Below are positions 1 to 64,000 of a stretch of 64,000 bases of DNA, piece after piece; positions within the stretch are counted from its first letter, which is position 1, and every line of letters begins with the position of its first letter. The translations under genes and the position numbers were made by a program. This stretch comes from Myxococcales bacterium (GTDB taxonomy: Bacteria; Myxococcota_A; UBA9160; SMWR01). The DNA lies in NCBI GenBank assembly GCA_022561775.1, contig JADFQO010000009.1, forward strand, positions 1 through 64,000. The letters are read 5' to 3'. Under the pieces are notes generated by a model that was given only the letters and a program-made list of their open reading frames with translations, made no database searches and was not told the DNA's origin.

Positions 1-98
1 TGCCCCCGTTCCCGCTCGCTGCCCGCCGATGCCAATCGCCGGCACGGGGTCAACTATTCAACAACGTCCCCGCTTTCGTCTCCGCTTTGTCTCCGCCT

Positions 99-581
99 TC
101 AATCCAACGCGGCTTCGATGTCCGCTTCGATCTGCTCGGGCTTCGTCGTGGAGCCGTAACGCTCGAAGACCTCACCCTCGCGATTGACGAGGAACTTCGT
201 GAAATTCCATTTAATCGGCTCGCTGCCCAGCACTCCGCGCGCTTCGCCCTTCAGGTAGCGGTACAGCGGATGCGCGTCTTTGCCGTTTACATCGATCTTT
301 TCGAACATCGGGAACGTGACGCCGTAGTGTACGCTGCAGAACTCGGCAATCTCTTCGGAGCTGCCGGGTTCCTGCTTGCCAAATTGGTTACACGGAAAAC
401 CGAGTATCTCCAGACCGCGCGCCTTGAACTTGCCGTAGAGCTTCTCCAATCCACTGTACTGGGGCGTGAAACCGCATTCGCTCGCGGTGTTGACGATCAA
501 CAGAGCCTTTCCCCGGTACTCGCCCAACTTCACGGGATCGCCGTTCAAACGATGGACTTCGAAATCGTATACGCCACCCAT
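99..581 (-). CDS. Cys-type glutathione peroxidase / thiol peroxidase
   Basis: Reduces hydroperoxides, by family most likely with thioredoxin. The 160-residue product has the GPx fold motifs: peroxidatic Cys36 in NTASECGF, GFPCNQFGKQEPG (Cys64, Gln70) and the WNFTKF segment. Cys82 in AEFC sits at the resolving-cysteine position of yeast Gpx3-type enzymes, which also use Cys36 and Cys82. No signal peptide, so cytoplasmic. The open frame extends to 638, but the ATG at 581 is preceded by GGAGGA nine bases upstream and matches the family N-terminus, so I chose it. It lies 80 bp downstream of the DUF374 gene on the same strand. Family assignment is secure; the electron donor is inferred. Confidence 0.93.
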   Translation of the reverse strand: MGGVYDFEVHRLNGDPVKLGEYRGKALLIVNTASECGFTPQYSGLEKLYGKFKARGLEILGFPCNQFGKQEPGSSEEIAEFCSVHYGVTFPMFEKIDVNGKDAHPLYRYLKGEARGVLGSEPIKWNFTKFLVNREGEVFERYGSTTKPEQIEADIEAALD

Positions 582-660
582 GATCTGAATTCCTCCGACT
601 CTTGCAGCGACGCCGCCACGATCTTCGCTCCGGGTCACGCGAATGTCGACACCCGCGCGA

Positions 661-1338
661 TCAATGGGAGTCTACAGCCTGCTCGGCCGTCCCACTCATC
701 GAATCGACGAGCAGCCGGTCCGCCCGTTCGAAACCATCTTCCATCACCGCAATTGGGGAACCGAACGCGACGGTAATCCTCGACCAAGGGAGGGGAATGA
801 TCTTGCGGTCCCAGCCGATGCGAATCGCCCGGCTCGCCGACAGGTGAAGCGGCAGGATCGGAACCCCGCTATCGCGAGCCACATGGAGAACGCCTTTTTT
901 GAGAACCCGCCGTGGACCCCGCGGGCCATCCGGTGAGATCGCCGTGGAACTGCCGCGGCGCAGGCGGGCGACGAGTTCGCGAGCGGCCTCGCGGCCCTCT
1001 TCACCTCTGGAACCGAGTAGGATTTGGATGCCCGCCAGGCGCAGAGCGACATGCACGGGTTTCATGTAGGCATCGGGGTGTTGCATCCAGGCGTGGCACC
1101 GATGCGATCGCACGAAGGTGACGAAGTAGAGAAACCACGACTCGTGCCAGAGGCTGTAGATGTAGTTTTTGCGGCCGACCCGATGCTGTTCGCCCTCGAA
1201 GCGGATGCGGCAGGTGAGGTTGAGAAGATTCCACGCGCACCAGAAACCGATCCCGACCACCCAGGAGTAGGTGAGCCAGAACGGGCGCCACAGGGCCGGA
1301 ACGTTATCGACCCGGTATGCCGGCAAACGCGGCCTCAC
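661..1338 (-). CDS. DUF374 lysophospholipid acyltransferase-like protein
   Basis: 225 residues with a hydrophobic N-terminal segment (about 20-43). LPLAT-superfamily features of the DUF374 branch are visible: WHESW around His65 in place of the HxxxxD box, SRGEEG at 110-115, and the signature PDGPRGPR at 136-143. Members are thought to acylate lipid A precursors or phospholipids at the inner membrane; the substrate here is unknown. The start is a GTG with only weak ribosome-binding sequence, so the N-terminus is uncertain by a few residues. gpx follows on the same strand, so co-transcription is possible. Confidence 0.85.
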   Translation of the reverse strand: MRPRLPAYRVDNVPALWRPFWLTYSWVVGIGFWCAWNLLNLTCRIRFEGEQHRVGRKNYIYSLWHESWFLYFVTFVRSHRCHAWMQHPDAYMKPVHVALRLAGIQILLGSRGEEGREAARELVARLRRGSSTAISPDGPRGPRRVLKKGVLHVARDSGVPILPLHLSASRAIRIGWDRKIIPLPWSRITVAFGSPIAVMEDGFERADRLLVDSMSGTAEQAVDSH

Positions 1339-1546
1339 GATCGAAAGGCCTGAAGGATCTCGACGAGTTGATCTGGCAACGACTCGTTCTCCTTCGGCAG
1401 AAAAGCAGCTGTCTGGCTACGGCGACTCGAGCCAGCGGCGGGTCTCTCGCCGACAGACCCGTAAAGGAATGAGTGGCGGAATTCGCAGCTGCGCGCTGTC
1501 GGACTCGACTGCCATCAGACCTGCCGAGGAGAGGCGATCCGCCGGG

Positions 1547-1605
1547 GCGAATCCTTCGGATTCGCTTGCGTCGTCGGCCGACCCGAAACCCGGGTCGGCC
1601 TGCTA
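1547..1605 (-). repeat. Stop-codon-bearing palindromic repeat, copy 1
   Basis: Read on the minus strand, this starts with the TAG that ends the 1603-2001 gene. It continues with a 9-bp stem (GGCCGACCC / GGGTCGGCC), then CGACGACGC, then a second palindrome GCGAATCC-GAA-GGATTCGC. The module order matches the repeats near 6.2 kb, 39.6 kb, 55.9 kb and 61.6 kb. The hairpins could act as a terminator or transcript stabiliser. Sequence and order are seen directly; function is inferred. Confidence 0.8.
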
Positions 1606-2001
1606 GTAGTCGCCCGGAGGCTGGCCGAGCGGCCGTCTGAACGTCTCGTCGAAGGGCTCGGTCCAGAGCAGCGTGACGACGTCCTCGCTCCAACCGCTTC
1701 CCATTGTGAGCGGATAGAAGACGAAAAACGGCAGACCGGCCACGAGACGTGCGAAGTAGAGCGGGCGAATGATCGCGGCGTCGGCAATCTTCTCGGTCAT
1801 GCCGTTGGATTCAGACGCGGTCTCGGTCTCTTCCTCCAGTTCTTCCTCGACGTAGGGCTCGGGCTCCATTTCATCGACCTGGACGGGCACCTCGACGTAG
1901 GGCTCGGGCTCCATTTCATCGGCCTGGACGGGCAGTGCGAGCAATAGCAAGGCTGCGACCGCCCCGAACCACGGCAGGGAGCGGTGAGTGCGGCGAATCA
2001 T
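1603..2001 (-). CDS. Exported acidic protein with internal 15-residue duplication
   Basis: 132 residues, no family recognised. Residues 1-27 form a signal peptide ending in PVQA. A 15-residue unit containing DEMEPEPYVE is present twice in tandem (about 25-54), encoded by a near-identical 45-bp DNA duplication. A Glu-rich stretch follows, then a hydrophobic segment (about 72-103) that could be a membrane anchor. The stop codon is the first three bases of a palindromic repeat. It is probably a periplasmic or membrane-associated protein; no function can be assigned. Confidence 0.7.
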   Translation of the reverse strand: MIRRTHRSLPWFGAVAALLLLALPVQADEMEPEPYVEVPVQVDEMEPEPYVEEELEEETETASESNGMTEKIADAAIIRPLYFARLVAGLPFFVFYPLTMGSGWSEDVVTLLWTEPFDETFRRPLGQPPGDY

Positions 2002-2585
2002 CGGGTCTCTCCTCTTGGATCCTGGGCTGCGAATCGACCGCGGGGGCGCCGGGGCCCCTATCCGCGCTGCCTCGCGATGAGCATATCACGATTTTAGCGA
2101 CCGTCCCCGGGGCCCGCCGAAGGCCTCCGAGAGGTCTGGTTCAGCTGAACCGGCAGCGCTGGGTCCCGCACGTCGTCGCGCTTGTGCCGCTCGTTCCAGA
2201 GCGCCTGCTTTTGATCGCGCGAGAGCCAGGCGAGCGGTAACCACGCCCGCGAGCATCGCGGCAGCTGGCCTCTGTCCATCGATGAGATGCTGGGCGAGCA
2301 GCGGGTCGACCCGCTTCTTGGGCCGCCATTGGAGTTCGCGCTCCCTCTTATCGAGTCGATGACGCTTGGAGGGTCGCATCCCTTAGCCCAGACCAGAGTC
2401 GAACCGCCGAGTCTACCCCACCTTTGCCGGGACACTGCGGCTGCCATCCCAGACCGCCACCCGCCCCCTCACGAGCGCGCAAAACTTCTCGCAGCTGCAC
2501 GATTTGGCTCAAGGAACTGCGGCCGGGTACCGAAGCGTGGATCTCATGCGGGCACCGAGAGCCAGCCCGCGAGGAGGAGATCCCG
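2002..2585. other. Gap without a confident gene
   Basis: 584 bases with no convincing intact gene. On the minus strand, two overlapping frames between 2086 and 2447 read like pieces of one protein split by a frameshift: a basic stretch ending in QWRPKKRVDPLLAQHLID, then one containing SRDQKQALWNERHKRDD. I could not match them to a family, so decay of a former gene is only a guess. Confidence 0.3.
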
Positions 2586-2792
2586 ATGGCGACTCGCCCG
2601 CTCGCGTTTGGTGTGCGACTGCACGATAAAGGAAGGGGGCGGAGCATCCGCGTGCTGCAAGACCGCCGTGATCCGCGCCGCTACCGCGTCGAGGAGTCCC
2701 GCGATGGCGGCAAGACCCGACAGCGCGAGCACAGTTCGCTATCCGGCGCGCTGCACGATCTCGCCTCGAGTTGGCGCAAGCGCCTACACTGA
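2586..2792 (+). CDS. Small basic hypothetical protein
   Basis: 68 residues, rich in Arg and Lys, starting MATRPLAFGVRL and ending in SSWRKRLH. No family recognised. The frame is open much further upstream, but this ATG follows a strong GAGGAGGAG ribosome-binding sequence at about six bases, which fixes the start. No signal peptide or membrane segment. It is isolated between two gaps. Real coding is likely because of the Shine-Dalgarno sequence; function is unknown. Confidence 0.5.
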   Translation: MATRPLAFGVRLHDKGRGRSIRVLQDRRDPRRYRVEESRDGGKTRQREHSSLSGALHDLASSWRKRLH

Positions 2793-3217
2793 TTCAACTA
2801 CACGCTCCTCGCGAACCTTCCCGACACACCCGACGCCGAGCGACCGCGCTACGGAGAGCTGGCCCGCAGGTCCTTGACGCGCGCGGTCGAACTCGACCCC
2901 GCAACCATTCTGCGATGGGGAACTCGGTCGAAATCGTCTTCGATCTTGGTGAACTCCGGCTGGCAACGCGTAAACCGCTCGTTAGAGCCTTTGCGGGCCG
3001 TGGCGGGCGGGATCGGCCACGAACCAAAATCCAGCCGAAGACGACACCGATTGGTTTCACTCGTCGGGGGATCGCTGCCTGACCGCGTTCGAATCGTCGC
3101 TCGACCGGCAGGGCAGCGCACGCCGTCGCAGGCGGTCGTTCAATCCGGCGCGATCGGGCATTCTTGGCCTCGACGCCCGTACCGGCCGTCCCGTCCGCGA
3201 CGGCGTTCCCCGGTGGA
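2793..3217. other. Gap without a confident gene
   Basis: 425 bases. All six frames give low-complexity Arg-rich translations typical of non-coding high-GC DNA. Directly after the stop of the preceding small gene, the same frame continues for about 45 residues with a plausible helical stretch (ARRSLTRAVELDPATI). That may be a remnant of a longer protein. I see no RNA gene, terminator or repeat. Confidence 0.3.
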
Positions 3218-3433
3218 TCAGTCGTTGGCGGCTTCGGCTTGCTCCGAGTCTGCGGTTTCTGCCTTTTCGGCACTCGCGTCCTCGTCCGCCGCATCCGCGG
3301 ACGGCGCCGCATCGACCGAAGCCGTTTCGCCGGCCTCTTGCTCCGCGGCATCCTCCGACCAGCTCGCGCCGGCCAATCCGAGCGAGAGCAATGAAGCGAC
3401 CACGAAAGCCTTGATGATCATTTGAATCGACAC
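3218..3433 (-). CDS. Small exported Ala/Glu-rich protein
   Basis: 71 residues: an N-terminal signal peptide (about 1-26, hydrophobic core VVASLLSLGLAGAS) followed by a very acidic, Ala/Glu/Asp-rich low-complexity tail. The GTG start is preceded by GGGGGAG six bases upstream. Such proteins are common in deltaproteobacterial genomes without known function. Its stop lies about 425 bp from the preceding small gene. No partner is evident. Confidence 0.6.
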   Translation of the reverse strand: MSIQMIIKAFVVASLLSLGLAGASWSEDAAEQEAGETASVDAAPSADAADEDASAEKAETADSEQAEAAND

Positions 3434-3621
3434 TGAATACTCCCCCTATGCCGTGTGTTGGTAGATGAAGTGGATCATTCACAATGATAGCGTTCCGTGA
3501 CGCTTGTCACGCATCGCGATCAAATACTACATTTTCTGTCGTGGAAATCCGTGGCGAACCCGCACGTCTGGGATTCGAGCGATCCAAGATTAATTCAAAC
3601 GCCGTTTGTCCGCAGATCTGT

Positions 3622-4329
3622 TCACTCGACGGTGATCGTCGCTCTCTCGATGAACACCTTCCGTTTCGGCTTGCCCCGCACGGTGCCTGCCCGCTCGAGC
3701 TTCTTGAGCGTCGACTTTCCCTCGGCGAGTTTGCCGAAGATGGTGTGCTTTCCATTGAGCCTCGGAGCCGGACCGCAGGTAATGAAGAACTGGCTGCCAT
3801 CGGTTCCCGGGCCCGCGTTGGCCATGCTCACGACGCCCTTCTTGTTATGCGACAGCTCGGGATCGAATTCGCCCCCATATCGGTAACCCGGCCCGCCATT
3901 GCCGGTACCGGTTGGATCGCCGCCTTGCACCATAAAATCCGGAATGATGCGGTGAAACTTCACGTCGTCGTAGAAGCCCAAGCGGGTGAGGTAGATCGTG
4001 CTCATTACGTGGAGGGGCGCGGACTTGGGAAACAACTCGATCTTGAGATCTCCTCGATTGGTCTCCAGATTCCAGTAGTAGGTCTTCTCGGGATCGAAAG
4101 CTGCCGCAGCACCAGGCGCCGGCACCGTGGACTTCCATTCCTTATCGCTCTTGTCCAGAGCCAGCTCGGCGATGAAAGCGTCGATCGCCGCAATCATCGG
4201 GTCGGCCACTGGCTCAAGATCGTCCGCCGCAGCAGTCGCCGCAGCAAGGAAAATTGCTGCGGCTGCGAGCACCGCTCGCCCGCATCCGGTAGCTCTGGGG
4301 TCGTTCCGCTGCCCGGTCATTTGTGTCAT
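3622..4329 (-). CDS. Periplasmic cyclophilin-type peptidyl-prolyl isomerase
   Basis: 235 residues. A signal peptide (about 1-35, ending in AAATAAA) targets it to the periplasm, where cyclophilins assist protein folding. The cyclophilin domain spans about 83-235 with FHRIIPDFMVQGGD (Arg and Gln of the active site), the G-rich loop after GDPTGTG, GPGTDGSQFFIT and LNGKHTIFG. The tryptophan of eukaryotic cyclophilins is His in KHTIFG, as in many bacterial members. It has its own promoter region and is divergent from the peroxiredoxin-like gene. Confidence 0.92.
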   Translation of the reverse strand: MTQMTGQRNDPRATGCGRAVLAAAAIFLAAATAAADDLEPVADPMIAAIDAFIAELALDKSDKEWKSTVPAPGAAAAFDPEKTYYWNLETNRGDLKIELFPKSAPLHVMSTIYLTRLGFYDDVKFHRIIPDFMVQGGDPTGTGNGGPGYRYGGEFDPELSHNKKGVVSMANAGPGTDGSQFFITCGPAPRLNGKHTIFGKLAEGKSTLKKLERAGTVRGKPKRKVFIERATITVE

Positions 4330-4469
4330 CCCTCCGAGATCGCTGCACCGCCTCTGCGATCATCAAAAAATAAACGCACCCGCCCCCAGAAATCCAGTGA
4401 AATCTACTCGTTCGAGACCGCGACTCACCCGCGGTCGAATGCGGAGTCGGGCATGCTAAACTTGTCGAC

Positions 4470-5129
4470 ATGAGCACACCGCTCGACGTCTTCGGTTTTC
4501 GCGGCAGCAGCTGGGTCGCCGCCATCCTGCTGATCGCAGCTGTCGCCCACGCCGCGGACCCTGTCTACCCGAATGCAGAGGCCGCCCAGCCTCTGCAGCC
4601 GGGCGCGGCCGTGCCTTCGGTGAGCATCCGCGCGGTGGACGGATCGATCGTCGACCTTTCGAAACTCGTCCGCAAATCCGGTGCGCTGCTCGTCTTCTAT
4701 CGCGGCGGCTGGTGACCTTATTGCGATACGCAGCTCGGCGAGCTGCGCAAGATCGAAGCCGAGCTCGCGACACTGGGTTTTCCGGTCGTCGCCATCAGCG
4801 CAGAGCAACCCGCCAAACTCCAGCAGAGCCTGAAGGCGACCAACCTCGGCTACGCGCTCTACTCCGACAGTTCGCTCTCGGCCGCTCGCTCGTTCGGAAT
4901 CGCGTTTCAGCTCAGCGATGACGAGGTCCGCATGTACCTGGAATACGGGGTCGACCTCGAAGCGGCATCGGGGAAAAAACACCACCAACTCCCGGTTCCG
5001 AGCGTGTTCCTCGTGGACGCCGGGGGCACGATCCGTTGGGTGTACTCCAACCCGAACTACGAAATCCGACCGGACAACGCCGCCATTCTAAAAGCTGCAA
5101 GGAGCCTGGCGAAGACCACCGGAAATTAG
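4470..5129 (+). CDS. Peroxiredoxin-like selenoprotein (in-frame TGA as Sec82)
   Basis: A first frame ends at TGA 4713-4715 after FYRGGW. The same frame continues without interruption to 5129 with PYCDTQLGEL, SVFLVDAGGTIRWVY and YEIRP. Read through, this is 219 residues of an AhpC/TSA-type thioredoxin-fold protein. The TGA falls exactly on the peroxidatic position (U82-P-Y-C85) where homologues have Cys or Sec. An 8-bp stem with a GGC loop lies 21 nt after TGA, as expected for a bacterial SECIS. Residues 1-28 look like a signal peptide, so the enzyme is probably periplasmic or membrane-anchored. No Sec machinery lies in this window. The alternative is a nonsense mutation, which the intact downstream frame makes unlikely. 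Confidence 0.85.
4725..4754 (+). promoter_or_regulatory. Putative bacterial SECIS hairpin
   Basis: CGCAGCTC (4729-4736) pairs perfectly with GAGCTGCG (4740-4747) around a GGC loop (4737-4739). A lower GAT/ATC pair at 4725-4727 and 4752-4754 closes an internal loop. The apical loop starts 21 nt after the TGA and has G in its first two positions. Both fit the published bacterial SECIS pattern for SelB recruitment. Confidence 0.7.
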
Positions 5130-5197
5130 CGATCCTACGTTCGGTCACGTTGAGAGGATGATCCGCCAATCCGGTTCCGGCACACTCGAGGGGACTC

Positions 5198-6223
5198 ATG
5201 TCGAAGACGGGACGACTGGTTGTTCTGCTGCTGGTGTCGGCGAGCCTTGCGGCCTGTGCGACGCCGCAACCCAAGATGGTGCGGTTCACGGAGTCGGTTC
5301 CCGACAAGAGCGCGCAGGACTTCGCAAACTGGCCGGTGGATCCGCTCAAGGCGGCGCGGCTGATGGAGCGTGCCGAGTACGAGGTCCTCAGCATGGAAGC
5401 CGCGGGCTCCGGGACGACGCGGCCCGAGAAGGGCGAATTCCTCTTTCCCAAAACCGGCGATCGATTCAGCGTCAAGGGAAAACTGGTTCCGCGTGCTCTC
5501 GACGGGTTCAACAACTCGCCGCGCAAGGAGCTCGCCGCTTGGAGGTTGCAATCGCTCTTCCTGGATCCGGTGGACTTCACCGTGCCCGCGACGGTCCTGC
5601 GCTGCGTGCCCCTCGAACGGTGGATGGAGCGCCACTCCGACGGAACCCCCGTCATCCTCGGAACGACGTGCATGCTCGCACAAGTCGCCATCTGGATGGA
5701 GGACGTCACCGTCCCCGACAACCTCTACGAAGAAGAGCGCTTTCTCAACGACGTCAACTACGCCTACCATCTGGCCAATTTCAACATCTTCGCCTACCTG
5801 ATCAATCTACGCGACAACCGCACGGGAAACGTGTTGGTCTCCAAGGACGACAGCAACCGCCGCGTATTCGCGGTGGACAACGGCGTCGCGTTCGGAACGA
5901 TCTGGTACAACTGGTTCTACCCGCCCACCTACTCGTGGCGACAGATCCGCGTTCCAGCGCTTCCGCGGAATTCCCTCGATCGCCTGCGAAGACTGCGGCG
6001 TGAGGATCTCGACTTCCTGATGGTGGTCAGTCAACTCGAGGCCGACTCGGACGGGATCCTGAAGACCGTCCAAGCGGGACCGCCGATCAATCCCGACGAA
6101 GGCGTGCGGCGCGAAGGCACGACGGTGCAGTTCGGACTGACCGCGGACGAAGTCGACGACATCTGGGAGCGCATCGAGTCGTTGATCAAGAGGGTGGACG
6201 CGGGCGAGATCGCGCTGTTCTAG
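5198..6223 (+). CDS. HipA/PI4K-like kinase-fold lipoprotein
   Basis: 341 residues with a lipoprotein signal (lipobox LAAC, Cys19), so anchored facing the periplasm. The body resembles bacterial HipA/PI3-4-kinase-like proteins. A KELAAWRLQ helix and VPATVLR strand precede a probable catalytic loop RDNRTGNVLVS (Asp206, Asn211) and a metal-binding AVDNGVAFG (Asp227), the equivalent of the kinase DFG. The N-lobe lysine may lie in SVKGKLVPR. An extracytoplasmic kinase-like enzyme is plausible, but activity is inferred from motifs only. GAGGGG precedes the ATG. Its TAG stop is the first triplet of the downstream 68-bp repeat array. Confidence 0.65.
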   Translation: MSKTGRLVVLLLVSASLAACATPQPKMVRFTESVPDKSAQDFANWPVDPLKAARLMERAEYEVLSMEAAGSGTTRPEKGEFLFPKTGDRFSVKGKLVPRALDGFNNSPRKELAAWRLQSLFLDPVDFTVPATVLRCVPLERWMERHSDGTPVILGTTCMLAQVAIWMEDVTVPDNLYEEERFLNDVNYAYHLANFNIFAYLINLRDNRTGNVLVSKDDSNRRVFAVDNGVAFGTIWYNWFYPPTYSWRQIRVPALPRNSLDRLRRLRREDLDFLMVVSQLEADSDGILKTVQAGPPINPDEGVRREGTTVQFGLTADEVDDIWERIESLIKRVDAGEIALF

Positions 6224-6423
6224 GAGCGCGACCCCAGAATGGGGTTGCGCGACGACGCGTAAGCTTTGGCCAAAGGCCAACGCGCAGCTAGGAGCGCGAC
6301 CCCAGAATGGGGTTGCGCGACGACGCGTAAGCTTTGGCCAAAGGCCAACGCGCAGCTAGGAGCGCGACCCCAGAATGGGGTTGCGCGACGACGCAAGCGA
6401 ATCCAAAGGATTCGCCAGCTAGC
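6221..6423 (+). repeat. Three-unit palindromic repeat array (68-bp period)
   Basis: Units start with TAGGAGCGCGACCCC at 6221, 6289 and 6357, spaced exactly 68 bp. Each has a first palindrome GACCCCA-GAA-TGGGGTT flanked by GCGC. Units 1 and 2 carry a second palindrome TTTGGCC-AAA-GGCCAA. Unit 3 instead carries GCGAATCC-AAA-GGATTCGC. Each unit ends in AGC before the next TAG. The array fills the gap between two convergent genes, and its first TAG is the stop codon of the kinase-like lipoprotein. Confidence 0.9.
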
Positions 6424-6460
6424 AGGCGACCGAAGTCCGGGGCCGAAAACCTGGCCGCGT

Positions 6461-8089
6461 CTACCAGCGGCCGCAGCCGGCCGTCATGGCTTCGGCGGTC
6501 AGCGAAATCGGATACCGCTGCCGTAGCGCCTCGGCAACCTTCGGGTCGATGTATTCCGGATAGTGCGACGACATCAGCTCGCGCACCTTCTCGACTGCGC
6601 GCTCGTGGATCAGCTTCGATCCCTTCTCCTCCCACTCGGTGGTCGTCGAGCGATCCGCCATCTGGGGATACTGGTATTCGGTCTCCATGATGCTGAGCGT
6701 CTGGGGCTGGCCCAGGAAGTGGCCGGGCCCTCCGCAACAGACCTCCTCGAGCACCTCGTAGGAGAGCGTCTCCTCGTTGACCTCGATCCCGCGAACGGCG
6801 CGCTGCACCGAGCCGAGCATGTCGCTGTCGATGACGAGTGCCTCGAACGAATAGCCGATCAAGCTCGCGAGCATGCCCGCGGACTCGAAGATCATGTTTG
6901 CACCGGCCATTCCCGCGAGCACGGTCGTGATGCCCTTCTCGTAGCCCGCCTGGTTGTCGGGGAATTTGGAATCGGACATACCCGCCGCGACGCCGCTCGG
7001 CAGGTCGTAGAAATTCGTGAGCTGAGCCGAAGCCGCGTTGAGGACGGCCTCCTCGCCGCCGCCACCCGAGAACGCCCCGGTCCGCAGATCCGACACGAAC
7101 GGCCAGTTGCTAAAGATCATCGGATGGCCCGGCACGGTCAGGTTGACCAGCGCAAGGCCCGCGAGCGCCTCCGCCACGGTCTGCACGAGGGTTCCGGCCA
7201 GCGCCGCGGGCGAGGTCGCACCCGCCTGCGCGGCGATGATCATGTTGACCGGCATGCCGTAGCGCGCGCACTCCATCGACACCATGCCGTTGTCTTCGCC
7301 GTAGCGCAGCGGCGGAACGATCGAGCAGGTATTCGCGGTGCAGAACGGCCGCTCGCGGAAGCGCCCCTCGCCGCCGAGGATCGTGTCGAACATCGCGACA
7401 CCCTCCTTCACGTGCTCCGAGAGATTGAAGCCCGAGAAGATGTGCTTCTGGGTTCCCGCCGCGCACGCGAACGCCACGCTCATATCGAACTCGAAGAGGT
7501 CCTCGATATCGGTGGCGACGACGGTCCGCGAGAACCAGTGGATATTGCTGAGTTGGTCGACCAAGCGCGCAAAATCATAGAGATCGTTGAGTGTCGAAGG
7601 TCGATAGGAGCGTTTTTCGACATCGAGCACCCGCACCGCCATGCCCGCGGTACCGAAGTGCGTGCGGGATTCCGAGATATGCAGGTCGTGCTTCGGATCG
7701 CGACCGAAGAGCGTGAAATTTCGACCCGCTCCGGCGACGATGTCCTCGATGAGTGCGCGGGGGAAACACAGTCGATCGTGCTCGTTCATCCAGCAGCCCT
7801 TGGCGAGCGCGATCTCGCGAAAGGCCGGAAACGCATCACCCATTCCGATGTTCTCGAGCACGTCGAGAGCGCGCTCGTGGATCCGCTGGATTTCCCGGTC
7901 CGTGAGCGGCCGATAAGCTCCGCCGATCAGTCCAGCGCGAACCGCGCCCTCTTTCGGTCCCCCGGCGCGCTGCGGGCCGCGCGCCCACCACTCGAACGGC
8001 GCTTTGCACGAGGCGTTTCTGTACCCGATACCCGTTCGCTCATTTCGATCTCCTCGCGGCGTGATCGCTGCGCTGCTAACGACCATCCA
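6461..8089 (-). CDS. MttB-family (non-pyrrolysine) methyltransferase, N-terminus frameshifted
   Basis: Trimethylamine methyltransferase family, which moves a methyl group from a quaternary or tertiary amine to a corrinoid protein. The domain runs from GLIGGAYRPLTDREIQRIH (near 7928) to the C-terminus, with PVNMIIAAQAGATSP, FSNWPFVSDLRTGAFS and AEAMTAGCGRW. There is no internal TAG, so it is not a Pyl enzyme; glycine-betaine-type members are the closest concept. The uninterrupted frame has an ATG at 8089. However, the expected N-terminus (RRSSGGRAARS) is in another frame, starting at ATG 8043 behind a GAGGAGATCGAA ribosome site, and stops at 7927. A single indel near 7930-7990 would join them. 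No corrinoid protein gene is adjacent. Confidence 0.85.
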   Translation of the reverse strand, partial: WMVVSSAAITPRGDRNERTGIGYRNASCKAPFEWWARGPQRAGGPKEGAVRAGLIGGAYRPLTDREIQRIHERALDVLENIGMGDAFPAFREIALAKGCWMNEHDRLCFPRALIEDIVAGAGRNFTLFGRDPKHDLHISESRTHFGTAGMAVRVLDVEKRSYRPSTLNDLYDFARLVDQLSNIHWFSRTVVATDIEDLFEFDMSVAFACAAGTQKHIFSGFNLSEHVKEGVAMFDTILGGEGRFRERPFCTANTCSIVPPLRYGEDNGMVSMECARYGMPVNMIIAAQAGATSPAALAGTLVQTVAEALAGLALVNLTVPGHPMIFSNWPFVSDLRTGAFSGGGGEEAVLNAASAQLTNFYDLPSGVAAGMSDSKFPDNQAGYEKGITTVLAGMAGANMIFESAGMLASLIGYSFEALVIDSDMLGSVQRAVRGIEVNEETLSYEVLEEVCCGGPGHFLGQPQTLSIMETEYQYPQMADRSTTTEWEEKGSKLIHERAVEKVRELMSSHYPEYIDPKVAEALRQRYPISLTAEAMTAGCGRW

Positions 8090-8098
8090 GGGCGCAGG

Positions 8099-8169
8099 GC
8101 GCCTCGTGAGGGAATGGTAAGCCGAATCGACTCTGGGCGCCTCGTGAGGGAATGGTGAGCCGAATCGAC
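8099..8169. repeat. Short tandem duplication, 38-bp period
   Basis: GCGCCTCGTGAGGGAATGGT plus AAGCCGAATCGAC at 8099-8131 recurs, with one base changed, at 8137-8169. It lies just upstream of the probable methyltransferase start and could affect its promoter or ribosome site. No known repeat family was recognised. Confidence 0.7.
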
Positions 8170-8276
8170 CGGAACGAGATCGTGGAGCGTTTCGCGGCTG
8201 CGGCGTCGCGACGGGTAGAGGGCGGCCGCGGATCCGCAGGGATGGGTTTCGACCGTGGGGGCAGCCGAGGTGCCGC

Positions 8277-9665
8277 TCAGCCGCGCAGGGATTCGCGCTC
8301 CACCCACGCCAGGGTGTCGTCGAGCGCCCTTTCGAGGCGGTCGAAGAGTTCGCCAATCTCCGACTCGGTGATCACGAGGGGCGGGCAGAGCGCGATCGTG
8401 TCGCCGATATTACGTACCACGAGCCCGTGCTCCTGGCAGCGACCCATGCAATAGGCGCCCACCTTTCCGGGCACCGCGAAGGCCCTCCCGGTGGACGGGT
8501 CGGCGACCATCTCACAGCCTCCGATCAGCCCCACGCCGCGAGCCTCACCGACGAGCGCGTGATCGGAAAGTGCCGCCAGCCGTGCCTGGAAGTGCTCGGC
8601 CACCTTGGCGGCGTGCGCGAAGATCTGGCGCTCTTCGTAGAGTTCCAGCGTGCGAACGGCCACGGCAGCGCTCACCGGGTGACCGCTGTACGTGAAGCCG
8701 TGCCCGAAGATGCCGATCTTTCGACTCGACTCGACCATGGGCTGGTACATGAATTCGGGGATCACTACGGCGCTGATCGGGAGATAGGCGGACGAGAGCG
8801 CCTTGGCGAGCGACATCGTATCCGGCCGCAGGCCGAAGGTCTGCGCACCAAAGGCGTTGCCGGTTCGCCCGAACCCGCAGATCACCTCATCGTCGATGAA
8901 CAGGATGTCGTGCTTGTCGAGCACGGCCTGGATCTTCTCGAAGTAGCCGCGGGGCGGAACGATGACGCCACCCGCCCCCATGACCGGCTCGGCGATGAAA
9001 GCGGCCACCGTATCCGGCCCCTCGTCAACGATCAGCTTCTCGAGATTGGCGGCGAGCCGCGACGCGAACTCCTCCTCGCTCTCACCGGGCTCTGCGTCGC
9101 GGTAGTGATGGGGACAATCGGTAAAAAGGAAGTTTGCGATCGGGAGATCAAAATCGCGTTGGTTCGCGGGCAGCCCGGTCAAGCTTGCGCTCGCGACAGT
9201 CACCCCGTGGTAGGCGCGTCGGCGGCTGATGATCTTCTTCTTCTCGGGCCGACCGATGGCGTTGTTGTAATACCAGACGAACTTGACCTGGCTGTCGTTC
9301 GCCTCGGACCCGGAGTTTCCGAAGAATACCCGGCCATTGTCGATGGGAACCATCTGCTTGAGACGCTCGGCGAGCGCGATCGCCGGCTCGTGGGTCTTGC
9401 TGCCGAAGAGGTGGCCGAAGGAGAGCTTGCGCATCTGCTCCGCGGCGGTTTCCGCGAGTTCCTCGACCCCATAGCCGAGGGCGGTGCACCAGAGGCCGGC
9501 GAGGCCCTCGATGTACTCCTTGCCCTCGATGTCGTAGACGTAGATTCCCTTGCCCCGCTCGATCATCAGGGGGCCGCGCTCTTCGTGGAGCGCGAGATTC
9601 GTCATCGGGTGCAGCAGTGCGGCTAGATCTCGCTTTCTCGCATCGCTTGCATTCACCTTGCTCAC
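8277..9665 (-). CDS. Class III aminotransferase (omega-amino acid type)
   Basis: 462 residues, PLP-dependent fold type I. Seen: FGNSGSEAND (114-124, phosphate binding), AYHGVTVAS, FIDDEVICGFGRTG (Asp near 258 contacts the PLP nitrogen) and the Schiff-base lysine Lys288 in SLAKALSSAYLP. Members move an amino group from an omega-amine or amino acid to pyruvate or a 2-oxo acid; the exact donor cannot be read. It lies upstream of the methyltransferase on the same strand with a gap of about 190 bp. That fits a nitrogen-compound catabolic locus. Confidence 0.93.
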   Translation of the reverse strand: MSKVNASDARKRDLAALLHPMTNLALHEERGPLMIERGKGIYVYDIEGKEYIEGLAGLWCTALGYGVEELAETAAEQMRKLSFGHLFGSKTHEPAIALAERLKQMVPIDNGRVFFGNSGSEANDSQVKFVWYYNNAIGRPEKKKIISRRRAYHGVTVASASLTGLPANQRDFDLPIANFLFTDCPHHYRDAEPGESEEEFASRLAANLEKLIVDEGPDTVAAFIAEPVMGAGGVIVPPRGYFEKIQAVLDKHDILFIDDEVICGFGRTGNAFGAQTFGLRPDTMSLAKALSSAYLPISAVVIPEFMYQPMVESSRKIGIFGHGFTYSGHPVSAAVAVRTLELYEERQIFAHAAKVAEHFQARLAALSDHALVGEARGVGLIGGCEMVADPSTGRAFAVPGKVGAYCMGRCQEHGLVVRNIGDTIALCPPLVITESEIGELFDRLERALDDTLAWVERESLRG

Positions 9666-9923
9666 CTCTCATTTGGCCACCGCCTCGGGGGTCCTGCTCG
9701 ACCGCTACCGGGGGCCGGGTCGCATGTTTATAGCGAGCCCAGGGGATCGATACCGCGGGAACACCCGAGAAGAAACGCTAGATGGACACAATTGTCGCAA
9801 TTGCCGCCTAGCGGACCCGGGCGGGCTTGGTACCCTGCCGTCCTTGTCGGCCCCAAACACCGCGTCGGCGATCGGCTGCTCGCCTTCGAGAACGACCCCT
9901 GAAGCGAGCTGTAGAAGCGTAAG

Positions 9924-12062
9924 ATGAGCGAGCCTGCACCCTTGAAACAACCAAACCCCGCTGCCACCCACCCGCTGGACCCGCTGCTCGCCCCTCGGTC
10001 GATCGCCTTTTTCGGCGCGTCGCAGCGACCGAACACACCCGGAAACGACATGGTGCGGGAGGCCTTGGCGGGCGGCTTCGACGGCGCGCTCTATCCGATC
10101 AACCCCCGATACAGCGATGTGGAAGGACTCTCGTGCTTTCCGTCGATCGACGATCTTCCGGAAACCGTCGACCACGTCGTGCTCTGCGTCGCGAGCGAGA
10201 AGATCGAAGACGCGCTCGGGCAGGCGATCCGCCACGGTGCGCGGGCCACGACGATTTTTGCGAGTTGTCATTCGGAACAGGATCGCGAGCCCGCGCTTTC
10301 AAAGCGAATCGCTGCGATGGCCCGCGAGGCAGACGTCGCAATCTGCGGCGGCAACTGCATGGGATTCGTCAATCAGGAGATCGGTCTGCGGGTCGCCGCC
10401 TTCCCGTGCCACACCTACAAGCCGAAGGTCGGACCGATCACCTGGATCGCCCAATCGGGATCGGTCTACGGCACCCTTGCCTTCAACGATCAGCGCCTGA
10501 AGTTCAACCTCTGCGTGTCGAGCGGCGCCGAGTTCGTGACGCGCTCCAGCGATTACCTCGAATGGGCCCTCCGGCGGGAGTCGACGGGCGTCGTCGGTCT
10601 CTTCCTCGAATCCATCCGGGATCCCGAAGGCTTCGAGGCGGCACTCGCTGAGGCCGCTCGGCGCGAAATCCCGGTGGTCGTCCTCAAGGCCGGCCGCACG
10701 CCAGGCGCCGCTGCGATGGCCCGGACGCATACCGGCGCGCTTGCGGGCGACGACGCCGCCTATCGCGCGCTCTTCGATCGCTACGGGGTGGTGCGCGTCG
10801 AGACGCTCGACGAACTCGCCGCCACGCTGCTGTTGTTTTCGCATCCCGCGCGGCCGGGCGCGGGTGGTCTCGCGAGCATCCACGACTCGGGCGGCGAGTG
10901 TGAGTTGCTGATCGATCTGGCGACGGATATCGGGGTTCCGCTCGCGCGCATCAACGACCAGACCAGGCAGACACTCCGCGAACACCTCGACCCAGGACTC
11001 GAAGCCGTCAATCCGCTCGACGCCTGGGGGGTCGGCCACGACACCGTCAATACGTTCCAACGCTGCCTCGAAGCGTTGATGGCAGACCCCGACACGGCTG
11101 CGGCGCTGATCGTTTCCGACATCCGGAGTGGCCACTACCACCATCAGAATCTCATCCAGGTGGCGCGGAAGGTCGCCGAGCGGGCCACGATGCCGCTGGC
11201 TTTCGCGACCAACTATTCGTCGGTCAATCACCGACAGCTCGCCCTCGAATTGACGGAGTTCGGTGTACCCGTACTCGACGGCACGCGTGAGACGCTGCAA
11301 GCCTTTCGACACCTCTTCGATTACCGCGATTTTCTCGACCGTGCCGAATCCGCACCGCCGCCCCGGCCGGCCGCCGAGGTGACCAAGCGCTGGCGGGAGC
11401 GGCTGTGCGACCCGCAGCCTCTCGACGAGGTCGAGAGCCTCGCGCTGCTCGCCGACTACGGGGTTCCCGTCGCGCGTGCCGTACGAGCCGCGTCGAAAGA
11501 CGAAGCGCTCCAGGCCGCCGCGGAAATCGGCTACCCCGTCGTGCTGAAGACCGCAGAGCCGGGGATCGAGCACAAGAGCGACGTCGGCGGCGTCGTGCTC
11601 GACCTCGCGGACCCCGAGGCGTTAAAAGCCGCATACGACGACCTGGAGCGACGCCTCGGCTCGCGGGTCAGCGTTTCGCGCAGGGTTCCGGAAGGCGTCG
11701 AGATCGCCCTCGGCGCGATTCGCGATCCGCAATTCGGAAGCTACGTGATGGTTGCAGCCGGGGGCGTGCTAATCGAGCTGCTCGCAGACAGTGCCGTTTC
11801 GCTCGCTCCAATCGACGAAAAGGCAGCTGAACGCCTGCTCGGAAACCTGAAGGCGCGCCGGTTGCTGGACGGTTTGCGCGGAAAACCGCCAGCCGATATC
11901 GCATCCCTATGCCGTGCCATCGCGTGCCTTTCGGTGCTCGCGGACGATCTGGGCGACGCACTCGAACAGCTCGACGTCAACCCCGTGATTGCGTCACGGG
12001 ACGGCTGCGTGGCGGTGGACGCCCTGGTGATCGCGCGCCCCGCAACGCAAGCGCCCCGATAG
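9924..12062 (+). CDS. ADP-forming acyl-CoA synthetase (fused alpha-beta)
   Basis: 712 residues in the acetate-CoA ligase (ADP-forming) family, which interconverts acyl-CoA + ADP + Pi and acid + CoA + ATP. A CoA-binding domain (about 20-150, RSIAFFGASQRPNTPG) and succinyl-CoA-synthetase-like domains come first. The phosphohistidine candidate is His269 in ARTHTGALAG. A C-terminal ATP-grasp domain (about 480-705) has PVVLKTAEPGIEHKSDVGGV. The alpha and beta parts are one chain, as in many proteobacteria. The acyl-CoA dehydrogenase follows 13 bp downstream, so the two are almost certainly co-transcribed. Confidence 0.92.
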   Translation: MSEPAPLKQPNPAATHPLDPLLAPRSIAFFGASQRPNTPGNDMVREALAGGFDGALYPINPRYSDVEGLSCFPSIDDLPETVDHVVLCVASEKIEDALGQAIRHGARATTIFASCHSEQDREPALSKRIAAMAREADVAICGGNCMGFVNQEIGLRVAAFPCHTYKPKVGPITWIAQSGSVYGTLAFNDQRLKFNLCVSSGAEFVTRSSDYLEWALRRESTGVVGLFLESIRDPEGFEAALAEAARREIPVVVLKAGRTPGAAAMARTHTGALAGDDAAYRALFDRYGVVRVETLDELAATLLLFSHPARPGAGGLASIHDSGGECELLIDLATDIGVPLARINDQTRQTLREHLDPGLEAVNPLDAWGVGHDTVNTFQRCLEALMADPDTAAALIVSDIRSGHYHHQNLIQVARKVAERATMPLAFATNYSSVNHRQLALELTEFGVPVLDGTRETLQAFRHLFDYRDFLDRAESAPPPRPAAEVTKRWRERLCDPQPLDEVESLALLADYGVPVARAVRAASKDEALQAAAEIGYPVVLKTAEPGIEHKSDVGGVVLDLADPEALKAAYDDLERRLGSRVSVSRRVPEGVEIALGAIRDPQFGSYVMVAAGGVLIELLADSAVSLAPIDEKAAERLLGNLKARRLLDGLRGKPPADIASLCRAIACLSVLADDLGDALEQLDVNPVIASRDGCVAVDALVIARPATQAPR

Positions 12063-12075
12063 GAATCATCGCCGA

Positions 12076-13242
12076 ATGGACCTTGCCCTTTCCTCCGAAC
12101 ATCAAAAGCTCAGCGCCAAATCTCGAGAGTTCTGCGAACAGGTGCTCCAACCCCACGAACTAGAGGTGGAGGAGAACCGCGGTCTACCCGAAGCGAGCCG
12201 ACCCGCGCTGCGCCAGGCCGTTTGCGATTGGGGATTTGCGGGCATCAACCACAGCGTCGAAGACGGCGGTCAGGGCTATTCGATCTTCGAGCAGATGTTG
12301 ATCAACGAGCAGCTCGGGCGTGCGACCTGCGGACTCTGGGCCGTAATGTGGCAACCAGCAATTTCACTGCGCTTCGCATCCGAGGAGCAGAAAGACAAAT
12401 ACCTCCGACCGAGCTGTCGGGGGCAGCGGCGGGGTTGTTTCGCGATCACCGAACCCGAAGCGGGATCCGATCCGCGCCGGGTGCGCACCGAGGCGGTCTG
12501 CGACGGCGACAGCTACGTGATCAATGGCGAGAAATGGTTCGTGACTTCCTACAACGCCTCCGACTACATCATCGTGCACGCGCACGTCGACGGTGACCCG
12601 GACAAGCCGACCCTGTTTCTCGTCGACAAGGACACGCCGGGCATACGCCACCTTCGCTCACCGCACTTCATGCACACCTTCATCTTCGACCACGCCGAGC
12701 TCGCGTTCGAAAATGTGCGGGTCCCCGCATCCGCCCGGCTCGGCGAAATCGGAGAGGGGTTTGCGCTCACGAAGGATTGGTTCGTCGAGGCGCGCCTGCA
12801 GATCGCGGCGCACTGCGTGGGCGCTGCAACCCGTGCCGCAGAGATCGCAAACGACTATGCGGCGGGCCGCATTCAATTCGAGCGGCCGATCCGTGACTTT
12901 CAGGCGATCGAATTCACGATCGCGGACATGGCAACCGAGATCATGGCCGGCAAATCACTGCTCTACCGCGTGGCTGCGCAAATCACTCCGGAGGTGGATC
13001 GCAAGCAGATCCACGCGCGGGTCAGCGCGTTGAAGCTCTTCTGTTCGGAGATGGCCGGACGCGTGGTCGACCGTGCAGTGCAGGTCCTGGGAGGCCGCGG
13101 TTACATGTGCGAGAACCCGGTGGAGCGTCTTTACCGGGACCTGCGCGTCGATCGCATCTGGGAAGGCACATCGGAGATCCAGCGCGCCATCATTGGCGGC
13201 CAGATCAAAAAGCGCGGACTCGAGGTGTACACGGAATGGTAG
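12076..13242 (+). CDS. Acyl-CoA dehydrogenase
   Basis: 388 residues, full length for the FAD-dependent family that oxidises acyl-CoA to enoyl-CoA. Seen: CFAITEPEAGSDPRRVRTEA and YVINGEKWFVTS (FAD and substrate contacts), then QVLGGRGYMCENPVERLYRD and RIWEGTSEIQRAII, the region holding the usual catalytic glutamate. The ATG lies 13 bp after the acyl-CoA synthetase stop. The pair suggests activation followed by alpha-beta oxidation of a specific acid; chain length cannot be told. Confidence 0.94.
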   Translation: MDLALSSEHQKLSAKSREFCEQVLQPHELEVEENRGLPEASRPALRQAVCDWGFAGINHSVEDGGQGYSIFEQMLINEQLGRATCGLWAVMWQPAISLRFASEEQKDKYLRPSCRGQRRGCFAITEPEAGSDPRRVRTEAVCDGDSYVINGEKWFVTSYNASDYIIVHAHVDGDPDKPTLFLVDKDTPGIRHLRSPHFMHTFIFDHAELAFENVRVPASARLGEIGEGFALTKDWFVEARLQIAAHCVGAATRAAEIANDYAAGRIQFERPIRDFQAIEFTIADMATEIMAGKSLLYRVAAQITPEVDRKQIHARVSALKLFCSEMAGRVVDRAVQVLGGRGYMCENPVERLYRDLRVDRIWEGTSEIQRAIIGGQIKKRGLEVYTEW

Positions 13243-13353
13243 CTGCCCGAAGCGTAGAGTCCCCAACCGACGCCCGGGCTCGACGGGGTCCTGTTGACTC
13301 TGGATGGCAAGACGCCGCCCGCTTGATCCGCTGGGCGATCCGCTGCAAGGCGC

Positions 13354-14142
13354 TCAGGCCTCGTCGTCGTCCACTTCGGCCCAACTCGGCCGCCGCTTCT
13401 GCGCAAAAGCCGCCAGGCCCTCGGCGGCCTCGGGCGAGGCGAAGAGCTTTGCGATCTTCTCCACCGCGTACGCGTAGGCGTCGTCCGGCGCGAGCCGCGG
13501 GATTTCACGAACGAGCCGCTTCGCGGCAGCAACCGCGTTCGGAGCCCCTTTCGCAATCGCGTCGATCTCTGCCTGAACCTCGCTCTCGAGATCATCTTCC
13601 GCGACGACCCGGTGAACCAGCCCAACTCCCAATGCGTCGGCCGCGGAGAATCGTTCCCCCGTCAGAAACAGGCGCATCGCGTGGTGCTCGCCGAGCTTGG
13701 GCAGTACGACCACCGAGATGATCGCGGGAATCACACCGAGGCGTACTTCACTGAATGCGAATTTTGCGCTGCGAACTGCAATCGCGATATCGGCTGCGGC
13801 AATCAGGCCAATGCCTCCGCCGAACGCGTGGCCATTGACCGCGCAGACCACCGGCTTCGGCCCTTCCCGCATCTGCTTCAGGATCTCGACGAAGGCGTTT
13901 TCGCTCATTCCATCGGCAACACCCGCTCCCCGGCTCTTGAGATCCGCTCCGGCGCAAAAAACGGGTCCGCTGCCTGCAAGTACGACGACGCGAACGCCCG
14001 GATCATCCATCGCGGTCTTGAGATGTCTCGAGAGTTCCCCGAGCAGCTTCGTCGAAAGCGCGTTGCGACTTTCGGGGCGGTTCATCCGGATCCAGGCAGC
14101 CCGATCGCGAATCTCGTACTCGGTGGCCTCGCCTTTGCGCAT
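13354..14142 (-). CDS. Enoyl-CoA hydratase/isomerase family protein
   Basis: 262 residues, crotonase fold. Oxyanion-hole segments are seen at FCAGADLKSRG and NGHAFGGGIGLIAAADIAIA, with SEVRLGVIPAIIS containing the usual catalytic Glu position. The C-terminal AFAQKRRPSW matches hydratase-type members. The overall pattern resembles methylglutaconyl-CoA hydratase-like proteins, but substrate cannot be fixed. It is convergent with the acyl-CoA dehydrogenase and may act on its product. Confidence 0.9.
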   Translation of the reverse strand: MRKGEATEYEIRDRAAWIRMNRPESRNALSTKLLGELSRHLKTAMDDPGVRVVVLAGSGPVFCAGADLKSRGAGVADGMSENAFVEILKQMREGPKPVVCAVNGHAFGGGIGLIAAADIAIAVRSAKFAFSEVRLGVIPAIISVVVLPKLGEHHAMRLFLTGERFSAADALGVGLVHRVVAEDDLESEVQAEIDAIAKGAPNAVAAAKRLVREIPRLAPDDAYAYAVEKIAKLFASPEAAEGLAAFAQKRRPSWAEVDDDEA

Positions 14143-14144
14143 CC

Positions 14145-14249
14145 TCAGTCTTCGGCCTCCATCACCATCGGCATGGTATCGAGCAACGGCGGGCGAATCG
14201 CATTGCGAAGGAAGCGGACGTCGTGGACGCCGACGACCGATGGGCGCAA
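14145..14249 (-). CDS. Possible short ORF before the enoyl-CoA hydratase
   Basis: A 34-codon frame opens at a TTG and ends with PMVMEAED two bases before the hydratase ATG. Its translation (VVGVHDVRFLRNAIRPPLLD) looks protein-like, and its GGAGG lies ahead of the hydratase start. It could be a tiny leader peptide or the tail of a lost gene. No family recognised. Confidence 0.25.
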   Translation of the reverse strand: MRPSVVGVHDVRFLRNAIRPPLLDTMPMVMEAED

Positions 14250-14466
14250 CCCGTTTCAGCTCAGCGTCCGGCGACTCGAGAGGGCCCCATCATGTTTCCC
14301 GGCATGAGCCCTGTCAAGCGCATTGGGGCAATGCCTCGCGCTTCGGGATTGATCGATCCGGCGTCAGCCGTCAGAATGGCGCTCGTGCAGCCGCGCCGGA
14401 TCCGTCCAGTGGATCCGGTGGGCGCTGGTCGGCCTTCGACCACAGGATCGATCCGAGGAAATCCAC
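14250..14466. other. Upstream region of the BKACE gene, with hairpin
   Basis: About 217 bases without a supported gene. CGGATCC-(7 nt)-GGATCCG around 14397-14420 can form a 7-bp hairpin, a possible operator or attenuator for the BKACE gene. GAGGAAATCC precedes that gene's ATG. Confidence 0.35.
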
Positions 14467-15348
14467 ATGAACAACGAAGTGATCATCACCTGTGCGGTAA
14501 CCGGTTCGGGTGACACGGTGGGCGTGCACCCCGCAATCCCCGTGACGCCCGAGGATATTGCCAGCGCGGCGATCGAAGCCGCCAGGGCGGGAGCGGCGAT
14601 CGCCCACATTCACGTACGCGACGTCGAGACGGGAAAAGGCAATCGCGATCGAGCCCTCTTTCGAGAGGTCGTGGAGCGCGTTCGCGACAGCGACACCGAC
14701 GTGCTCATCAATCTAACGACGGGAATGGGTGGTGATTACATCCCGAGTAAAGAAGACCCCGCGGTGGCTGCCCCGGAATCCGACTATGCGCGGCCGGAGG
14801 AGCGCGTGCTCCACGTCGAAGAGCTGCGTCCGGAAATCTGCAGCCTCGACTGCGGATCGATGAACTTCGGCTCGGATCTGGCGCTCAACACCATCGATCA
14901 CCTGCGCGTGATGGCTGAGCGCATCAAGGGCTGCGGGGTGAAGCCCGAGATCGAAGCGTTCGAGCTCGGACACATCTCGCTCGCAAAGCAACTCATCAAG
15001 GAGGGGATCATCGATGAGCCCCCGCTCTTCCAGCTCTGTCTCGGCATTCCGTGGGGCGCGGAAGCGAATGCGGCGACCCTGCTCGTGATGCGCGACATGT
15101 TGCCGGAAGGCGCACATTGGGCGGCGTTTGGAATCGCGCGAATGCAGTTTCCGATGGTTGCCCAGGCGATGCTCCTCGGCGGACACGTCCGGGTGGGGCT
15201 CGAGGACAACCTCTATCTCGAGCGCGGTGTGTTTGCGAGCAACGGCCAACTCGTCGAAAAGGCCGTGGGTCTCATCGAAACCCTCGGCGCACGGGTGCTG
15301 GGACCCGAGGAGACGCGCGAGAAGCTCGGGCTCAAGAAACAGTGCTGA
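14467..15348 (+). CDS. BKACE (DUF849) beta-keto acid cleavage enzyme
   Basis: 293 residues. The family condenses a beta-keto acid with acetyl-CoA to give acetoacetate and a new CoA ester. Zinc ligands are visible in AHIHVRD (His47, His49), and the [10 protein letters not shown] and [15 protein letters not shown] loops are intact. Known substrates include 3-keto-5-aminohexanoate and dehydrocarnitine; substrate-defining residues cannot be judged here. Start: ATG after GAGGAAATCCAC. Its position near an MttB-like methyltransferase, an aminotransferase and acyl-CoA genes suggests breakdown of a nitrogen-containing acid. Confidence 0.92.
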
Positions 15349-15431
15349 GGAGGAGCCGCCCACTCCTACCTCAAGTGGTTTCACAAGCGCCCCGATAACG
15401 CTTGACGTCTCGACGGGAGGGGCCAAGGAGC

Positions 15432-16181
15432 ATGGGCGAGAGCGCGTTCCTGGGCGGTGTGTTCGCGGGCCTGGTCTACCTCATCGCGGGCCTGCACCTG
15501 ATTCGTCTGAGTTGGCAATCGCAAAAGGCGCCCGAGTTGCTACTCGGCACGAGCCTTTTCCTCTGGGGGCTCTCCTACGTCTGTTGGCAGATCCCGATTG
15601 CGACGGCCAACCAACCCCTGACCCAGCCGCTGTTCTTCGCGGGGCGGGTCTTCACCCACGCGGGAACGATCTTCTTCGCGTATTTCATCTGGATCGTATT
15701 CTGTGATCAGGCGCGCTGGGCGAGGTACCTGGTCTATACGATCGCGATTTGCTTGTTCGCGGGTGTGGCGGGATCCATCTCGGTGGGAGACTGGGAGGGC
15801 ATCCGGCCGCTCAGCAACCGCTGGTGGTGGCTGGATTGGACGGCCGGCGTTGTGGCGACGAGCTGGGTCGGCGTAGAAGGATTCATCCAATACCCCAAAG
15901 CGCGGCAGCGCATGCGACTGGGGTTATGCGACCCGCTCGTCTGCAACCGCTACTTGCTTTGGGGCATCGTGGGCGTCGTCTGGACCGTGTATTCTGGGGT
16001 GTTGCTTCACCAGACCGCCGAATTCGAGACCTACCAGGTCTGGTCGATCACCATGGACCGCGCAAACGGCGTGGTCGAAGCAATCGGCGTGACGCTGGTA
16101 TGGTTGATCTTTTTCCCGCCTCGCTTCTACCAGCGTTGGGTCTGTGGCGCCGATCCTCAGCTAAAAGCCGCGGAGAGTTGA
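15432..16181 (+). CDS. Multi-pass membrane protein, seven-helix-like
   Basis: 249 residues with about seven hydrophobic segments and little soluble sequence. It starts MGESAFLGGVFAGLVYLIAG and ends at a charged tail after LIFFPPRFYQRW. No family named with confidence; the topology resembles a 7TM sensor or electron-transfer membrane protein. I chose the ATG behind GGGAGGGGCCAAGGAG rather than the upstream TTG at 15402. The next gene starts 4 bp after its stop, so the two form an operon. Confidence 0.75.
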   Translation: MGESAFLGGVFAGLVYLIAGLHLIRLSWQSQKAPELLLGTSLFLWGLSYVCWQIPIATANQPLTQPLFFAGRVFTHAGTIFFAYFIWIVFCDQARWARYLVYTIAICLFAGVAGSISVGDWEGIRPLSNRWWWLDWTAGVVATSWVGVEGFIQYPKARQRMRLGLCDPLVCNRYLLWGIVGVVWTVYSGVLLHQTAEFETYQVWSITMDRANGVVEAIGVTLVWLIFFPPRFYQRWVCGADPQLKAAES

Positions 16182-16184
16182 CGG

Positions 16185-16496
16185 ATGGAAACGTCCCTAT
16201 TTGACGTGGCCGCACAGAAACTGGAGCGGCACACGGGCTTCAGTCAGCTCGAGGCGCGCGGCACGCTTCGAATTGCGGTGAAATCGGCGGGTCTGGATCC
16301 CAAGAGCCTCACACTCGATGAACTCGGCGCCGTTTTCGAAAAATTGATGCCTGGCGAACTCGAACAGCGCGGCGTAATCGACACCGCAGGCGCCTGCGCG
16401 GCCGTGATGCGCGACCTCGAGAATGCCCCGATCGCCGCGACTGATTCGTCCTCGAGCAATCCCGACGACATCTTCAGCAGACTCGCCAAGTCCTGA
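16185..16496 (+). CDS. Small soluble hypothetical protein
   Basis: 103 residues, no signal or membrane segment. It starts METSLFDVAAQKLERHTGF and contains ARGTLRIAVKSAGLDP, then a Ser-rich linker and DDIFSRLAKS. The pattern suggests a helical regulatory or adaptor protein, but no family was recognised. It is tightly coupled to the upstream 7TM-like gene and may function with it. Confidence 0.65.
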   Translation: METSLFDVAAQKLERHTGFSQLEARGTLRIAVKSAGLDPKSLTLDELGAVFEKLMPGELEQRGVIDTAGACAAVMRDLENAPIAATDSSSSNPDDIFSRLAKS

Positions 16497-16720
16497 TCGT
16501 TCCTCGAGGGGGGCAGCCAAGAGAGCCCTCCTTGGAAGAAAGTGCCTACATCGGATCGCCGGCAGCGCACGCGTGGGGTGCCCGCAAGAATCCAGGATTC
16601 CTGCAGATCTCCGATAGGCGTGGAGTGCCGGCTGGGCGCGCCGCAGCGCGCCAATCGCCTGGGAGCCTCAAGCTACGCGCCCCGCAGACCGATCAGAGGC
16701 GGCAGGAGGGCTCTTGTCCA
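16497..16720 (+). promoter_or_regulatory. Long leader with sequence complementary to the ribosome-binding site
   Basis: 224 bases ahead of the HAMP-type gene. AGAGCCCTCCT (16522-16532) is the exact reverse complement of AGGAGGGCTCT (16704-16714), which contains that gene's Shine-Dalgarno sequence. The same 5' segment can instead fold locally (CCAAG 16517-16521 with CTTGG 16531-16535). Between them lie a GGCGCGC/GCGCGCC hairpin and an AATCC/GGATT palindrome. It may be a regulatory RNA leader; function is inferred only from pairing. Confidence 0.35.
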
Positions 16721-17224
16721 GTGGCGGTAAACTTCGTGCGATCGCTATGTGGATTCGACTCGAGGCGGGCATTCCGCGTTCTACAATTCGGAACGCAGAT
16801 CAGGCTCCCACTCTATCTCCTGCTCATCACGGCCGCCTTCATGTCGCTCTTTGCGTGGAATGCGCACTCCGGCTACGTGACTCTGTACACAATGGTGATG
16901 ACCAACGTGCCGGAGTCGTTCCAAGAGCAGCTTCTGCGCCAGACCTACGACGTCAGCATCGTGGGAGCTGCAATTCTCGGCGGCTTCGCGTTGGCGATGC
17001 TGGGTTTCTGCATCGCCTACACCCACACGCTCCTCGGGCCGACCGTCGCGCTGCGTCGCCAGGTGCAGTCGCTGAAAGACGGCAACTACCAAGCGCGCAA
17101 CTCGCTCAGGAAATCCGACGCAGCCCATCAAGGTCTCGCGGATGATCTGAACAAACTCGCGTCGATTCTGCAACACACCCAGAAGAGAGCGCAATCCGCT
17201 CAGAGCGCCGAACACTTGGCCTGA
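16721..17224 (+). CDS. HAMP-type membrane protein
   Basis: 167 residues with two membrane segments (LYLLLITAAFMSLFAW and AAILGGFALAMLGFCIAY) enclosing a short periplasmic loop. A HAMP-like helix (LGPTVALRRQVQSLKDGNYQ) and a coiled-coil tail follow. There is no downstream kinase or methyl-accepting domain, so it is a short signalling adaptor at most. The GTG start follows GGAGG by 11 bases. The frame is open upstream to 16532, but that part looks non-coding. Confidence 0.7.
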   Translation: MAVNFVRSLCGFDSRRAFRVLQFGTQIRLPLYLLLITAAFMSLFAWNAHSGYVTLYTMVMTNVPESFQEQLLRQTYDVSIVGAAILGGFALAMLGFCIAYTHTLLGPTVALRRQVQSLKDGNYQARNSLRKSDAAHQGLADDLNKLASILQHTQKRAQSAQSAEHLA

Positions 17225-17319
17225 CTCTTCGACTGTCCACCGCCAGTCAAGATCCGCTTGTACCGACAACCGAATTCCTCGATCCGAATTTCCTCTGCTA
17301 ACCTGACGGCGATTGGATG

Positions 17320-17362
17320 GGGGATCTCGCTTGGACGGGGATCTGCTTGGGCGGGGGGATCT
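17320..17362 (+). repeat. Three short direct repeats upstream of lemA
   Basis: GGGGATCT occurs at 17320, 17337 and 17355, spaced 17-18 bp, with GCTTGG-C-GGGG between them. The spacing is less than two helical turns. They may be protein-binding sites controlling the lemA-protease pair. Nothing else was seen in 17225-17460 apart from the lemA ribosome site GAGGAG. Confidence 0.4.
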
Positions 17363-17460
17363 GACAGAGATTTGCATGCGCGCGATTTCTTTCCCGCGGA
17401 CTGCGGCAGGCCCAGCGCTTTTCGGGCGCGATCGATAAGATTGAACGAGGAGAAAACCTC

Positions 17461-18051
17461 ATGACCTGGATCGTCATCGGCGCAATTGCCCTGGTACTCG
17501 TCATCTCGGTGGTGGGCGTCTACAACAAGCTCATCACGTTCAAGAATCGCTACCAGAACGGCTTCGCACAAATCGAGGTCCAACTCAAACGCCGTTATGA
17601 CCTGATCCCCAATCTGGTGGAAACCGTCAAGGGGTACATGGCGCACGAGCGCGAAACACTCGAGGCGGTCATCCGGGCGCGCAATGAGGCGGCTTCCGGC
17701 CTACAACGGGCAGCCAACGACCCGGGTGATCCGGATGCCATCAAGAATCTCGCGAGCGCGGAAGGCGTGTTGGGCGGGGCGATGGGGCGCCTGTTGGCCC
17801 TCGCAGAAGCCTACCCGGACCTCAAGGCCAGCGAGAACATGAAGCAGCTCACCGAAGAACTCACGTCGACCGAGAACAAGGTCTCTTTCGCTCGGCAGGC
17901 CTTCAACGATGCGGTTACCACCTACAACACCTTCCGGCAGAGTTTCCCCGCGGTGATCTTGGCCGGCACGTTCGGCCACGTACAGGACGCGTCATTGCTC
18001 GAGTTCGACAGCGCGGCCATCGCAGAGGCGCCGAAAGTTTCCTTCTCTTGA
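17461..18051 (+). CDS. lemA: LemA family protein
   Basis: 196 residues, normal length. An N-terminal membrane helix (about 2-20) is followed by the family hallmark YNKLITFKNRYQNGFAQIEV and RRYDLIPNLVETVKGYMAHE, then the helical bundle with TENKVSFARQAFNDAVTTYN. LemA proteins are membrane-anchored and often paired with HtpX/M48 proteases, as here (8 bp to the next gene). Role probably in envelope quality control; mechanism unknown. GAGGAG lies eight bases before the ATG. Confidence 0.95.
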   Translation: MTWIVIGAIALVLVISVVGVYNKLITFKNRYQNGFAQIEVQLKRRYDLIPNLVETVKGYMAHERETLEAVIRARNEAASGLQRAANDPGDPDAIKNLASAEGVLGGAMGRLLALAEAYPDLKASENMKQLTEELTSTENKVSFARQAFNDAVTTYNTFRQSFPAVILAGTFGHVQDASLLEFDSAAIAEAPKVSFS

Positions 18052-18059
18052 CCTGATCC

Positions 18060-20015
18060 ATGTCGACAAATTTTTTCGAGAACCAGGACGCGGCTCGACG
18101 CAACACGAAGCGCCTGGTCCTTCTCTTCTGTCTCGCAGTCGTCGCAATCGCGGGCATGCTCTATCTGCTCGCCGTTCTACTCACCGGTGTAGAACGACCG
18201 GACCCGAACGCCGGACAGATGGTGCTCTCCCCTCTGTGGTGGCAGCCCGATCTCGCTGCAGGAGTCGCGATCGCCACGTTGATCGTGGTGGGGGGCGGGA
18301 GCCTCTACAAGATCGCCCAGTTGCGAGGCGGAGGAGCTGTGATCGCGGAGGCGCTCGGAGGAGCGCTGATCCCGCCGGGCACCCGAAATGCGGACGAGCG
18401 CAGGCTGCTCAACGTCGTCGAGGAAATGGCCATCGCGTCGGGTACGCCGACGCCGCCCGTCTACCTGCTGAGTGACGAAGAGGGCATCAACGCATTCGCA
18501 GCGGGCTTTGCACCGGGCGATGCCGTCATCGGTGTCACGCGGGGATGCGTACAACGGCTCAGTCGCGATGAACTCCAAGGAGTCATCGCGCACGAGTTCA
18601 GCCATATCCTCAGCGGAGACATGGGGCTCAACATCCGACTGATGGGGGTGATCCACGGGATCCTGATCATCGGCATCATCGGCTACTTCCTGCTGCGCTC
18701 GTCGCTCTACTCGGGATCCAGCCGGCGGAGCAGCAACCGCGGCAACAGCGGCATGGTGATCGTCGCGGCGGGCCTGGGCCTGATGGTGATCGGCTTCCTC
18801 GGGACGTTCTTCGGCAACCTGATCAAAGCGTCCGTGAGTCGGCAGCGGGAGTTCCTCGCGGACGCGTCGGCCGTCCAGTTTACCCGCAACCCGGATGGCA
18901 TCGCGGGCGCACTGAAGGAGATCGGCGGATTCGAGGGCGGTTCGATTCTCGCGAGCCCGAACGCCCCCGAAGCCAGCCACCTTTTCTTCAGCCAGGGATT
19001 GCGAGGCGGGCTCCAGATGCTCTTCGCCACCCATCCGCCACTCGAGGAACGCATTCGGCGACTCGATCCGAACTGGCAGGGTGGGTCCCGACCGGCGCGC
19101 GCCCACGCGGTGCGCGCTGCACCGATGGGAACCGCGGGATTCGCGGCCGGAGGATCCGCCGCCGATGGCTCAGCGACCCGCGGCAGCAGCGTCGGAAGCA
19201 GCGCGATCGAGCAGGTGGGACAGCCCAGCGCCGAACACATCGCCTACGCGGCAGCGCTCGTAGAGGGCCTACCCCCGGCGGTCGCCGACGCCGCCCGCGA
19301 ACCGTACGGAGCGCGAGCCGTGATCTACGCGCTGCTCATCAATCGCGAAGACGAGCCCCGCAATCGGCAGCTCGAGCAGCTCGCGCGCTTTGGAGAAGCC
19401 GGGATCGATCATGAAACGCGGCGCCTGCTTCCGGAAATCGAACGGCTCGAGGCGCGTTACCGACTGCCCCTGATCGATATTGCTTTCCCCGCTCTCTGTG
19501 CCCTGTCGGCCGACCAATACCAGGCGTTCAAGACCAACCTGCGCGCGCTCGTGGTCGCAGACGAGAAGATCGAACTCTTCGAGTGGGTGTTGCAACGCAT
19601 GGTCTTCACCCACCTGCGACCTCACTTCGAGCGGGTGAAACCACCGCGCATTCGGCACACCTCGCTGCGCAAGCTCTCCGAGCCGTGCGCGGTGGTGCTC
19701 TCCATCCTGGCTCATGCGGGCAGCTCCAGCGAAGCCTCAATTCGCACCGCCTTCGAGACGGGCGCGTCGCAGTTGTCGGGGATCGACATCGCGCTGCTAC
19801 CGCGCGAGCGAGCCGGACTGCGAGAGCTCGATCGCGCACTCGGAACACTCGCGGAAGCCGATCCGACCGCTCGCCAGCAGCTCTTGATGGCCTGCGCGGC
19901 CTGCGTCGCGTCGGATCGCGAAGTCACGCAGGCAGAGGGAGAACTCGTGCGAGCGATCGCCGACGGCATCGGCTGCCCGATGCCACCGCTCCTCCCCGGT
20001 CAGCCGCTCTGTTGA
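18060..20015 (+). CDS. HtpX-like M48 membrane metalloprotease with TerB-like C-terminal region
   Basis: 651 residues, about twice the length of HtpX. Two N-terminal membrane helices precede the M48 domain with zinc motif HEFSH (His178, Glu179, His182) and third ligand Glu264 in RQREFLADASA. Membrane helices lie between (LIIGIIGYFLL, VIVAAGLGLMVIGF). From about residue 390 a second region carries two TerB-like helical segments (LRALVVADEKIELFEW; ACVASDREVTQAEGELVRAI). The catalytic set is complete. It is cotranscribed with lemA; likely inner-membrane proteolysis. Confidence 0.93.
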   Translation: MSTNFFENQDAARRNTKRLVLLFCLAVVAIAGMLYLLAVLLTGVERPDPNAGQMVLSPLWWQPDLAAGVAIATLIVVGGGSLYKIAQLRGGGAVIAEALGGALIPPGTRNADERRLLNVVEEMAIASGTPTPPVYLLSDEEGINAFAAGFAPGDAVIGVTRGCVQRLSRDELQGVIAHEFSHILSGDMGLNIRLMGVIHGILIIGIIGYFLLRSSLYSGSSRRSSNRGNSGMVIVAAGLGLMVIGFLGTFFGNLIKASVSRQREFLADASAVQFTRNPDGIAGALKEIGGFEGGSILASPNAPEASHLFFSQGLRGGLQMLFATHPPLEERIRRLDPNWQGGSRPARAHAVRAAPMGTAGFAAGGSAADGSATRGSSVGSSAIEQVGQPSAEHIAYAAALVEGLPPAVADAAREPYGARAVIYALLINREDEPRNRQLEQLARFGEAGIDHETRRLLPEIERLEARYRLPLIDIAFPALCALSADQYQAFKTNLRALVVADEKIELFEWVLQRMVFTHLRPHFERVKPPRIRHTSLRKLSEPCAVVLSILAHAGSSSEASIRTAFETGASQLSGIDIALLPRERAGLRELDRALGTLAEADPTARQQLLMACAACVASDREVTQAEGELVRAIADGIGCPMPPLLPGQPLC

Positions 20016-20021
20016 CCGACG

Positions 20022-21503
20022 TCAAGCGCTCGCGTCTGGATCGAGCGGGAAGATCGGCCGGCGCACCTTCTTGAATTCGAACAGGCGGTTGTCACTGCTC
20101 GTCACTCCCACACCATCACACGGAAGCTCGTGTCGCGCGATGGCGCGAAAGCCCGCCCGATAGTGGATCCGCGACTTCAGGATCAGAAACTTCTTCTGGG
20201 TGGGCTCGATTCCGACACTGCGGAAGCAGCCGAGATCGAATGGTTCGGAGTTTCGCGAGCAGACGACGATCTGCACCTTTCCGGTATCGAGCACAGCCGT
20301 CTGGCCCATCGACTCGACGGTGCCTCGCGCCATCGCAGCCGTGACGACGAAATCCCCGTCCGTCAGCGCGCGAACTCTACCCGAAATCTCGATCGGCTCG
20401 CCCCGCAGTCCGATGCTCGGCATGTCGACCTTACCGCCGAGGCTCAGGGCGACGCGGCACCCGACCCCCGCTCGCGCCATTTCTTCGACGGCCTCCGGGT
20501 CACAGATGCCGAACATCGCGACGTCTTCGAGGCCCTGCCTGATCACCTCCTTCAGAACGGCCACGGTATCCTGCGTCCCGCCGGAAGCCGCATTGTCGGC
20601 GTGGTCCAGCAGAATGATCGGTCCGCGATCCAGCGCCTTTGCGCGGGCGATCGTTTCCGTCAGGGGCTCCGAATGAAAGACGAACTCCTCGCGCTCCCGC
20701 CAAGCGGCATCGAGTAGGCGCTCGCGCGCCGAATCCGCCACGTCCTGGTCGCCATTGGCAACGGTCACCACCGACAAGCCCGCGTTCGAACAGTCGGCCA
20801 GCGGGAACCCGCCAAAGATCGATGCCGCGAGCAAGCCGGCGCTCTCCTCCTTGCGCGCCATTTCGATCAATGGACCCATCGGCTGGTCTTCGTGGCCCAT
20901 GCGCAGCGTCTGGGCGAGGAGCGGGCGATTTCCGCAGGACATCACGGGTCGAACAGCGCCCTCGAGGGCCGACACCATGATACGCCCAGCGTGCTCACCG
21001 GCCTCGGCCATATCGATGTGGGGATAGGTCTTGTAGCCAACCAGAGCCGTGCAATTCTTTACGATCTCATCGGTGAGATTTGCGTGCAGATCCAGACTGA
21101 CGCCGATTGGAAGTTCGGGGGCGAGCTGGCGGATTCTCGCAAGCAGTTCGCCTTCACCATCGTCGGTGGTCTCGGTCACCATCGCCCCGTGCAGATCCAG
21201 AAAACAAACGTCGCAACCTTCGCCGATCGCTTCACAGATGGCGTCGCACAATACCGCATAGGCGTTCGCATCGACGGGACCACTCGGGGCCGCGTTGCCC
21301 GCGATCGGCGTGACGATCTCCATCCCCGCCTCCTCCGCCACCGCCAGAAAACCACCGATCCCCGTACCCGTAGCCTTGAAACGGCGATAGACCTCTGGCC
21401 CCCTGGGTACGTCGGGACTGCCAAAGCGCCGCAGCGGTGTCGGCACTGGCGAGAAGGTGTTCGTCTCGTGCTCCATCATCGCGACGACGGCGCGCAGCTT
21501 CAC
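20022..21503 (-). CDS. MlrC/M81 family metalloprotein
   Basis: 493 residues, typical of the M81 family named after microcystinase MlrC. Seen: MMEHETNTFSPVPTPL at the N-terminus, FLDLHGAMVTE and the metal-binding LLDHADNAASGGTQDT in the middle, and a C-terminal domain with SKIHYR-type residues (KSRIHYRAGF). Substrate is unknown; most relatives do not degrade microcystin. It is convergent with the M48 gene (6 bp between stops). Encoded alone downstream of the efflux operon. Confidence 0.9.
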   Translation of the reverse strand: MKLRAVVAMMEHETNTFSPVPTPLRRFGSPDVPRGPEVYRRFKATGTGIGGFLAVAEEAGMEIVTPIAGNAAPSGPVDANAYAVLCDAICEAIGEGCDVCFLDLHGAMVTETTDDGEGELLARIRQLAPELPIGVSLDLHANLTDEIVKNCTALVGYKTYPHIDMAEAGEHAGRIMVSALEGAVRPVMSCGNRPLLAQTLRMGHEDQPMGPLIEMARKEESAGLLAASIFGGFPLADCSNAGLSVVTVANGDQDVADSARERLLDAAWREREEFVFHSEPLTETIARAKALDRGPIILLDHADNAASGGTQDTVAVLKEVIRQGLEDVAMFGICDPEAVEEMARAGVGCRVALSLGGKVDMPSIGLRGEPIEISGRVRALTDGDFVVTAAMARGTVESMGQTAVLDTGKVQIVVCSRNSEPFDLGCFRSVGIEPTQKKFLILKSRIHYRAGFRAIARHELPCDGVGVTSSDNRLFEFKKVRRPIFPLDPDASA

Positions 21504-21631
21504 GGCTTCAATCTCCTCGCTTTCAGTGTGGCGCGGACCCGATCGAGTCGACGCTCGAAGCCATTGTGGCGGTCGATCTCGGCGGACAGGATACCGCTCT
21601 ATCGGACAGACCTCGAAATGCTGTCTCCCCT

Positions 21632-24600
21632 TCAGCCTTGATTCTCGTCGGAGGCTTCTGCTGCCTGGCTGTCCGTCGGGTCGTGATCAGCCGCTCTGTC
21701 CAACTTCCAACCGCGCACCCAGTAGAACACAACCGGAATCACGACCAGGGTGAGAACCGTTGCGGATACCATCCCCCCCACCATCGGGGCCGCGATGCGC
21801 CGCATCGTCTCCGAGCCGGTGCCACTGCCCCACATGATCGGAAGCAGGCCCGCCATGATCGTGGCGACGGTCATCATCTTGGGGCGCACCCGAAGCACGG
21901 CGCCTTCGAAGACCGCGTCCTCGAGGTCCTGGCGCGTGTTGAGACGCCCTTCCCGTTTGTAACGCGCGACTGCCTCTTCGAGGAAGATCAGCATCACCAC
22001 CCCCGTCTCTGCGGCGACCCCGGCCAGCGCGATGAACCCTACACCGACCGCCACGCTCATCTCGTAGTCGAGCAGCCATAGCAACCAGACCCCGCCCACC
22101 AGGGAAAACGGAAGGCTGAGCATCACGATCAGGCTGTCCGACAAGTTCCGGAAGTTCAGATAGAGCAGCAGGAAGATGATCACGAGCACCACCGGAACCA
22201 CCATCCGCAGCCGTTCGGCGGCGCGCTCCATGTACTCGTACTGGCCGCTCCAAACGAGCGAGTATCCGGCCGGCAGCGTGAACTCGCGGGCCAGCACCTG
22301 CTTGGCGTTCGCCACGTAGGTACCGACGTCGATCCCCTCGAGATCCACGTAGATCCACGCATTGAGCCGCGCGTTCTCGCTTTTGATCGAGGGGGGGCCC
22401 TTGCGGATTTCCAGGGCCACGAGCTGCTCGAGAGGAACCTGGGCTCCGCTCGGAGTCGGAACCAGCACCCGGCGCAAGGAAGCGATGTTGTCGCGCAGCT
22501 CCCGGGCGTAGCGCAGGTTCACCGGGTAGCGCTCCAACCCTTCGACGGTGGTGGTGACGTTCATGCCGCCGATCGCGGATTGGATCACGTCCTGAACGTC
22601 GCCGACGGTGAGCCCGTAGCGGGCGATCTCGCGCCGGTCGATGTCGAAATCGAGATAGTTTCCGCCGACCACGCGTTCCGCGTACACGCTGAGCGTACCG
22701 GGCACATCCTTCAAGACACCCTCGATCTCCACGGCCAGATCTTGGAGGACCGAGAGATCCGGTCCGGCCACCTTGATGCCGACGGGCGTCTTGATCCCGG
22801 TCGCGAGCATGTCGATGCGGGTCTTGATGGGCATTGTCCAGATGTTGGTGACGCCGGGCAGCCGAACGGCCTCGTCCAGCTCTTTGATCAGCTTCTGGAT
22901 GGTCATGCCGGGCCGCCACTCCTCCACCGGCTTCAACATGATGGTGGTCTCGATCATCGAGAGCGGAGCGGGGTCGGTGGCCGTCTCGGCGCGGCCGATC
23001 TTGCCGAAGACGCGGTACACCTCGGGGATCGTCAAGATCATCCGGTCGGTCTGCTGAAGGATCTCGCGTGCCTTGGTGATCGAAATGCCGGGAAGGGTCG
23101 TCGGCATGTAGAGAAGATCGCCCTCGTTGAGCGGCGGCATGAACTCGGAGCCGATGCGCTTGTACGGCAATACCGTAACAGCGCCAATCAGCAGGGCCAC
23201 CACCACGACCTGCACTTTGTGACGCAGGACCCAGTGAATGATCGGCGTGTAGGACCACAGCAAGAAGCGGTTTATCGGATTCTTGTGCTCGGGCATGATC
23301 TTTCCGCGGATCAGCAACAGCATGAACAGTGGAACCACCGTGATCGACAAAAACGCAGCCCCCGCCATCGCATACGTCTTGGTAAACGCGAGAGGGCTGA
23401 ACAGGCGACCCTCCTGGGCTTGGAGGCTAAAGACCGGCACAAAGGAGACCGTGATGATCAGCAGCGACAAGAACAGCGCAGGCCCGACTTCGACAGCTGC
23501 GTCGAGAATGATTTGCGCCCGAGGCGTCTTCCCCGCATCGCGCTCGAGATGCTTGTGGGCGTTCTCGACCATCACGATGGCGGCGTCGACCATCGCACCG
23601 ATCGCGATCGCGATCCCCCCGAGCGACATGATGTTGGCGTTGATCCCCTGGTGATACATCACGATCAGCGAGATCAGGACCCCGAGCGGCAGCGTCAGGA
23701 TTACCACCAAGGCGCTGCGGACGTGGCCGAGAAACAGGATGCAGACCAGAGCCACGACGATGCTCTCTTCGATCAACTTCTCCTTCAGGTTGTCGACGGC
23801 CCGCTCGATCAGGCTCGACCGATCGTAGACGGTGACGATCTCGACACCCTCGGGCAGGCCGGCCTCGAGCTCCTTCAACTTGGCCTTGACGTTGTGGATC
23901 ACCTCCAGCGCGTTCTCGCCGAAGCGCATGATCACCACGCCCGCGGCCACCTCGCCCTCGCCGTTCAGCTCCACCAGGCCCCGGCGGAGTTCGGGGCCCT
24001 TCTGAATGTGGGCGACATCGCGTAGCAGGATGGGAGTTCCCCTTCCATCGGTCCCGATCGCGATGATGGCGAGGTCCTCGAGGCTCGAGATGTAGCCGCG
24101 CCCACGGACCATGAACTCGGTCTCCGCCATTTCGATGAGCCTTCCACCGACGTCGTTGTTGCTGCGCTGGATGGCGCTGCGTATCTGCGCCAACGAGATG
24201 CCGTAGGCGGCAAGCGCGTTGGGGTCGACCTCTACCTGGTACTGGCGCACGAAGCCGCCGACGCTCGCGACCTCCGAGACACCGGAGACGGTCTGCAGCT
24301 CGTAGCGGAGGTACCAGTCTTGGATCGAGCGAAGATCGGCCAGATCGTTCTGTCCCGTTCGGTCGACCAGCGCGTACTCGTAGATCCACCCGACTCCGGT
24401 GGCATCGGGTCCCAGCGTGGGGGTGACCCCCAGGGGGAGTCGGCCGGAGACGAAGTTCAGGTACTCGAGCACGCGGCTGCGCGCCCAGTAGATGTCGGTC
24501 CCGTCCTCGAAGATGACGTAGACGAAGGAAATACCGAAAAACGAATAGCCCCGAACGACGGTCGCATAAGGTACGGACAGCATCGCGGTGGTGAGCGGGT

Positions 24601-24799
24601 AGGTGACCTGGTCCTCGACCACCTGGGGCGCCTGCCCGGGAAACTCGGTGAACAAGATCACCTGCACGTCGGAGAGGTCGGGGATCGCGTCCAACGGCGT
24701 ATTGATCAGCGCGAACGTGCCCCAACCGACAATTGTGACAACGAGGAGCCCCGTCAGAAATGGGTTCTTGACCGACCCCTCGATGATGCGACGAAGCAC
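21632..24799 (-). CDS. cusA: Heavy-metal RND efflux pump, CusA type
   Basis: 1055 residues, full-length HME-RND inner-membrane pump with 12 predicted helices and two large periplasmic loops. The proton-relay helix reads AIGAMVDAAIVMVENAHKH. Methionines in DPAPLSMIET and TRIDMLATGIKTPVGIKV match the copper/silver Met positions of CusA, so Cu(I)/Ag(I) export is the best guess rather than Zn/Co. It is the last gene of the cusCBA operon (3 bp after cusB). Two further helices near the C-terminus end in a charged tail. Confidence 0.95.
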   Translation of the reverse strand: MLRRIIEGSVKNPFLTGLLVVTIVGWGTFALINTPLDAIPDLSDVQVILFTEFPGQAPQVVEDQVTYPLTTAMLSVPYATVVRGYSFFGISFVYVIFEDGTDIYWARSRVLEYLNFVSGRLPLGVTPTLGPDATGVGWIYEYALVDRTGQNDLADLRSIQDWYLRYELQTVSGVSEVASVGGFVRQYQVEVDPNALAAYGISLAQIRSAIQRSNNDVGGRLIEMAETEFMVRGRGYISSLEDLAIIAIGTDGRGTPILLRDVAHIQKGPELRRGLVELNGEGEVAAGVVIMRFGENALEVIHNVKAKLKELEAGLPEGVEIVTVYDRSSLIERAVDNLKEKLIEESIVVALVCILFLGHVRSALVVILTLPLGVLISLIVMYHQGINANIMSLGGIAIAIGAMVDAAIVMVENAHKHLERDAGKTPRAQIILDAAVEVGPALFLSLLIITVSFVPVFSLQAQEGRLFSPLAFTKTYAMAGAAFLSITVVPLFMLLLIRGKIMPEHKNPINRFLLWSYTPIIHWVLRHKVQVVVVALLIGAVTVLPYKRIGSEFMPPLNEGDLLYMPTTLPGISITKAREILQQTDRMILTIPEVYRVFGKIGRAETATDPAPLSMIETTIMLKPVEEWRPGMTIQKLIKELDEAVRLPGVTNIWTMPIKTRIDMLATGIKTPVGIKVAGPDLSVLQDLAVEIEGVLKDVPGTLSVYAERVVGGNYLDFDIDRREIARYGLTVGDVQDVIQSAIGGMNVTTTVEGLERYPVNLRYARELRDNIASLRRVLVPTPSGAQVPLEQLVALEIRKGPPSIKSENARLNAWIYVDLEGIDVGTYVANAKQVLAREFTLPAGYSLVWSGQYEYMERAAERLRMVVPVVLVIIFLLLYLNFRNLSDSLIVMLSLPFSLVGGVWLLWLLDYEMSVAVGVGFIALAGVAAETGVVMLIFLEEAVARYKREGRLNTRQDLEDAVFEGAVLRVRPKMMTVATIMAGLLPIMWGSGTGSETMRRIAAPMVGGMVSATVLTLVVIPVVFYWVRGWKLDRAADHDPTDSQAAEASDENQG

Positions 24800-24802
24800 G
24801 GC

Positions 24803-26323
24803 TTACTCCTTCGGCTCGTTCGAATGTGGCCGCTTGTCGTGACCGTCGTGCGACGTCTCACCCGCCGGCATCACGTGTTCTGCGGCGCCCGCGACCTCGG
24901 CGGGCATGGCATGGCCTTCGAGGCTCGCGCCTTCCATCTCGCCATTCGGCACCGAATGCTCCGCCCCGTCGGTCGAATCAGTCCTAATGGCCGAGTCTGT
25001 TGTAACGGCAGAGTCGGTTGTAACGGCTAAGTGGGTCGAATCGTCGCCACTGGCCAGAAACTTCTGGACCGCCTCCTGGAGCTTGCTCTCGCTGTCGATC
25101 AGGAACTGGCCCGATGTCACCACCCGCTCCGATTCGCGAAGTCCATCGCGGACTTCGATCCAGCCATCGCCAGTCTCGAGGCCTATCGTGACATCTCGGG
25201 GTTGGAAGCGGCCATCGCCAAGTGCAACGACGATCAGGTTCCGACGGCCGGAACGGATCACGGCCTCCTCTGGAACCGATAGTACACCTTTAAGTGTCTG
25301 CGCCTCGATACTCACGTTGGCGAACATATCTGGCTTGAGTACTCCGCGAGGATTGTCGAGCTCCAGGCGAACGCGTGCGGTGCGGGTCGTGGGGTCGAGG
25401 TAGGGATAGATGTAGGTGACCACACCCTCGAAGCTGACGCCGGGCAGGTAGCTCAACTCCACCACACCGCGTTGCCCTTCGGCGATCCAGGCAAGCTCGT
25501 ACTGGTATACGTCGGCATACACCCAGACCCGCGAGAGATCCGCGATGGTGTAGAGATTGTCGTTGGCTCCGACCTCCATGCCCTTCCGGACCATCAGGTG
25601 CGTGACGACACCGCTGGCCGGCGCGTAGAGGGTGAGGGTCTTGCGGACGATTCCGCGATCCAGCAGCTGATCGATGTCTCTGTGCGGGATGTCCCAGAGT
25701 TCGAGGCGCCGGCGCGTGGCTTCGAACAGATCGTCTCCTCCCCGCTTCACGTCGGGAAACGGGCTGTCGCCGGTGGCTTCTCGGTAGCGAGCCGCGATCA
25801 GCAGCTCTTCCTGGGTCGAGACCAGCTCGGGGGAGTAGAGTTCGAGCAGCGGCTGCCCGCGCTTGACCATCTCGCCCTCGTACTTGACGTAGAGCTTCTC
25901 GATCCAGCCCTGGACCTTGATGTGGACGTGCTCGACCAGGCGCTCGTCGTAGTCCACGCGTCCGACCGCGCGTACCACGCGCGTCAGGTCGCGCCGTTCG
26001 ACGAGGGCCGTCCGCACGCCCATCTTCTGGATCAGCCCCGGGGCGATCCTGACTGCCCCCCCGGGCAATTCATCGCCCTCTTCTGCGCAGACCGGCAACA
26101 AATCCATTCCCATCGGTGACTTGCCGGGTACGTCCCGCACGTAGCTGGGATCCATCGGCGCCTTCCAGTAAACGGGTTCCGTCCCGCCCGGGCAGGAGCC
26201 TGCTCCTGACGCGCGGGTCGAGGGCTCCCTAGGTGCCGATGCAAACAGCCCGTTCGCGAGCCACCCTCCCGCGGCGCCCGCAGCCACCATCAACGCAATC
26301 GAGATCGTTTTCTTGATATTCAT
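24803..26323 (-). CDS. cusB: Efflux RND periplasmic adaptor, CusB type
   Basis: 506 residues. An N-terminal anchor is followed by a heavy-metal-binding segment (about 50-80, YWKAPMDPSYVRDVPGKSPM and MGMDLLPVC), then barrel-sandwich, hairpin and beta-barrel domains (HIKVQGWIEKLYVKYEGEMV; GVVTHLMVRKGMEVGANDNL). The C-terminus has a repetitive Thr/Ser/Asp stretch (VTTDSA twice) encoded by short DNA repeats near 25000, then a His/Met-rich tail (EGHAMPAE, AEHVMPAG, SHDGHDK). That tail may bind copper. Its ATG overlaps the cusC stop by four bases. Confidence 0.94.
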   Translation of the reverse strand: MNIKKTISIALMVAAGAAGGWLANGLFASAPREPSTRASGAGSCPGGTEPVYWKAPMDPSYVRDVPGKSPMGMDLLPVCAEEGDELPGGAVRIAPGLIQKMGVRTALVERRDLTRVVRAVGRVDYDERLVEHVHIKVQGWIEKLYVKYEGEMVKRGQPLLELYSPELVSTQEELLIAARYREATGDSPFPDVKRGGDDLFEATRRRLELWDIPHRDIDQLLDRGIVRKTLTLYAPASGVVTHLMVRKGMEVGANDNLYTIADLSRVWVYADVYQYELAWIAEGQRGVVELSYLPGVSFEGVVTYIYPYLDPTTRTARVRLELDNPRGVLKPDMFANVSIEAQTLKGVLSVPEEAVIRSGRRNLIVVALGDGRFQPRDVTIGLETGDGWIEVRDGLRESERVVTSGQFLIDSESKLQEAVQKFLASGDDSTHLAVTTDSAVTTDSAIRTDSTDGAEHSVPNGEMEGASLEGHAMPAEVAGAAEHVMPAGETSHDGHDKRPHSNEPKE

Positions 26324-27771
26324 CGCAGTTCCTTTCCGATCGCACTTTCGAGCGCAGCAAAGGCCGCGCGACGGTCGGCGACCGCGCGAACTAGGCTGAG
26401 CTCAGCGTCCAGGAGGCGCACCTGACTGTCGATCAGGCTCAGAAAGTCGACCTTGTCCACCTGATAGCCCGACCGGCTCGAGTCGAGAGATTGGCGGGTC
26501 TGCGGAACCAGGCCCGTCTCGAGTAGAGCCACCTCGGCATCGGCCCGTTCGAGCGCGGCAAAGGTCGTGCGAACGGCATCGCGCAGGCGGGCGCGCCCGT
26601 CGCGGTAGACGGCCTCAGCGCGGCGCACGAGCGCGGCGCGTTCGGCTGTTTTCTCGCGCCATTTCCCGCGATTGACGGGAAGTCTCAGTGTCACCCCTGC
26701 GGACACGAAGTCATCTCCGGCCACCGGATCGCTGAAAGCGCGCTGCCGGATCCGGTAACCCACACCGAGGTCGAAATCCGGGTAGCCCTCGAATTCGGTC
26801 GCCCGATGCAGGCGCTCCGCCTCCTCGACGCGCTCCGCAAGTGCGTGGAGCAGCGGGCTCGTGTCATCGAGGCGGCTGAGCAGCGGTGCGATCTCGGGCA
26901 GCGGTGACTCGTCGCGCAGGCCGGCCGTTTGAGGGAAAAGCGTTGGTGGCGGAAGATCCAGGACGGCCGCCAGCTGCGCTTCCGCCGCAGCAAGCGCCTC
27001 GATTCGCCGAAGTCGCTCCTCGAGCAGCCTGGTAAGCTCGACCTGTGCACGCAGAACGTCTTGCTGGAGGCCGGAGCCCAGGCTGTACTTGACCTCTGCG
27101 ATTTCGTTCAGTTGACGGAGCAGCTCGATATTGGCGTCGGTAATTTCGAGTGCGCGCTGGGCAAATCCCAGCTCCGCCCAGCGGCTCTCCACCACGGCAG
27201 CGACCCGGAGCCGCTGGTCTTCGAGATCCTCTGTCGCGGCGGAGGCCCCGGCGCGCGCGGCCTCTTTGCGGTTTGAAAGTACCCCGGGAAACGGGAACTT
27301 CTGCATCAGGCGCAGCTGGTTGCCGGACATCGGAGTCGAGTTGAAATCGAAATCTCCGACCGGGATGTTGGTGGCCTCGTAGCTGAAGCGCGGATCCTCC
27401 AGAGCACCCGCCGGCGAGACGCGATGCGCGGCCGCCGCGGCCGCCGCCTCATCCACCGCAATCGAAGGGCTCGACTGCTGCGCACGCTCCAGGCACCAGT
27501 TCAGCGGCAGAGGATCCGGTGGAAACACCGCTGTCTCATCGTTCGTAGAGAAGAGCAATCGATGCGCGGTGTACTCGTGCGGACGATGGACTTCGCCGGT
27601 CGTGGTTGGCAATGCCACGATGTCGTGCGGAGCTCCCACCTTCGGTGAGGATGACGGACCACCCTTTTCCTCGTGCCCCTTTTGGGCGTATCCGGATTGC
27701 GCCGGGAAGAGGGAAAGAACGATTGCGGTAATAAACGCGACAGGCGCGCAGAAAATCGATTCTTTGATCAT
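26320..27771 (-). CDS. cusC: TolC-family outer-membrane efflux protein, CusC type
   Basis: 483 residues with a signal peptide (about 1-29) and the two OEP repeats of TolC proteins: long helices (VESRWAELGFAQRALEITD; RTTFAALERADAEVALLET) and strand segments (RFSYEATNIPVG; DFDLGVGYRIRQ). There is no lipobox cysteine, unlike E. coli CusC. It forms the outer-membrane channel of the tripartite pump, first of cusCBA. Confidence 0.93.
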   Translation of the reverse strand: MIKESIFCAPVAFITAIVLSLFPAQSGYAQKGHEEKGGPSSSPKVGAPHDIVALPTTTGEVHRPHEYTAHRLLFSTNDETAVFPPDPLPLNWCLERAQQSSPSIAVDEAAAAAAAHRVSPAGALEDPRFSYEATNIPVGDFDFNSTPMSGNQLRLMQKFPFPGVLSNRKEAARAGASAATEDLEDQRLRVAAVVESRWAELGFAQRALEITDANIELLRQLNEIAEVKYSLGSGLQQDVLRAQVELTRLLEERLRRIEALAAAEAQLAAVLDLPPPTLFPQTAGLRDESPLPEIAPLLSRLDDTSPLLHALAERVEEAERLHRATEFEGYPDFDLGVGYRIRQRAFSDPVAGDDFVSAGVTLRLPVNRGKWREKTAERAALVRRAEAVYRDGRARLRDAVRTTFAALERADAEVALLETGLVPQTRQSLDSSRSGYQVDKVDFLSLIDSQVRLLDAELSLVRAVADRRAAFAALESAIGKELR

Positions 27772-27885
27772 GGATCACTCGCAAGTTAAATAACGAGTTG
27801 AAAGGCGTCGGAAAACGAGCATCGGGTGCACGTCGTTCCGAACAGAGATCTCGAAACCCGCGATGTGCGGGCTGGGTGACCCGTA

Positions 27886-28284
27886 TCAGATTTGGAAGGA
27901 GTTTTTGACGAGGAGGAGGTTGCGAGGCGGTGGTTCCAATGCCAATTCGTATGGTTTGAAAGAAGCTGCGTTGGCTCGGGGAAGCAATCCGACAAGCGTG
28001 GTAGAAAAGGTTGCCATTGGGGCATCCAGAACAACGCGAGTCGCAAATGAAGCAAGCGCCACGCTCTCGAAGCGGCTGCAGTCCGCATCGCAACCCTCTC
28101 GGCTCTGGTCGCGAGACGGGGCGTCGCCCATGGCGTGGCAAGGAGCCTCTTCAGGCGCGTTTGCGTCTTCGAGATGAGAAGGGGCCAACTCGGCGCTTCG
28201 GGCAAAGCACAGCGCGGGGCAAAGCCCCGCGTGGAGTACGAAGACGATCGCAATCACGGATATGAAATGCAGAATCGATCTCAC
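27886..28284 (-). CDS. Small exported Cys/His-containing protein leading the cus operon
   Basis: 132 residues from a GTG behind AGGAAG. It has a signal peptide or anchor (HFISVIAIVFVLHAGLCPA), then APCHAM and REGCDADCSRF, giving four to five cysteines and a histidine that could bind metal. No family is named with certainty; DUF2946-like small exported proteins of copper loci are comparable. It sits 114 bp upstream of cusC on the same strand, with a CCCGC/GCGGG hairpin in between. A periplasmic metal-binding role is inferred. Confidence 0.6.
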   Translation of the reverse strand: MRSILHFISVIAIVFVLHAGLCPALCFARSAELAPSHLEDANAPEEAPCHAMGDAPSRDQSREGCDADCSRFESVALASFATRVVLDAPMATFSTTLVGLLPRANAASFKPYELALEPPPRNLLLVKNSFQI

Positions 28285-28760
28285 TCGCGCTTCCTCAGCT
28301 GTGCTCTCGCGCTGTGATCGGCGCAGCGACCCCAATACTTTACGCGCGTTGGTATAGAGACCCTACGGCGTTTTCGAGCCCTGGGCAAGACCATGACCGG
28401 GTCGCCCCCGATGAGAGGAGCGATGGAAAGCGAAACTTGATGTTGTCTGGTTGACGCACAGCGTTCCTGCGCCGGCCTTACGCAGTTGAAACTTCTATGG
28501 GCCTCTTCAGCGCTCAAAAATCCGCTGAAGTAGAGGGCAGTCCGAACTCAGCTTCGAGGCCCCTGCTACGCTGCCCAGCCATGAGCGGCGCGTTCACGAT
28601 CGGCGAACTCGCGGAAGCGGCGGACGTACCCGCTTCGACTGACCCAGGAAGATTGGGGTGCATCGATGGTTCGAGAGGTCAGCTGCCGCGCGTCCGTGAG
28701 CGGGTGCATGCTCCTCGCAATGGCCACTGCTTGCTTGACGAAATCACGGAGACGACCATC
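28285..28760. other. Intergenic region between cus operon and lipoprotein genes
   Basis: 476 bases with no intact gene. It must contain the promoter of the cus operon on the minus strand and one for the lipoprotein on the plus strand. The only recognisable coding sequence is the truncated merR start described separately. I found no convincing MerR-type dyad. Confidence 0.4.
28581..28643 (+). pseudogene. Truncated MerR-family regulator start
   Basis: ATG then SGAFTIGELAEAADVPAST, the canonical first helix-turn-helix of MerR regulators (normally followed by a V-R-Y-Y-E wing). Here the sequence departs after Ser-Thr into unrelated codons, and no effector domain follows. A metal-responsive MerR would be the natural controller of the divergent cus operon, so this looks like a deletion remnant. 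Confidence 0.65.
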
Positions 28761-28961
28761 GTGAAAAAGACACCTACCTTGTTGGCGAGCCTTGCGTGCT
28801 TCGGATTTTTTCTTTCCGCTTGCACGACGACCTACCGCGAGAGTGACTTCGCCGACGAGCCCCTCGACGAGCCTACCGGCAAAGCTCCGAATTGCTCGAT
28901 CCTCGCCGACGAGCCGGGCTGCGAGGTGGAAAGCCCGTTTGACGCTCGCGATGAGCTCTAG
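28761..28961 (+). CDS. Small lipoprotein
   Basis: 66 residues. It starts at a GTG with GGAG nine bases upstream; signal MKKTPTLLASLACFGFFLSAC with lipobox LSAC (Cys21). The mature part is acidic with two further cysteines (PNCSILADEPGCEVES). No family recognised. It precedes the DUF4056 lipoprotein by 127 bp and may start the lipoprotein run. Confidence 0.65.
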   Translation: MKKTPTLLASLACFGFFLSACTTTYRESDFADEPLDEPTGKAPNCSILADEPGCEVESPFDARDEL

Positions 28962-29088
28962 CCTTCTGCGTGGCTGGGCTCGTCCGCCCAGCCGCGCGGG
29001 CTTGGCCGGCTACTCTTCGGTGACGCACCCGAACACTGCAGCAAATCCGGTGGTGCGGGAGCGGCCGGGAGCCGAACGGGAGTTGATC

Positions 29089-30378
29089 ATGTCGAATGAG
29101 AAGGCCCGTCGCCGGACGCTCCCGGGCGCAGCGACCCGATGCGGGTCTGCGATCCGCCTGATTCTCGCGGCCCTGCTCGTTCTAGCGATGGCCTGCGCCA
29201 AGCCGCCGCGTTGGACCTCCCCGGACAGACCATCACCCGCGGACGCCGCCGTTCTTCTCGAGGGCGAAGAAAGCCGCACCGTCCGCGAGCCCTTCCCGGC
29301 AGAGGTACCCACGGTTCCCATCCGGAAGAAACTGCGCCCGTGCTGTGCGTTCGGCACCGACCTCAGGGTGAGGGTGGGCGCGGTGCCCATCCCGGGATTT
29401 CGCATCGGCAACATCATGGAGCTCGACGAAGTGGGCCCGCACATCTACGACAGCGGCGCGCTCACGCGCTCCAGCCAGGTGGGCACCAGCGGTTTCCGAC
29501 ACCGCGAGAACAATGGCCTGCTCTACACCTGCCGCGGCGGGTTCATCGATACCGCCCACGTGCGAGACTACATCGACTGGACGCTCTACCTGGGGACCGA
29601 GCTGGCGCGCAACCTCAACACGGGGGTGACGATCGAATTTCCCGACGAGGGAGGGCAACGGCGCATCGTCGCCCAGCCCGTCGATCAGGACATCATCGAT
29701 CGCTATGGCCCCACACGGGTCACGCTTCGACTGGCCCAGTGGATCGGCTTCCAGCTATCTGTCTGGCACGAGATCGCCACCTGGTTCGGCTGGTCCTGGT
29801 CGAAGACCTTCCCGGAGACCGCCTCGGCATTCTCGCCAGAGGATCTCTACTCGAACATTCTGGGCGTCAAGATCTTGGGGGCACTCGGCCACCGGCGCTC
29901 CGGTCGCACGGAGCACCTCTACAACAGCAGCGTGGACACCTGGCTCGAACTGGTGCTCGAATACCTGGGTCCGGTGCCGAAGTCAGTGGGTGTCGAGGCC
30001 ATGCGCTCGGTCGACGAGCACTGGTGGGACTCCAGTCGACGCCTGCCCGACAAGGAGCTCACGCTGCGGCGCCACCTGGACATCGACGACAAGATCGCGC
30101 CCTGGCTGGTCCCCGCCGCGCTGGCACCCGAGTCGCTGCGCGAGATCTGCGGCGACGATCCCAAGCCCGTCGCAATCGCGAGTCCCGACAGCGTGTTGGG
30201 CGTGAAGCTCTCGAACTGGGTGAACCTGTGGATCGATGTGGACGACAACCTCGCCGCCCAGGTGCCCTTCAGCGAGATCGGGCGAAGGGTGAGCCAGGCG
30301 GATTTCCCGCGCATCATCGAGGCGATCCGCGAGCAGAACCGCGAAGAGTTCGGATCCGCTGCCGACCAGCCCAACTGA
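29089..30378 (+). CDS. DUF4056 lipoprotein
   Basis: 429 residues. Lipoprotein signal with cysteine at 36 (VLAMAC). The mature domain matches DUF4056: LRPCCAFGTDLRVRVGAVPI, GFRIGNIMELDEVGPHIYD, NGLLYTCRGGFIDTAHVRDY, and a helical region with SVWHEIATWFGWSW. The conserved HVRDY and WHEIATW residues hint at a metal site or enzymatic role, but no activity is established. The frame is open upstream to 28792; I chose the ATG giving a proper lipoprotein signal. Confidence 0.85.
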   Translation: MSNEKARRRTLPGAATRCGSAIRLILAALLVLAMACAKPPRWTSPDRPSPADAAVLLEGEESRTVREPFPAEVPTVPIRKKLRPCCAFGTDLRVRVGAVPIPGFRIGNIMELDEVGPHIYDSGALTRSSQVGTSGFRHRENNGLLYTCRGGFIDTAHVRDYIDWTLYLGTELARNLNTGVTIEFPDEGGQRRIVAQPVDQDIIDRYGPTRVTLRLAQWIGFQLSVWHEIATWFGWSWSKTFPETASAFSPEDLYSNILGVKILGALGHRRSGRTEHLYNSSVDTWLELVLEYLGPVPKSVGVEAMRSVDEHWWDSSRRLPDKELTLRRHLDIDDKIAPWLVPAALAPESLREICGDDPKPVAIASPDSVLGVKLSNWVNLWIDVDDNLAAQVPFSEIGRRVSQADFPRIIEAIREQNREEFGSAADQPN

Positions 30379-30437
30379 GCGCCCGAGCTGTGAAAAATCG
30401 CATAGGTATCTGGGCTCAACACCAAGGGCTGATCGAA

Positions 30438-31481
30438 ATGTTCCGAGGCGCTCTGCTCACCTGCTTGAGTGCGACGCTGGCCGGATGCGCGGGATCGTTG
30501 GCCGATCTGACTCCCGTCTCCAACGATCAGCTCGCGTGCGAAGAGCCTGCACCCGGACTACCGCTCGAGATCCGCTATCTCGGAAGCGGAGGGCACCTGA
30601 TCCGCCGTGGGTCTTCGGCGATCCTGACGGCGCCATTTTTTTCGAATCCAAACCTGTTTCGAGTCGCCACAAGCCGCATCTCACCGGATTCCGCTCGGAT
30701 TGATTCAGCGGTCGAGAAGATCATCGAGGAAGGGGGACGGCTCGACGATGTCCAGGCGATCCTGGTGGGGCACGCCCACTACGACCACCTGATGGACGTT
30801 CCCCGTGTCTGGCGCGAGTACGCACCGCAAGCGAGGATCTTTGGATCTCTCACCGTCAAGCACATTCTGCGAGGCTTCGACGTTCCGGATGATCAAATCG
30901 AAACGCTCAATTCGATCGCCGCGAGTCGGTGGGCTGCTGGGCGTTGGGTCACGCTTGGCGATCTGCGTTTCATGGCAATCGAGTCCGAGCACGCTCCCCA
31001 CGCATTCGGGATCAAGGTCTACGGTGGGGAAGTTCGCAAGAACCTCTCCCATCCGCCTCGCCGGGCAAACGAGTACAAAGAAGGCCGGACCTTTGCCTTC
31101 CTGATCGATTTCTTGGATCCAGACGGTACTGTGGCCTTCCGCATCCACTACCAGGATGCGGCGAGCAACACGCCGCTAGGCTATCCGCCAACCCTCTATG
31201 GCGACGACCAGCGAAGCGTTGACGTCGCGATCGTATGCGCGGCGTCCTTCAAGCAGGTTCAAGGCTATCCCGAAGGTATCTTGCGAGCCGTCGACGCGAG
31301 ATACGTCATTGTGGGTCACTGGGAGAACTTCTTCGTCTCGCAAGAGAAGCCCCCGCGCCCCGTGCCGATGACCGACGTTGCGGAGTTTGTCGCGCGCACG
31401 GAGCGTGCGCTACCCGAGCATGCTCGGTGGGTGCTCCCCAGGCCTCACGCGGTACTTCGAATCGAACAGTGCGCCCGATGA
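30438..31481 (+). CDS. Metallo-beta-lactamase-fold lipoprotein
   Basis: 347 residues. Lipobox LAGC follows the signal LLTCLSATLAGC. The MBL domain has the zinc motif HAHYDH (His112, His114, Asp116, His117) and later histidines in ESEHAPHAFG and VGHWENFF, arranged as in UlaG/NAPE-PLD-like hydrolases. An envelope-located phosphodiesterase or lactonase is plausible. Start could also be the GTG at 30390, but the ATG gives the better signal. Its TGA overlaps the next ATG (ATGA), so the two are translationally coupled. Confidence 0.85.
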   Translation: MFRGALLTCLSATLAGCAGSLADLTPVSNDQLACEEPAPGLPLEIRYLGSGGHLIRRGSSAILTAPFFSNPNLFRVATSRISPDSARIDSAVEKIIEEGGRLDDVQAILVGHAHYDHLMDVPRVWREYAPQARIFGSLTVKHILRGFDVPDDQIETLNSIAASRWAAGRWVTLGDLRFMAIESEHAPHAFGIKVYGGEVRKNLSHPPRRANEYKEGRTFAFLIDFLDPDGTVAFRIHYQDAASNTPLGYPPTLYGDDQRSVDVAIVCAASFKQVQGYPEGILRAVDARYVIVGHWENFFVSQEKPPRPVPMTDVAEFVARTERALPEHARWVLPRPHAVLRIEQCAR

Positions 31482-32041
31482 ACGCGATTGCGAACAATGT
31501 GCGAGACATTCTGGGGGGCATGATGCCACTGATGCGTTCCAAATCGACACGGACTGCGCGGGCACGAAACCGGCTTCGGCTCCAGAACTGCGCGATGGTC
31601 GCGTTCGCGATCGGCGGATGCGCTCAGTCCGCGGTGCCCGTCGCGACCCAGCACCCAACCACCAACGAGCCGCGACAGCACGTCCTCGTACGCTTTTCGA
31701 ACATGAGCCTGCGTCCGTCGGTCGCGCAGGTCGTCGAGGGGGGGACCGTCGCGTGGACCAATTTGTCGAGCAATCGCGGTGGCGTGGTCTCATTTCCGCT
31801 GAGCGTCGTCGACCACTTTACCTGTGGTGAACTGCGGCCGGTCTTCTACAAGACCGCGGACCGCCTCGTATCGATCCCGATCACCGGCGGTTCCGGGGGT
31901 GTGGCGCTGCCCTGCCCCCTCGAGCCCGGCGAGTACGCGTATCGGCTCAACCTCTTCCGCGGTTTGCGTCGGATCGGGCCGTCGGTTTCCAATATCGACA
32001 ACCCCGACCTCAGCCTGCCTGGGAAGATCATCGTGAAATGA
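31478..32041 (+). CDS. Cupredoxin-like lipoprotein or exported protein
   Basis: 187 residues. After a basic N-terminus a hydrophobic stretch (CAMVAFAIGGCAQS) offers a lipobox-like cysteine. The body is beta-rich with the cupredoxin-like pattern (RPSVAQVVEGGTVAWTNLSS; PGKIIVK at the end). The Cys-x-x-His/Met copper set is not complete: a Cys in HFTCGEL and one in LPCPLEPGEY are seen. Copper binding is therefore doubtful. It overlaps the MBL gene by four bases. Confidence 0.7.
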   Translation: MNAIANNVRDILGGMMPLMRSKSTRTARARNRLRLQNCAMVAFAIGGCAQSAVPVATQHPTTNEPRQHVLVRFSNMSLRPSVAQVVEGGTVAWTNLSSNRGGVVSFPLSVVDHFTCGELRPVFYKTADRLVSIPITGGSGGVALPCPLEPGEYAYRLNLFRGLRRIGPSVSNIDNPDLSLPGKIIVK

Positions 32042-32157
32042 ACGCCGGCGACGGTCGACGGCCAGGTGTTCGGGTCGTGCGGATCGGCAGAATGCCGTAG
32101 GCTTCAAAAGCCTGGAGAGCCCTCCTCGGCAAGCGACGACCGGAGGCCTGCCAACGG

Positions 32158-33090
32158 ATGCCGGACAGAAAACCGCTCACACAGCACGGCTTCCTCGAGC
32201 TACCAGTCACACGCGACCTGTCGGAGATCAGCGCCGATGTCGCCATTCTTGGCGTACCCTACGACCTCGCGACGACCGGGCGCGCGGGCACCCGAGAGGG
32301 ACCACAAGGAGTGCGCCGGGCCTCGTGGCAGATGAGCTGGGAGGCGCGCCGCTGGCCCTGGCGGTTTGCGCTCGGTGACCGGCTGAGCGTGATCGATTAC
32401 GGCGATGTGATCTTCGATCCGGGCAACAACCAACAGATGGTGGAGGTGCTCCAGCAGGACGCTCGAACGCTGCTCGCGGCGGGAAAGACCATTCTTTCGC
32501 TCGGAGGGGATCACTACATCTCGCTCCCACTGTTGCGGGAGCACCACGCGGTGTACGGCCCGATCTCGCTCGTCCACTTCGACGCCCACACCGACACCGA
32601 GCCGGTCGAGGGCACCTTCAATCACGGCAGTATGTTTCGAGAGGCGCTCGAGGAAGGCCTGCTCGATCCCGCCCACTCGGTGCAGATCGGAATCCGCACC
32701 GAGTACGAGTACGACGATCACCCTTTCACGGTGCTCGACGCTGCGTGGGTCAATCTTCATCCAGCACGAGAGGCGGGGGAGGTAATTCGCCGCGTCATCG
32801 GAGAAACACCCGCGTATGTCACGTTCGATATCGACTGTCTCGACCCCGCGTTTGCACCGGGAACCGGGACGCCCGTTCCGGGAGGGATCTCGACCGAGCG
32901 CATACTCGAGATCCTGAGAGAGCTCGTGGGATGCAACCTGATCGGAATGGATGTGGTCGAAGTGGCACCCGCCTACGATCACGCCGAACTCGCGGCTCTT
33001 GCCGCCGCGACGATCGCGCTCGAACTCCTCTACGTCAAAGCCGCCAAGCCCGCGGACCTGGTTGCGGCACGAGCGACCGGCAACCTCTAG
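32158..33090 (+). CDS. Agmatinase/arginase-family ureohydrolase
   Basis: 310 residues. All manganese ligands are present: His119 in LGGDHYIS, Asp142, His144 and Asp146 in DAHTDTE, and Asp224 and Asp226 in FDIDCLDPAFAPG. The length and NHGSMFR loop favour agmatinase (agmatine to putrescine and urea) over arginase, but guanidino-acid hydrolases look alike. CGGAGG lies about 11 bases before the ATG. The following serine hydrolase starts 12 bp after its stop. Confidence 0.9.
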   Translation: MPDRKPLTQHGFLELPVTRDLSEISADVAILGVPYDLATTGRAGTREGPQGVRRASWQMSWEARRWPWRFALGDRLSVIDYGDVIFDPGNNQQMVEVLQQDARTLLAAGKTILSLGGDHYISLPLLREHHAVYGPISLVHFDAHTDTEPVEGTFNHGSMFREALEEGLLDPAHSVQIGIRTEYEYDDHPFTVLDAAWVNLHPAREAGEVIRRVIGETPAYVTFDIDCLDPAFAPGTGTPVPGGISTERILEILRELVGCNLIGMDVVEVAPAYDHAELAALAAATIALELLYVKAAKPADLVAARATGNL

Positions 33091-33102
33091 GCAGAGTGGA
33101 AA

Positions 33103-34188
33103 TTGAGCGATCGCTTCGAGGCTCTTCGGCGGGAGATGCAGCGGCAGGTCGACGAGGGCATCCGTCCGTCGATCCAGGTTGCCGTCGACTGGCGGGGCGA
33201 ATTGGTCTTCGACGAGGCCATCGGAGCGGATGCGACCCGGGATTCCAACTACCTGCTCTGGAGTTCCACCAAACCCCTGGTCGCCGTCGCGCTGCTTCAG
33301 ATCATCGATGAGGGCGGCGCGAAGTTGCGAGACCGCGTCCGCAGCTACATTCCCGAATTCGGGGTGCGAGGCAAGGAGACCTGCACGATCGCCCACCTTC
33401 TCTCGCACCGCGGCGGTTTCCCGGATTCTGGCAAACTCATGAAAGCGCTGGGCCGTTTTTCCCGCAACTGGGATGAAGCACTGGCCGCCGTCTGCGACAT
33501 GGAAGCCCAGTGGGAGCCCGGCAAGGATCGCGGCTACCACCCCTCTTCCAGTTGGTTCATCGTAGGAGAATTGATTCAACGACTGCGTGGCCGCCCGCTC
33601 TGGGAGACGTTACGCGAGCGGGTGCTCGACCCGGTAGGTATCGCGGCCGACGGGTTTTCGCTGGGGAATCCCGAAGTACTCAGTCAGCCCGCGATGCGGG
33701 TGAGCACGCTCCAGGAAAAAAGCGCACCCGTCGACGCCAGCTGGTGGAACGATCCCGCGACCCATCGTGCGGTGATTCCGGGTGGCAATGGCGTGTCGCG
33801 TGCCAACCAGGTGGTCCGCTTTTATCGCGCGATGTTGAACGCAGGCGAGGGAAGCGGCGGTCGCTTGCTCTCGCCAGAAATGGTTCGAATCGCCACCTTT
33901 CCCCAAGTGGTTGGAATCATCGACCGAACCTTCCTGATCGACGTCCCCTGGGGTCTCGGGTTCCGGCTCAAACACGCGATTCCGACAATGGACGACTTTG
34001 GTCAGACCGCGACCCCCGGCACCTTTGGTCACGGGGGACACTTCCTGGTGAACACCGCCTGGGGGGATCCCGGCAAAGATCTCGCCGCCTGCATTCTTTC
34101 CAACGGTCTCACTTCACCGCGCACCGGAACCCGGGCGGTGATCGCGCTGTCGCAAGCGATCCACGACGCCGTGGACGCGTCGACTTAG
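33103..34188 (+). CDS. Serine hydrolase, beta-lactamase/esterase class C fold
   Basis: 361 residues from a TTG start. SxxK motif SSTK (Ser54, Lys57), then a Tyr-containing segment YHPSSSWFIVGELI and C-terminal GTFGHGGHFLVN, which fits the H/K-x-G motif. It resembles EstB/PBP4-type esterases; no signal peptide, so likely a cytoplasmic esterase. It is probably cotranscribed with the ureohydrolase. Its last four bases overlap the convergent pyrF. Confidence 0.88.
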   Translation: MSDRFEALRREMQRQVDEGIRPSIQVAVDWRGELVFDEAIGADATRDSNYLLWSSTKPLVAVALLQIIDEGGAKLRDRVRSYIPEFGVRGKETCTIAHLLSHRGGFPDSGKLMKALGRFSRNWDEALAAVCDMEAQWEPGKDRGYHPSSSWFIVGELIQRLRGRPLWETLRERVLDPVGIAADGFSLGNPEVLSQPAMRVSTLQEKSAPVDASWWNDPATHRAVIPGGNGVSRANQVVRFYRAMLNAGEGSGGRLLSPEMVRIATFPQVVGIIDRTFLIDVPWGLGFRLKHAIPTMDDFGQTATPGTFGHGGHFLVNTAWGDPGKDLAACILSNGLTSPRTGTRAVIALSQAIHDAVDAST

Positions 34189-35069
34189 CGGACGGCCTCG
34201 CCGAGCCGGTCGATGGCTTGGTCGAGTGCGGCTTCGAACCCCGTCTCCCAGGATTCGCACGCTGGGTATAGGATGGCCCGCGAGGAATTGACGATTCCGC
34301 CCTCGCGCCCGCCGCTTCCCGCGCGAAATGCGCGAACCGCCTGCTCGGCACCCGCACCCTGGGCGCCAAAGCCCGGCACGAGAAAGAGCGCCTCGGGGAG
34401 CCGTTGCCGCACCCGGTCGGCCTGCTCGGCGTAGTTTGCGCCGACGACCACACCGAGCGACGACCAACCCGTATTCGGCCCGACGAGGCGCCGGCAATCG
34501 TCCGCGAGCATTTCGGCGACCGCTTCGAAGACCGTCGCGGTTTCGAGCGATCGATCCTGAAGATCGCCCGAGCCCGGATTGCTGGTCTTCACGAGCACGA
34601 AGAGGCCCCGGCCGTGGGAGCTGCATCGCTCGATGAATGGAGTCAGGGCGTCGCGGCCCAGATAGGGATTGACCGTGATCGCATCCACGCCGAGACCTGC
34701 GTCGGGATCGAGGTAGGCTCGCGCGTAACCTTCGGCGGTCGATCCGATATCGCCGCGTTTCGCGTCGAGAACGACCAACAAATTGCGAGCGCGACAGCGA
34801 TCGACGAGGACTTCGAGGACCTGAAGGCCGCGCCATCCCAATTGCTCGAACAGCGCGATCTGCGGCTTGACGACGGCGACCCGCTTTTCGAGCCGGTCGA
34901 TGACCTCGGCGCAGAAGGCCTGCACGGCCTCGGACGTCGCCGGATCTACCGGACGCATCGAGCCCTTGCGAAACGCTGAGGGAATCCGATCGAGGTGGGG
35001 ATCCAACCCGACACAGAGCGGATGTCCGAGCTCGCGAACCCGCCCGATCAACTCATCTGCAAAATGCAC
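34185..35069 (-). CDS. pyrF: Orotidine 5'-phosphate decarboxylase (type 2)
   Basis: 294 residues, the length of the longer type-2 PyrF. Seen: LCVGLDPHLDRIP at the N-terminus, catalytic LVVLDAKRGDIGSTAEGYA (Asp-Lys-Asp array), and phosphate-binding FLVPGFGAQGAGAEQAVRAF. It catalyses the last step of UMP synthesis in the cytoplasm. It stands alone on the minus strand, convergent with the serine hydrolase. Confidence 0.95.
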   Translation of the reverse strand: MHFADELIGRVRELGHPLCVGLDPHLDRIPSAFRKGSMRPVDPATSEAVQAFCAEVIDRLEKRVAVVKPQIALFEQLGWRGLQVLEVLVDRCRARNLLVVLDAKRGDIGSTAEGYARAYLDPDAGLGVDAITVNPYLGRDALTPFIERCSSHGRGLFVLVKTSNPGSGDLQDRSLETATVFEAVAEMLADDCRRLVGPNTGWSSLGVVVGANYAEQADRVRQRLPEALFLVPGFGAQGAGAEQAVRAFRAGSGGREGGIVNSSRAILYPACESWETGFEAALDQAIDRLGEAVR

Positions 35070-35226
35070 GGCCCTAGGATACTCCAGTCCACTGCGAACC
35101 GAACTCGCCCCACCGGCAGCCTTCGTTCTTCGCGTTGTCCGGGCACTCGGATTGCGCGGAAGCGTGCGGGGCCGGCGGCGGTCGCTCCGCGAACCATGGG
35201 CTCCTCAATCCGCCCGCTACCACACT

Positions 35227-36039
35227 TCAGGAACCGAGTTCCCGCTTTTGAAAGGTCGCAAGCAGGATCAGCACGCTCGCGACTACCCAGAACCCGAGCT
35301 TCAAAGCCATGATCGTTGGATCGACATCCGGAACCACCGGGGCGATCCACGGTTGGAGCGCCACCACAACCGCCGTACACAGCGGTGGTGTGAAGTGCTG
35401 CAGGATATTCCCCAGCCTTCCAAGTGACGCCCCGAACAGCGTGAAGACATTGACGAAGGTAATCGCGCCGACGAAGAAGAGAACACTCATTGCGGTCGCG
35501 ATCCGCGCGAGGAAAAGCGACAGAGTCATCGCCAGCGCCGCTACCACGAGGGCGCCGGCCACGCAGGCGAGCCCAGCCCAGATTGCCGCACCCAGGGAAA
35601 CACCATTTCGGAGGTGCAGGAGATAGGTGCTCACGGTCAGCACCACCGCACCCGTACCGGTTGCGATCCCGAGCGCGCCCGCCAGGCGCGCGAGCGCAAA
35701 CTCGCTGCGCCGCACGGGACGGGCCAGGATCAGATTGGCGGATCCATCAAAAACGGTTTCGGCGAGATGATCCGAGGCCAACAATCCGGCGAGCACCATC
35801 GTCCAGAGAGACAGCACGGTAAAGATCAGCATTCCGGCCCAACCGGAAATTTCGTGGACCGAAACCTGTTCGCCGCCACGAACGATCTGGCTCGAGCCCG
35901 CGCAGGAGGTGCAGCTGTCCACGGCCAACAGCGAGAGCAGCGCGAAAACCACGATGACGGGTACGATTCGCCGTCGCATCGCATCGCGAAACGCCTCACT
36001 GGCCAGCTCAGAAAAAACGCTGGTCGCGGCGTGTCTCAT
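35227..36039 (-). CDS. ABC-2 type transporter permease
   Basis: 270 residues with about six hydrophobic segments and no ATPase motifs, as in ABC-2 permeases (NosY-like). VFDGSANLILARPVRRSEF in the first cytoplasmic loop is typical of the family. Its start overlaps the ATPase gene stop by four bases. Together they form a two-gene exporter; substrate unknown. Confidence 0.9.
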   Translation of the reverse strand: MRHAATSVFSELASEAFRDAMRRRIVPVIVVFALLSLLAVDSCTSCAGSSQIVRGGEQVSVHEISGWAGMLIFTVLSLWTMVLAGLLASDHLAETVFDGSANLILARPVRRSEFALARLAGALGIATGTGAVVLTVSTYLLHLRNGVSLGAAIWAGLACVAGALVVAALAMTLSLFLARIATAMSVLFFVGAITFVNVFTLFGASLGRLGNILQHFTPPLCTAVVVALQPWIAPVVPDVDPTIMALKLGFWVVASVLILLATFQKRELGS

Positions 36040-36746
36040 CTGCGGACCAGCCGCACGAACGCATCCTCGAGGGTCTCTCCCTCTTCCACGAGTTCGTCGA
36101 TCCCGCCTCTGGCGACCAGCGTTCCCTCATCGATGATCGCGACTTGATCGCAGGTGCGCTCGACCTCCGAGAGCAGGTGCGAACTCATGAGTATCGAACA
36201 GCCTCTCTCTCGCGCCGCGAGGATCCAGTCGCGCGCGTCGCGAACGCCGATCGGATCCAATCCGGAGGTCGGCTCGTCGAAAATCAGCAGCTTCGGCTTG
36301 GCGAGAAAGGCCTGCGCGAAGCCGACGCGCTGGATCAATCCCTTCGAGAGAGAGCCGAGCCGGTTGAGTGCGCGCGCAGACAGACCGGTCTGCTCCAGCA
36401 CAGCCTCGACATCGCTCTCGAGTTCCGCTCCGTGTAGACCCGCGAGAGCTGCGTGATGTCTCAAGAAGGAGAGCACCGTCATGCGACCCGGCAAGGTCAG
36501 GCGCTCCGGGAGATAGGCGACACCGATCCGAGAGGCTGGATCACGGGGCGACAGCCCCTGAAGCCGAACGGTTCCCGCGCTGGCCTTGGTGAATCCGAGC
36601 AGCATTCGCAGGGCGCTGGTCTTGCCGGCGCCGTTCGGGCCCAACAACCCGAGCGCCGAGCCAGTGGCGAGCGAGAGGTCGACATCGCGAAGTGCGTAGC
36701 GCTGGCCGTAGCACTTGGTGACGCCGACGAGCTCTAGCGCGAACAT
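36036..36746 (-). CDS. ABC transporter ATP-binding protein
   Basis: 236 residues, single nucleotide-binding domain: Walker A LLGPNGAGKTSALRML, a signature region reading LGSLSKGLIQRVG (variant LSKG), Walker B LLIFDEPTSGLDP and the switch His in SSHLL. Pairs with the downstream permease gene by a four-base overlap. Confidence 0.93.
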   Translation of the reverse strand: MFALELVGVTKCYGQRYALRDVDLSLATGSALGLLGPNGAGKTSALRMLLGFTKASAGTVRLQGLSPRDPASRIGVAYLPERLTLPGRMTVLSFLRHHAALAGLHGAELESDVEAVLEQTGLSARALNRLGSLSKGLIQRVGFAQAFLAKPKLLIFDEPTSGLDPIGVRDARDWILAARERGCSILMSSHLLSEVERTCDQVAIIDEGTLVARGGIDELVEEGETLEDAFVRLVRR

Positions 36747-36761
36747 CGCCGTAGCGATCGA

Positions 36762-37109
36762 TTACGCGCCGGTTCGGCGACGGACGGTCTTGACGCCACC
36801 CAGCGCCTTGAACTGCATGACCCGGCGCAGGCTGGAGTTGGCAACCGCTGAACTCTCGGTCGAGAGCGCGCGCTTGAGGGCTTCGAAATCGCCGGACTGC
36901 TGGAAGGCTTCGACGGCGTCGATCTGCGTCCGGGAGGGCCGCTGGGGGGACCGTGGACCGCGCGAGGTATCCGCCTCGTAATCGCGCTGAAACGCCTCCG
37001 GGCTGAATCCACGTTTCTCGAGGATGCGTTTCACCTTGGGTGCGGCGAGCACCTTGGACCAGAATTCCTCGGGAGCCTTGCCGCCACCGGTACGCTTAGA
37101 GATAGCCAT
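36762..37109 (-). CDS. Hypothetical soluble protein
   Basis: 115 residues from the ATG with AAGGGA upstream (the open frame runs to 37397 but looks non-coding). MAISKRTGGGKAPEEFWSKVL, then KRILEKRGFSPEAFQRDYEAD and a helical region ending in a basic tail. No family recognised, no signal or membrane segment. It lies 15 bp before the ABC ATPase gene and may be transcribed with it. Confidence 0.6.
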   Translation of the reverse strand: MAISKRTGGGKAPEEFWSKVLAAPKVKRILEKRGFSPEAFQRDYEADTSRGPRSPQRPSRTQIDAVEAFQQSGDFEALKRALSTESSAVANSSLRRVMQFKALGGVKTVRRRTGA

Positions 37110-37362
37110 ATCATTCCCTTTTGGAAGGTTTGACGCTGATTTTACGCGATGCTCTCTAACTGCGCGGTAGAGAACCCAACTTTTATCTCTGCCAAACACA
37201 GCTTGGATGGAGGCCGATTGATCTCCGTTAAGAGGCATACTATCGCATAGAATTCGACTGCGGCAAATAGCGGCATCGACGCTGGTGATATTGCTGCTCT
37301 TCGATAGCCTGTAGCGTCCCGCTCGGCGATCCCTGGCACGACCGCGATACTGCAGAGGACAG

Positions 37363-38349
37363 ATGCCCAAAATCAGCCGAATGCGATGGCAGCACATCCT
37401 ACCCTGGATTGTGTCAGTTGGGCTGCTCCTCTACGTGTTCAACGTAGCAACCGATTGGGAGCGCCTGCGCGCTGCTACCGCGCAGGCGAATCTTCCGCTC
37501 TTTCTCGCGTTCACAACCGCCGACCGAATCGCATTCTTCGTGGTCTGGTCGCTGCTGCAAGCAGCGGCGCTGCGACGCTTCGTCGCGCACGTTCCCATCC
37601 ATTCGGTCATCGCAATCCGCGGTGGCTCGGAATTGCTCCGGGCCGTCAGCAATCCACTCTCGGACGGCGCTTTTTTTCTCGGCCTGGGGCGACTCACCGG
37701 GGGGAGACTCGAGGCCGTGCTCGCGGCGGCCCTGGTTCCGACGATTTGCCATTTTCTGGTCTTGGCGCTCCAGATGACACTGGCACTCCCCTTCCTGCCG
37801 GGCAGCTTCAACGCGAATCGCGACGTGTTCGTCACGGTCGGAATCACCTGGTTGATCGTCCTCGGCCTGGCAATCGGCGTCCGGGTCTCTGCGACCGGTT
37901 CAACCCGGATTCCTGGAGCTCGACGGGTGCGAAACTGGCTCGAGCGATTTCCGCTTCGCGAGATTCGACCGTTCTTCATCGGCTTTTTGGCCTTGACGAT
38001 CTTCGACGTCGTGATCCAGGGCCTCGCATCCCGAGCGTTCGGACTGGATATCGCATGGACGGCGCTCGCTGCCCGCATCCCGCTCCTCTATCTGGCTCTC
38101 GTGATTCCCAGTCTCGGAAATTTCGGAACGCGAGAGCTCGCTTGGGCAGGCCTGTTTTCCGAGTTCGGGTCACGAGACGCGCTGATCGCCTATGCGTTCG
38201 CGGTCAACTCTGTTTTCTTGATCCTGAATGTCTTGATCGGAACCCTCTTCCTGAAGCGCGCTCTGGAACTCGTCGGAGAGGTTCGACGAGCCCGAAAGGC
38301 CGGCGAACCCGCCCCCGCCCCGCTGCTCCGAGACCCCGCCGACGGCTGA
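37363..38349 (+). CDS. Flippase-like / LPG-synthase membrane-domain protein
   Basis: 328 residues, about eight membrane helices, of the COG0392 type: LPWIVSVGLLLYVFNVATDWERLRAA at the start and conserved LVIPSLGNFGTRELAW. There is no catalytic lysyl-transferase domain. The family includes lipid flippase-like proteins; substrate not inferable. AGAGGACAG precedes the ATG. The 253 bp upstream are the divergent promoter region shared with the 36762-37109 gene. Confidence 0.8.
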   Translation: MPKISRMRWQHILPWIVSVGLLLYVFNVATDWERLRAATAQANLPLFLAFTTADRIAFFVVWSLLQAAALRRFVAHVPIHSVIAIRGGSELLRAVSNPLSDGAFFLGLGRLTGGRLEAVLAAALVPTICHFLVLALQMTLALPFLPGSFNANRDVFVTVGITWLIVLGLAIGVRVSATGSTRIPGARRVRNWLERFPLREIRPFFIGFLALTIFDVVIQGLASRAFGLDIAWTALAARIPLLYLALVIPSLGNFGTRELAWAGLFSEFGSRDALIAYAFAVNSVFLILNVLIGTLFLKRALELVGEVRRARKAGEPAPAPLLRDPADG

Positions 38350-38572
38350 GAGCCGAACAGCACACCCAGCGATCTCCAACGAAAATCGACCCGGCAGACT
38401 GGGCCGCCGCCAGCATGAGCGATCCCATGGGATAATCGCCCTGCGCGGGCGCGATCCGGGCCGGTCTGTGCGCGGGCGACTCAAGCCGTGTAGGATACGC
38501 GGGCACCTCCGTCCCGGATGGCGCCACCAACAGAGCCGCCCCTCCAGCGGTAAAACCGAGTGGGAAATTCGC

Positions 38573-38785
38573 ATGGCCAGAAAACGGAGCCGGACGGCGG
38601 TTCTCAAACGACAGCGAGAGGTCAAGAAGTCGGAAAAGCAGGCGCTAAAGCGGGAGAAGCGCGAAACCCGTAAGGAAGCGCCCGGACACGAGCAGGTCGC
38701 CACGCGCGAAGATCTGGCGGACTACGGATTTCCGATCGACGAAGCCGACGAGGGTGACGGGTTGAAATCCGAATCCGCTGAATGA
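38573..38785 (+). CDS. Small charged protein upstream of the NYN gene
   Basis: 70 residues: a strongly basic helical N-terminus (RKRSRTAVLKRQREVKKSEK) and an acidic C-terminus (FPIDEADEGDG). No family recognised. The basic half could bind nucleic acid. Seven bases separate it from the NYN-domain gene, so they are an operon and may share a role in RNA biology. Confidence 0.6.
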   Translation: MARKRSRTAVLKRQREVKKSEKQALKREKRETRKEAPGHEQVATREDLADYGFPIDEADEGDGLKSESAE

Positions 38786-38792
38786 CCGTACC

Positions 38793-39563
38793 ATGGCCGA
38801 CGAAAGACTGATCGCGGTATTCATCGACTACGAAAACCTCGCCATTGGCGTTCGCCAGATGCGAAAAGGCAATTTCAAGATCGACCTGGTGCTGCGACGC
38901 CTGCTCGAGAAAGGTCGGATCGTCTACAAGCGCGCCTATTGCGACTGGAGCACGTACCGGCCCGCAGTCCGCGAATTTCACGGACACGGCGTTGAGATGA
39001 TCGACATTCCACAGACCAAGACGAGCGGGAAGAACAGCGCCGACATCCACATGGTGGTCGACGCGCTCGATCTCTGTTACCAGAAGCCGCACATCGACAC
39101 CTTTGCGCTGATCTCGGGCGACAGCGACTTCTCCCCCCTCGCCGCCAAGCTCAAGGAAAACGACCGGCAGGTGATCGGATGCGGGGTCAAGAGCTCCACG
39201 TCGGATCTGCTCATCGGCAGCAGTGACGAGTTCATCTACTACGACGATCTGATTCGCGTGGCCGAAAAGGCCGACAAACCCAAGGCGACAACGAGCAAGA
39301 AAGCGACGCCGGCCGCCACGAAACGCCAGGATGCCACGAAAAAAATCGTCGAGATCGTCCGATCCCTGGAGCGGGACTACGACACCGTCTGGGGTTCGAT
39401 GGTGAAGCAGACGATCCGGCGCGTGTTTCCGGGCTTCAACGAGGATTACTTCGGCTATCAGAGCTTCGCTGAGGTTCTCGAAGCGGTCGAACAGGCTGGC
39501 GAGATCGATCTCGACTACGACGAGAAGCGCGGCAATTACGTGGTGCGAACGAGGCGCTCCTGA
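38793..39563 (+). CDS. NYN-domain putative ribonuclease with OST-HTH/LOTUS C-terminus
   Basis: 256 residues. The N-terminal NYN (PIN-like) domain has acidic metal ligands: Asp12 in FIDYENLAIG, the aspartates of SADIHMVVDALDL, and FALISGDSDFSPLA. A Lys/Thr/Ala linker (about 165-190) leads to a winged-helix OST-HTH domain (IVRSLERDYDTVWGSMVKQ; GYQSFAEVLEAVEQ). LabA-like proteins of this design are RNA-linked nucleases by inference; targets unknown. It is convergent with the LPS permease, with a palindromic repeat between. Confidence 0.9.
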   Translation: MADERLIAVFIDYENLAIGVRQMRKGNFKIDLVLRRLLEKGRIVYKRAYCDWSTYRPAVREFHGHGVEMIDIPQTKTSGKNSADIHMVVDALDLCYQKPHIDTFALISGDSDFSPLAAKLKENDRQVIGCGVKSSTSDLLIGSSDEFIYYDDLIRVAEKADKPKATTSKKATPAATKRQDATKKIVEIVRSLERDYDTVWGSMVKQTIRRVFPGFNEDYFGYQSFAEVLEAVEQAGEIDLDYDEKRGNYVVRTRRS

Positions 39564-39583
39564 CACATCCCATGCCGACTCAA

Positions 39584-39621
39584 CGCGACGCCGCAAGCGA
39601 ATCCGAAGGATTCGCCCGCTA
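39584..39621 (+). repeat. Stop-codon-bearing palindromic repeat, partial copy
   Basis: CGCGACGCCGC followed by the palindrome GCGAATCC-GAA-GGATTCGC and CCGCTAG. The terminal CTA is the TAG stop of the convergent LptF-LptG gene. Only the second module is present; the first GACCC-type hairpin is missing. Same family as copies at 1.6, 6.2, 55.9 and 61.6 kb. Confidence 0.8.
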
Positions 39622-41973
39622 GAGTCGACGCCAGAGTCGTATGCCAAAGAAAGCGGCTACCGCCAGGAAGAGGACAACCGGCCCCCATCCGCCGATGACC
39701 GGAGGCACGGCTCCGCCGTACCCCAGTGATCGGGATACTCCCGTCAACAGGATGTAACTGATCCCGACCACGACGCTCAGCAGCAGCGTCTGTGCGGGAC
39801 CGGGAAATGGCGGGCCCCCTACCGCAAAAAAGAGCAGCAGCGCCGGGAGCACGATGCAGGCCAGGGGCTGGGCGAGCTTGACGTGGTAGTCGACCCGCAG
39901 GGGTCTGGGATCCACATTGTCGTTCTCCGCTTCTTCAATCAAGCCGATCAGATCCCCGACGCTGAGGTGCATCGTGTCGACTTCTGCGGGAAGCTCCTCG
40001 CCCAGGTATGCAAAATTGGGTGCGGGCATCACGCGCGCCTTCCCTTCGGAAACGTCGATTCGAACCGGATCCGTCAACAGCCACCAGCCGTTTCCGACGT
40101 GACGCGCCGCACTGGCATCGATTCGCATCACCGGCAGTCGATCTTCGCCAATCTCGTAGATCGATAGACCCCACGCCAATCCGCGATCGGGGTCGAAACG
40201 CTCCGCCTCGAGAATCTTGCTTCCCAACCGATACCAGACGGCGTTTCTGCGCCGCTCTTCTTGTTGTCGACCGTACCCGCCCTTGATTTCGGATCGTTTG
40301 AGTTCATCCGCGAGAGCATTCGCACGCGGCACCAGCACGTTATTGAGGATCGCGTCAGCCGGAACGACCATGGCCGAAATGAAAAGCACCGGAAGCAAAG
40401 CGCTCGGAGCAGGAATGCCGCAGGCTCGCATGCCGATCAGCTCTCCTTCGACAGCGAGCAGGCTGACGGTCAGTGCCGTAGCGACCAGAAGAGACATCGG
40501 GATCACTCGCGAAGCCAGCAATACCACTCGCGCGCTGTAGAAATGCAGGACTTCCAGTCCGGTCGCGTGGTACCGGCTGAACCACGAGAGCCGCTCCATG
40601 ATGTCGATCAGCAGGTATGCGACCAGCAGGATCGAGAAGGAAAGCAGCGCCAGGTGGATGAATCGGCCAGCGATGTAACGCGGCAGTGGATAGCGTCGGG
40701 GGCGCTGCTCACGGACCTTCTGGTTCGCCAATCGGCTGGTTCGATGCTGCGGCCGATCGAAGGAGTGGCCGAGAACCCCCCCCCGCCGTGCTTTCACGAT
40801 CAGCACAGCAGCGAGCAGCGACAGCGTCGCGTTGGGCAACCACACAGCTGCCACGACGCCGATCAGCTCGCTCTGGGCCAACCCCTCCCCTAATTGGATC
40901 AGACCGTAGTAGGAAATCGTGCACAGCAGGCCGAGCACGCCGCCCGCAGCTCTGGAGAAGTTGGTTCGGACCAGAAAGAGGGGAACAGCGAGAACGCCAA
41001 ATAATAGTGTCGCTAACGGCATCGCGAATCGGCGGTGGAATTCGATCTCTGCCCTCGAGAGCTGTTGCGTGGAACTGGGCACGAAGGTGCTCGCGCGCTC
41101 CGAGAGCTCCGCGAGTGAAAGCCCGGAAAGCTTGTCCTCGACGGTGCGCAGGATTTCACCGCTCTCGGGCAGGCGCGTCGTGAGTTCCTCGAACGTGAGT
41201 GTCTTCGGTCCGTCTTTCGCGGACAGGACGACTCTCCCTTCTTGAAGTGAGATCTCCGTGACGCCATCTTCTCTCGTATCAATCCGACCGGTACGAGCGA
41301 AGACCGTCTGACCGATGTCGGGCAGCCAGAGCAAGATCCCCTTCAAACGGTCGCCCCGCGCGTTGACCTCCCGCGCTTCTAGTCGCCAGTCGCCAAAGCG
41401 GGTCACGACACCCTGCTGAATCTGCGACCAGGGTTTTTCGAGTGAAATCGTTTCGAACACCCGATCGAGGGCGCGACTGGTCCACGGCGCTATGGACAGC
41501 GAGAGACCGACGGACACCAGGGTCATTGCGCTCGCGAACGCGACGAAGGGCCACACCAACCGCACGGCCGTGACACCCGAGGCCTCGAGGGCGAGGATCT
41601 CGTGATCGGCGCCCATCCGGCCGAGCGCCACCAGACAACCCATCAAAACTGCGAACGGAAGCATTAGCGTCGCGGTCGGAACCGCCTGATAAATGGCGAT
41701 CAGGCTGACGGTTCCGCCGCTCAGCCCACGGTTGACGAAGAGATCCGAGAGCGCGAGCAGATTCTGGGTAAGTACGACCGTCGTAAGGCCGAAGAGAGCG
41801 AAAAGCGTAGGAGTGAGGGCCTCTTTGGCGACGAGCCGATACAGGGTCAACCCCGGACGGCGGTGAATCGGCGCAGCAGGCTCCACGCGGCGTCCATCTG
41901 GAGAAGTCGCCCGCGGGAGGGTGCCGGCTTTTGCGGCCGACAGACCTGGACTACAGTTCGGTCTCTCCCCCAT
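39619..41973 (-). CDS. LptF-LptG fusion, LPS export permease
   Basis: 784 residues holding two complete YjgP/YjgQ domains. The first (about 40-400) has LTLYRLVAKEALTPTLFAL, then MLPFAVLMGCLVALGRMGADHE, the periplasmic domain, and FHRRFAMPLATLLFGVLAVPL. The second (about 425-784) starts LPRYIAGRFIHLALLSFSI, then SLLAVEGELIGMRACGI, and ends IGGWGPVVLFLAVAAFF. LptF and LptG are normally separate partners of LptB2FG; here one chain should supply both. The linker is basic (SFDRPQHRTSRLANQ). Start may be shorter; its TAG stop lies in a repeat. Confidence 0.88.
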   Translation of the reverse strand: MGERPNCSPGLSAAKAGTLPRATSPDGRRVEPAAPIHRRPGLTLYRLVAKEALTPTLFALFGLTTVVLTQNLLALSDLFVNRGLSGGTVSLIAIYQAVPTATLMLPFAVLMGCLVALGRMGADHEILALEASGVTAVRLVWPFVAFASAMTLVSVGLSLSIAPWTSRALDRVFETISLEKPWSQIQQGVVTRFGDWRLEAREVNARGDRLKGILLWLPDIGQTVFARTGRIDTREDGVTEISLQEGRVVLSAKDGPKTLTFEELTTRLPESGEILRTVEDKLSGLSLAELSERASTFVPSSTQQLSRAEIEFHRRFAMPLATLLFGVLAVPLFLVRTNFSRAAGGVLGLLCTISYYGLIQLGEGLAQSELIGVVAAVWLPNATLSLLAAVLIVKARRGGVLGHSFDRPQHRTSRLANQKVREQRPRRYPLPRYIAGRFIHLALLSFSILLVAYLLIDIMERLSWFSRYHATGLEVLHFYSARVVLLASRVIPMSLLVATALTVSLLAVEGELIGMRACGIPAPSALLPVLFISAMVVPADAILNNVLVPRANALADELKRSEIKGGYGRQQEERRRNAVWYRLGSKILEAERFDPDRGLAWGLSIYEIGEDRLPVMRIDASAARHVGNGWWLLTDPVRIDVSEGKARVMPAPNFAYLGEELPAEVDTMHLSVGDLIGLIEEAENDNVDPRPLRVDYHVKLAQPLACIVLPALLLFFAVGGPPFPGPAQTLLLSVVVGISYILLTGVSRSLGYGGAVPPVIGGWGPVVLFLAVAAFFGIRLWRRL

Positions 41974-42045
41974 ATGGACGAAATCCTAGGCCTCCCGAGT
42001 GGCCGGAGGCAATGACCCGCTTTACGGAGAGGGCAGCGGAACTTC

Positions 42046-42810
42046 ATGAGAGCGATCTTACTCAGCGCAGGACAGGGCAAACGCTTGCTGCCGTTGACGG
42101 CATCGAGACCGAAATGCCTGCTGGAGGTCAGCGATGATCGATCGGTGTTGGATCTCCAGCTCGAGTCTCTCGCTCGTTGTGGAATCGAGCACACCACCGT
42201 GCTCACCGGCTTCGGGGCCGAACACGTCGAGCACAGCATCGCGGAATCCCGCTTCGGCGAAATGGACGTAATAACGCTCTACAACCCGTTCTATGCGGTT
42301 ACCGACAACCTCGCGACCTGCTGGATCGCCCGCGTCGCAATGACCGATGATTTCATCCTCTTGAACGGAGATACCGTCTTCGAAGACGATCTATTGCGCC
42401 GGGTCCTCGAAGCGCCACAGGCGCCGATCACCGTCACCGTCGATCGAAAACCCGAGTACGATGCGGACGACATGAAGGTCACACTCGACACCGACGGGCG
42501 CCTGCTTGCAATCGGTAAGCAGCTTCCGCTCCACACGGTGGACGGGGAATCGATCGGGTTGCTTCGATTTCAAGCGACCGGCGTGCAGACCTACCAAGAT
42601 GCACTGGATCTCGCCATGTACCAACCGGAGTCATTGAGCAACTGGTATCTCTCCGTCGTGAACGAACTCGCCCAGAAGATTGCGGTCCACACCGTATCGA
42701 TCGAAGGGCTCTGGTGGTCGGAAATCGATTTGCGCGAAGATCTCGACACCGTACGCGGACACTTCTTACAGCACGGCAACCGCTCGGATCCCGCGAGATC
42801 GACGGGCTGA
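42046..42810 (+). CDS. Sugar/alcohol-phosphate nucleotidyltransferase
   Basis: 254 residues. Rossmann-type nucleotidyltransferase: LSAGQGKRLLPLTASRPKCL binds the NTP, LLNGDTVFED carries the metal-binding Asp, and WWSEIDLREDLDTV is the second metal site. Members of this size with this WxxID-type end include CTP:phosphocholine and inositol-phosphate cytidylyltransferases. Neighbouring lipid genes favour a CDP-alcohol product, but this is inference. Confidence 0.87.
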   Translation: MRAILLSAGQGKRLLPLTASRPKCLLEVSDDRSVLDLQLESLARCGIEHTTVLTGFGAEHVEHSIAESRFGEMDVITLYNPFYAVTDNLATCWIARVAMTDDFILLNGDTVFEDDLLRRVLEAPQAPITVTVDRKPEYDADDMKVTLDTDGRLLAIGKQLPLHTVDGESIGLLRFQATGVQTYQDALDLAMYQPESLSNWYLSVVNELAQKIAVHTVSIEGLWWSEIDLREDLDTVRGHFLQHGNRSDPARSTG

Positions 42811-42989
42811 CCGATTGGCTCCAGGTCGGGTGCTCGCGACCACTTCCCGCGCACACCCGATCTCAGCGCAGCCGGCGCGGTTCCAGCGCGAGGTCATTGG
42901 GCGGGGCCGGGCCGAACGAGCGCCTCTCAACCCCGGGGGGGGAGCCGCGCTCGCAATCAGCCGGGGCGAATAGGCTATAGAGCCCTCCA

Positions 42990-44729
42990 GTGAGAGTACT
43001 CCGCTACTTTGCCAGCCGATACCGCGCGCAAAGCCTGCTGGTGCTGTTTTGCATCCTGCTCGGCGGGCTCCTCGAGGGCCTCGGCCTCTCGGCACTGCTA
43101 CCCATCTTTGCGCTCGTCTTCAAGGAAACGCCGGGCCTTTCCGCGCCCGAATCCAGCGAAACCTCGGCGCTCGGCGAGGCCGTCGACAAGGCACTCGAGA
43201 CACTCGGGCTCGAACCGACGCTGCTCGCGCTGCTCCCGATCATCGCAACCCTTTTCTGGCTGAAGGCCGGTGTGATCCTCTTCGCCAAACGCCAGATCGG
43301 CTACACGGTGGCCAGGATCGCCACCGACCTGCGGCTCGAACTCCTGCAGGCGCTGATGGCCGCGCGCTGGAGCCACTTCACACGTCTGCGCACGGGAAGC
43401 GCCGCGAACGCGCTCGCGACGGAAGCACAGCGCGCGTCTACCAGCTACGAACACATGGCCCAGGTCTGTGGGCATCTGATCGAATGCCTGCTCTACCTCG
43501 GGTTGGCGTTCACGATCTCGATACCGATCACGATCGGCGCAGCCGCAACCGCGCTCGCCACCCTGGGCGGACTGAACGCATTGGTCCGCATGTCAGGCAA
43601 AGCCGGAAGCAAGCAGACCAAGTATCTGAAATCCCTGCTCACGCGTGTGACAGACAACCTGCAGTCCGTGAAACTGCTCAAGGCGACCGGACGTGAGTCG
43701 CTCGTCGAGCCGCTGCTCGAAGGCGACACGGCTCAGCTCAATACCGCGCTTCGGCGACGCGTCTTCAGCCGCGAGGCGCTGCGCTCGATGCAGGAGCCGA
43801 TCCTCGTCACCTGTCTCTGCATCATGGTCTTTGTCCTCGTCCAGATTCTCGGAACACCGTGGGCTGAGGTGGGATTGCTCGTGATCCTCTTCGGCCGGGT
43901 GAACGGGAGTTCCAACAAGATGCAGCGCCGCTACCAGCAGACGATCACGGAGGCGAGTGCCCTGTGGTCGATGCGCGACATGATCGACGCCGCAAATTTC
44001 GACGCCGAGACGATGACGACCGGCGCTTCGCCCAGCCTCGAGCAGGGCGTCGACCTGCGGAACATCCGGGTCGAATTGGACGGAGCCGTCGTTCTCGACA
44101 ACCTGTCGTTTTCGATTCCCGCTGGGAAGATCACGGCCCTGGCGGGCGCGTCGGGTGCGGGCAAGACAACCACAGCAGATCTCATCACGGGGCTGGTGCG
44201 GCCCGATGCGGGCGAAGTCTACATCGATGGCGTTCCGCTCGCAGAGCTCGACCTCCGCGAGTGGCGCCAGCTGATCGGATACGTCCCACAGGAAACGCTC
44301 ATGCTACACGACAGTGTGTCAAAGAACGTGAGTCTGGGCGACCCGAATCTGACGCCAGAAGACATCGAACGCGCGCTCCGAGATGCCGGCGCATGGGAAT
44401 TCGTCTCGGAACTTCCGGGTGGGGTCGACTGCTCGGTCGGCGAGCGGGGCATGCGGCTCTCGGGTGGCCAGCGCCAGCGGATCGCGATCGCGCGCGCACT
44501 CGTTCACGGCGCAAAGCTGCTGATCCTCGACGAGGCGACGACGGCCCTCGATCCGAAGAGCGAGGCCTTCGTCTGGGCAGCCATCGAGGCGCTGCGCGGA
44601 CGCGCGACGGTGCTTGCGATCTCGCACCAACCGGCGCTGACGGGTGTGGCCGACCGGATCTACCGAATCATCGACGGAAAATGCACAGAGATCGAAGCCT
44701 CTCGTTGTTCCGATCGCGCCGCATCCTGA
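42990..44729 (+). CDS. ABC exporter, membrane plus ATPase (MsbA type)
   Basis: 579 residues from a GTG start. Membrane domain (about 1-330, six helices) and ATPase domain: Walker A GASGAGKTTT (Lys392), VPQETLMLHDSV, signature RLSGGQRQRIAIARAL and Walker B LLILDEATTALD. Half-transporter working as a homodimer, exporting lipids or polysaccharide-type substrates in the family. It lies between the two nucleotidyltransferase genes. Confidence 0.93.
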   Translation: MRVLRYFASRYRAQSLLVLFCILLGGLLEGLGLSALLPIFALVFKETPGLSAPESSETSALGEAVDKALETLGLEPTLLALLPIIATLFWLKAGVILFAKRQIGYTVARIATDLRLELLQALMAARWSHFTRLRTGSAANALATEAQRASTSYEHMAQVCGHLIECLLYLGLAFTISIPITIGAAATALATLGGLNALVRMSGKAGSKQTKYLKSLLTRVTDNLQSVKLLKATGRESLVEPLLEGDTAQLNTALRRRVFSREALRSMQEPILVTCLCIMVFVLVQILGTPWAEVGLLVILFGRVNGSSNKMQRRYQQTITEASALWSMRDMIDAANFDAETMTTGASPSLEQGVDLRNIRVELDGAVVLDNLSFSIPAGKITALAGASGAGKTTTADLITGLVRPDAGEVYIDGVPLAELDLREWRQLIGYVPQETLMLHDSVSKNVSLGDPNLTPEDIERALRDAGAWEFVSELPGGVDCSVGERGMRLSGGQRQRIAIARALVHGAKLLILDEATTALDPKSEAFVWAAIEALRGRATVLAISHQPALTGVADRIYRIIDGKCTEIEASRCSDRAAS

Positions 44730-44760
44730 CCCCCTCAGCGCTTCGCAGAGGCCGCTCCCA

Positions 44761-45561
44761 ATGAACGAGTTCAACGCACTCGTACTCGCAGGGCGTCGCA
44801 GCTCGGCGGACCCACTCGCGGAAGCCCGGGGTGAGACCCACCGAGCCCTTCTCGAAGTGGTCGGGGTTCCCATGTTGATCCGAGTGGTTCGCGCCCTGCG
44901 CGCTTCGTCGAGCGTCGATCGCATCACGGTGAGTATCGACGACCCGGGCGCGTTCGAAGTCGTACCCGAACTGCGCAAACTGCAGGCCCGCGGCGAAATC
45001 GCCCACCACCCGAGTCTCCCGTCGCCGAGCCGCAGCGTGCACGACGCGTTGAACGGTGGCCTGCTCGGAGGCCGGGTGCTCGTCACCACCGCCGATCACG
45101 CTCTGTTGACGCCGAAAATCATCGATCATTTCGCGGCGTGCGCCGAGCAATTAGACGCCGACGTGGCGGTGGGAGTCGTGGCCGAATCGGTGATTCGAGC
45201 CGCCTATCCCTCGACCACCCGGACCTATCTGCGATTTCGAGACGGTGGGTACTCGGGCGCCAACCTCTTCGCGTTCCGATCGCGGCAAGCCCTTCGGGCC
45301 GCCGAATTCTGGGTAAGAGCGGAGGCTTTTCGCAAGCGACCGTGGCGGCTCGCGAGCGCCTTCGGCCCGACGACCCTGTTGCTCTTTGCGCTGCGCCGAC
45401 TCAGCCTCGAAGGAGCCCTCGAACGCGCATCCCGTGTGATCGGTTGCCGGATCCGCGCAGTGCCTCTCCCGTTCGCAGAGGCCGCGATCGATGTCGATCG
45501 ACCGTCGGATCTCGCTCTGGTGTCGGAGATCTTGTCGGCGCGAGGCGAAACGGCGGGATGA
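44761..45561 (+). CDS. MobA-like NTP transferase domain protein
   Basis: 266 residues. LVLAGRRSSADPLAEARGE replaces the usual LAGGxSxRMG, so the phosphate-binding loop is altered; RALLEVVGVPMLIRVVRAL, LLVTTADHALLTP-like metal segment (VLVTTADHALLT) and a final DVDRPSDLALV match MobA-like nucleotidyltransferases. Substrate unknown; activity may be modified by the odd loop. 31 bp after the ABC exporter, so part of the same operon. Confidence 0.8.
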   Translation: MNEFNALVLAGRRSSADPLAEARGETHRALLEVVGVPMLIRVVRALRASSSVDRITVSIDDPGAFEVVPELRKLQARGEIAHHPSLPSPSRSVHDALNGGLLGGRVLVTTADHALLTPKIIDHFAACAEQLDADVAVGVVAESVIRAAYPSTTRTYLRFRDGGYSGANLFAFRSRQALRAAEFWVRAEAFRKRPWRLASAFGPTTLLLFALRRLSLEGALERASRVIGCRIRAVPLPFAEAAIDVDRPSDLALVSEILSARGETAG

Positions 45562-45571
45562 GCGCGCGGAT

Positions 45572-46498
45572 TCAGCCCACCAGCACCCGCTCACCCTCGG
45601 CGCGGAAACGACCCGAGCCGGGATCGTAACCCCGGATTCGAAGCGCGATCCGAAACCGCGGGCCTCCGCTCCCGAAATTCCGCTCGATTTCGTAGACGTG
45701 GTACTGGGCACGGCGTTCTGGCCTCTGCCCGATGTCGGATGCCGAACGCACACCGACGACGGGGATCGAACCGTCTGGCCCATCGATCGCGGCGAGCAAT
45801 GTGCGGTGATTGTGGCCGTGCACGACGAGTTCGGCACCCGTGCGGCCGATGACACCACGGAGTGACTCCGCATCCCTCAGCCACCTCCGTGGGTGCGTCG
45901 CGCCGGCGGTGATCGGATGGTGAATCGAGATCACCCGACAGAGATCGGAGTCGGCGAGGCCGTGAAGCATGCGCTCGAGTCGATCGAGCTGGGCCTCACC
46001 CAGAGTTCCGGTGGCGTCGAAGAGCCGTGTCGGCAGCGCAGAACACAGTCCGACCACGGCCAGCGGGCCGCGAATCCGCAGCGTAGGAAACCGGTCACGG
46101 GGATCGGAGCTCTCCGCGGCGCTTTCGCCATCATCGGATTCGAAATAGTCCGACCAGAGATTCCACGAGGCGGACTGTGAAACGCGCACGTAGGCGTCGT
46201 GGTTTCCGGGCACGATCGAAACGTCCCGCGCATCGCCGAGCCGCTTCAACCGTTCTCGCGCGGCGCCGAACTCGGAAGCGAGAGAGAGATTCGTCAAATC
46301 GCCGGTCACCACCAGGTGGTCGATCGGGGAGCGACTCAAATCGTCCATCAACGCGTCGACGACCGAGGTGCGATGGAATCGCTGGCGCCGGATTCGCCAG
46401 GAAAGCCAGCCGAAGAATCGCTTGTTGAGCAGATGGAGCGGGTTGTTGACGACGACGGGCGTCGCGTGAAGATCCGATAGGTGCCCCAAAGAAAACAC
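45572..46498 (-). CDS. Calcineurin-like metallophosphoesterase
   Basis: 308 residues with the complete metal set: LSDLHATP (Asp9, His11), VVTGDLTN, VPGNHDAYV, SIHHPIT and VVHGHNHRTLL. No signal peptide or membrane segment. Related to UDP-2,3-diacylglucosamine or cyclic-nucleotide-type phosphoesterases; substrate not assignable. Transcribed against its neighbours inside the lipid gene block. Confidence 0.92.
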   Translation of the reverse strand: MFSLGHLSDLHATPVVVNNPLHLLNKRFFGWLSWRIRRQRFHRTSVVDALMDDLSRSPIDHLVVTGDLTNLSLASEFGAARERLKRLGDARDVSIVPGNHDAYVRVSQSASWNLWSDYFESDDGESAAESSDPRDRFPTLRIRGPLAVVGLCSALPTRLFDATGTLGEAQLDRLERMLHGLADSDLCRVISIHHPITAGATHPRRWLRDAESLRGVIGRTGAELVVHGHNHRTLLAAIDGPDGSIPVVGVRSASDIGQRPERRAQYHVYEIERNFGSGGPRFRIALRIRGYDPGSGRFRAEGERVLVG

Positions 46499-46608
46499 GG
46501 GATACGCCCCTCACCTTGGGTGATCGGCAAGGCTAACCCAGCTCCGAGCGCTGTGATACTCTCCACGGCCGCTCACGAAGCCTCCCCCTTGAAAATCGGC
46601 GGAATCGG

Positions 46609-47868
46609 ATGCCGCAGTCACCAGCAGGCGATGCGCCTTCGGCGTGGATCATCGGAAATCAACACTCTCCCGAGGTCCGGGTGTGGGCGCTCAGCGCCTC
46701 GGACCGCCACCGCCGCCTTCTCGCGAGAGCCGGCTGCGAATTGATTCGCACGCTCGACGCGAACGAAAATCCGGGCGATCCGCAAGCGCCGAGCGTGATG
46801 ATCGTTCGGTCCGACGCAATCCTCGACGAGCGGCTCGTCGAGAGCTTGTTCGCGGCTCGAAACACGATACTCGTCGCCAAGCGTACGCGAGACCGCGAGT
46901 GGGGGGGACCCGTGGCGGCCCACGTGGATTCCGCGCACGCCGCCGAGACCCTCGACACGCTGCGGCTCGCCGCGCAAGACGAGCGGCCCTCGACAGCCGA
47001 GGGTGAGTGGCCAACCCCAGCGGCCGGCATCCGACTCGCAGCGCCGGGCGACCTCACGCCCGCCTACTCGGCGAGGCTTCGCAAGTTCGACCCGCCGTAC
47101 ATCTATCCCGCGTGTGCCGAGAGGATCCGCGAGATCGAAGACCGCATCTTCCAGTCGTCGTACAAGGGTGTCACCGACCTGATCACCAAGTGGCTCTGGC
47201 CGCGCCCGGCAGCGGCTGTCGTCCGCGTGCTGGCGCGCGCTGAGATCCAGCCAAACGCGGTAACGGCGTTGAGCTGGCTGTTCGCGATTGCCGCTGGGGT
47301 GTTCTTCTGGAGGGGTTGGTTCGCGTTCGGCTTGGCCTGCGGCTGGCTGATGACGTTTCTCGACACCGTCGACGGCAAACTCGCGCGCGTCACGTTGACG
47401 TCGAGCCGATTTGGGCACATCTTCGACCACGCCCTCGACCTCATTCACCCACCACTCTGGTACCTCGCTTGGGGCATCGGTAGTTCGGGGAGCATCGACG
47501 CCGCCACGATCGTGGTCATCGCGGGTTATCTGCTCGGGCGCGGCCTCGAGGGGTTCTTCATCCTCGCATTCAAGATCGAAACCCACTGTTGGCGGCCGAT
47601 TGACTCGCTTTTCCGCACGATCACGGCCCGCCGCAATCCGAACCTGTTGCTGCTCACCGTGGGAACCCTGGGCGGGCGCCCCGATCTCGGGCTCGTGATG
47701 GTCGCGATCTGGACTGTCGTATGTATGGGCTTCCACATCGAGCGAATCCTGCAAGCGCTGTTCGAGCGGTCTCGCGGAATTCGAATCGAATGCTGGGACG
47801 AGACGTCTCACCCAGCGCGGGAACCATCGCGCGACGGATCGCGGCCGGATCCCGAGGGTGTCCATTGA
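46609..47868 (+). CDS. CDP-alcohol phosphotransferase with N-terminal nucleotidyltransferase-like domain
   Basis: 419 residues. The C-terminal membrane domain carries the complete CDP-alcohol motif D-x2-D-G-x2-A-R-x8-G-x3-D-x3-D: Asp252, Asp255, Gly256, Ala259, Arg260, Gly269, Asp273, Asp277. The N-terminal 150 residues (MIVRSDAILDERLVESLF) resemble a degenerate nucleotidyltransferase, an arrangement like di-myo-inositol-phosphate synthases. It should join an alcohol to a CDP-linked partner at the membrane. Its TGA overlaps the TTG of the next gene. Confidence 0.88.
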   Translation: MPQSPAGDAPSAWIIGNQHSPEVRVWALSASDRHRRLLARAGCELIRTLDANENPGDPQAPSVMIVRSDAILDERLVESLFAARNTILVAKRTRDREWGGPVAAHVDSAHAAETLDTLRLAAQDERPSTAEGEWPTPAAGIRLAAPGDLTPAYSARLRKFDPPYIYPACAERIREIEDRIFQSSYKGVTDLITKWLWPRPAAAVVRVLARAEIQPNAVTALSWLFAIAAGVFFWRGWFAFGLACGWLMTFLDTVDGKLARVTLTSSRFGHIFDHALDLIHPPLWYLAWGIGSSGSIDAATIVVIAGYLLGRGLEGFFILAFKIETHCWRPIDSLFRTITARRNPNLLLLTVGTLGGRPDLGLVMVAIWTVVCMGFHIERILQALFERSRGIRIECWDETSHPAREPSRDGSRPDPEGVH

Positions 47869-48974
47869 GATTACGAACAAGCGCGCCAGCGTACGAGCAG
47901 AGTCAACACCGACTGCCACACTGGAGCCGATGGGTGGCCCGCGCATTCGCGGTCGCCGTTTCGCTCGCGCCGTTGGCCGCGATGGCGGTCGTACGGGGAG
48001 ACCGGTCGTCGCATCTTTCCGATGGCGACTCGGCGTCGGAGTACTGGGACATCGTCGCTCACTTCGACTCGAACCATCACTTGTTCGCTCGGTTCCTGAT
48101 CACCAACGAAGGTCCCGGTGATCGAACAGCGATCGCGACCTGGCAACTCATCGATCCGAACGGGAAGCGGACCGAATTCCGCAATGGCCGGCGCAAGAAG
48201 CGTTGGACGCTCAGCCCGGACGGCGACAGCATCCGAATCGGATCGAGTCTCTTCGATCAGAGCGGATCGGTGCACCGGCTCGAATACGACAGCACGAAAC
48301 GTGGAATCCGCGTCGCGTTTCAATATTCGCCAAGAGGACCGGTGGGTTGGGTTGATGCCGCGTCCGACCGCTACTCGTTCGACCTACTGGAATTGGCGAC
48401 CCCGGTGACCGGGACCATCTGGCTCAAGGGGATGAGCGCGACCGCTTCCGTGAGCGGAACGATCTCTATCACCCACACCTGGATGGAAAAGAGCGAGGCG
48501 GACCTCACGCTGCGGAGGATCGACTTCTCGTCCACCGGAAGTGATCCGTCCGTCTACCTCTCGGATCGCACAGCGCCATCCGGGGAGCGCGAGCGCTGGC
48601 TGGTCGTCGCGCGCGATGGCGAGTTGCTGGTTCAAACCGCTGACTTCCAGCTCGCCCTTGCCGATCCGCCAAGGCATGAGAGGGGTGATTACCCCACACC
48701 CAGCGAGCTGCGGATCAGCGGTCCGCAGATCGAGGGCACGATTTGGAGCGGCTCGACGCTCGCCGAGATCGACCCATTGAGGGCGATTCCCCAACCCTTT
48801 CGATTCCTGTTATCGTTCAAGCTGCGCCCCCACCAAGCGTGGGCGCGCGCATCGTTCGAGGTCAGGCTGCTGCCGAAGCAGGGCACCCCGGAAATTGTGC
48901 TAAAGGGTTCTGGCATCACGACGATTACGTACACCAATCCCCTTCCCCCAAAAGTCACGCGACTCGGAAACTAG
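47865..48974 (+). CDS. Exported AttH/Svf1-like lipocalin-type protein
   Basis: 369 residues from a TTG overlapping the preceding stop (TTGA). Hydrophobic N-terminal signal (VARAFAVAVSLAPLAAMAVV), then beta-rich sequence: SEYWDIVAHFDSNHHLFARF, ITNEGPGDRTAIATWQLIDP, GKRTEFRNGRRKKRWTLSPD. This matches the lipocalin-like AttH/Svf1 pattern, thought to bind hydrophobic ligands. Translational coupling to the CDP-alcohol phosphotransferase suggests a role in handling its lipid product. Assignment moderate. Confidence 0.7.
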   Translation: MRLRTSAPAYEQSQHRLPHWSRWVARAFAVAVSLAPLAAMAVVRGDRSSHLSDGDSASEYWDIVAHFDSNHHLFARFLITNEGPGDRTAIATWQLIDPNGKRTEFRNGRRKKRWTLSPDGDSIRIGSSLFDQSGSVHRLEYDSTKRGIRVAFQYSPRGPVGWVDAASDRYSFDLLELATPVTGTIWLKGMSATASVSGTISITHTWMEKSEADLTLRRIDFSSTGSDPSVYLSDRTAPSGERERWLVVARDGELLVQTADFQLALADPPRHERGDYPTPSELRISGPQIEGTIWSGSTLAEIDPLRAIPQPFRFLLSFKLRPHQAWARASFEVRLLPKQGTPEIVLKGSGITTITYTNPLPPKVTRLGN

Positions 48975-48993
48975 CGTCTCAGGAGCGTAGTCC

Positions 48994-49950
48994 GTGCGAA
49001 TCGGCTTATTGAACAATCTCCGCGCCGGCCGGAGCAACCCCAAGGTGAGGCGAATCCTTGGCCTGCTGAGGCACTACCCGGAAGTCGCGCATGTCGAGAC
49101 GACGAGCGTTCGGTCGGTCCCCGAGGCCCTGGCGAGCCTCACGCGCCAGAAAGTCGAGCTGCTCGTGGTCAACGGGGGCGACGGCACGCTGCAACATACG
49201 CTGACGCAGATATTGACCAGCGATGATTTTCCGAGCATCCCGATGGTGGCGCCGCTGCGGGGCGGGCGCACGAACATGAGCGCGCTGGATATCGGCGCAC
49301 ACCGCGACCCCGTCAAGGGATTGCAGGGTTTATTGGAGGACGAAAAGGCGGGGCGAATCGAAGACCGACTGGTGGACCGCCCGCTGCTGCGCGTCGAGAC
49401 GCTGCGAGATCGCAGAATCCACTATGGATTCTTCTTCGGCGCCGGAATGATCCATCGAGCGATCGACCTCACCCACAGCATGTTTCCGCATGGCAGGAGT
49501 CAGGGCTCCTTCGGCGCGGGCATCGTGACTGCGGGATTGATCATGCGAACGATCGCCAAGCGTCGTGGCGGTGTGCTGACGCCCGACAAGGCCCAGATCA
49601 TGCTCGACGGTGAACACGTCGAGGGCGGAGAGTTCACGCTGATCATCGCGTCCAGCCTGCGGCGGCTGTTTCTCAGGATCAATCCCTTCTGGGGTCGCGA
49701 AAAAGCTCCGGTTCGATTCACCGCAATGGCCAGCGGCTGCGAGCGCACCGCCATGGCCGTGCCCGGAATCCTGCGCGGCAAACCCAGGCCCTTCGTACGA
49801 CCCGCTGCGGGCTATACGAGCCGCAACGTCGAGGTCGCCGAACTCCGGATCGACGCTGGATTTACCGTCGATGGGGAGACCATCCAGCCGCGAAGCGGCG
49901 AAATCGTCCGCATCTCCGGCGACCGGCGCGTCCGCTTCGTCCGCGCCTGA
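48994..49950 (+). CDS. Diacylglycerol/lipid kinase family protein
   Basis: 318 residues from a GTG with AGGAG upstream. NNLRAGRSNPKVRRIL and the nucleotide-binding VVNGGDGTLQHTLT define the DAGK catalytic fold; the C-terminal half (FTVDGETIQPRSGEIVRIS) has the DGE motif. It phosphorylates a lipid alcohol such as diacylglycerol or sphingosine in the family. GTG 20 bp after the lipocalin-like gene; Tam41-like gene follows. Confidence 0.9.
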   Translation: MRIGLLNNLRAGRSNPKVRRILGLLRHYPEVAHVETTSVRSVPEALASLTRQKVELLVVNGGDGTLQHTLTQILTSDDFPSIPMVAPLRGGRTNMSALDIGAHRDPVKGLQGLLEDEKAGRIEDRLVDRPLLRVETLRDRRIHYGFFFGAGMIHRAIDLTHSMFPHGRSQGSFGAGIVTAGLIMRTIAKRRGGVLTPDKAQIMLDGEHVEGGEFTLIIASSLRRLFLRINPFWGREKAPVRFTAMASGCERTAMAVPGILRGKPRPFVRPAAGYTSRNVEVAELRIDAGFTVDGETIQPRSGEIVRISGDRRVRFVRA

Positions 49951-49957
49951 GGGCTCG

Positions 49958-50914
49958 GTGGGCGCCCCGCCCCCCGATCTCGAGGCGTTCGTCAGAGCCG
50001 AGCTCTTCCAACCCGCGCCAACCGCCGCAAAGCAGCTAAGCGATGAGATCTTGCGACGCCACGGCAGCGCGGTCGCGGCTGTTCTCTTCTATGGCTCCTG
50101 TCTGCGCCGGCGCACGAGCGAAGGGGTGCTCGACTTCTACGTACTCGTCGACAGATACCGCGACGCCTACCGTTCGCGCCTGCTCGCCTGGGCGAATGCG
50201 GCCCTTCCTCCGAACGTCTTCTACCTGGAGATCGAATCTGAACTCGGCCCGCTGCGCTGCAAATACGCGGTGATCTCGCTGAGAGACTTCGAGCGGGGCG
50301 CGAGGCCCGGCGGATTGCGCTCGGGCATCTGGGCGCGCTTCTGTCAGCCCGCGCTGGCCGTTCATCTGTGCGACGACCGCGCGCGCGAAGCGGTGGTTGC
50401 TGCCGTTGTGGAATCGACCGTCACGGCCGTTGCTCGAACCCTCTACGAACTTCCCGCCCGCAACGGATCGACCCGATTCACGACAGCCGCACTCTGGCAG
50501 CAGGTGCTGCAGGGAACCTACTCGGCGGAGCTTCGGCCCGAGGCTCCAGAAACCATCCAGAACCTCTACCAAGCGGATCCCGAACGGTACGACCGGGCGG
50601 CGCGGGCCGTGCTCGCGAGACTGGGCGCACCCGTGCGCAGCGCGGGCGCCGAGATCGAAGCGATCCTGCCGGCCGATTCGGAGGCGTGGACGCGGCGAGA
50701 TTGGAGCCGGCTGCGCGCGTTGGCAAAATTGCTCTACTTCGTTCAGCTACTCAAGAGCGCGGCGACTTTCGGCGACTGGCTACCCTACGTGCTCTGGAAA
50801 CTGGAGCGGCACACCGGAAAGAAGATCGTCCCGAGCGAGCGGCAGCGCCGTTACCCCTTCCTCTTCGGGTGGCCCCTGCTGCTCAGACTTCTCTGGCAAC
50901 GCGACTTGCGCTGA
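49958..50914 (+). CDS. Tam41-like nucleotidyltransferase (putative CDP-diacylglycerol synthase)
   Basis: 318 residues from GTG 49958 (GAGGG just upstream; an alternative ATG at 49871 overlaps the kinase gene). FYGSCLRRRTSEGVLDFYVLVD is a nucleotidyltransferase G-S...D-x-D-like motif. The order LPPNVFYLE, LRCKYAVISLRDFERG, then RFCQPALAVH follows the Tam41/Mmp37 pattern, which makes CDP-diacylglycerol in mitochondria. A supplier of CDP-DAG beside a lipid kinase and a CDP-alcohol phosphotransferase makes sense, but the match is by eye. The 3' end overlaps the convergent desaturase by 32 bp. Confidence 0.55.
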   Translation: MGAPPPDLEAFVRAELFQPAPTAAKQLSDEILRRHGSAVAAVLFYGSCLRRRTSEGVLDFYVLVDRYRDAYRSRLLAWANAALPPNVFYLEIESELGPLRCKYAVISLRDFERGARPGGLRSGIWARFCQPALAVHLCDDRAREAVVAAVVESTVTAVARTLYELPARNGSTRFTTAALWQQVLQGTYSAELRPEAPETIQNLYQADPERYDRAARAVLARLGAPVRSAGAEIEAILPADSEAWTRRDWSRLRALAKLLYFVQLLKSAATFGDWLPYVLWKLERHTGKKIVPSERQRRYPFLFGWPLLLRLLWQRDLR

Positions 50915-51974
50915 AGCGCGCCCGAGGCGGGGCCGTCGCGTTTCGCCAGATCCCGCGGAGTGTACCGACGCCGTCCCTCAGCGTCGCTCGGTAAGGGGCG
51001 TTCTGCGGCAGTTCGGCCAGCAGCCGGCGGTGAACGAGTCCCAGGCTGTGGTAGGGGATGAACGGAAGATAGTGATGCAGCGCGTGGAAGCGAAGCCCTA
51101 CCGGTGCAATCAAGACAGTGAGGATCGGCCAACCCCGTAGATTGATGGAGTCGAGGAGCTGAGCCTCGGCATCCATCATCTCGCCCTCGTTCTCGTAGCC
51201 GTGCGCGACGAGCGTTCGCAGCTGATTCACCGAGAGAATGCCGCCGGTGATGATCCACCACTGGGCGATCCATTCGATCGGGATCCAGCCCGAGATCACC
51301 GCGCCGAACACCGCCCATACGAATACGGCTGCAGCAGCTTCCTGGGCATCCCAGCGTTTGCAGTGCTCGCCCTTGGGCATCGGGCGGACGTAGCTGGCAT
51401 TGATCACGAGCGTCGAGAGTTTGCCGATGACGAGCCGACGCAGCGGCGGGAAGAGTCGGGAGAGCGGACCGAGGACACCCCAGCGCAGCGGTAGAACGAG
51501 TGGCAGCAAAGCCACGGTAACCACGAAGGTCACGATCCTCAGTCGGCTCCAGCGGGCGATCTGGGCATACTCGGGATCGTCGTTGGTCCCGAAACCCATT
51601 CGCTTGTGGTGATCCATGTGCGAGCCGACATACATCAGGCTCGGGATCATGAGCGGAATGCCTACGATGAGGTTCCACACCAGCTCGAAGCCCGGAATCC
51701 GACCGCGCTTGAGATGGGAGAGTTCGTGGATGAACAGTGCAGCGCGCAGCAGCGCGAAGACGGCGACCAAGGTAGCGACAACGTACAGCAGCGAACCGAA
51801 GGGCGCCCTCGCGCCGATTGCGAACGCCGACCATCCGACAAACGCGAAAGTCAGCAGATCGCTCCAATAGATGATCCGACTCGACACGAAGTCGGGTCCG
51901 ATCTCCTTGACGATCTCTCTCACGTTCAACGTCTGGCGCGCGCGCCTTGGCGGCGCAAGCGAAACGTCACTCAT
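50883..51974 (-). CDS. Membrane fatty acid desaturase
   Basis: 363 residues from the ATG at 51974 (AGGAG upstream; the frame is open to 52079). The three His boxes of the non-haem di-iron family are present: HELSH (83-87), SHMDHH (118-123) and RFHALHH near residue 315. About four membrane helices. Probably introduces a double bond into an acyl chain or carotenoid-like lipid in the inner membrane; position unknown. Confidence 0.9.
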   Translation of the reverse strand: MSDVSLAPPRRARQTLNVREIVKEIGPDFVSSRIIYWSDLLTFAFVGWSAFAIGARAPFGSLLYVVATLVAVFALLRAALFIHELSHLKRGRIPGFELVWNLIVGIPLMIPSLMYVGSHMDHHKRMGFGTNDDPEYAQIARWSRLRIVTFVVTVALLPLVLPLRWGVLGPLSRLFPPLRRLVIGKLSTLVINASYVRPMPKGEHCKRWDAQEAAAAVFVWAVFGAVISGWIPIEWIAQWWIITGGILSVNQLRTLVAHGYENEGEMMDAEAQLLDSINLRGWPILTVLIAPVGLRFHALHHYLPFIPYHSLGLVHRRLLAELPQNAPYRATLRDGVGTLRGIWRNATAPPRARFSASRVAREV

Positions 51975-52219
51975 TGAGATCTCGTTGCTCCTGGTTGAAT
52001 TCGCTGGATGGCTCCGCCACTTGGCGGCTCCCATCCAATCTCCCCCGGGCCCGGCAGCGGGCAACGATACATCAATCACCTCGGGCTCAACACCGCGAAA
52101 ATCATGAAACTGTTGGCGTTAAGCCCCGGTTCGAAACGCCAGGCCGTCTAGCCAGAGCATCCGCTTTCGGCCGACCGGATCCAAATCTCAAGCCGCCCGG
52201 CGCGCCCCGGGCTGGCGCC

Positions 52220-52813
52220 TCAGCGCTGCTGACCCTCGGCGCGGCGGGCGAGATCCAGCGTGCTCGCGATGTCGAAGACCACGCGATCGCCGACCCGAAG
52301 GCCGATTTCGTCCAATCTGCCTCCCGCAGTCTCGATCGCGAACCCCGCGGGGGCAGCGCTCCGGTATACGCGCAACCTCGAATCGTACTCGCTCCGGCTC
52401 TCACCGGGCCGACGGGGCAGTTCGGGTCGCATCTCGTGGATCGCCACCACCTCGCCCGAAAAGTCGAGGAACGCGACGTCGAGCGGGATACCACAATCCC
52501 GCATCACCATGGCCCGGGGGCTCTCGACCGTGTTCACGAACAGCATGCCGCCGTTGGGCTCGATCGAGAGGCGGCCAGAAAGCCCCTCGTGGCGGGAAGC
52601 GGCGTCGAGCGCGAGTTCCAGCTTGAAGGGCTCACCCGCGATCTCGACCCAAAGCGATTCGGGCAGTTCCGGCGGGGTTTTCGGCGGCGACTCCGAATCC
52701 GCACAGGCGAGCACGATCACGGCCAGCAGAGGGAAAATCGCGTTGCGGAAGTCGCTCAAAGCGGGCGCCTCGCTGATGGAACCGGGGAGTTCGATGGTAG
52801 GATCGATTCGCAA
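52220..52813 (-). CDS. DUF192 lipoprotein
   Basis: 197 residues. Lipobox LAC after FPLLAVIVLAC (about residue 37). DUF192 core: GLSGRLSIEPNGGMLFVNTV, AMVMRDCGIPLDVAFLD, EVVAIHEM. This family's role is unknown. Starts close to the divergent SDR gene, so they share a short promoter region. Confidence 0.9.
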   Translation of the reverse strand: MRIDPTIELPGSISEAPALSDFRNAIFPLLAVIVLACADSESPPKTPPELPESLWVEIAGEPFKLELALDAASRHEGLSGRLSIEPNGGMLFVNTVESPRAMVMRDCGIPLDVAFLDFSGEVVAIHEMRPELPRRPGESRSEYDSRLRVYRSAAPAGFAIETAGGRLDEIGLRVGDRVVFDIASTLDLARRAEGQQR

Positions 52814-52822
52814 TTTGGGAGA

Positions 52823-53638
52823 GTGAACCGACCCTTGAAACCATCCGTCCTGATCACCGGCGCATCATCGGGTATCGGCGCCGTAGCTGCCGAGCATCTG
52901 CTCGCGAGGGGCTTCGAGGTCTTCGGAACCAGCCGAGATCCCAGCTCGCTGGGTTCGGCTGCCCCGGCGGTTCACTGGATCGCGATGGACGTCCGCAGCG
53001 AGGAGTCCGTGGTCGCCGGTTTCGCCCAGATCGCGAGCCGGGTGAAGCAGCTCGACGCGATGGTTTGCAATGCGGGCTACGGGGTGTATGGCAGCGTCGA
53101 GGAACTCAGCGTCGAGGACGCCCAGGCGCAGTTCGACACCAACTTCTTCGGTACGCTTCGAACCCTGCGCGCGGGGATACCCGGCATGCGCGAGGCTCGG
53201 CGCGGCCGCATCGTGATCGTGAGTTCGCTCGCTGCCCATGCGCCAATCCCTTTCCAGGCGCATTACTCCGCCACCAAGGGCGCGATCGACGCGCTCGGCC
53301 TCGCGCTGCGCAACGAGCTGCACCCATTTGGTGTCAGAGTCTCCCTCGTCGAGCCGGGCGACATCAACACGGACTTCAACGACGCAATGGATTTTGGCGA
53401 CCACCGAAACTCTCCGTACGGCGAGCGGATCCTCCGTTGCGAAGAGGTGATTCGCGAGTCGTTGCCAAAGGCGCCCGGCCCGGAAATCGTGGCGCGTGCC
53501 ATCGAGCGCGCTCTGACCGCCCGACGGCCGAGGGTTCGGTACGCGGTGGGCCCCGATTCGTGGGGCACCCGTTTCGGAAGGCGCTTCCTGCCCGATTCGC
53601 TCTTCCTGCGCTTCATCCGGTCCCACTTCAGGGTCTGA
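52823..53638 (+). CDS. Short-chain dehydrogenase/reductase
   Basis: 271 residues from GTG 52823 (TTG at 52835 is possible). NAD(P)-binding TGASSGIG, NAG motif in CNAGYGVYGS, and catalytic Ser/Tyr/Lys in IVSSLAAHAP and HYSATKGAI. Oxidoreductase on an unknown alcohol or ketone. The open frame upstream to 51947 is the shadow of the desaturase region. Confidence 0.9.
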   Translation: MNRPLKPSVLITGASSGIGAVAAEHLLARGFEVFGTSRDPSSLGSAAPAVHWIAMDVRSEESVVAGFAQIASRVKQLDAMVCNAGYGVYGSVEELSVEDAQAQFDTNFFGTLRTLRAGIPGMREARRGRIVIVSSLAAHAPIPFQAHYSATKGAIDALGLALRNELHPFGVRVSLVEPGDINTDFNDAMDFGDHRNSPYGERILRCEEVIRESLPKAPGPEIVARAIERALTARRPRVRYAVGPDSWGTRFGRRFLPDSLFLRFIRSHFRV

Positions 53639-53653
53639 ATCCCAGTTCCGCGA

Positions 53654-54304
53654 TCAGACGTCGGGAACGCGCCCGATTCGATACGCGCAGCGGCGGCCAC
53701 CCGCGAGAATGTATTCGACGCGCTCAACAGGAATTCCCTTCCCGATCGCGGTCTTGAAGATCGAGAGTTCGTCTCGACACAGCGACGGACAGACCGCGGC
53801 GGCGGCGCAGATCGGGCAGTGATTCTCCACGAGAAGAAGCGTTCCGTCACGCTGCTTCGACCACTCCGCCATGAAGCCCTCAGCGCGCCGAAGCTTGGCA
53901 AGTGCTGCAACGCGTTTCTCGAGCGGGGCGTCACGGGGAGGAAGGGCTTTTCGGTAGCGCTTCAGCTGGGCGCGCGAGCGCGTGGCGACGAGTCGTTCGA
54001 GACCCTCGTCGCCGAATGCGCGCTCCATCGCATCGATGAGTTCGATCGCGAGGTCGGAGTGCGCATCCGGAAACGCCGCCTGGCCACGGGGCGCGAGCCG
54101 CCAGATGCGTCGTGGCCTCCCGACCCGGCAGCGCTCGTCGTCGAATGCCACCAACCCCGCTTCGGACAGCGTGTAGAGGTGCTGACGCACCGCCATGGGC
54201 GTGACACGAATCCTGCGGGCGAGCTGCGAAGCGGTCTGCGGTCCCTTTTGCTTGAGGTGCAGCAGCACTTTGTCTCGGGTGCGCCGTTTTGCATCCCTCG
54301 CCAT
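53654..54304 (-). CDS. SufR-like Fe-S winged-helix regulator
   Basis: 216 residues. N-terminal winged helix (HLKQKGPQTASQLARRIRV; MAVRQHLYTLSEAGLV) and a C-terminal domain with four or more cysteines (NHCPICAAAAVCPSLCRDEL and GGRRCAYRI), the layout of SufR-type regulators that bind an iron-sulfur cluster. It likely represses genes in response to iron or redox state. Its target is not evident; the GPH transporter gene is divergent, 146 bp away. Confidence 0.85.
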   Translation of the reverse strand: MARDAKRRTRDKVLLHLKQKGPQTASQLARRIRVTPMAVRQHLYTLSEAGLVAFDDERCRVGRPRRIWRLAPRGQAAFPDAHSDLAIELIDAMERAFGDEGLERLVATRSRAQLKRYRKALPPRDAPLEKRVAALAKLRRAEGFMAEWSKQRDGTLLLVENHCPICAAAAVCPSLCRDELSIFKTAIGKGIPVERVEYILAGGRRCAYRIGRVPDV

Positions 54305-54449
54305 TCGGCGAAGATACCCGCGCAGTGTTCTTTCGCCACGAGAAGCTCTCGTAACATTCGATAGCTTCTACGGGCCTTGCGGTTTCGCGTCGATGCGAAA
54401 CCAAGGACGCCCAACGGCTCGAATCGCCCCGACCCGAGGAGTCACTTCG

Positions 54450-55847
54450 TTGCCGCCGAACCCCACCGAAAGGCGACTCTCCAGCGCAAAGAAGGCGGTC
54501 TACGCACTCGGAGACCACACCGTGAACCTCGTGCTGTCCGCCATCGCCCTGCTCTACTTCAAGTTCCTGATGGAATACGGCGGGCTGAGTCCGTTTCTGG
54601 CGGGTCTCGTGATTTGGGTCGCCCGCATCGTCGACGCGTTTACAGATCCAGGAATGGGGCGACTCTCGGACATGACGCGTTGGCGCGCCGGGCGAAGGCG
54701 CCCCTACTTCTTGATCGGAGCCCTGCCCTTCGGGCTCTTCTTTGCGCTGATGTGGTTGAGTGTTCCGTTCGAGTCGCAATCGGCGAGATTTGTCTACTAC
54801 TCATTGACATACGTCTGCGTGAGCCTCGCGATGACATGCATCTCCGTTCCCTATCTCGCGCTGATACCGGAGATGGCGACGGAATACGACGAGCGAACCT
54901 CCTTGAACACGTTTCGCTCGGTGGCTGCGGTGATGGGAACCTTGGTCGCGGTGGGAATGAAGCCCATCGCCGACGCGATTGGAGGCGACTCGGCGGCCTG
55001 GGCGTACACGGCGGCCGTGACCGCTGTGTGGCTGGTCGTTCCATGGTTCGCGGTATACGCGGTGAGTTTTGAACGACCGGGCTACGACAACAGCGCACCA
55101 CTGGGATTTCTCGAGGGGATGCGAGCACTCGCCGCGCATCGCGCCTATCGGATACTCTCGATGCTCTACATCCTGGCGCGCATCGCGGTCGATCTGATCG
55201 GCGCGATGCTCCTGCTCTACTTTGTCTATTGGATCGGGCGAGAAGAGGACTTCGCACCGACCATGCTCCTCTTTTTTGCGATGGTGATCCTGGCGCTTCC
55301 CGCTTGGCTCGTGGTCGCGAAAAAACAGGACAAGCGAACGCTCTTCATCGCAGGCGCAGCGTGGTGGAGTGTGATTCAAATCGCGCTGTTTCTGGGTGAT
55401 TCGAGTTGGCCGCGTTGGGTCCTGTTCGCGGTACCGTCACTCGCAGCTGTGGGTTACGCGGTCGCGGAGATGATGCCCTGGGCGATGCTCGGAGACGTGA
55501 TCGACGAGGATGAACTCGCGACTGGCGAACGGCGCGAGGGAATGTACGTTGGATTTTTCACCTTCCTCCGGAAGATCGGAGGCGCGACGGCGGTGCTCGC
55601 GATGGGATTGGTGCTGGAGCTTTCGGGTTTCGTCGGTGGCCTCGAACGAACCGAGCAGAACGAGCTGGCGTTGTTGTCGATCCGGACGATGACGTCGCTG
55701 GTTCCAATGGCGGTCCTGCTACTCGCGATCGCGGTCGCGACCCGGTATCCGCTGACCCGAGAAAACCACGCGAGAATCCTCAGCGCACTCGTGCTGCGAC
55801 GGCAGGAGGCCCGAGAGACGACGAACGCGGGGGGAGCTTCGCGCTAG
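54450..55847 (+). CDS. GPH-family sugar/cation symporter (MFS)
   Basis: 465 residues, 12 predicted helices. Family features: VYALGDHTVNLVLSAIALLY at the start, FTDPGMGRLSDMTRWRAGRRRP after helix 2, and MMPWAMLGDVIDEDELATGERREGM in the middle of the C-half. Such proteins co-transport sugars or other small molecules with a cation. I chose TTG 54450, eight bases after GAGGAG, over upstream ATG codons. Its TAG stop lies in a palindromic repeat shared with the convergent gene. Confidence 0.88.
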   Translation: MPPNPTERRLSSAKKAVYALGDHTVNLVLSAIALLYFKFLMEYGGLSPFLAGLVIWVARIVDAFTDPGMGRLSDMTRWRAGRRRPYFLIGALPFGLFFALMWLSVPFESQSARFVYYSLTYVCVSLAMTCISVPYLALIPEMATEYDERTSLNTFRSVAAVMGTLVAVGMKPIADAIGGDSAAWAYTAAVTAVWLVVPWFAVYAVSFERPGYDNSAPLGFLEGMRALAAHRAYRILSMLYILARIAVDLIGAMLLLYFVYWIGREEDFAPTMLLFFAMVILALPAWLVVAKKQDKRTLFIAGAAWWSVIQIALFLGDSSWPRWVLFAVPSLAAVGYAVAEMMPWAMLGDVIDEDELATGERREGMYVGFFTFLRKIGGATAVLAMGLVLELSGFVGGLERTEQNELALLSIRTMTSLVPMAVLLLAIAVATRYPLTRENHARILSALVLRRQEARETTNAGGASR

Positions 55848-55879
55848 CGTCGCGTGACCCATCCTGGGTCACGCTCCTA
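55845..55879. repeat. Palindromic repeat supplying stop codons to two convergent genes
   Basis: TAG-CGTC then stem GCGTGACCCA / TGGGTCACGC (loop TCC), then TCCTA. The leading TAG (55845-55847) ends the GPH transporter; the trailing CTA (55877-55879) is the TAG of the convergent hydrolase. It is a short one-palindrome form of the repeat family, and the stem is covariant with the copies at 6.2 and 61.6 kb. Confidence 0.85.
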
Positions 55880-57334
55880 CAGCGCTAGCGCAGCGGCACG
55901 CAGACCTTCCTCGACGAGCAGGCGGACACTCGGGTGAGCGCGGAATGTCATATGCCCGCCCTGATACCACTCGATGCGCGGGCGATCCCAGTGTTCCCAG
56001 AGTCGGACCGCCTGCCCGGACGACACGAGTCGATCGGCGACCGCGGCGAACAGGAATCGGCGCTCGAGGGGCAACCGGGGTTCGAGGGCGAGGGGAGACA
56101 CCACCCTCATGATTTCGGCCATGCGATCGGCGTCGAGATTTTCGGGCTCCCGATCACGAGTGGCGAACAGCAAACCGTGCCGAACCATCACACCCGGTAT
56201 ATCCACGAGGGGAATGCCCACAATTGCGCAGGCGAGATCGTCGTCGAGGGTGGACAACAATGCTGCGTTGTACCCCCCCAGTGAAAGGCCGAATACGCCG
56301 ATCTTGGATTCCGACTCGGCGCGAACCCAACCGAGAATCCGTCGGATGTCCCAGATCGCCTGCGCCTCGGCGTGCGCGCAGTCGAGTATGTCGCCGGCGA
56401 GAAAACCATCCCCGCTCCTACGGCCGATCTTGCGGGCACCGTGAAGCGGAAGAACCGGAAGGACGAGATTCAATCCGAGCCCGTGGTGGAGCCAATCCGG
56501 CGGGAACGCGAGCAGATCGACCCCCGCAGTACCCATCTGGTAGCCGTGAATACAGACCAACCAGGGCCGGTTGGCATCGCGGTGGCGCAATACCCAGGCG
56601 CGAGCGGTCCGATTGGCTTCGTAGGAAAGCCAGCGATCTCGCCCGGGTTCATCGGAATGGGGTTCGAAGCCGCTCTCGAAAATGAGCTGTTCGTAATCGA
56701 TCCCGCGAACACGCGCCGCACGCAGCGTCGGCGAAACCAGCGCTGGAGGCACGCTGTGGTAGCCCGCGGGCTTTTCGAGCCAACCTCTTTCTTCGAAGAG
56801 TTCCCGCGCGGCCGACATCTCGGCGTTGATACGCGCCACCTCACCTCGCCGGGGAGCGGGAAGAAATGGCAGCACCGACGCGAGCATCGCCTCGTCGGCG
56901 GCAACCTCTGCCGACAACCGGATCGCTGGGATCGGCGCGGGGACGCCATCGCTGGGAGGTTCCGCGAGCAGCGAGTGGGCGCCCACCGCCGTAAAACTCC
57001 AGGCCGAGAGGCCCATCAACAAAAATCCCGCCCAGAAGCCAATCGCGAAGAGCGCGGGCAGCGCGATGACCGCCCCGAGCAGACCGCCAAACGCGGCGTA
57101 GTGGGTGATTCGCCGATCGCCGGGCACGAGCAGCAGCGCGCCACCCGATACCAGCAGAAGACATCCCGGCAGTGCAGCGAGCAGCGTGAAGAAGATGCCG
57201 TGTCCCGGGGCGATCCACAGCCAGCTCAATCCGGACAGCAGGGGCACCCAGGCGGCTTTCGGGAAACGCGCTTGTTCGGGCAAGGAGATCCTCCATCTCG
57301 TGGGTCCGGCGACGCGAGCGACGAGTGGGCGCAT
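55877..57334 (-). CDS. Membrane-anchored alpha/beta hydrolase
   Basis: 485 residues. An N-terminal membrane region (about four helices, residues 30-130) precedes an alpha/beta-hydrolase domain: LVCIHGYQMG (oxyanion side), nucleophile GLSLGGYNAAL, and a late His in GGHMTFRAHPS. Probably an esterase or lipase on membrane-near substrates. The N-terminal extension is unusual for this fold. The stop codon is within a repeat. Confidence 0.8.
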   Translation of the reverse strand: MRPLVARVAGPTRWRISLPEQARFPKAAWVPLLSGLSWLWIAPGHGIFFTLLAALPGCLLLVSGGALLLVPGDRRITHYAAFGGLLGAVIALPALFAIGFWAGFLLMGLSAWSFTAVGAHSLLAEPPSDGVPAPIPAIRLSAEVAADEAMLASVLPFLPAPRRGEVARINAEMSAARELFEERGWLEKPAGYHSVPPALVSPTLRAARVRGIDYEQLIFESGFEPHSDEPGRDRWLSYEANRTARAWVLRHRDANRPWLVCIHGYQMGTAGVDLLAFPPDWLHHGLGLNLVLPVLPLHGARKIGRRSGDGFLAGDILDCAHAEAQAIWDIRRILGWVRAESESKIGVFGLSLGGYNAALLSTLDDDLACAIVGIPLVDIPGVMVRHGLLFATRDREPENLDADRMAEIMRVVSPLALEPRLPLERRFLFAAVADRLVSSGQAVRLWEHWDRPRIEWYQGGHMTFRAHPSVRLLVEEGLRAAALAL

Positions 57335-57410
57335 CGGCCCCCTACGACCGGGCCCCGGGCGAGACGATACCCTGCGGGGCTCGAATCGTCATGGTGTCGC
57401 AAGACCGCGG

Positions 57411-58742
57411 TTAAAACAGATCGGCGATCGTCCTGAAGGTGCTCGGAATCGCGTCGTAAACCAACACGAAGAACAGGAAGGCGGGCACCGCATAGCGAAG
57501 CAGAGTTCGCCAGCTTCCGAACCAGGCAAAACTGGCTGCACCTTCTCTCGCTTCTTCGATCGGCCCGGCCATCACCCATCCCACGAAAATCGAGAGCGCA
57601 AAGCCGCCTCCGAGCAGCAGAATGTTGTTGGCAACCTGATCGACGGCTCCAAGGATCTCCGTGCTCCACGCAGACGGCGCGCCGAGAGCGGCAATCGCAA
57701 TGCCCAGCAAGACGCCCGCCCGACGACGCGACCAGCCGAGACCGTCCATTGTGGAACTCACCACGACCTCCAGCAGTGAGATTGCGGATGTCAAGGCGCC
57801 GACAATGAGAGCCACAAAAAAGAGAACGCCAACGACGCGACCCACGCACCCCATCTCGGCGAATGCCTTGGGGAGCGTGATGAAGAGCGCCCCCACCGTA
57901 CTCGCGCTGACATCGGCGGACAGGCCCAGCGCGAAGATCATCGGAAACACCACCAATCCGGCGATGAATGCGATCGAGATGTCTGCGCCGGCGATGATCA
58001 CCGACGCCCTCGGCAGATTGACGTCGCGGCCGAGATAGCTCGCGAAGGTGAGCATCGCCCCCATACCGAGGCTGAGACTGAAAAACGCCTGGCCGGCGGC
58101 ATCCTTGAGAGCGTCGAGGGACCGGAGCTTCGAAAAATCGGCCGCTAGATAATACGTGTAGCCCGCGCTGGCACCGTCCAATGTTGCCGCGTAGACGGCG
58201 AGGCCCACGACGAGCGCGAAGAGCATCGGCATCAACAGCATCGAGGTTCGCTCGATGCCGCGGCTCACGCCTCTGACCACGACGAATACCGTGAACGCCA
58301 TGAACGCCAGGTGATATCCGAAGGCGTCCCAACCCGAGGCCACCTCACCAAAACGCTCCGCGGCGTTGGGATCGAAGCCCGAGGCAATCGCAGCCAACCC
58401 ATAACGCAGCGCCCAACCCGCGATCACCGCGTAGTAGGAGAGGATCAGGAAACCGGCGCTGACGAAGACCAGACCCAACGGCTTCCACAGTCTCCCGCCG
58501 TAGTGGGTGAGCGCCTGAATGGGGCTCTTCTGTGATCCCCGACCGAGGACGAGTTCGGCCAGCAGCACCGGCAGCCCGACGAGCAGCGTGACCGCCAGGT
58601 AGAGGATCACGAAGGCCGCGCCCCCATTCTCGGCAGCGAGGTAGGAAAAGCGCCACATGTTGCCAAGCCCGACCGCGGATCCAATCGCGGCCAAGACGAA
58701 CCCGCGCCTACTCGTCCACTGCTCTCTCGGGCCGCCGGCCAT
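57411..58742 (-). CDS. Sodium-dependent neurotransmitter-symporter family (NSS) transporter
   Basis: 443 residues from ATG 58742 (AGGGGGA upstream). Hallmark AAIGSAVGLGNMWRFSYLAAENGGAAF-type first helix, LPVLLAELVLGRGSQ, and ITLPKAFAEMG. Eleven to twelve helices. Family imports amino acids or amines with sodium; substrate unknown. Divergent from the aminopeptidase gene with 248 bp between. Confidence 0.93.
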   Translation of the reverse strand: MAGGPREQWTSRRGFVLAAIGSAVGLGNMWRFSYLAAENGGAAFVILYLAVTLLVGLPVLLAELVLGRGSQKSPIQALTHYGGRLWKPLGLVFVSAGFLILSYYAVIAGWALRYGLAAIASGFDPNAAERFGEVASGWDAFGYHLAFMAFTVFVVVRGVSRGIERTSMLLMPMLFALVVGLAVYAATLDGASAGYTYYLAADFSKLRSLDALKDAAGQAFFSLSLGMGAMLTFASYLGRDVNLPRASVIIAGADISIAFIAGLVVFPMIFALGLSADVSASTVGALFITLPKAFAEMGCVGRVVGVLFFVALIVGALTSAISLLEVVVSSTMDGLGWSRRRAGVLLGIAIAALGAPSAWSTEILGAVDQVANNILLLGGGFALSIFVGWVMAGPIEEAREGAASFAWFGSWRTLLRYAVPAFLFFVLVYDAIPSTFRTIADLF

Positions 58743-58802
58743 CGATGGTTCCCCCTCGCTGTTGCGGCAGGTTGGCGCTTGGGGGGAGGCGAATCGCACG
58801 CC

Positions 58803-58934
58803 CTAGCCGCGAAGAGCGGCGTGCGAATCATACACGGGTGGATCGAGAATCGCCCGATCAGCAAAGCCCACGGCCCGACCCGCGACATGCGTCAAAAGTG
58901 ATACGATGCCCGCAGCCATTGCGAGGAATTTCAT
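58803..58934 (-). CDS. Possible small membrane protein
   Basis: 43 codons starting MKFLAMAAGIVSLLTHVAG and ending in a TAG at 58803. One hydrophobic helix. It lies in the promoter region between two divergent genes, without a clear ribosome site. Low support; it could be chance. Confidence 0.2.
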   Translation of the reverse strand: MKFLAMAAGIVSLLTHVAGRAVGFADRAILDPPVYDSHAALRG

Positions 58935-58990
58935 GAGCGCAATCATCGAACGCCGCGCGAACGCAGCCGCAACTCGAATCTGAGCCCGCC

Positions 58991-61579
58991 ATGGCCCCCC
59001 GCACGCCTCGCCACCGACTCGATCCGGATGTCCGGCCGCAACGCGTGCACGTCCACGTCGAGGTCGACCCGCAGCAAGGCAGTGCGTTTCGTGGCGAGGT
59101 CGCACTCGAGATCGAGCTCGAGAGGAGCCGCCGCTCCATCCGCCTTCACGCGGTCGATCTAAAGCTGTCGAAAGCGAGAATCGAGATCGCGGGCCGGGTC
59201 CGCCGCGGGCGCGTAACGAAACTCCCCGCGACCGGGATGATCGCGGTCCATTTCGACAAAAGCGTGCCCGCCGGAACGGCCGTGCTGCGCCTCGGATTCG
59301 CCGGTCGGCTGCGCAAGGACCTCTGTGGCCTCTACGGCGTCTCGGTGGGAACACGCCGTTACGCGTTTACGCAGTTAGAAGCCGCGGACGCGCGCAAATT
59401 TTTTCCGTGCTTCGACGAGCCCTCGCTGAAGGCCCGTTTCTCGATCTCCGTCACGACCGGTGCCGCCAACAAGGTGCTTTCGAACGGGACGGTGCGCAGG
59501 ACCGAGCGACACGCGGACGGTCGCAAGACCGTCCATTTCGCGGAGACGCCGCCGCTTTCGACCTACCTGATCGCCCTCGCCGTCGGGGATCTCGAAGCTT
59601 CGAAACCCGTTTCATTGGGTCCGACCGAGATTCGCATCTGGCACACGCCCGGGAAGCGCGCGCAGACGTCGTTCGGGCTGGAGGCGGCGCGCGAGTGTCT
59701 GCAGCGGCTCGAGCGCTACTTCGGCCTCCCCTACCCCTATTCGAAGCTCGATCTCGTGGCGGTGCCAGACTTCGAATTCGGCGCAATGGAGAACGCCGGT
59801 GCGGTCTTCTTTCGCGAGACCCTGCTGCTGATCGACGCCAGGAGAGCCACGCTGAACGAGAAGAAAAGAGCAGCCGAGGTCATTTGTCACGAACTCGCCC
59901 ACATGTGGTACGGCGACCTGGTCACGATGGCGTGGTGGGACGATCTCTGGCTCAACGAAGCGTTTGCGACGTGGATGGCATTTACCATCGTCGACGACTG
60001 GAAGCCGGAATGGAAGATGTGGCTCGACTTCCAGCACGGGACGGCCTCCGCACTCGAACTCGACGCGCTCCAACACACGCACCCGATCTACTGCCGCGTG
60101 CGCACGCCCGAAGAAGCAGACGAGAATTTCGATCGGATCACCTACGAAAAGGGAGCAGCCGTCGTCCGCATGATCGAACGCTATCTCGGCGCCGCGACGT
60201 TCCGCCGCGGCGTTCGCAGCTACATCCGCAAACACCGAGAACGCAACACTGTCGCAGAAGATCTATGGAACGCACTTTCCGAAGCATCGGGGGAAGATGT
60301 GGGGTCCCTGGTTCGACCGTGGATCGAGCAGGAGGGTTACCCGGTCGTCGAGATTCGCCGCGCGAAATCTGGCGGGCGCCCCGTGCTCGAATTTCGCCAG
60401 CGGCGTTTTCTCGAGCAAGGCGCCCGCAAACGCGCGGGATCCCGAAAACCTGCCACGCGCTGGCCGATTCCCTGGGTGGGGCGAATCGGTGTCGGACGCA
60501 AGGGTGGGCGAGGAAGGCTCGAGCGACGCCTGCTGAGCGCAGCGACAAACCGAATCCCGCTGAAACACACGCCGCGCTTCATCTACGGGAATGCGAACGA
60601 GGGCGGATTCTTTCGCCCGTTGCACGATGCCAACGAGATCCGCCGACTGTCCGAGTCGCTCGGATCGCTCGAGGCAGTGGAGCGGATGGGGTTGATCGAC
60701 CATCAATGGGCGCTGGTGCGAGCTGGCCGATCGAAGATCGGATCGATGCTCGAGCTGGCCGGCGGCTTCACGCGCGAATCCGACGCCGACGTGCTCACGA
60801 CGCTACGCAAACCGCTGTCGTTCATCACAGGCTCCCTGATCCCGGACGCGGCACCGGCGTGCAGCGCCCCGATGCAGGCGTGGCTTCTCGACCACTTCGA
60901 ACAACCCTTTGCGCGATTGGGATGGGAGCCGACCGCGCAAGAACCAGACGAGGCTCGATTGAGACGCGCGGTCCTGCTGGGCATCGTCGGCGGCATCGGC
61001 GAATCGCCCCGCGTCCTCGAAATGTCGGAGCGCCATTGCGATCGCTACCTCGCCGACCGCCGCTCAATCGATGCGAATCTCGCAGACGCGGTCGTTTCAC
61101 TCGGAGCGCGGGTGGGCGATGCGGCGCTTTATCGACGCTTCGTCGACGCCGCGATGACATCTGCAAACGCCCAGGAAAAGCGCCGCTTTCTGCTCGCGCT
61201 GGGTGATTTCCGCGATGAGAAACTCATCGACAGGACCCTGACGTTTGCGCTGACCGACGCAGTTGCGACCCAGGACGTGGCGTTTCTGCTGATGCGCCTT
61301 TTTGCCAACCCCGCGGCGCGCGAACGCACCTGGGCATTCATGGTGCGCCGCTGGGATCGCATCCTCAAACGGGTGCCCCCTCATCTGTGCAGCCATCTGA
61401 TCGAAATGACACCCGCGCTGCTCACGAATGACTACAGGCGCGAAGTCGCAAAGTTCTTCCGCGCAAATCCGGTACCCACCGGCGAGCGCGCGCTGCGTCA
61501 GGCCCTCGAGCGCTTCGCCTGGTACAGGGGTTTCCGGAGCCAGGCGGCGAAGGGCCTGGCCCAATGGCTGGAGGTTTGA
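58991..61579 (+). CDS. M1-family aminopeptidase (PepN/APM type)
   Basis: 862 residues. Exopeptidase motif GAMEN (264-268), zinc site HELAH (300-304) and Glu323 in WLNEAFATW. The C-terminal helical ERAP-like domain (about 540-860) is complete. No signal peptide, so cytoplasmic. Cleaves N-terminal residues from peptides. Followed by two copies of the 68-bp repeat. Confidence 0.95.
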   Translation: MAPRTPRHRLDPDVRPQRVHVHVEVDPQQGSAFRGEVALEIELERSRRSIRLHAVDLKLSKARIEIAGRVRRGRVTKLPATGMIAVHFDKSVPAGTAVLRLGFAGRLRKDLCGLYGVSVGTRRYAFTQLEAADARKFFPCFDEPSLKARFSISVTTGAANKVLSNGTVRRTERHADGRKTVHFAETPPLSTYLIALAVGDLEASKPVSLGPTEIRIWHTPGKRAQTSFGLEAARECLQRLERYFGLPYPYSKLDLVAVPDFEFGAMENAGAVFFRETLLLIDARRATLNEKKRAAEVICHELAHMWYGDLVTMAWWDDLWLNEAFATWMAFTIVDDWKPEWKMWLDFQHGTASALELDALQHTHPIYCRVRTPEEADENFDRITYEKGAAVVRMIERYLGAATFRRGVRSYIRKHRERNTVAEDLWNALSEASGEDVGSLVRPWIEQEGYPVVEIRRAKSGGRPVLEFRQRRFLEQGARKRAGSRKPATRWPIPWVGRIGVGRKGGRGRLERRLLSAATNRIPLKHTPRFIYGNANEGGFFRPLHDANEIRRLSESLGSLEAVERMGLIDHQWALVRAGRSKIGSMLELAGGFTRESDADVLTTLRKPLSFITGSLIPDAAPACSAPMQAWLLDHFEQPFARLGWEPTAQEPDEARLRRAVLLGIVGGIGESPRVLEMSERHCDRYLADRRSIDANLADAVVSLGARVGDAALYRRFVDAAMTSANAQEKRRFLLALGDFRDEKLIDRTLTFALTDAVATQDVAFLLMRLFANPAARERTWAFMVRRWDRILKRVPPHLCSHLIEMTPALLTNDYRREVAKFFRANPVPTGERALRQALERFAWYRGFRSQAAKGLAQWLEV

Positions 61580-61582
61580 CGC

Positions 61583-61718
61583 GCTAACGGGGGAAGTCTT
61601 CGACTTCCCTTTGCGGCGTCGCGCGACCCCAGCCTGGGGTCACGCTCCTAGCTGCGCGTTGGCCTCCGGCCAAAGCTTACGCGGCGTCGCGCGACCCCAG
61701 CCTGGGGTCACGCTCCTA
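61583..61718 (-). repeat. Two-unit palindromic repeat array (68-bp period)
   Basis: Read on the minus strand: unit 1 begins TAGGAGCGTGACCCC at 61718 (its TAG is the stop of the 61716-62192 gene), with stem GACCCCAG/CTGGGGTC and second palindrome TTTGGCC-GGA-GGCCAA. Unit 2 begins at 61650, 68 bp further on, and has second palindrome GGGAAGTC-GAA-GACTTCCC. The array lies between two convergent genes. Confidence 0.88.
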
Positions 61719-62192
61719 GGAGTCGCTGGCGGGGTGCGTTCGATAAAACTGGTCGACGAAATCCATGAAGTCGCGAAGGTGTGGGGGGCGTTTCTCTTGC
61801 CAGAAACGACGCATCACGTTTCGAGAGACGTCAGCCAGATAAGACGACTCCCAGGATTCCCACAAGTCCTCTTCAATCATCGAATTTCGATAGCTGTAGA
61901 AGACGCTCTCGAAATTTCCGAAGACCCGTTCCGCGTAGGCTTCGAATCGAACCCGCTCTTCCTGCGTAAGGTCATCGTAGTCCTCTTCGGCCTTGAGCAC
62001 GATGCGGCCCACACTCTCGTTGTCGCTCAGGCTTTCCGCAATCCGCAAGGTGGAATCGACCATATCCTGATGCATGCTCGATCGGACGGCCCGGGTGTTG
62101 TGCCGGATTTGAAGCGAGAGGTAGACGAGCGAAATCACCACCGCGATCGCGCCGATGAACTCGCCCAGGCTTCCCAATTCGCTAAGCGTCAC
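61716..62192 (-). CDS. Membrane-anchored hypothetical protein
   Basis: 158 residues from GTG 62192, with GAGGG seven bases upstream (the frame is open to 62303). One N-terminal membrane helix (GEFIGAIAVVISLVYLSLQI), then a helical acidic domain (VVLKAEEDYDDLTQEER-like; EDLWESWESSYLADV) and HLRDFMDFVDQFY. A common type in marine proteobacteria, function unknown. Stop codon is in the repeat array. Confidence 0.75.
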   Translation of the reverse strand: MTLSELGSLGEFIGAIAVVISLVYLSLQIRHNTRAVRSSMHQDMVDSTLRIAESLSDNESVGRIVLKAEEDYDDLTQEERVRFEAYAERVFGNFESVFYSYRNSMIEEDLWESWESSYLADVSRNVMRRFWQEKRPPHLRDFMDFVDQFYRTHPASDS

Positions 62193-62328
62193 CCTCGAAC
62201 CCTCATTCCCGTTCGGCTTCGATTCCCGCTCGACCAGACCATCCGTCTCCAGAGAAGGGCGAGCCGATCCCCTACCCTGCGCCAGTGTCACCACATTGGT
62301 CACCCATCCGCAAGAGGGGCGGCTTGAA

Positions 62329-64000
62329 ATGCCGAGCTTCGACGAATTGCGCCAGATCCTGGGCCGAATCGACGGGCGGAGTTACAACGCCTACCACGAG
62401 ATTCGTGGCGCGTTCACGCTGCGCTCGTTCACCCTCTTCGTCGACCACGTGCAGGGAGACCCGTATGCAGCGCCGTCGAAGCTCCGGTTGCGGATCGACC
62501 AGGACTTTGCGGAACTGCCCGAAGAGCTCTACGACAATCCCGTTCGGTGCCTCGCCTTCGAAGATTTTCTGACCCGACGCGTCCACCGCGCGATTTGCCG
62601 CGATGAACGCTCCCGAGCGGAACGCCGGGGCAGCGGCAAGAGCGGACTGGTGCTGGTGGATGTGGGCGGCCAGGAGGTGCTGAAGAGAACCGCGACCGTG
62701 TTGACCCCAGCGTGGGTCGAAGTCCGCCTGGAGGTCGGACTTCCCGCAAACGGTCGCCGGATCCTGGGGCGCGAGGCGGAGCAGCTGCTCTGCAACCAGC
62801 TGCTCGCAATCGCCGAAACCTCCCTGGTGCGGCCGCCGGTCGATGAGGCCCGCCATTTCGTCAACTGCATCGAAAATCAAGAGGCGATACGCAATCGCCT
62901 GCCCTCTCTGGGTCTGATCGCGTTCGTCGGCGACGGCTCCCGCTTGCCCCGGGAAAGCGGCGCGAGCGACCAACCGCTTGCCGGCGAGAGCGCCGTCGCG
63001 TTCGAGGCTCCGGAGTCGCTCCGGGTGAAGATCGATCTGCTCCACCCGATCGAAATCGGCGGATCGGTGTGCCGATCGATCGAGGGGCTCGGCGTCGGCA
63101 AGGGTGTCACGCTGATCGTGGGAGGCGGCTATCACGGCAAGTCGACCCTGCTCGATGCGATCGAGCGCGCGGTCTACCCGCATATCCCAGGCGACGGGCG
63201 AGAGTGGGTGATCAGCGATCGCGGCCTCGTCAAGATTCGCGCCGAAGACGGCCGACGGGTGGAAGCGGTCGATATCGACGCATTCATTCGCAACCTCCCG
63301 CAAGGCCGCAGCACGACGGCATTTCAGAGTGACGATGCCAGCGGATCGACCAGCCAGGCGGCGAGCCTGGTGGAAGCGCTCGAAGCCGGTGCGTCGGGCT
63401 TGTTGCTCGACGAGGACACATCGGCGACCAATTTCATGGTGCGCGACGCCCGCATGCAGGCGCTAATCCAAAAGGAGCACGAGCCGATCACGCCGTTCGT
63501 GGAGCGCGTCCGCGAGCTCCATGAAGCCCTCTCGGTGTCGACCGTGCTGGTGATGGGCGGTTGCGGCGACTACTTCGACACCGCCGATACGGTGATCGCA
63601 TTGCGAGATTTTCTCCCGCTCGACGTCACCGAAGAGGCGAGGGCAATCGCCGCAAACACCAGCTCGTCACGTCAGAAAGAGGCTGTGAATCCCTTGGGAG
63701 AGATCGCGCGGCGAATTCCGGTGAGGGGTAGCATCGATGCTTCTCGTGGTCGCAGGCAGGTTTCGATCCGAGCGAGTTCGCTCGACCGCATTCAATTCGG
63801 CCGCTCGGAAATCGATCTGCGCGGAGTCGAGCAACTCGTGGACCGCAGCCAGACCCGAGCCATCGCGGCCGCTATCCACTTCGCGGCAGCGTGCTTCATC
63901 GATGGCGATCGCACGCTGTGCGATGTACTCGACGAACTCGACGAACTCTTCGACAACCGGGGTCTCGATGAACTCGACCCCTTCTACCGCGCAGGTCGCC
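62329..64000 (+). CDS. COG3044-type predicted ATPase, truncated by window end
   Basis: 557 codons visible, running off the window. ABC-class predicted ATPase: N-terminal domain with NAYHEIRGAFTLRSFTLFVD, Walker A VGGGYHGKSTLLDAIE (Lys271), then FQSDDASGSTSQAASLVEAL (signature-like), LLLDEDTSATNFM (Walker B) and MGGCGDYFDTADTVI. It is the last gene, starting at ATG behind GAGGGG. Family is widespread with no settled function. Confidence 0.9.
   Translation, partial: MPSFDELRQILGRIDGRSYNAYHEIRGAFTLRSFTLFVDHVQGDPYAAPSKLRLRIDQDFAELPEELYDNPVRCLAFEDFLTRRVHRAICRDERSRAERRGSGKSGLVLVDVGGQEVLKRTATVLTPAWVEVRLEVGLPANGRRILGREAEQLLCNQLLAIAETSLVRPPVDEARHFVNCIENQEAIRNRLPSLGLIAFVGDGSRLPRESGASDQPLAGESAVAFEAPESLRVKIDLLHPIEIGGSVCRSIEGLGVGKGVTLIVGGGYHGKSTLLDAIERAVYPHIPGDGREWVISDRGLVKIRAEDGRRVEAVDIDAFIRNLPQGRSTTAFQSDDASGSTSQAASLVEALEAGASGLLLDEDTSATNFMVRDARMQALIQKEHEPITPFVERVRELHEALSVSTVLVMGGCGDYFDTADTVIALRDFLPLDVTEEARAIAANTSSSRQKEAVNPLGEIARRIPVRGSIDASRGRRQVSIRASSLDRIQFGRSEIDLRGVEQLVDRSQTRAIAAAIHFAAACFIDGDRTLCDVLDELDELFDNRGLDELDPFYRAGR

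Follow-up and report, generated by a model that had tools for sequence, protein, structure and literature searches.

The termini of the GTAG-tagged REPs, which include the E. coli and Pseudomonas REPs as well as the SMAGs, often provide the TAG stop codon of flanking genes, and REPs are mostly located between unidirectional or convergent genes; the CGTC REPs are known to occur without a dedicated transposase (Di Nocera et al. 2013, PMC3733652). TnpA-REP cuts at CT beside a tagged hairpin, where the AG of the tag can select the CT (PMC8266576). The word CTAG is absent from PMC3733652 and a literature query with this word gave no match. Similar stop-codon-sharing repeats are known, but a double-ended CTAG kind without a consistent candidate transposase seems to be undescribed.

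The present analysis concerns a repeat found in a 64-kb stretch of DNA (referred to here as the window), which is probably a REP-like, non-autonomous mobile element of two hairpins, bounded by CTAG at both ends, with insertion at CTAG and retention at the ends of genes. Like the GTAG REPs, it is a small, high-copy intergenic palindrome with a covarying stem showing complementary changes, an xTAG tag beside a stem-loop, tandem clusters, unidirectional or convergent placement and termini that serve as TAG stop codons. However, its tag is CTAG and is present at both ends, in place of the GTAG (GYAG/GTRG) by which that group is recognised; its usual unit consists of two unequal hairpins; a RAYT is not consistently present; and in this survey the element is limited to one order. 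With REPINs, or head-head REP dimers (BIMEs), it shares two hairpins with the tags outside, a short linker and the formation of arrays, but instead of two inverted copies of the same REP it contains different hairpins, of which hairpin 2 is of several types and hairpin 1 is often common within an array; the identity of its head and tail tags follows from CTAG being palindromic. The likeness to the CGTC REPs lies in the lack of a dedicated transposase and in a linker with CGACG (CGTCG on the other strand) adjoining hairpin 1, whereas AT-starting stems and CCA tails are not seen and the boundaries are CTAG rather than CGTC. Similar to IS200/IS605 and TnpA-REP (PMC8266576), a hairpin lies beside a short tag in which AG can select a CT cut site, CTAG containing both CT and AG, and there are no classical inverted repeats; however, no transposase of this family was found for the present elements. 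While Di Nocera et al. (2013, PMC3733652) had already described TAG stop supply and convergent placement in the GTAG-REPs, new are the CTAG at both ends, the evidence of insertion, the quantified stop preference, a probable one-stranded selection on hairpin 1 and the lack of a RAYT in several copy-rich genomes.

Architecture and distribution of the element

The repeat unit (63-68 bp) consists of CTAG, GAG, hairpin 1, CGACGNCGC, AA, hairpin 2, CNG and CTAG, and copies occur singly or in arrays, in which the tandem units have CTAG in common. Hairpin 1 is approximately CGYGACCCC-agaat-GGGGTCGCG, and hairpin 2, which is unlike it in sequence, is of the GCGAATCC/GGATTCGC, the TTTGGCC/GGCCAA or a GGGAAGTC-like type. 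Among 96 heads, 66 carry CTAG as their outer tag, as do 60 of the 96 tails; GTAG is seen only in rare copies (viz. at 55.9 kb), and copies with CAAG or CCAG tags also occur. A second sub-family with CCAG tags and a period of about 55 bp (Table 1) differs in hairpin 1 (ACGGGACC/GGTCCCGT) while hairpin 2 is unchanged, and this pairing suggests that the modules recombine. No known RNA family in Rfam scored above the gathering score for the element.

The initial annotation had described a modular palindromic repeat with a swappable second hairpin at five loci of the window (1.6, 6.2, 39.6, 55.9 and 61.6 kb), four of them between convergent genes, with six stop codons overlapping the element. All of these loci and overlaps are present (Table 1), and the repeat extends genome-wide. 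The 8-mer TAGGAGCG occurs 8 times in the window against 1.3 expected, a count that overstates the element because two of the matches (at 7605 and 56413) are chance occurrences within genes; for the same reason, TAGGAGCG alone was rejected as a probe.

Table 1. Copies of the element, related sites and filled/empty comparisons (coordinates are those of the window unless a genome is named; G000 is the genome of the window)
Feature	Location	Strand	Remarks
Single element	1539..1606	-	Head TAG (1603-1605) is stop of gene 1603-2001(-); tail degenerate
Array unit 1, TTTGGCC-type hairpin 2	6220..6287	+	Head CTAG 6220-6223 is stop of gene 5198-6223(+)
Array unit 2	6288..6355	+	Identical to unit 1
Array unit 3, GCGAATCC-type hairpin 2	6356..6422	+	Terminal CTAG 6419-6422; three tandem copies at this locus, period 68
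Half element (linker, hairpin 2, CTAG)	39584..39622	+	Tail CTAG is stop of gene 39619-41850(-)
Half element (hairpin 1)	55834..55880	-	GTAG head is stop of gene 55877-57283(-); CTAG within it is stop of gene 54450-55847(+)
Unit 1, TTTGGCC-type hairpin 2	61652..61719	-	Head CTAG is stop of gene 61716-62192(-)
Unit 2, GGGAAGTC-type hairpin 2	61584..61651	-	Tail TTAG; two tandem copies at this locus
Empty CTAG target site	9808..9811	.	Elements present here in G002 and G003
Filled site	G000 C26:17351		Empty in G001, TTAG
Filled site	G000 C40:59371		Empty in G002, CTAG
Filled site	G000 L047		Empty in G002 L139, CTAG stop
Filled site	G002 L125:1862		Empty in G000 L019, CTAG stop
Filled site	G001 L147:16401		Empty in G000 L012, CTAG
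Second sub-family (CCAG)	G002 L130:3191-3337, L127:4105-4198, L124:2688-2827
Second sub-family (CCAG)	G000 C27:25965, 27027, 49106

The genome of the window (2.72-Mb, 60 contigs, 77% complete) gave 109 covariance-model matches at E<=0.1, some of which are half elements or overlapping reverse matches, corresponding to about 100 overall. The predicted conservation in close relatives was confirmed by 61, 124 and 49 matches in the three genus-mates searched (G001, G002 and G003). Other members of the order (G039, G161, G026 and G021) contain 56, 35, 22 and 12 matches, mostly CTAG-bounded relatives. Among 141 genomes drawn from the phylum, 8 had matches at E<=1e-4, all within the order and none outside it, as seen with a model that is tuned to the genus of the window and can miss distant forms.

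The covariation of the stems, which had also been proposed, was upheld by 29 copies, in which 95.9% of the stem cells pair, 11 of 17 pairs show two-sided changes and none of 500 shuffles was as good; slid-stem controls were far below the real stems. On the head-first strand, the non-Watson-Crick pairs of hairpin 1 are G-T in 58 cells versus A-C in 15 (p=4e-7), and due to this excess hairpin 1 probably functions as one strand, either RNA or single-stranded DNA, with the head first. The strand and stem patterns could alternatively be due to strand-biased mutation or to template-switch correction of palindromes. For hairpin 2, the corresponding numbers at core positions are 9 versus 9, showing no strand bias; a first wobble count, which had pointed to the opposite strand as the one read in hairpin 2, was an artefact of a stem extended into the fixed internal loop and disappeared on core positions.

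Filled and empty sites and the search for a mobilising enzyme

If a copy or an array enters a single CTAG (or TTAG), then one CTAG should remain on each side, and since CTAG contains TAG, an insertion at a gene ending in C-TAG will keep the stop codon exactly, so that the element would come to lie between genes without damage. One example of this pattern is provided by the 6.2 kb locus, where G001, G002 and G003 read CTGTTCTAG followed directly by the flank, whereas the window reads CTGTTCTAG, the array, CTAG and the flank; the protein end LF* of this gene is conserved in the two relatives translated. In six further filled/empty comparisons (Table 1), the empty allele has a lone CTAG or TTAG. 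A stop codon coincides with about three of the resulting seven lone-YTAG empty sites. There are at least two exceptions (G002 L139:5664 and L144:10861), in which the empty allele lacks CTAG. The comparison of relatives shows insertion at CTAG with one CTAG left on each side, its direction (insertion rather than loss) being based on three relatives at 6.2 kb and mostly on single relatives elsewhere. Where such a comparison is possible, the stop codon is not supplied by the element but is already there in relatives without it, and the element preserves it. These sites provide clear empty-site evidence of a REP-like element entering a genome with the stop codon kept intact. Window position 58856 is empty and G001, G002 and G003 carry TTTGGCC-type elements there; the empty allele has no CTAG, and hence this may be a loss.

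With a target of its own at either end of every inserted copy, the element has a simple route to arrays, which may also change by tandem duplication. The same locus is often filled in two or three species with differing stems, hairpin-2 types and unit numbers. Adjacent units agree at 89% in their hairpin-1 segments, which are identical in 18 of 36 pairs, whereas random unit pairs agree at 70% and are almost never identical there; 6 of the 11 adjacent pairs that differ in hairpin-2 type still have an identical hairpin 1, a mosaic for which tandem duplication alone is not a sufficient explanation. In a four-unit array (G002 L118:883-1139), two types of hairpin 1 alternate, a pattern resembling the duplication of a two-unit block; at this locus G000 and G001 each have a single, different unit.

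By analogy with TnpA-REP and IS200/IS605, an enzyme acting in trans may recognise CTAG and the adjacent hairpin on single-stranded DNA and cut at CT|AG; as CTAG holds both CT and AG, cleavage of this kind at the two ends would produce exactly the filled and empty sites seen here. The initial annotation had suggested a search for a RAYT, but no Y1_Tnp (RAYT) gene was found in the genome of the window, in G001, G003 and G021, or in G039, which is 98% complete and has 56 element matches; as the assemblies are drafts, such an absence does not prove loss. Within the genus, only G002 yielded such a gene, for a 296-aa Y1 transposase-like protein (C46:81-968, L088), on a contig with no element among the matches listed. 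As its presence is inconsistent with copy number, a RAYT was rejected as the partner of the element. Due to the lack of a RAYT in copy-rich genomes despite recent insertion, the mover of RAYT-less REPs becomes testable in one genus.

Stop codons, convergent genes and alternative explanations

On four contigs (459 kb), for which genes were predicted by a simple codon-usage model, 16 of 32 clusters lie between convergent genes, which account for 60 of 395 junctions (p=2e-6), and in 22 of the 32 a terminal tag includes a stop codon. The element is carried by 24 of 68 CTAG stops, 2 of 59 other TAG stops and 2 of 272 TGA/TAA stops. Of the CTAG sites outside genes, 22 of 66 at stops versus 2 of 88 elsewhere are occupied (p=9e-8), and this difference is seen both in convergent gaps (14/26 at stops vs 0/7 at non-stop sites, p=0.013) and in tandem gaps (8/39 vs 1/50, p=0.009). 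The enrichment at TAG stops and convergent pairs foreseen in the initial annotation is therefore strong at genome scale, and neither copies scattered without stop association nor a lack of conservation, which would have spoken against it, was found. It had also been stated that the stop is the first triplet of the element; this is not always so, as the stop at 39.6 kb is in the tail CTAG, and of the 125 clusters in all fetched stretches from four genomes, 80 use a terminal stop (head, 45; tail, 24; both, 11; p=0.015 for the head bias, orthologous loci not being independent). A stop at either end is accounted for by the CTAG boundaries on both sides.

If CTAG is merely the target and intragenic CTAG is unavailable, then the remaining sites will be mostly at stops and the stop association will be a by-product. 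Consistent with this, insertion can happen at non-stop CTAG, as only about three of the seven lone-YTAG empty sites are at stops. However, CTAG sites between genes that are not stops are equally numerous (86 free) and yet hardly occupied, including in convergent and tandem gaps considered separately, and a further cause is needed (retention, or targeting of gene ends). This explanation is rather doubtful. It is again a less probable interpretation, to a similar degree, that the element is a functional RNA device at 3' ends (a U-less terminator, bidirectional insulator or mRNA stabiliser) under selection, with mobility secondary. Such a device would fit the placement at stop codons and in convergent pairs, the higher occupancy of CTAG stops in convergent (16/28) than in tandem (8/40) positions (p=0.002), the strong RNA folding (z -3.3 to -7.6), the bias towards G-U wobbles that hairpin 1 shows on the head-first strand and the retention of the element at orthologous loci though stems change. 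However, no U-tract (T-tract) follows either hairpin and a scan for intrinsic terminators over 44-64 kb stayed at the level of the shuffles, due to which the element was rejected as an intrinsic terminator; transcription termination by it is possible. Further, the head outnumbers the tail at the stop by a factor of only about two, sister species lack the element at the same gene end (6.2 kb) and hairpin 2 is without strand bias.

It is unlikely that the element represents a RAYT-independent class of mobile hairpins that belongs to one order of uncultured Deltaproteobacteria and is actively targeted to CTAG stops when it inserts; in this case gene ends might, for example, expose single-stranded CTAG during transcription, and the target itself would make insertion harmless. 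Least probable, and indeed quite improbable, is a classical MITE moved by a DDE transposase with YTAR (IS5-type) or TA (IS630-type) target duplication. The target of IS5 is YTAR, with which CTAG and TTAG are compatible, and the tetramer is present once in empty sites and on both sides in filled ones, although this is also explained by CT|AG cutting. However, there are no clear terminal inverted repeats (head GGAGCGYGACC versus tail complement CGGGCGAATCC, consensus ends compared by eye), DDE_Tnp_1 (PF01609) was not found in the eight genomes searched for this family, copy-rich ones included, and covarying hairpins at both sides are not characteristic of such ends. The interpretation that we favour, a REP-like mobile element inserting at CTAG, has against it the lack of a RAYT in copy-rich genomes, a tag that is CTAG and not GTAG, the two or more empty alleles without CTAG and the unbiased hairpin 2; under it, CTAG stops and the gaps between convergent genes are the main places where copies occur and, probably, persist.

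The window also contains two pairs of direct repeats, viz. two 45-bp copies (1845-1934, 98% identical) within gene 1603-2001(-) and two 35-bp copies (8097-8169, 97% identical) with a start-to-start spacing of 38 bp.
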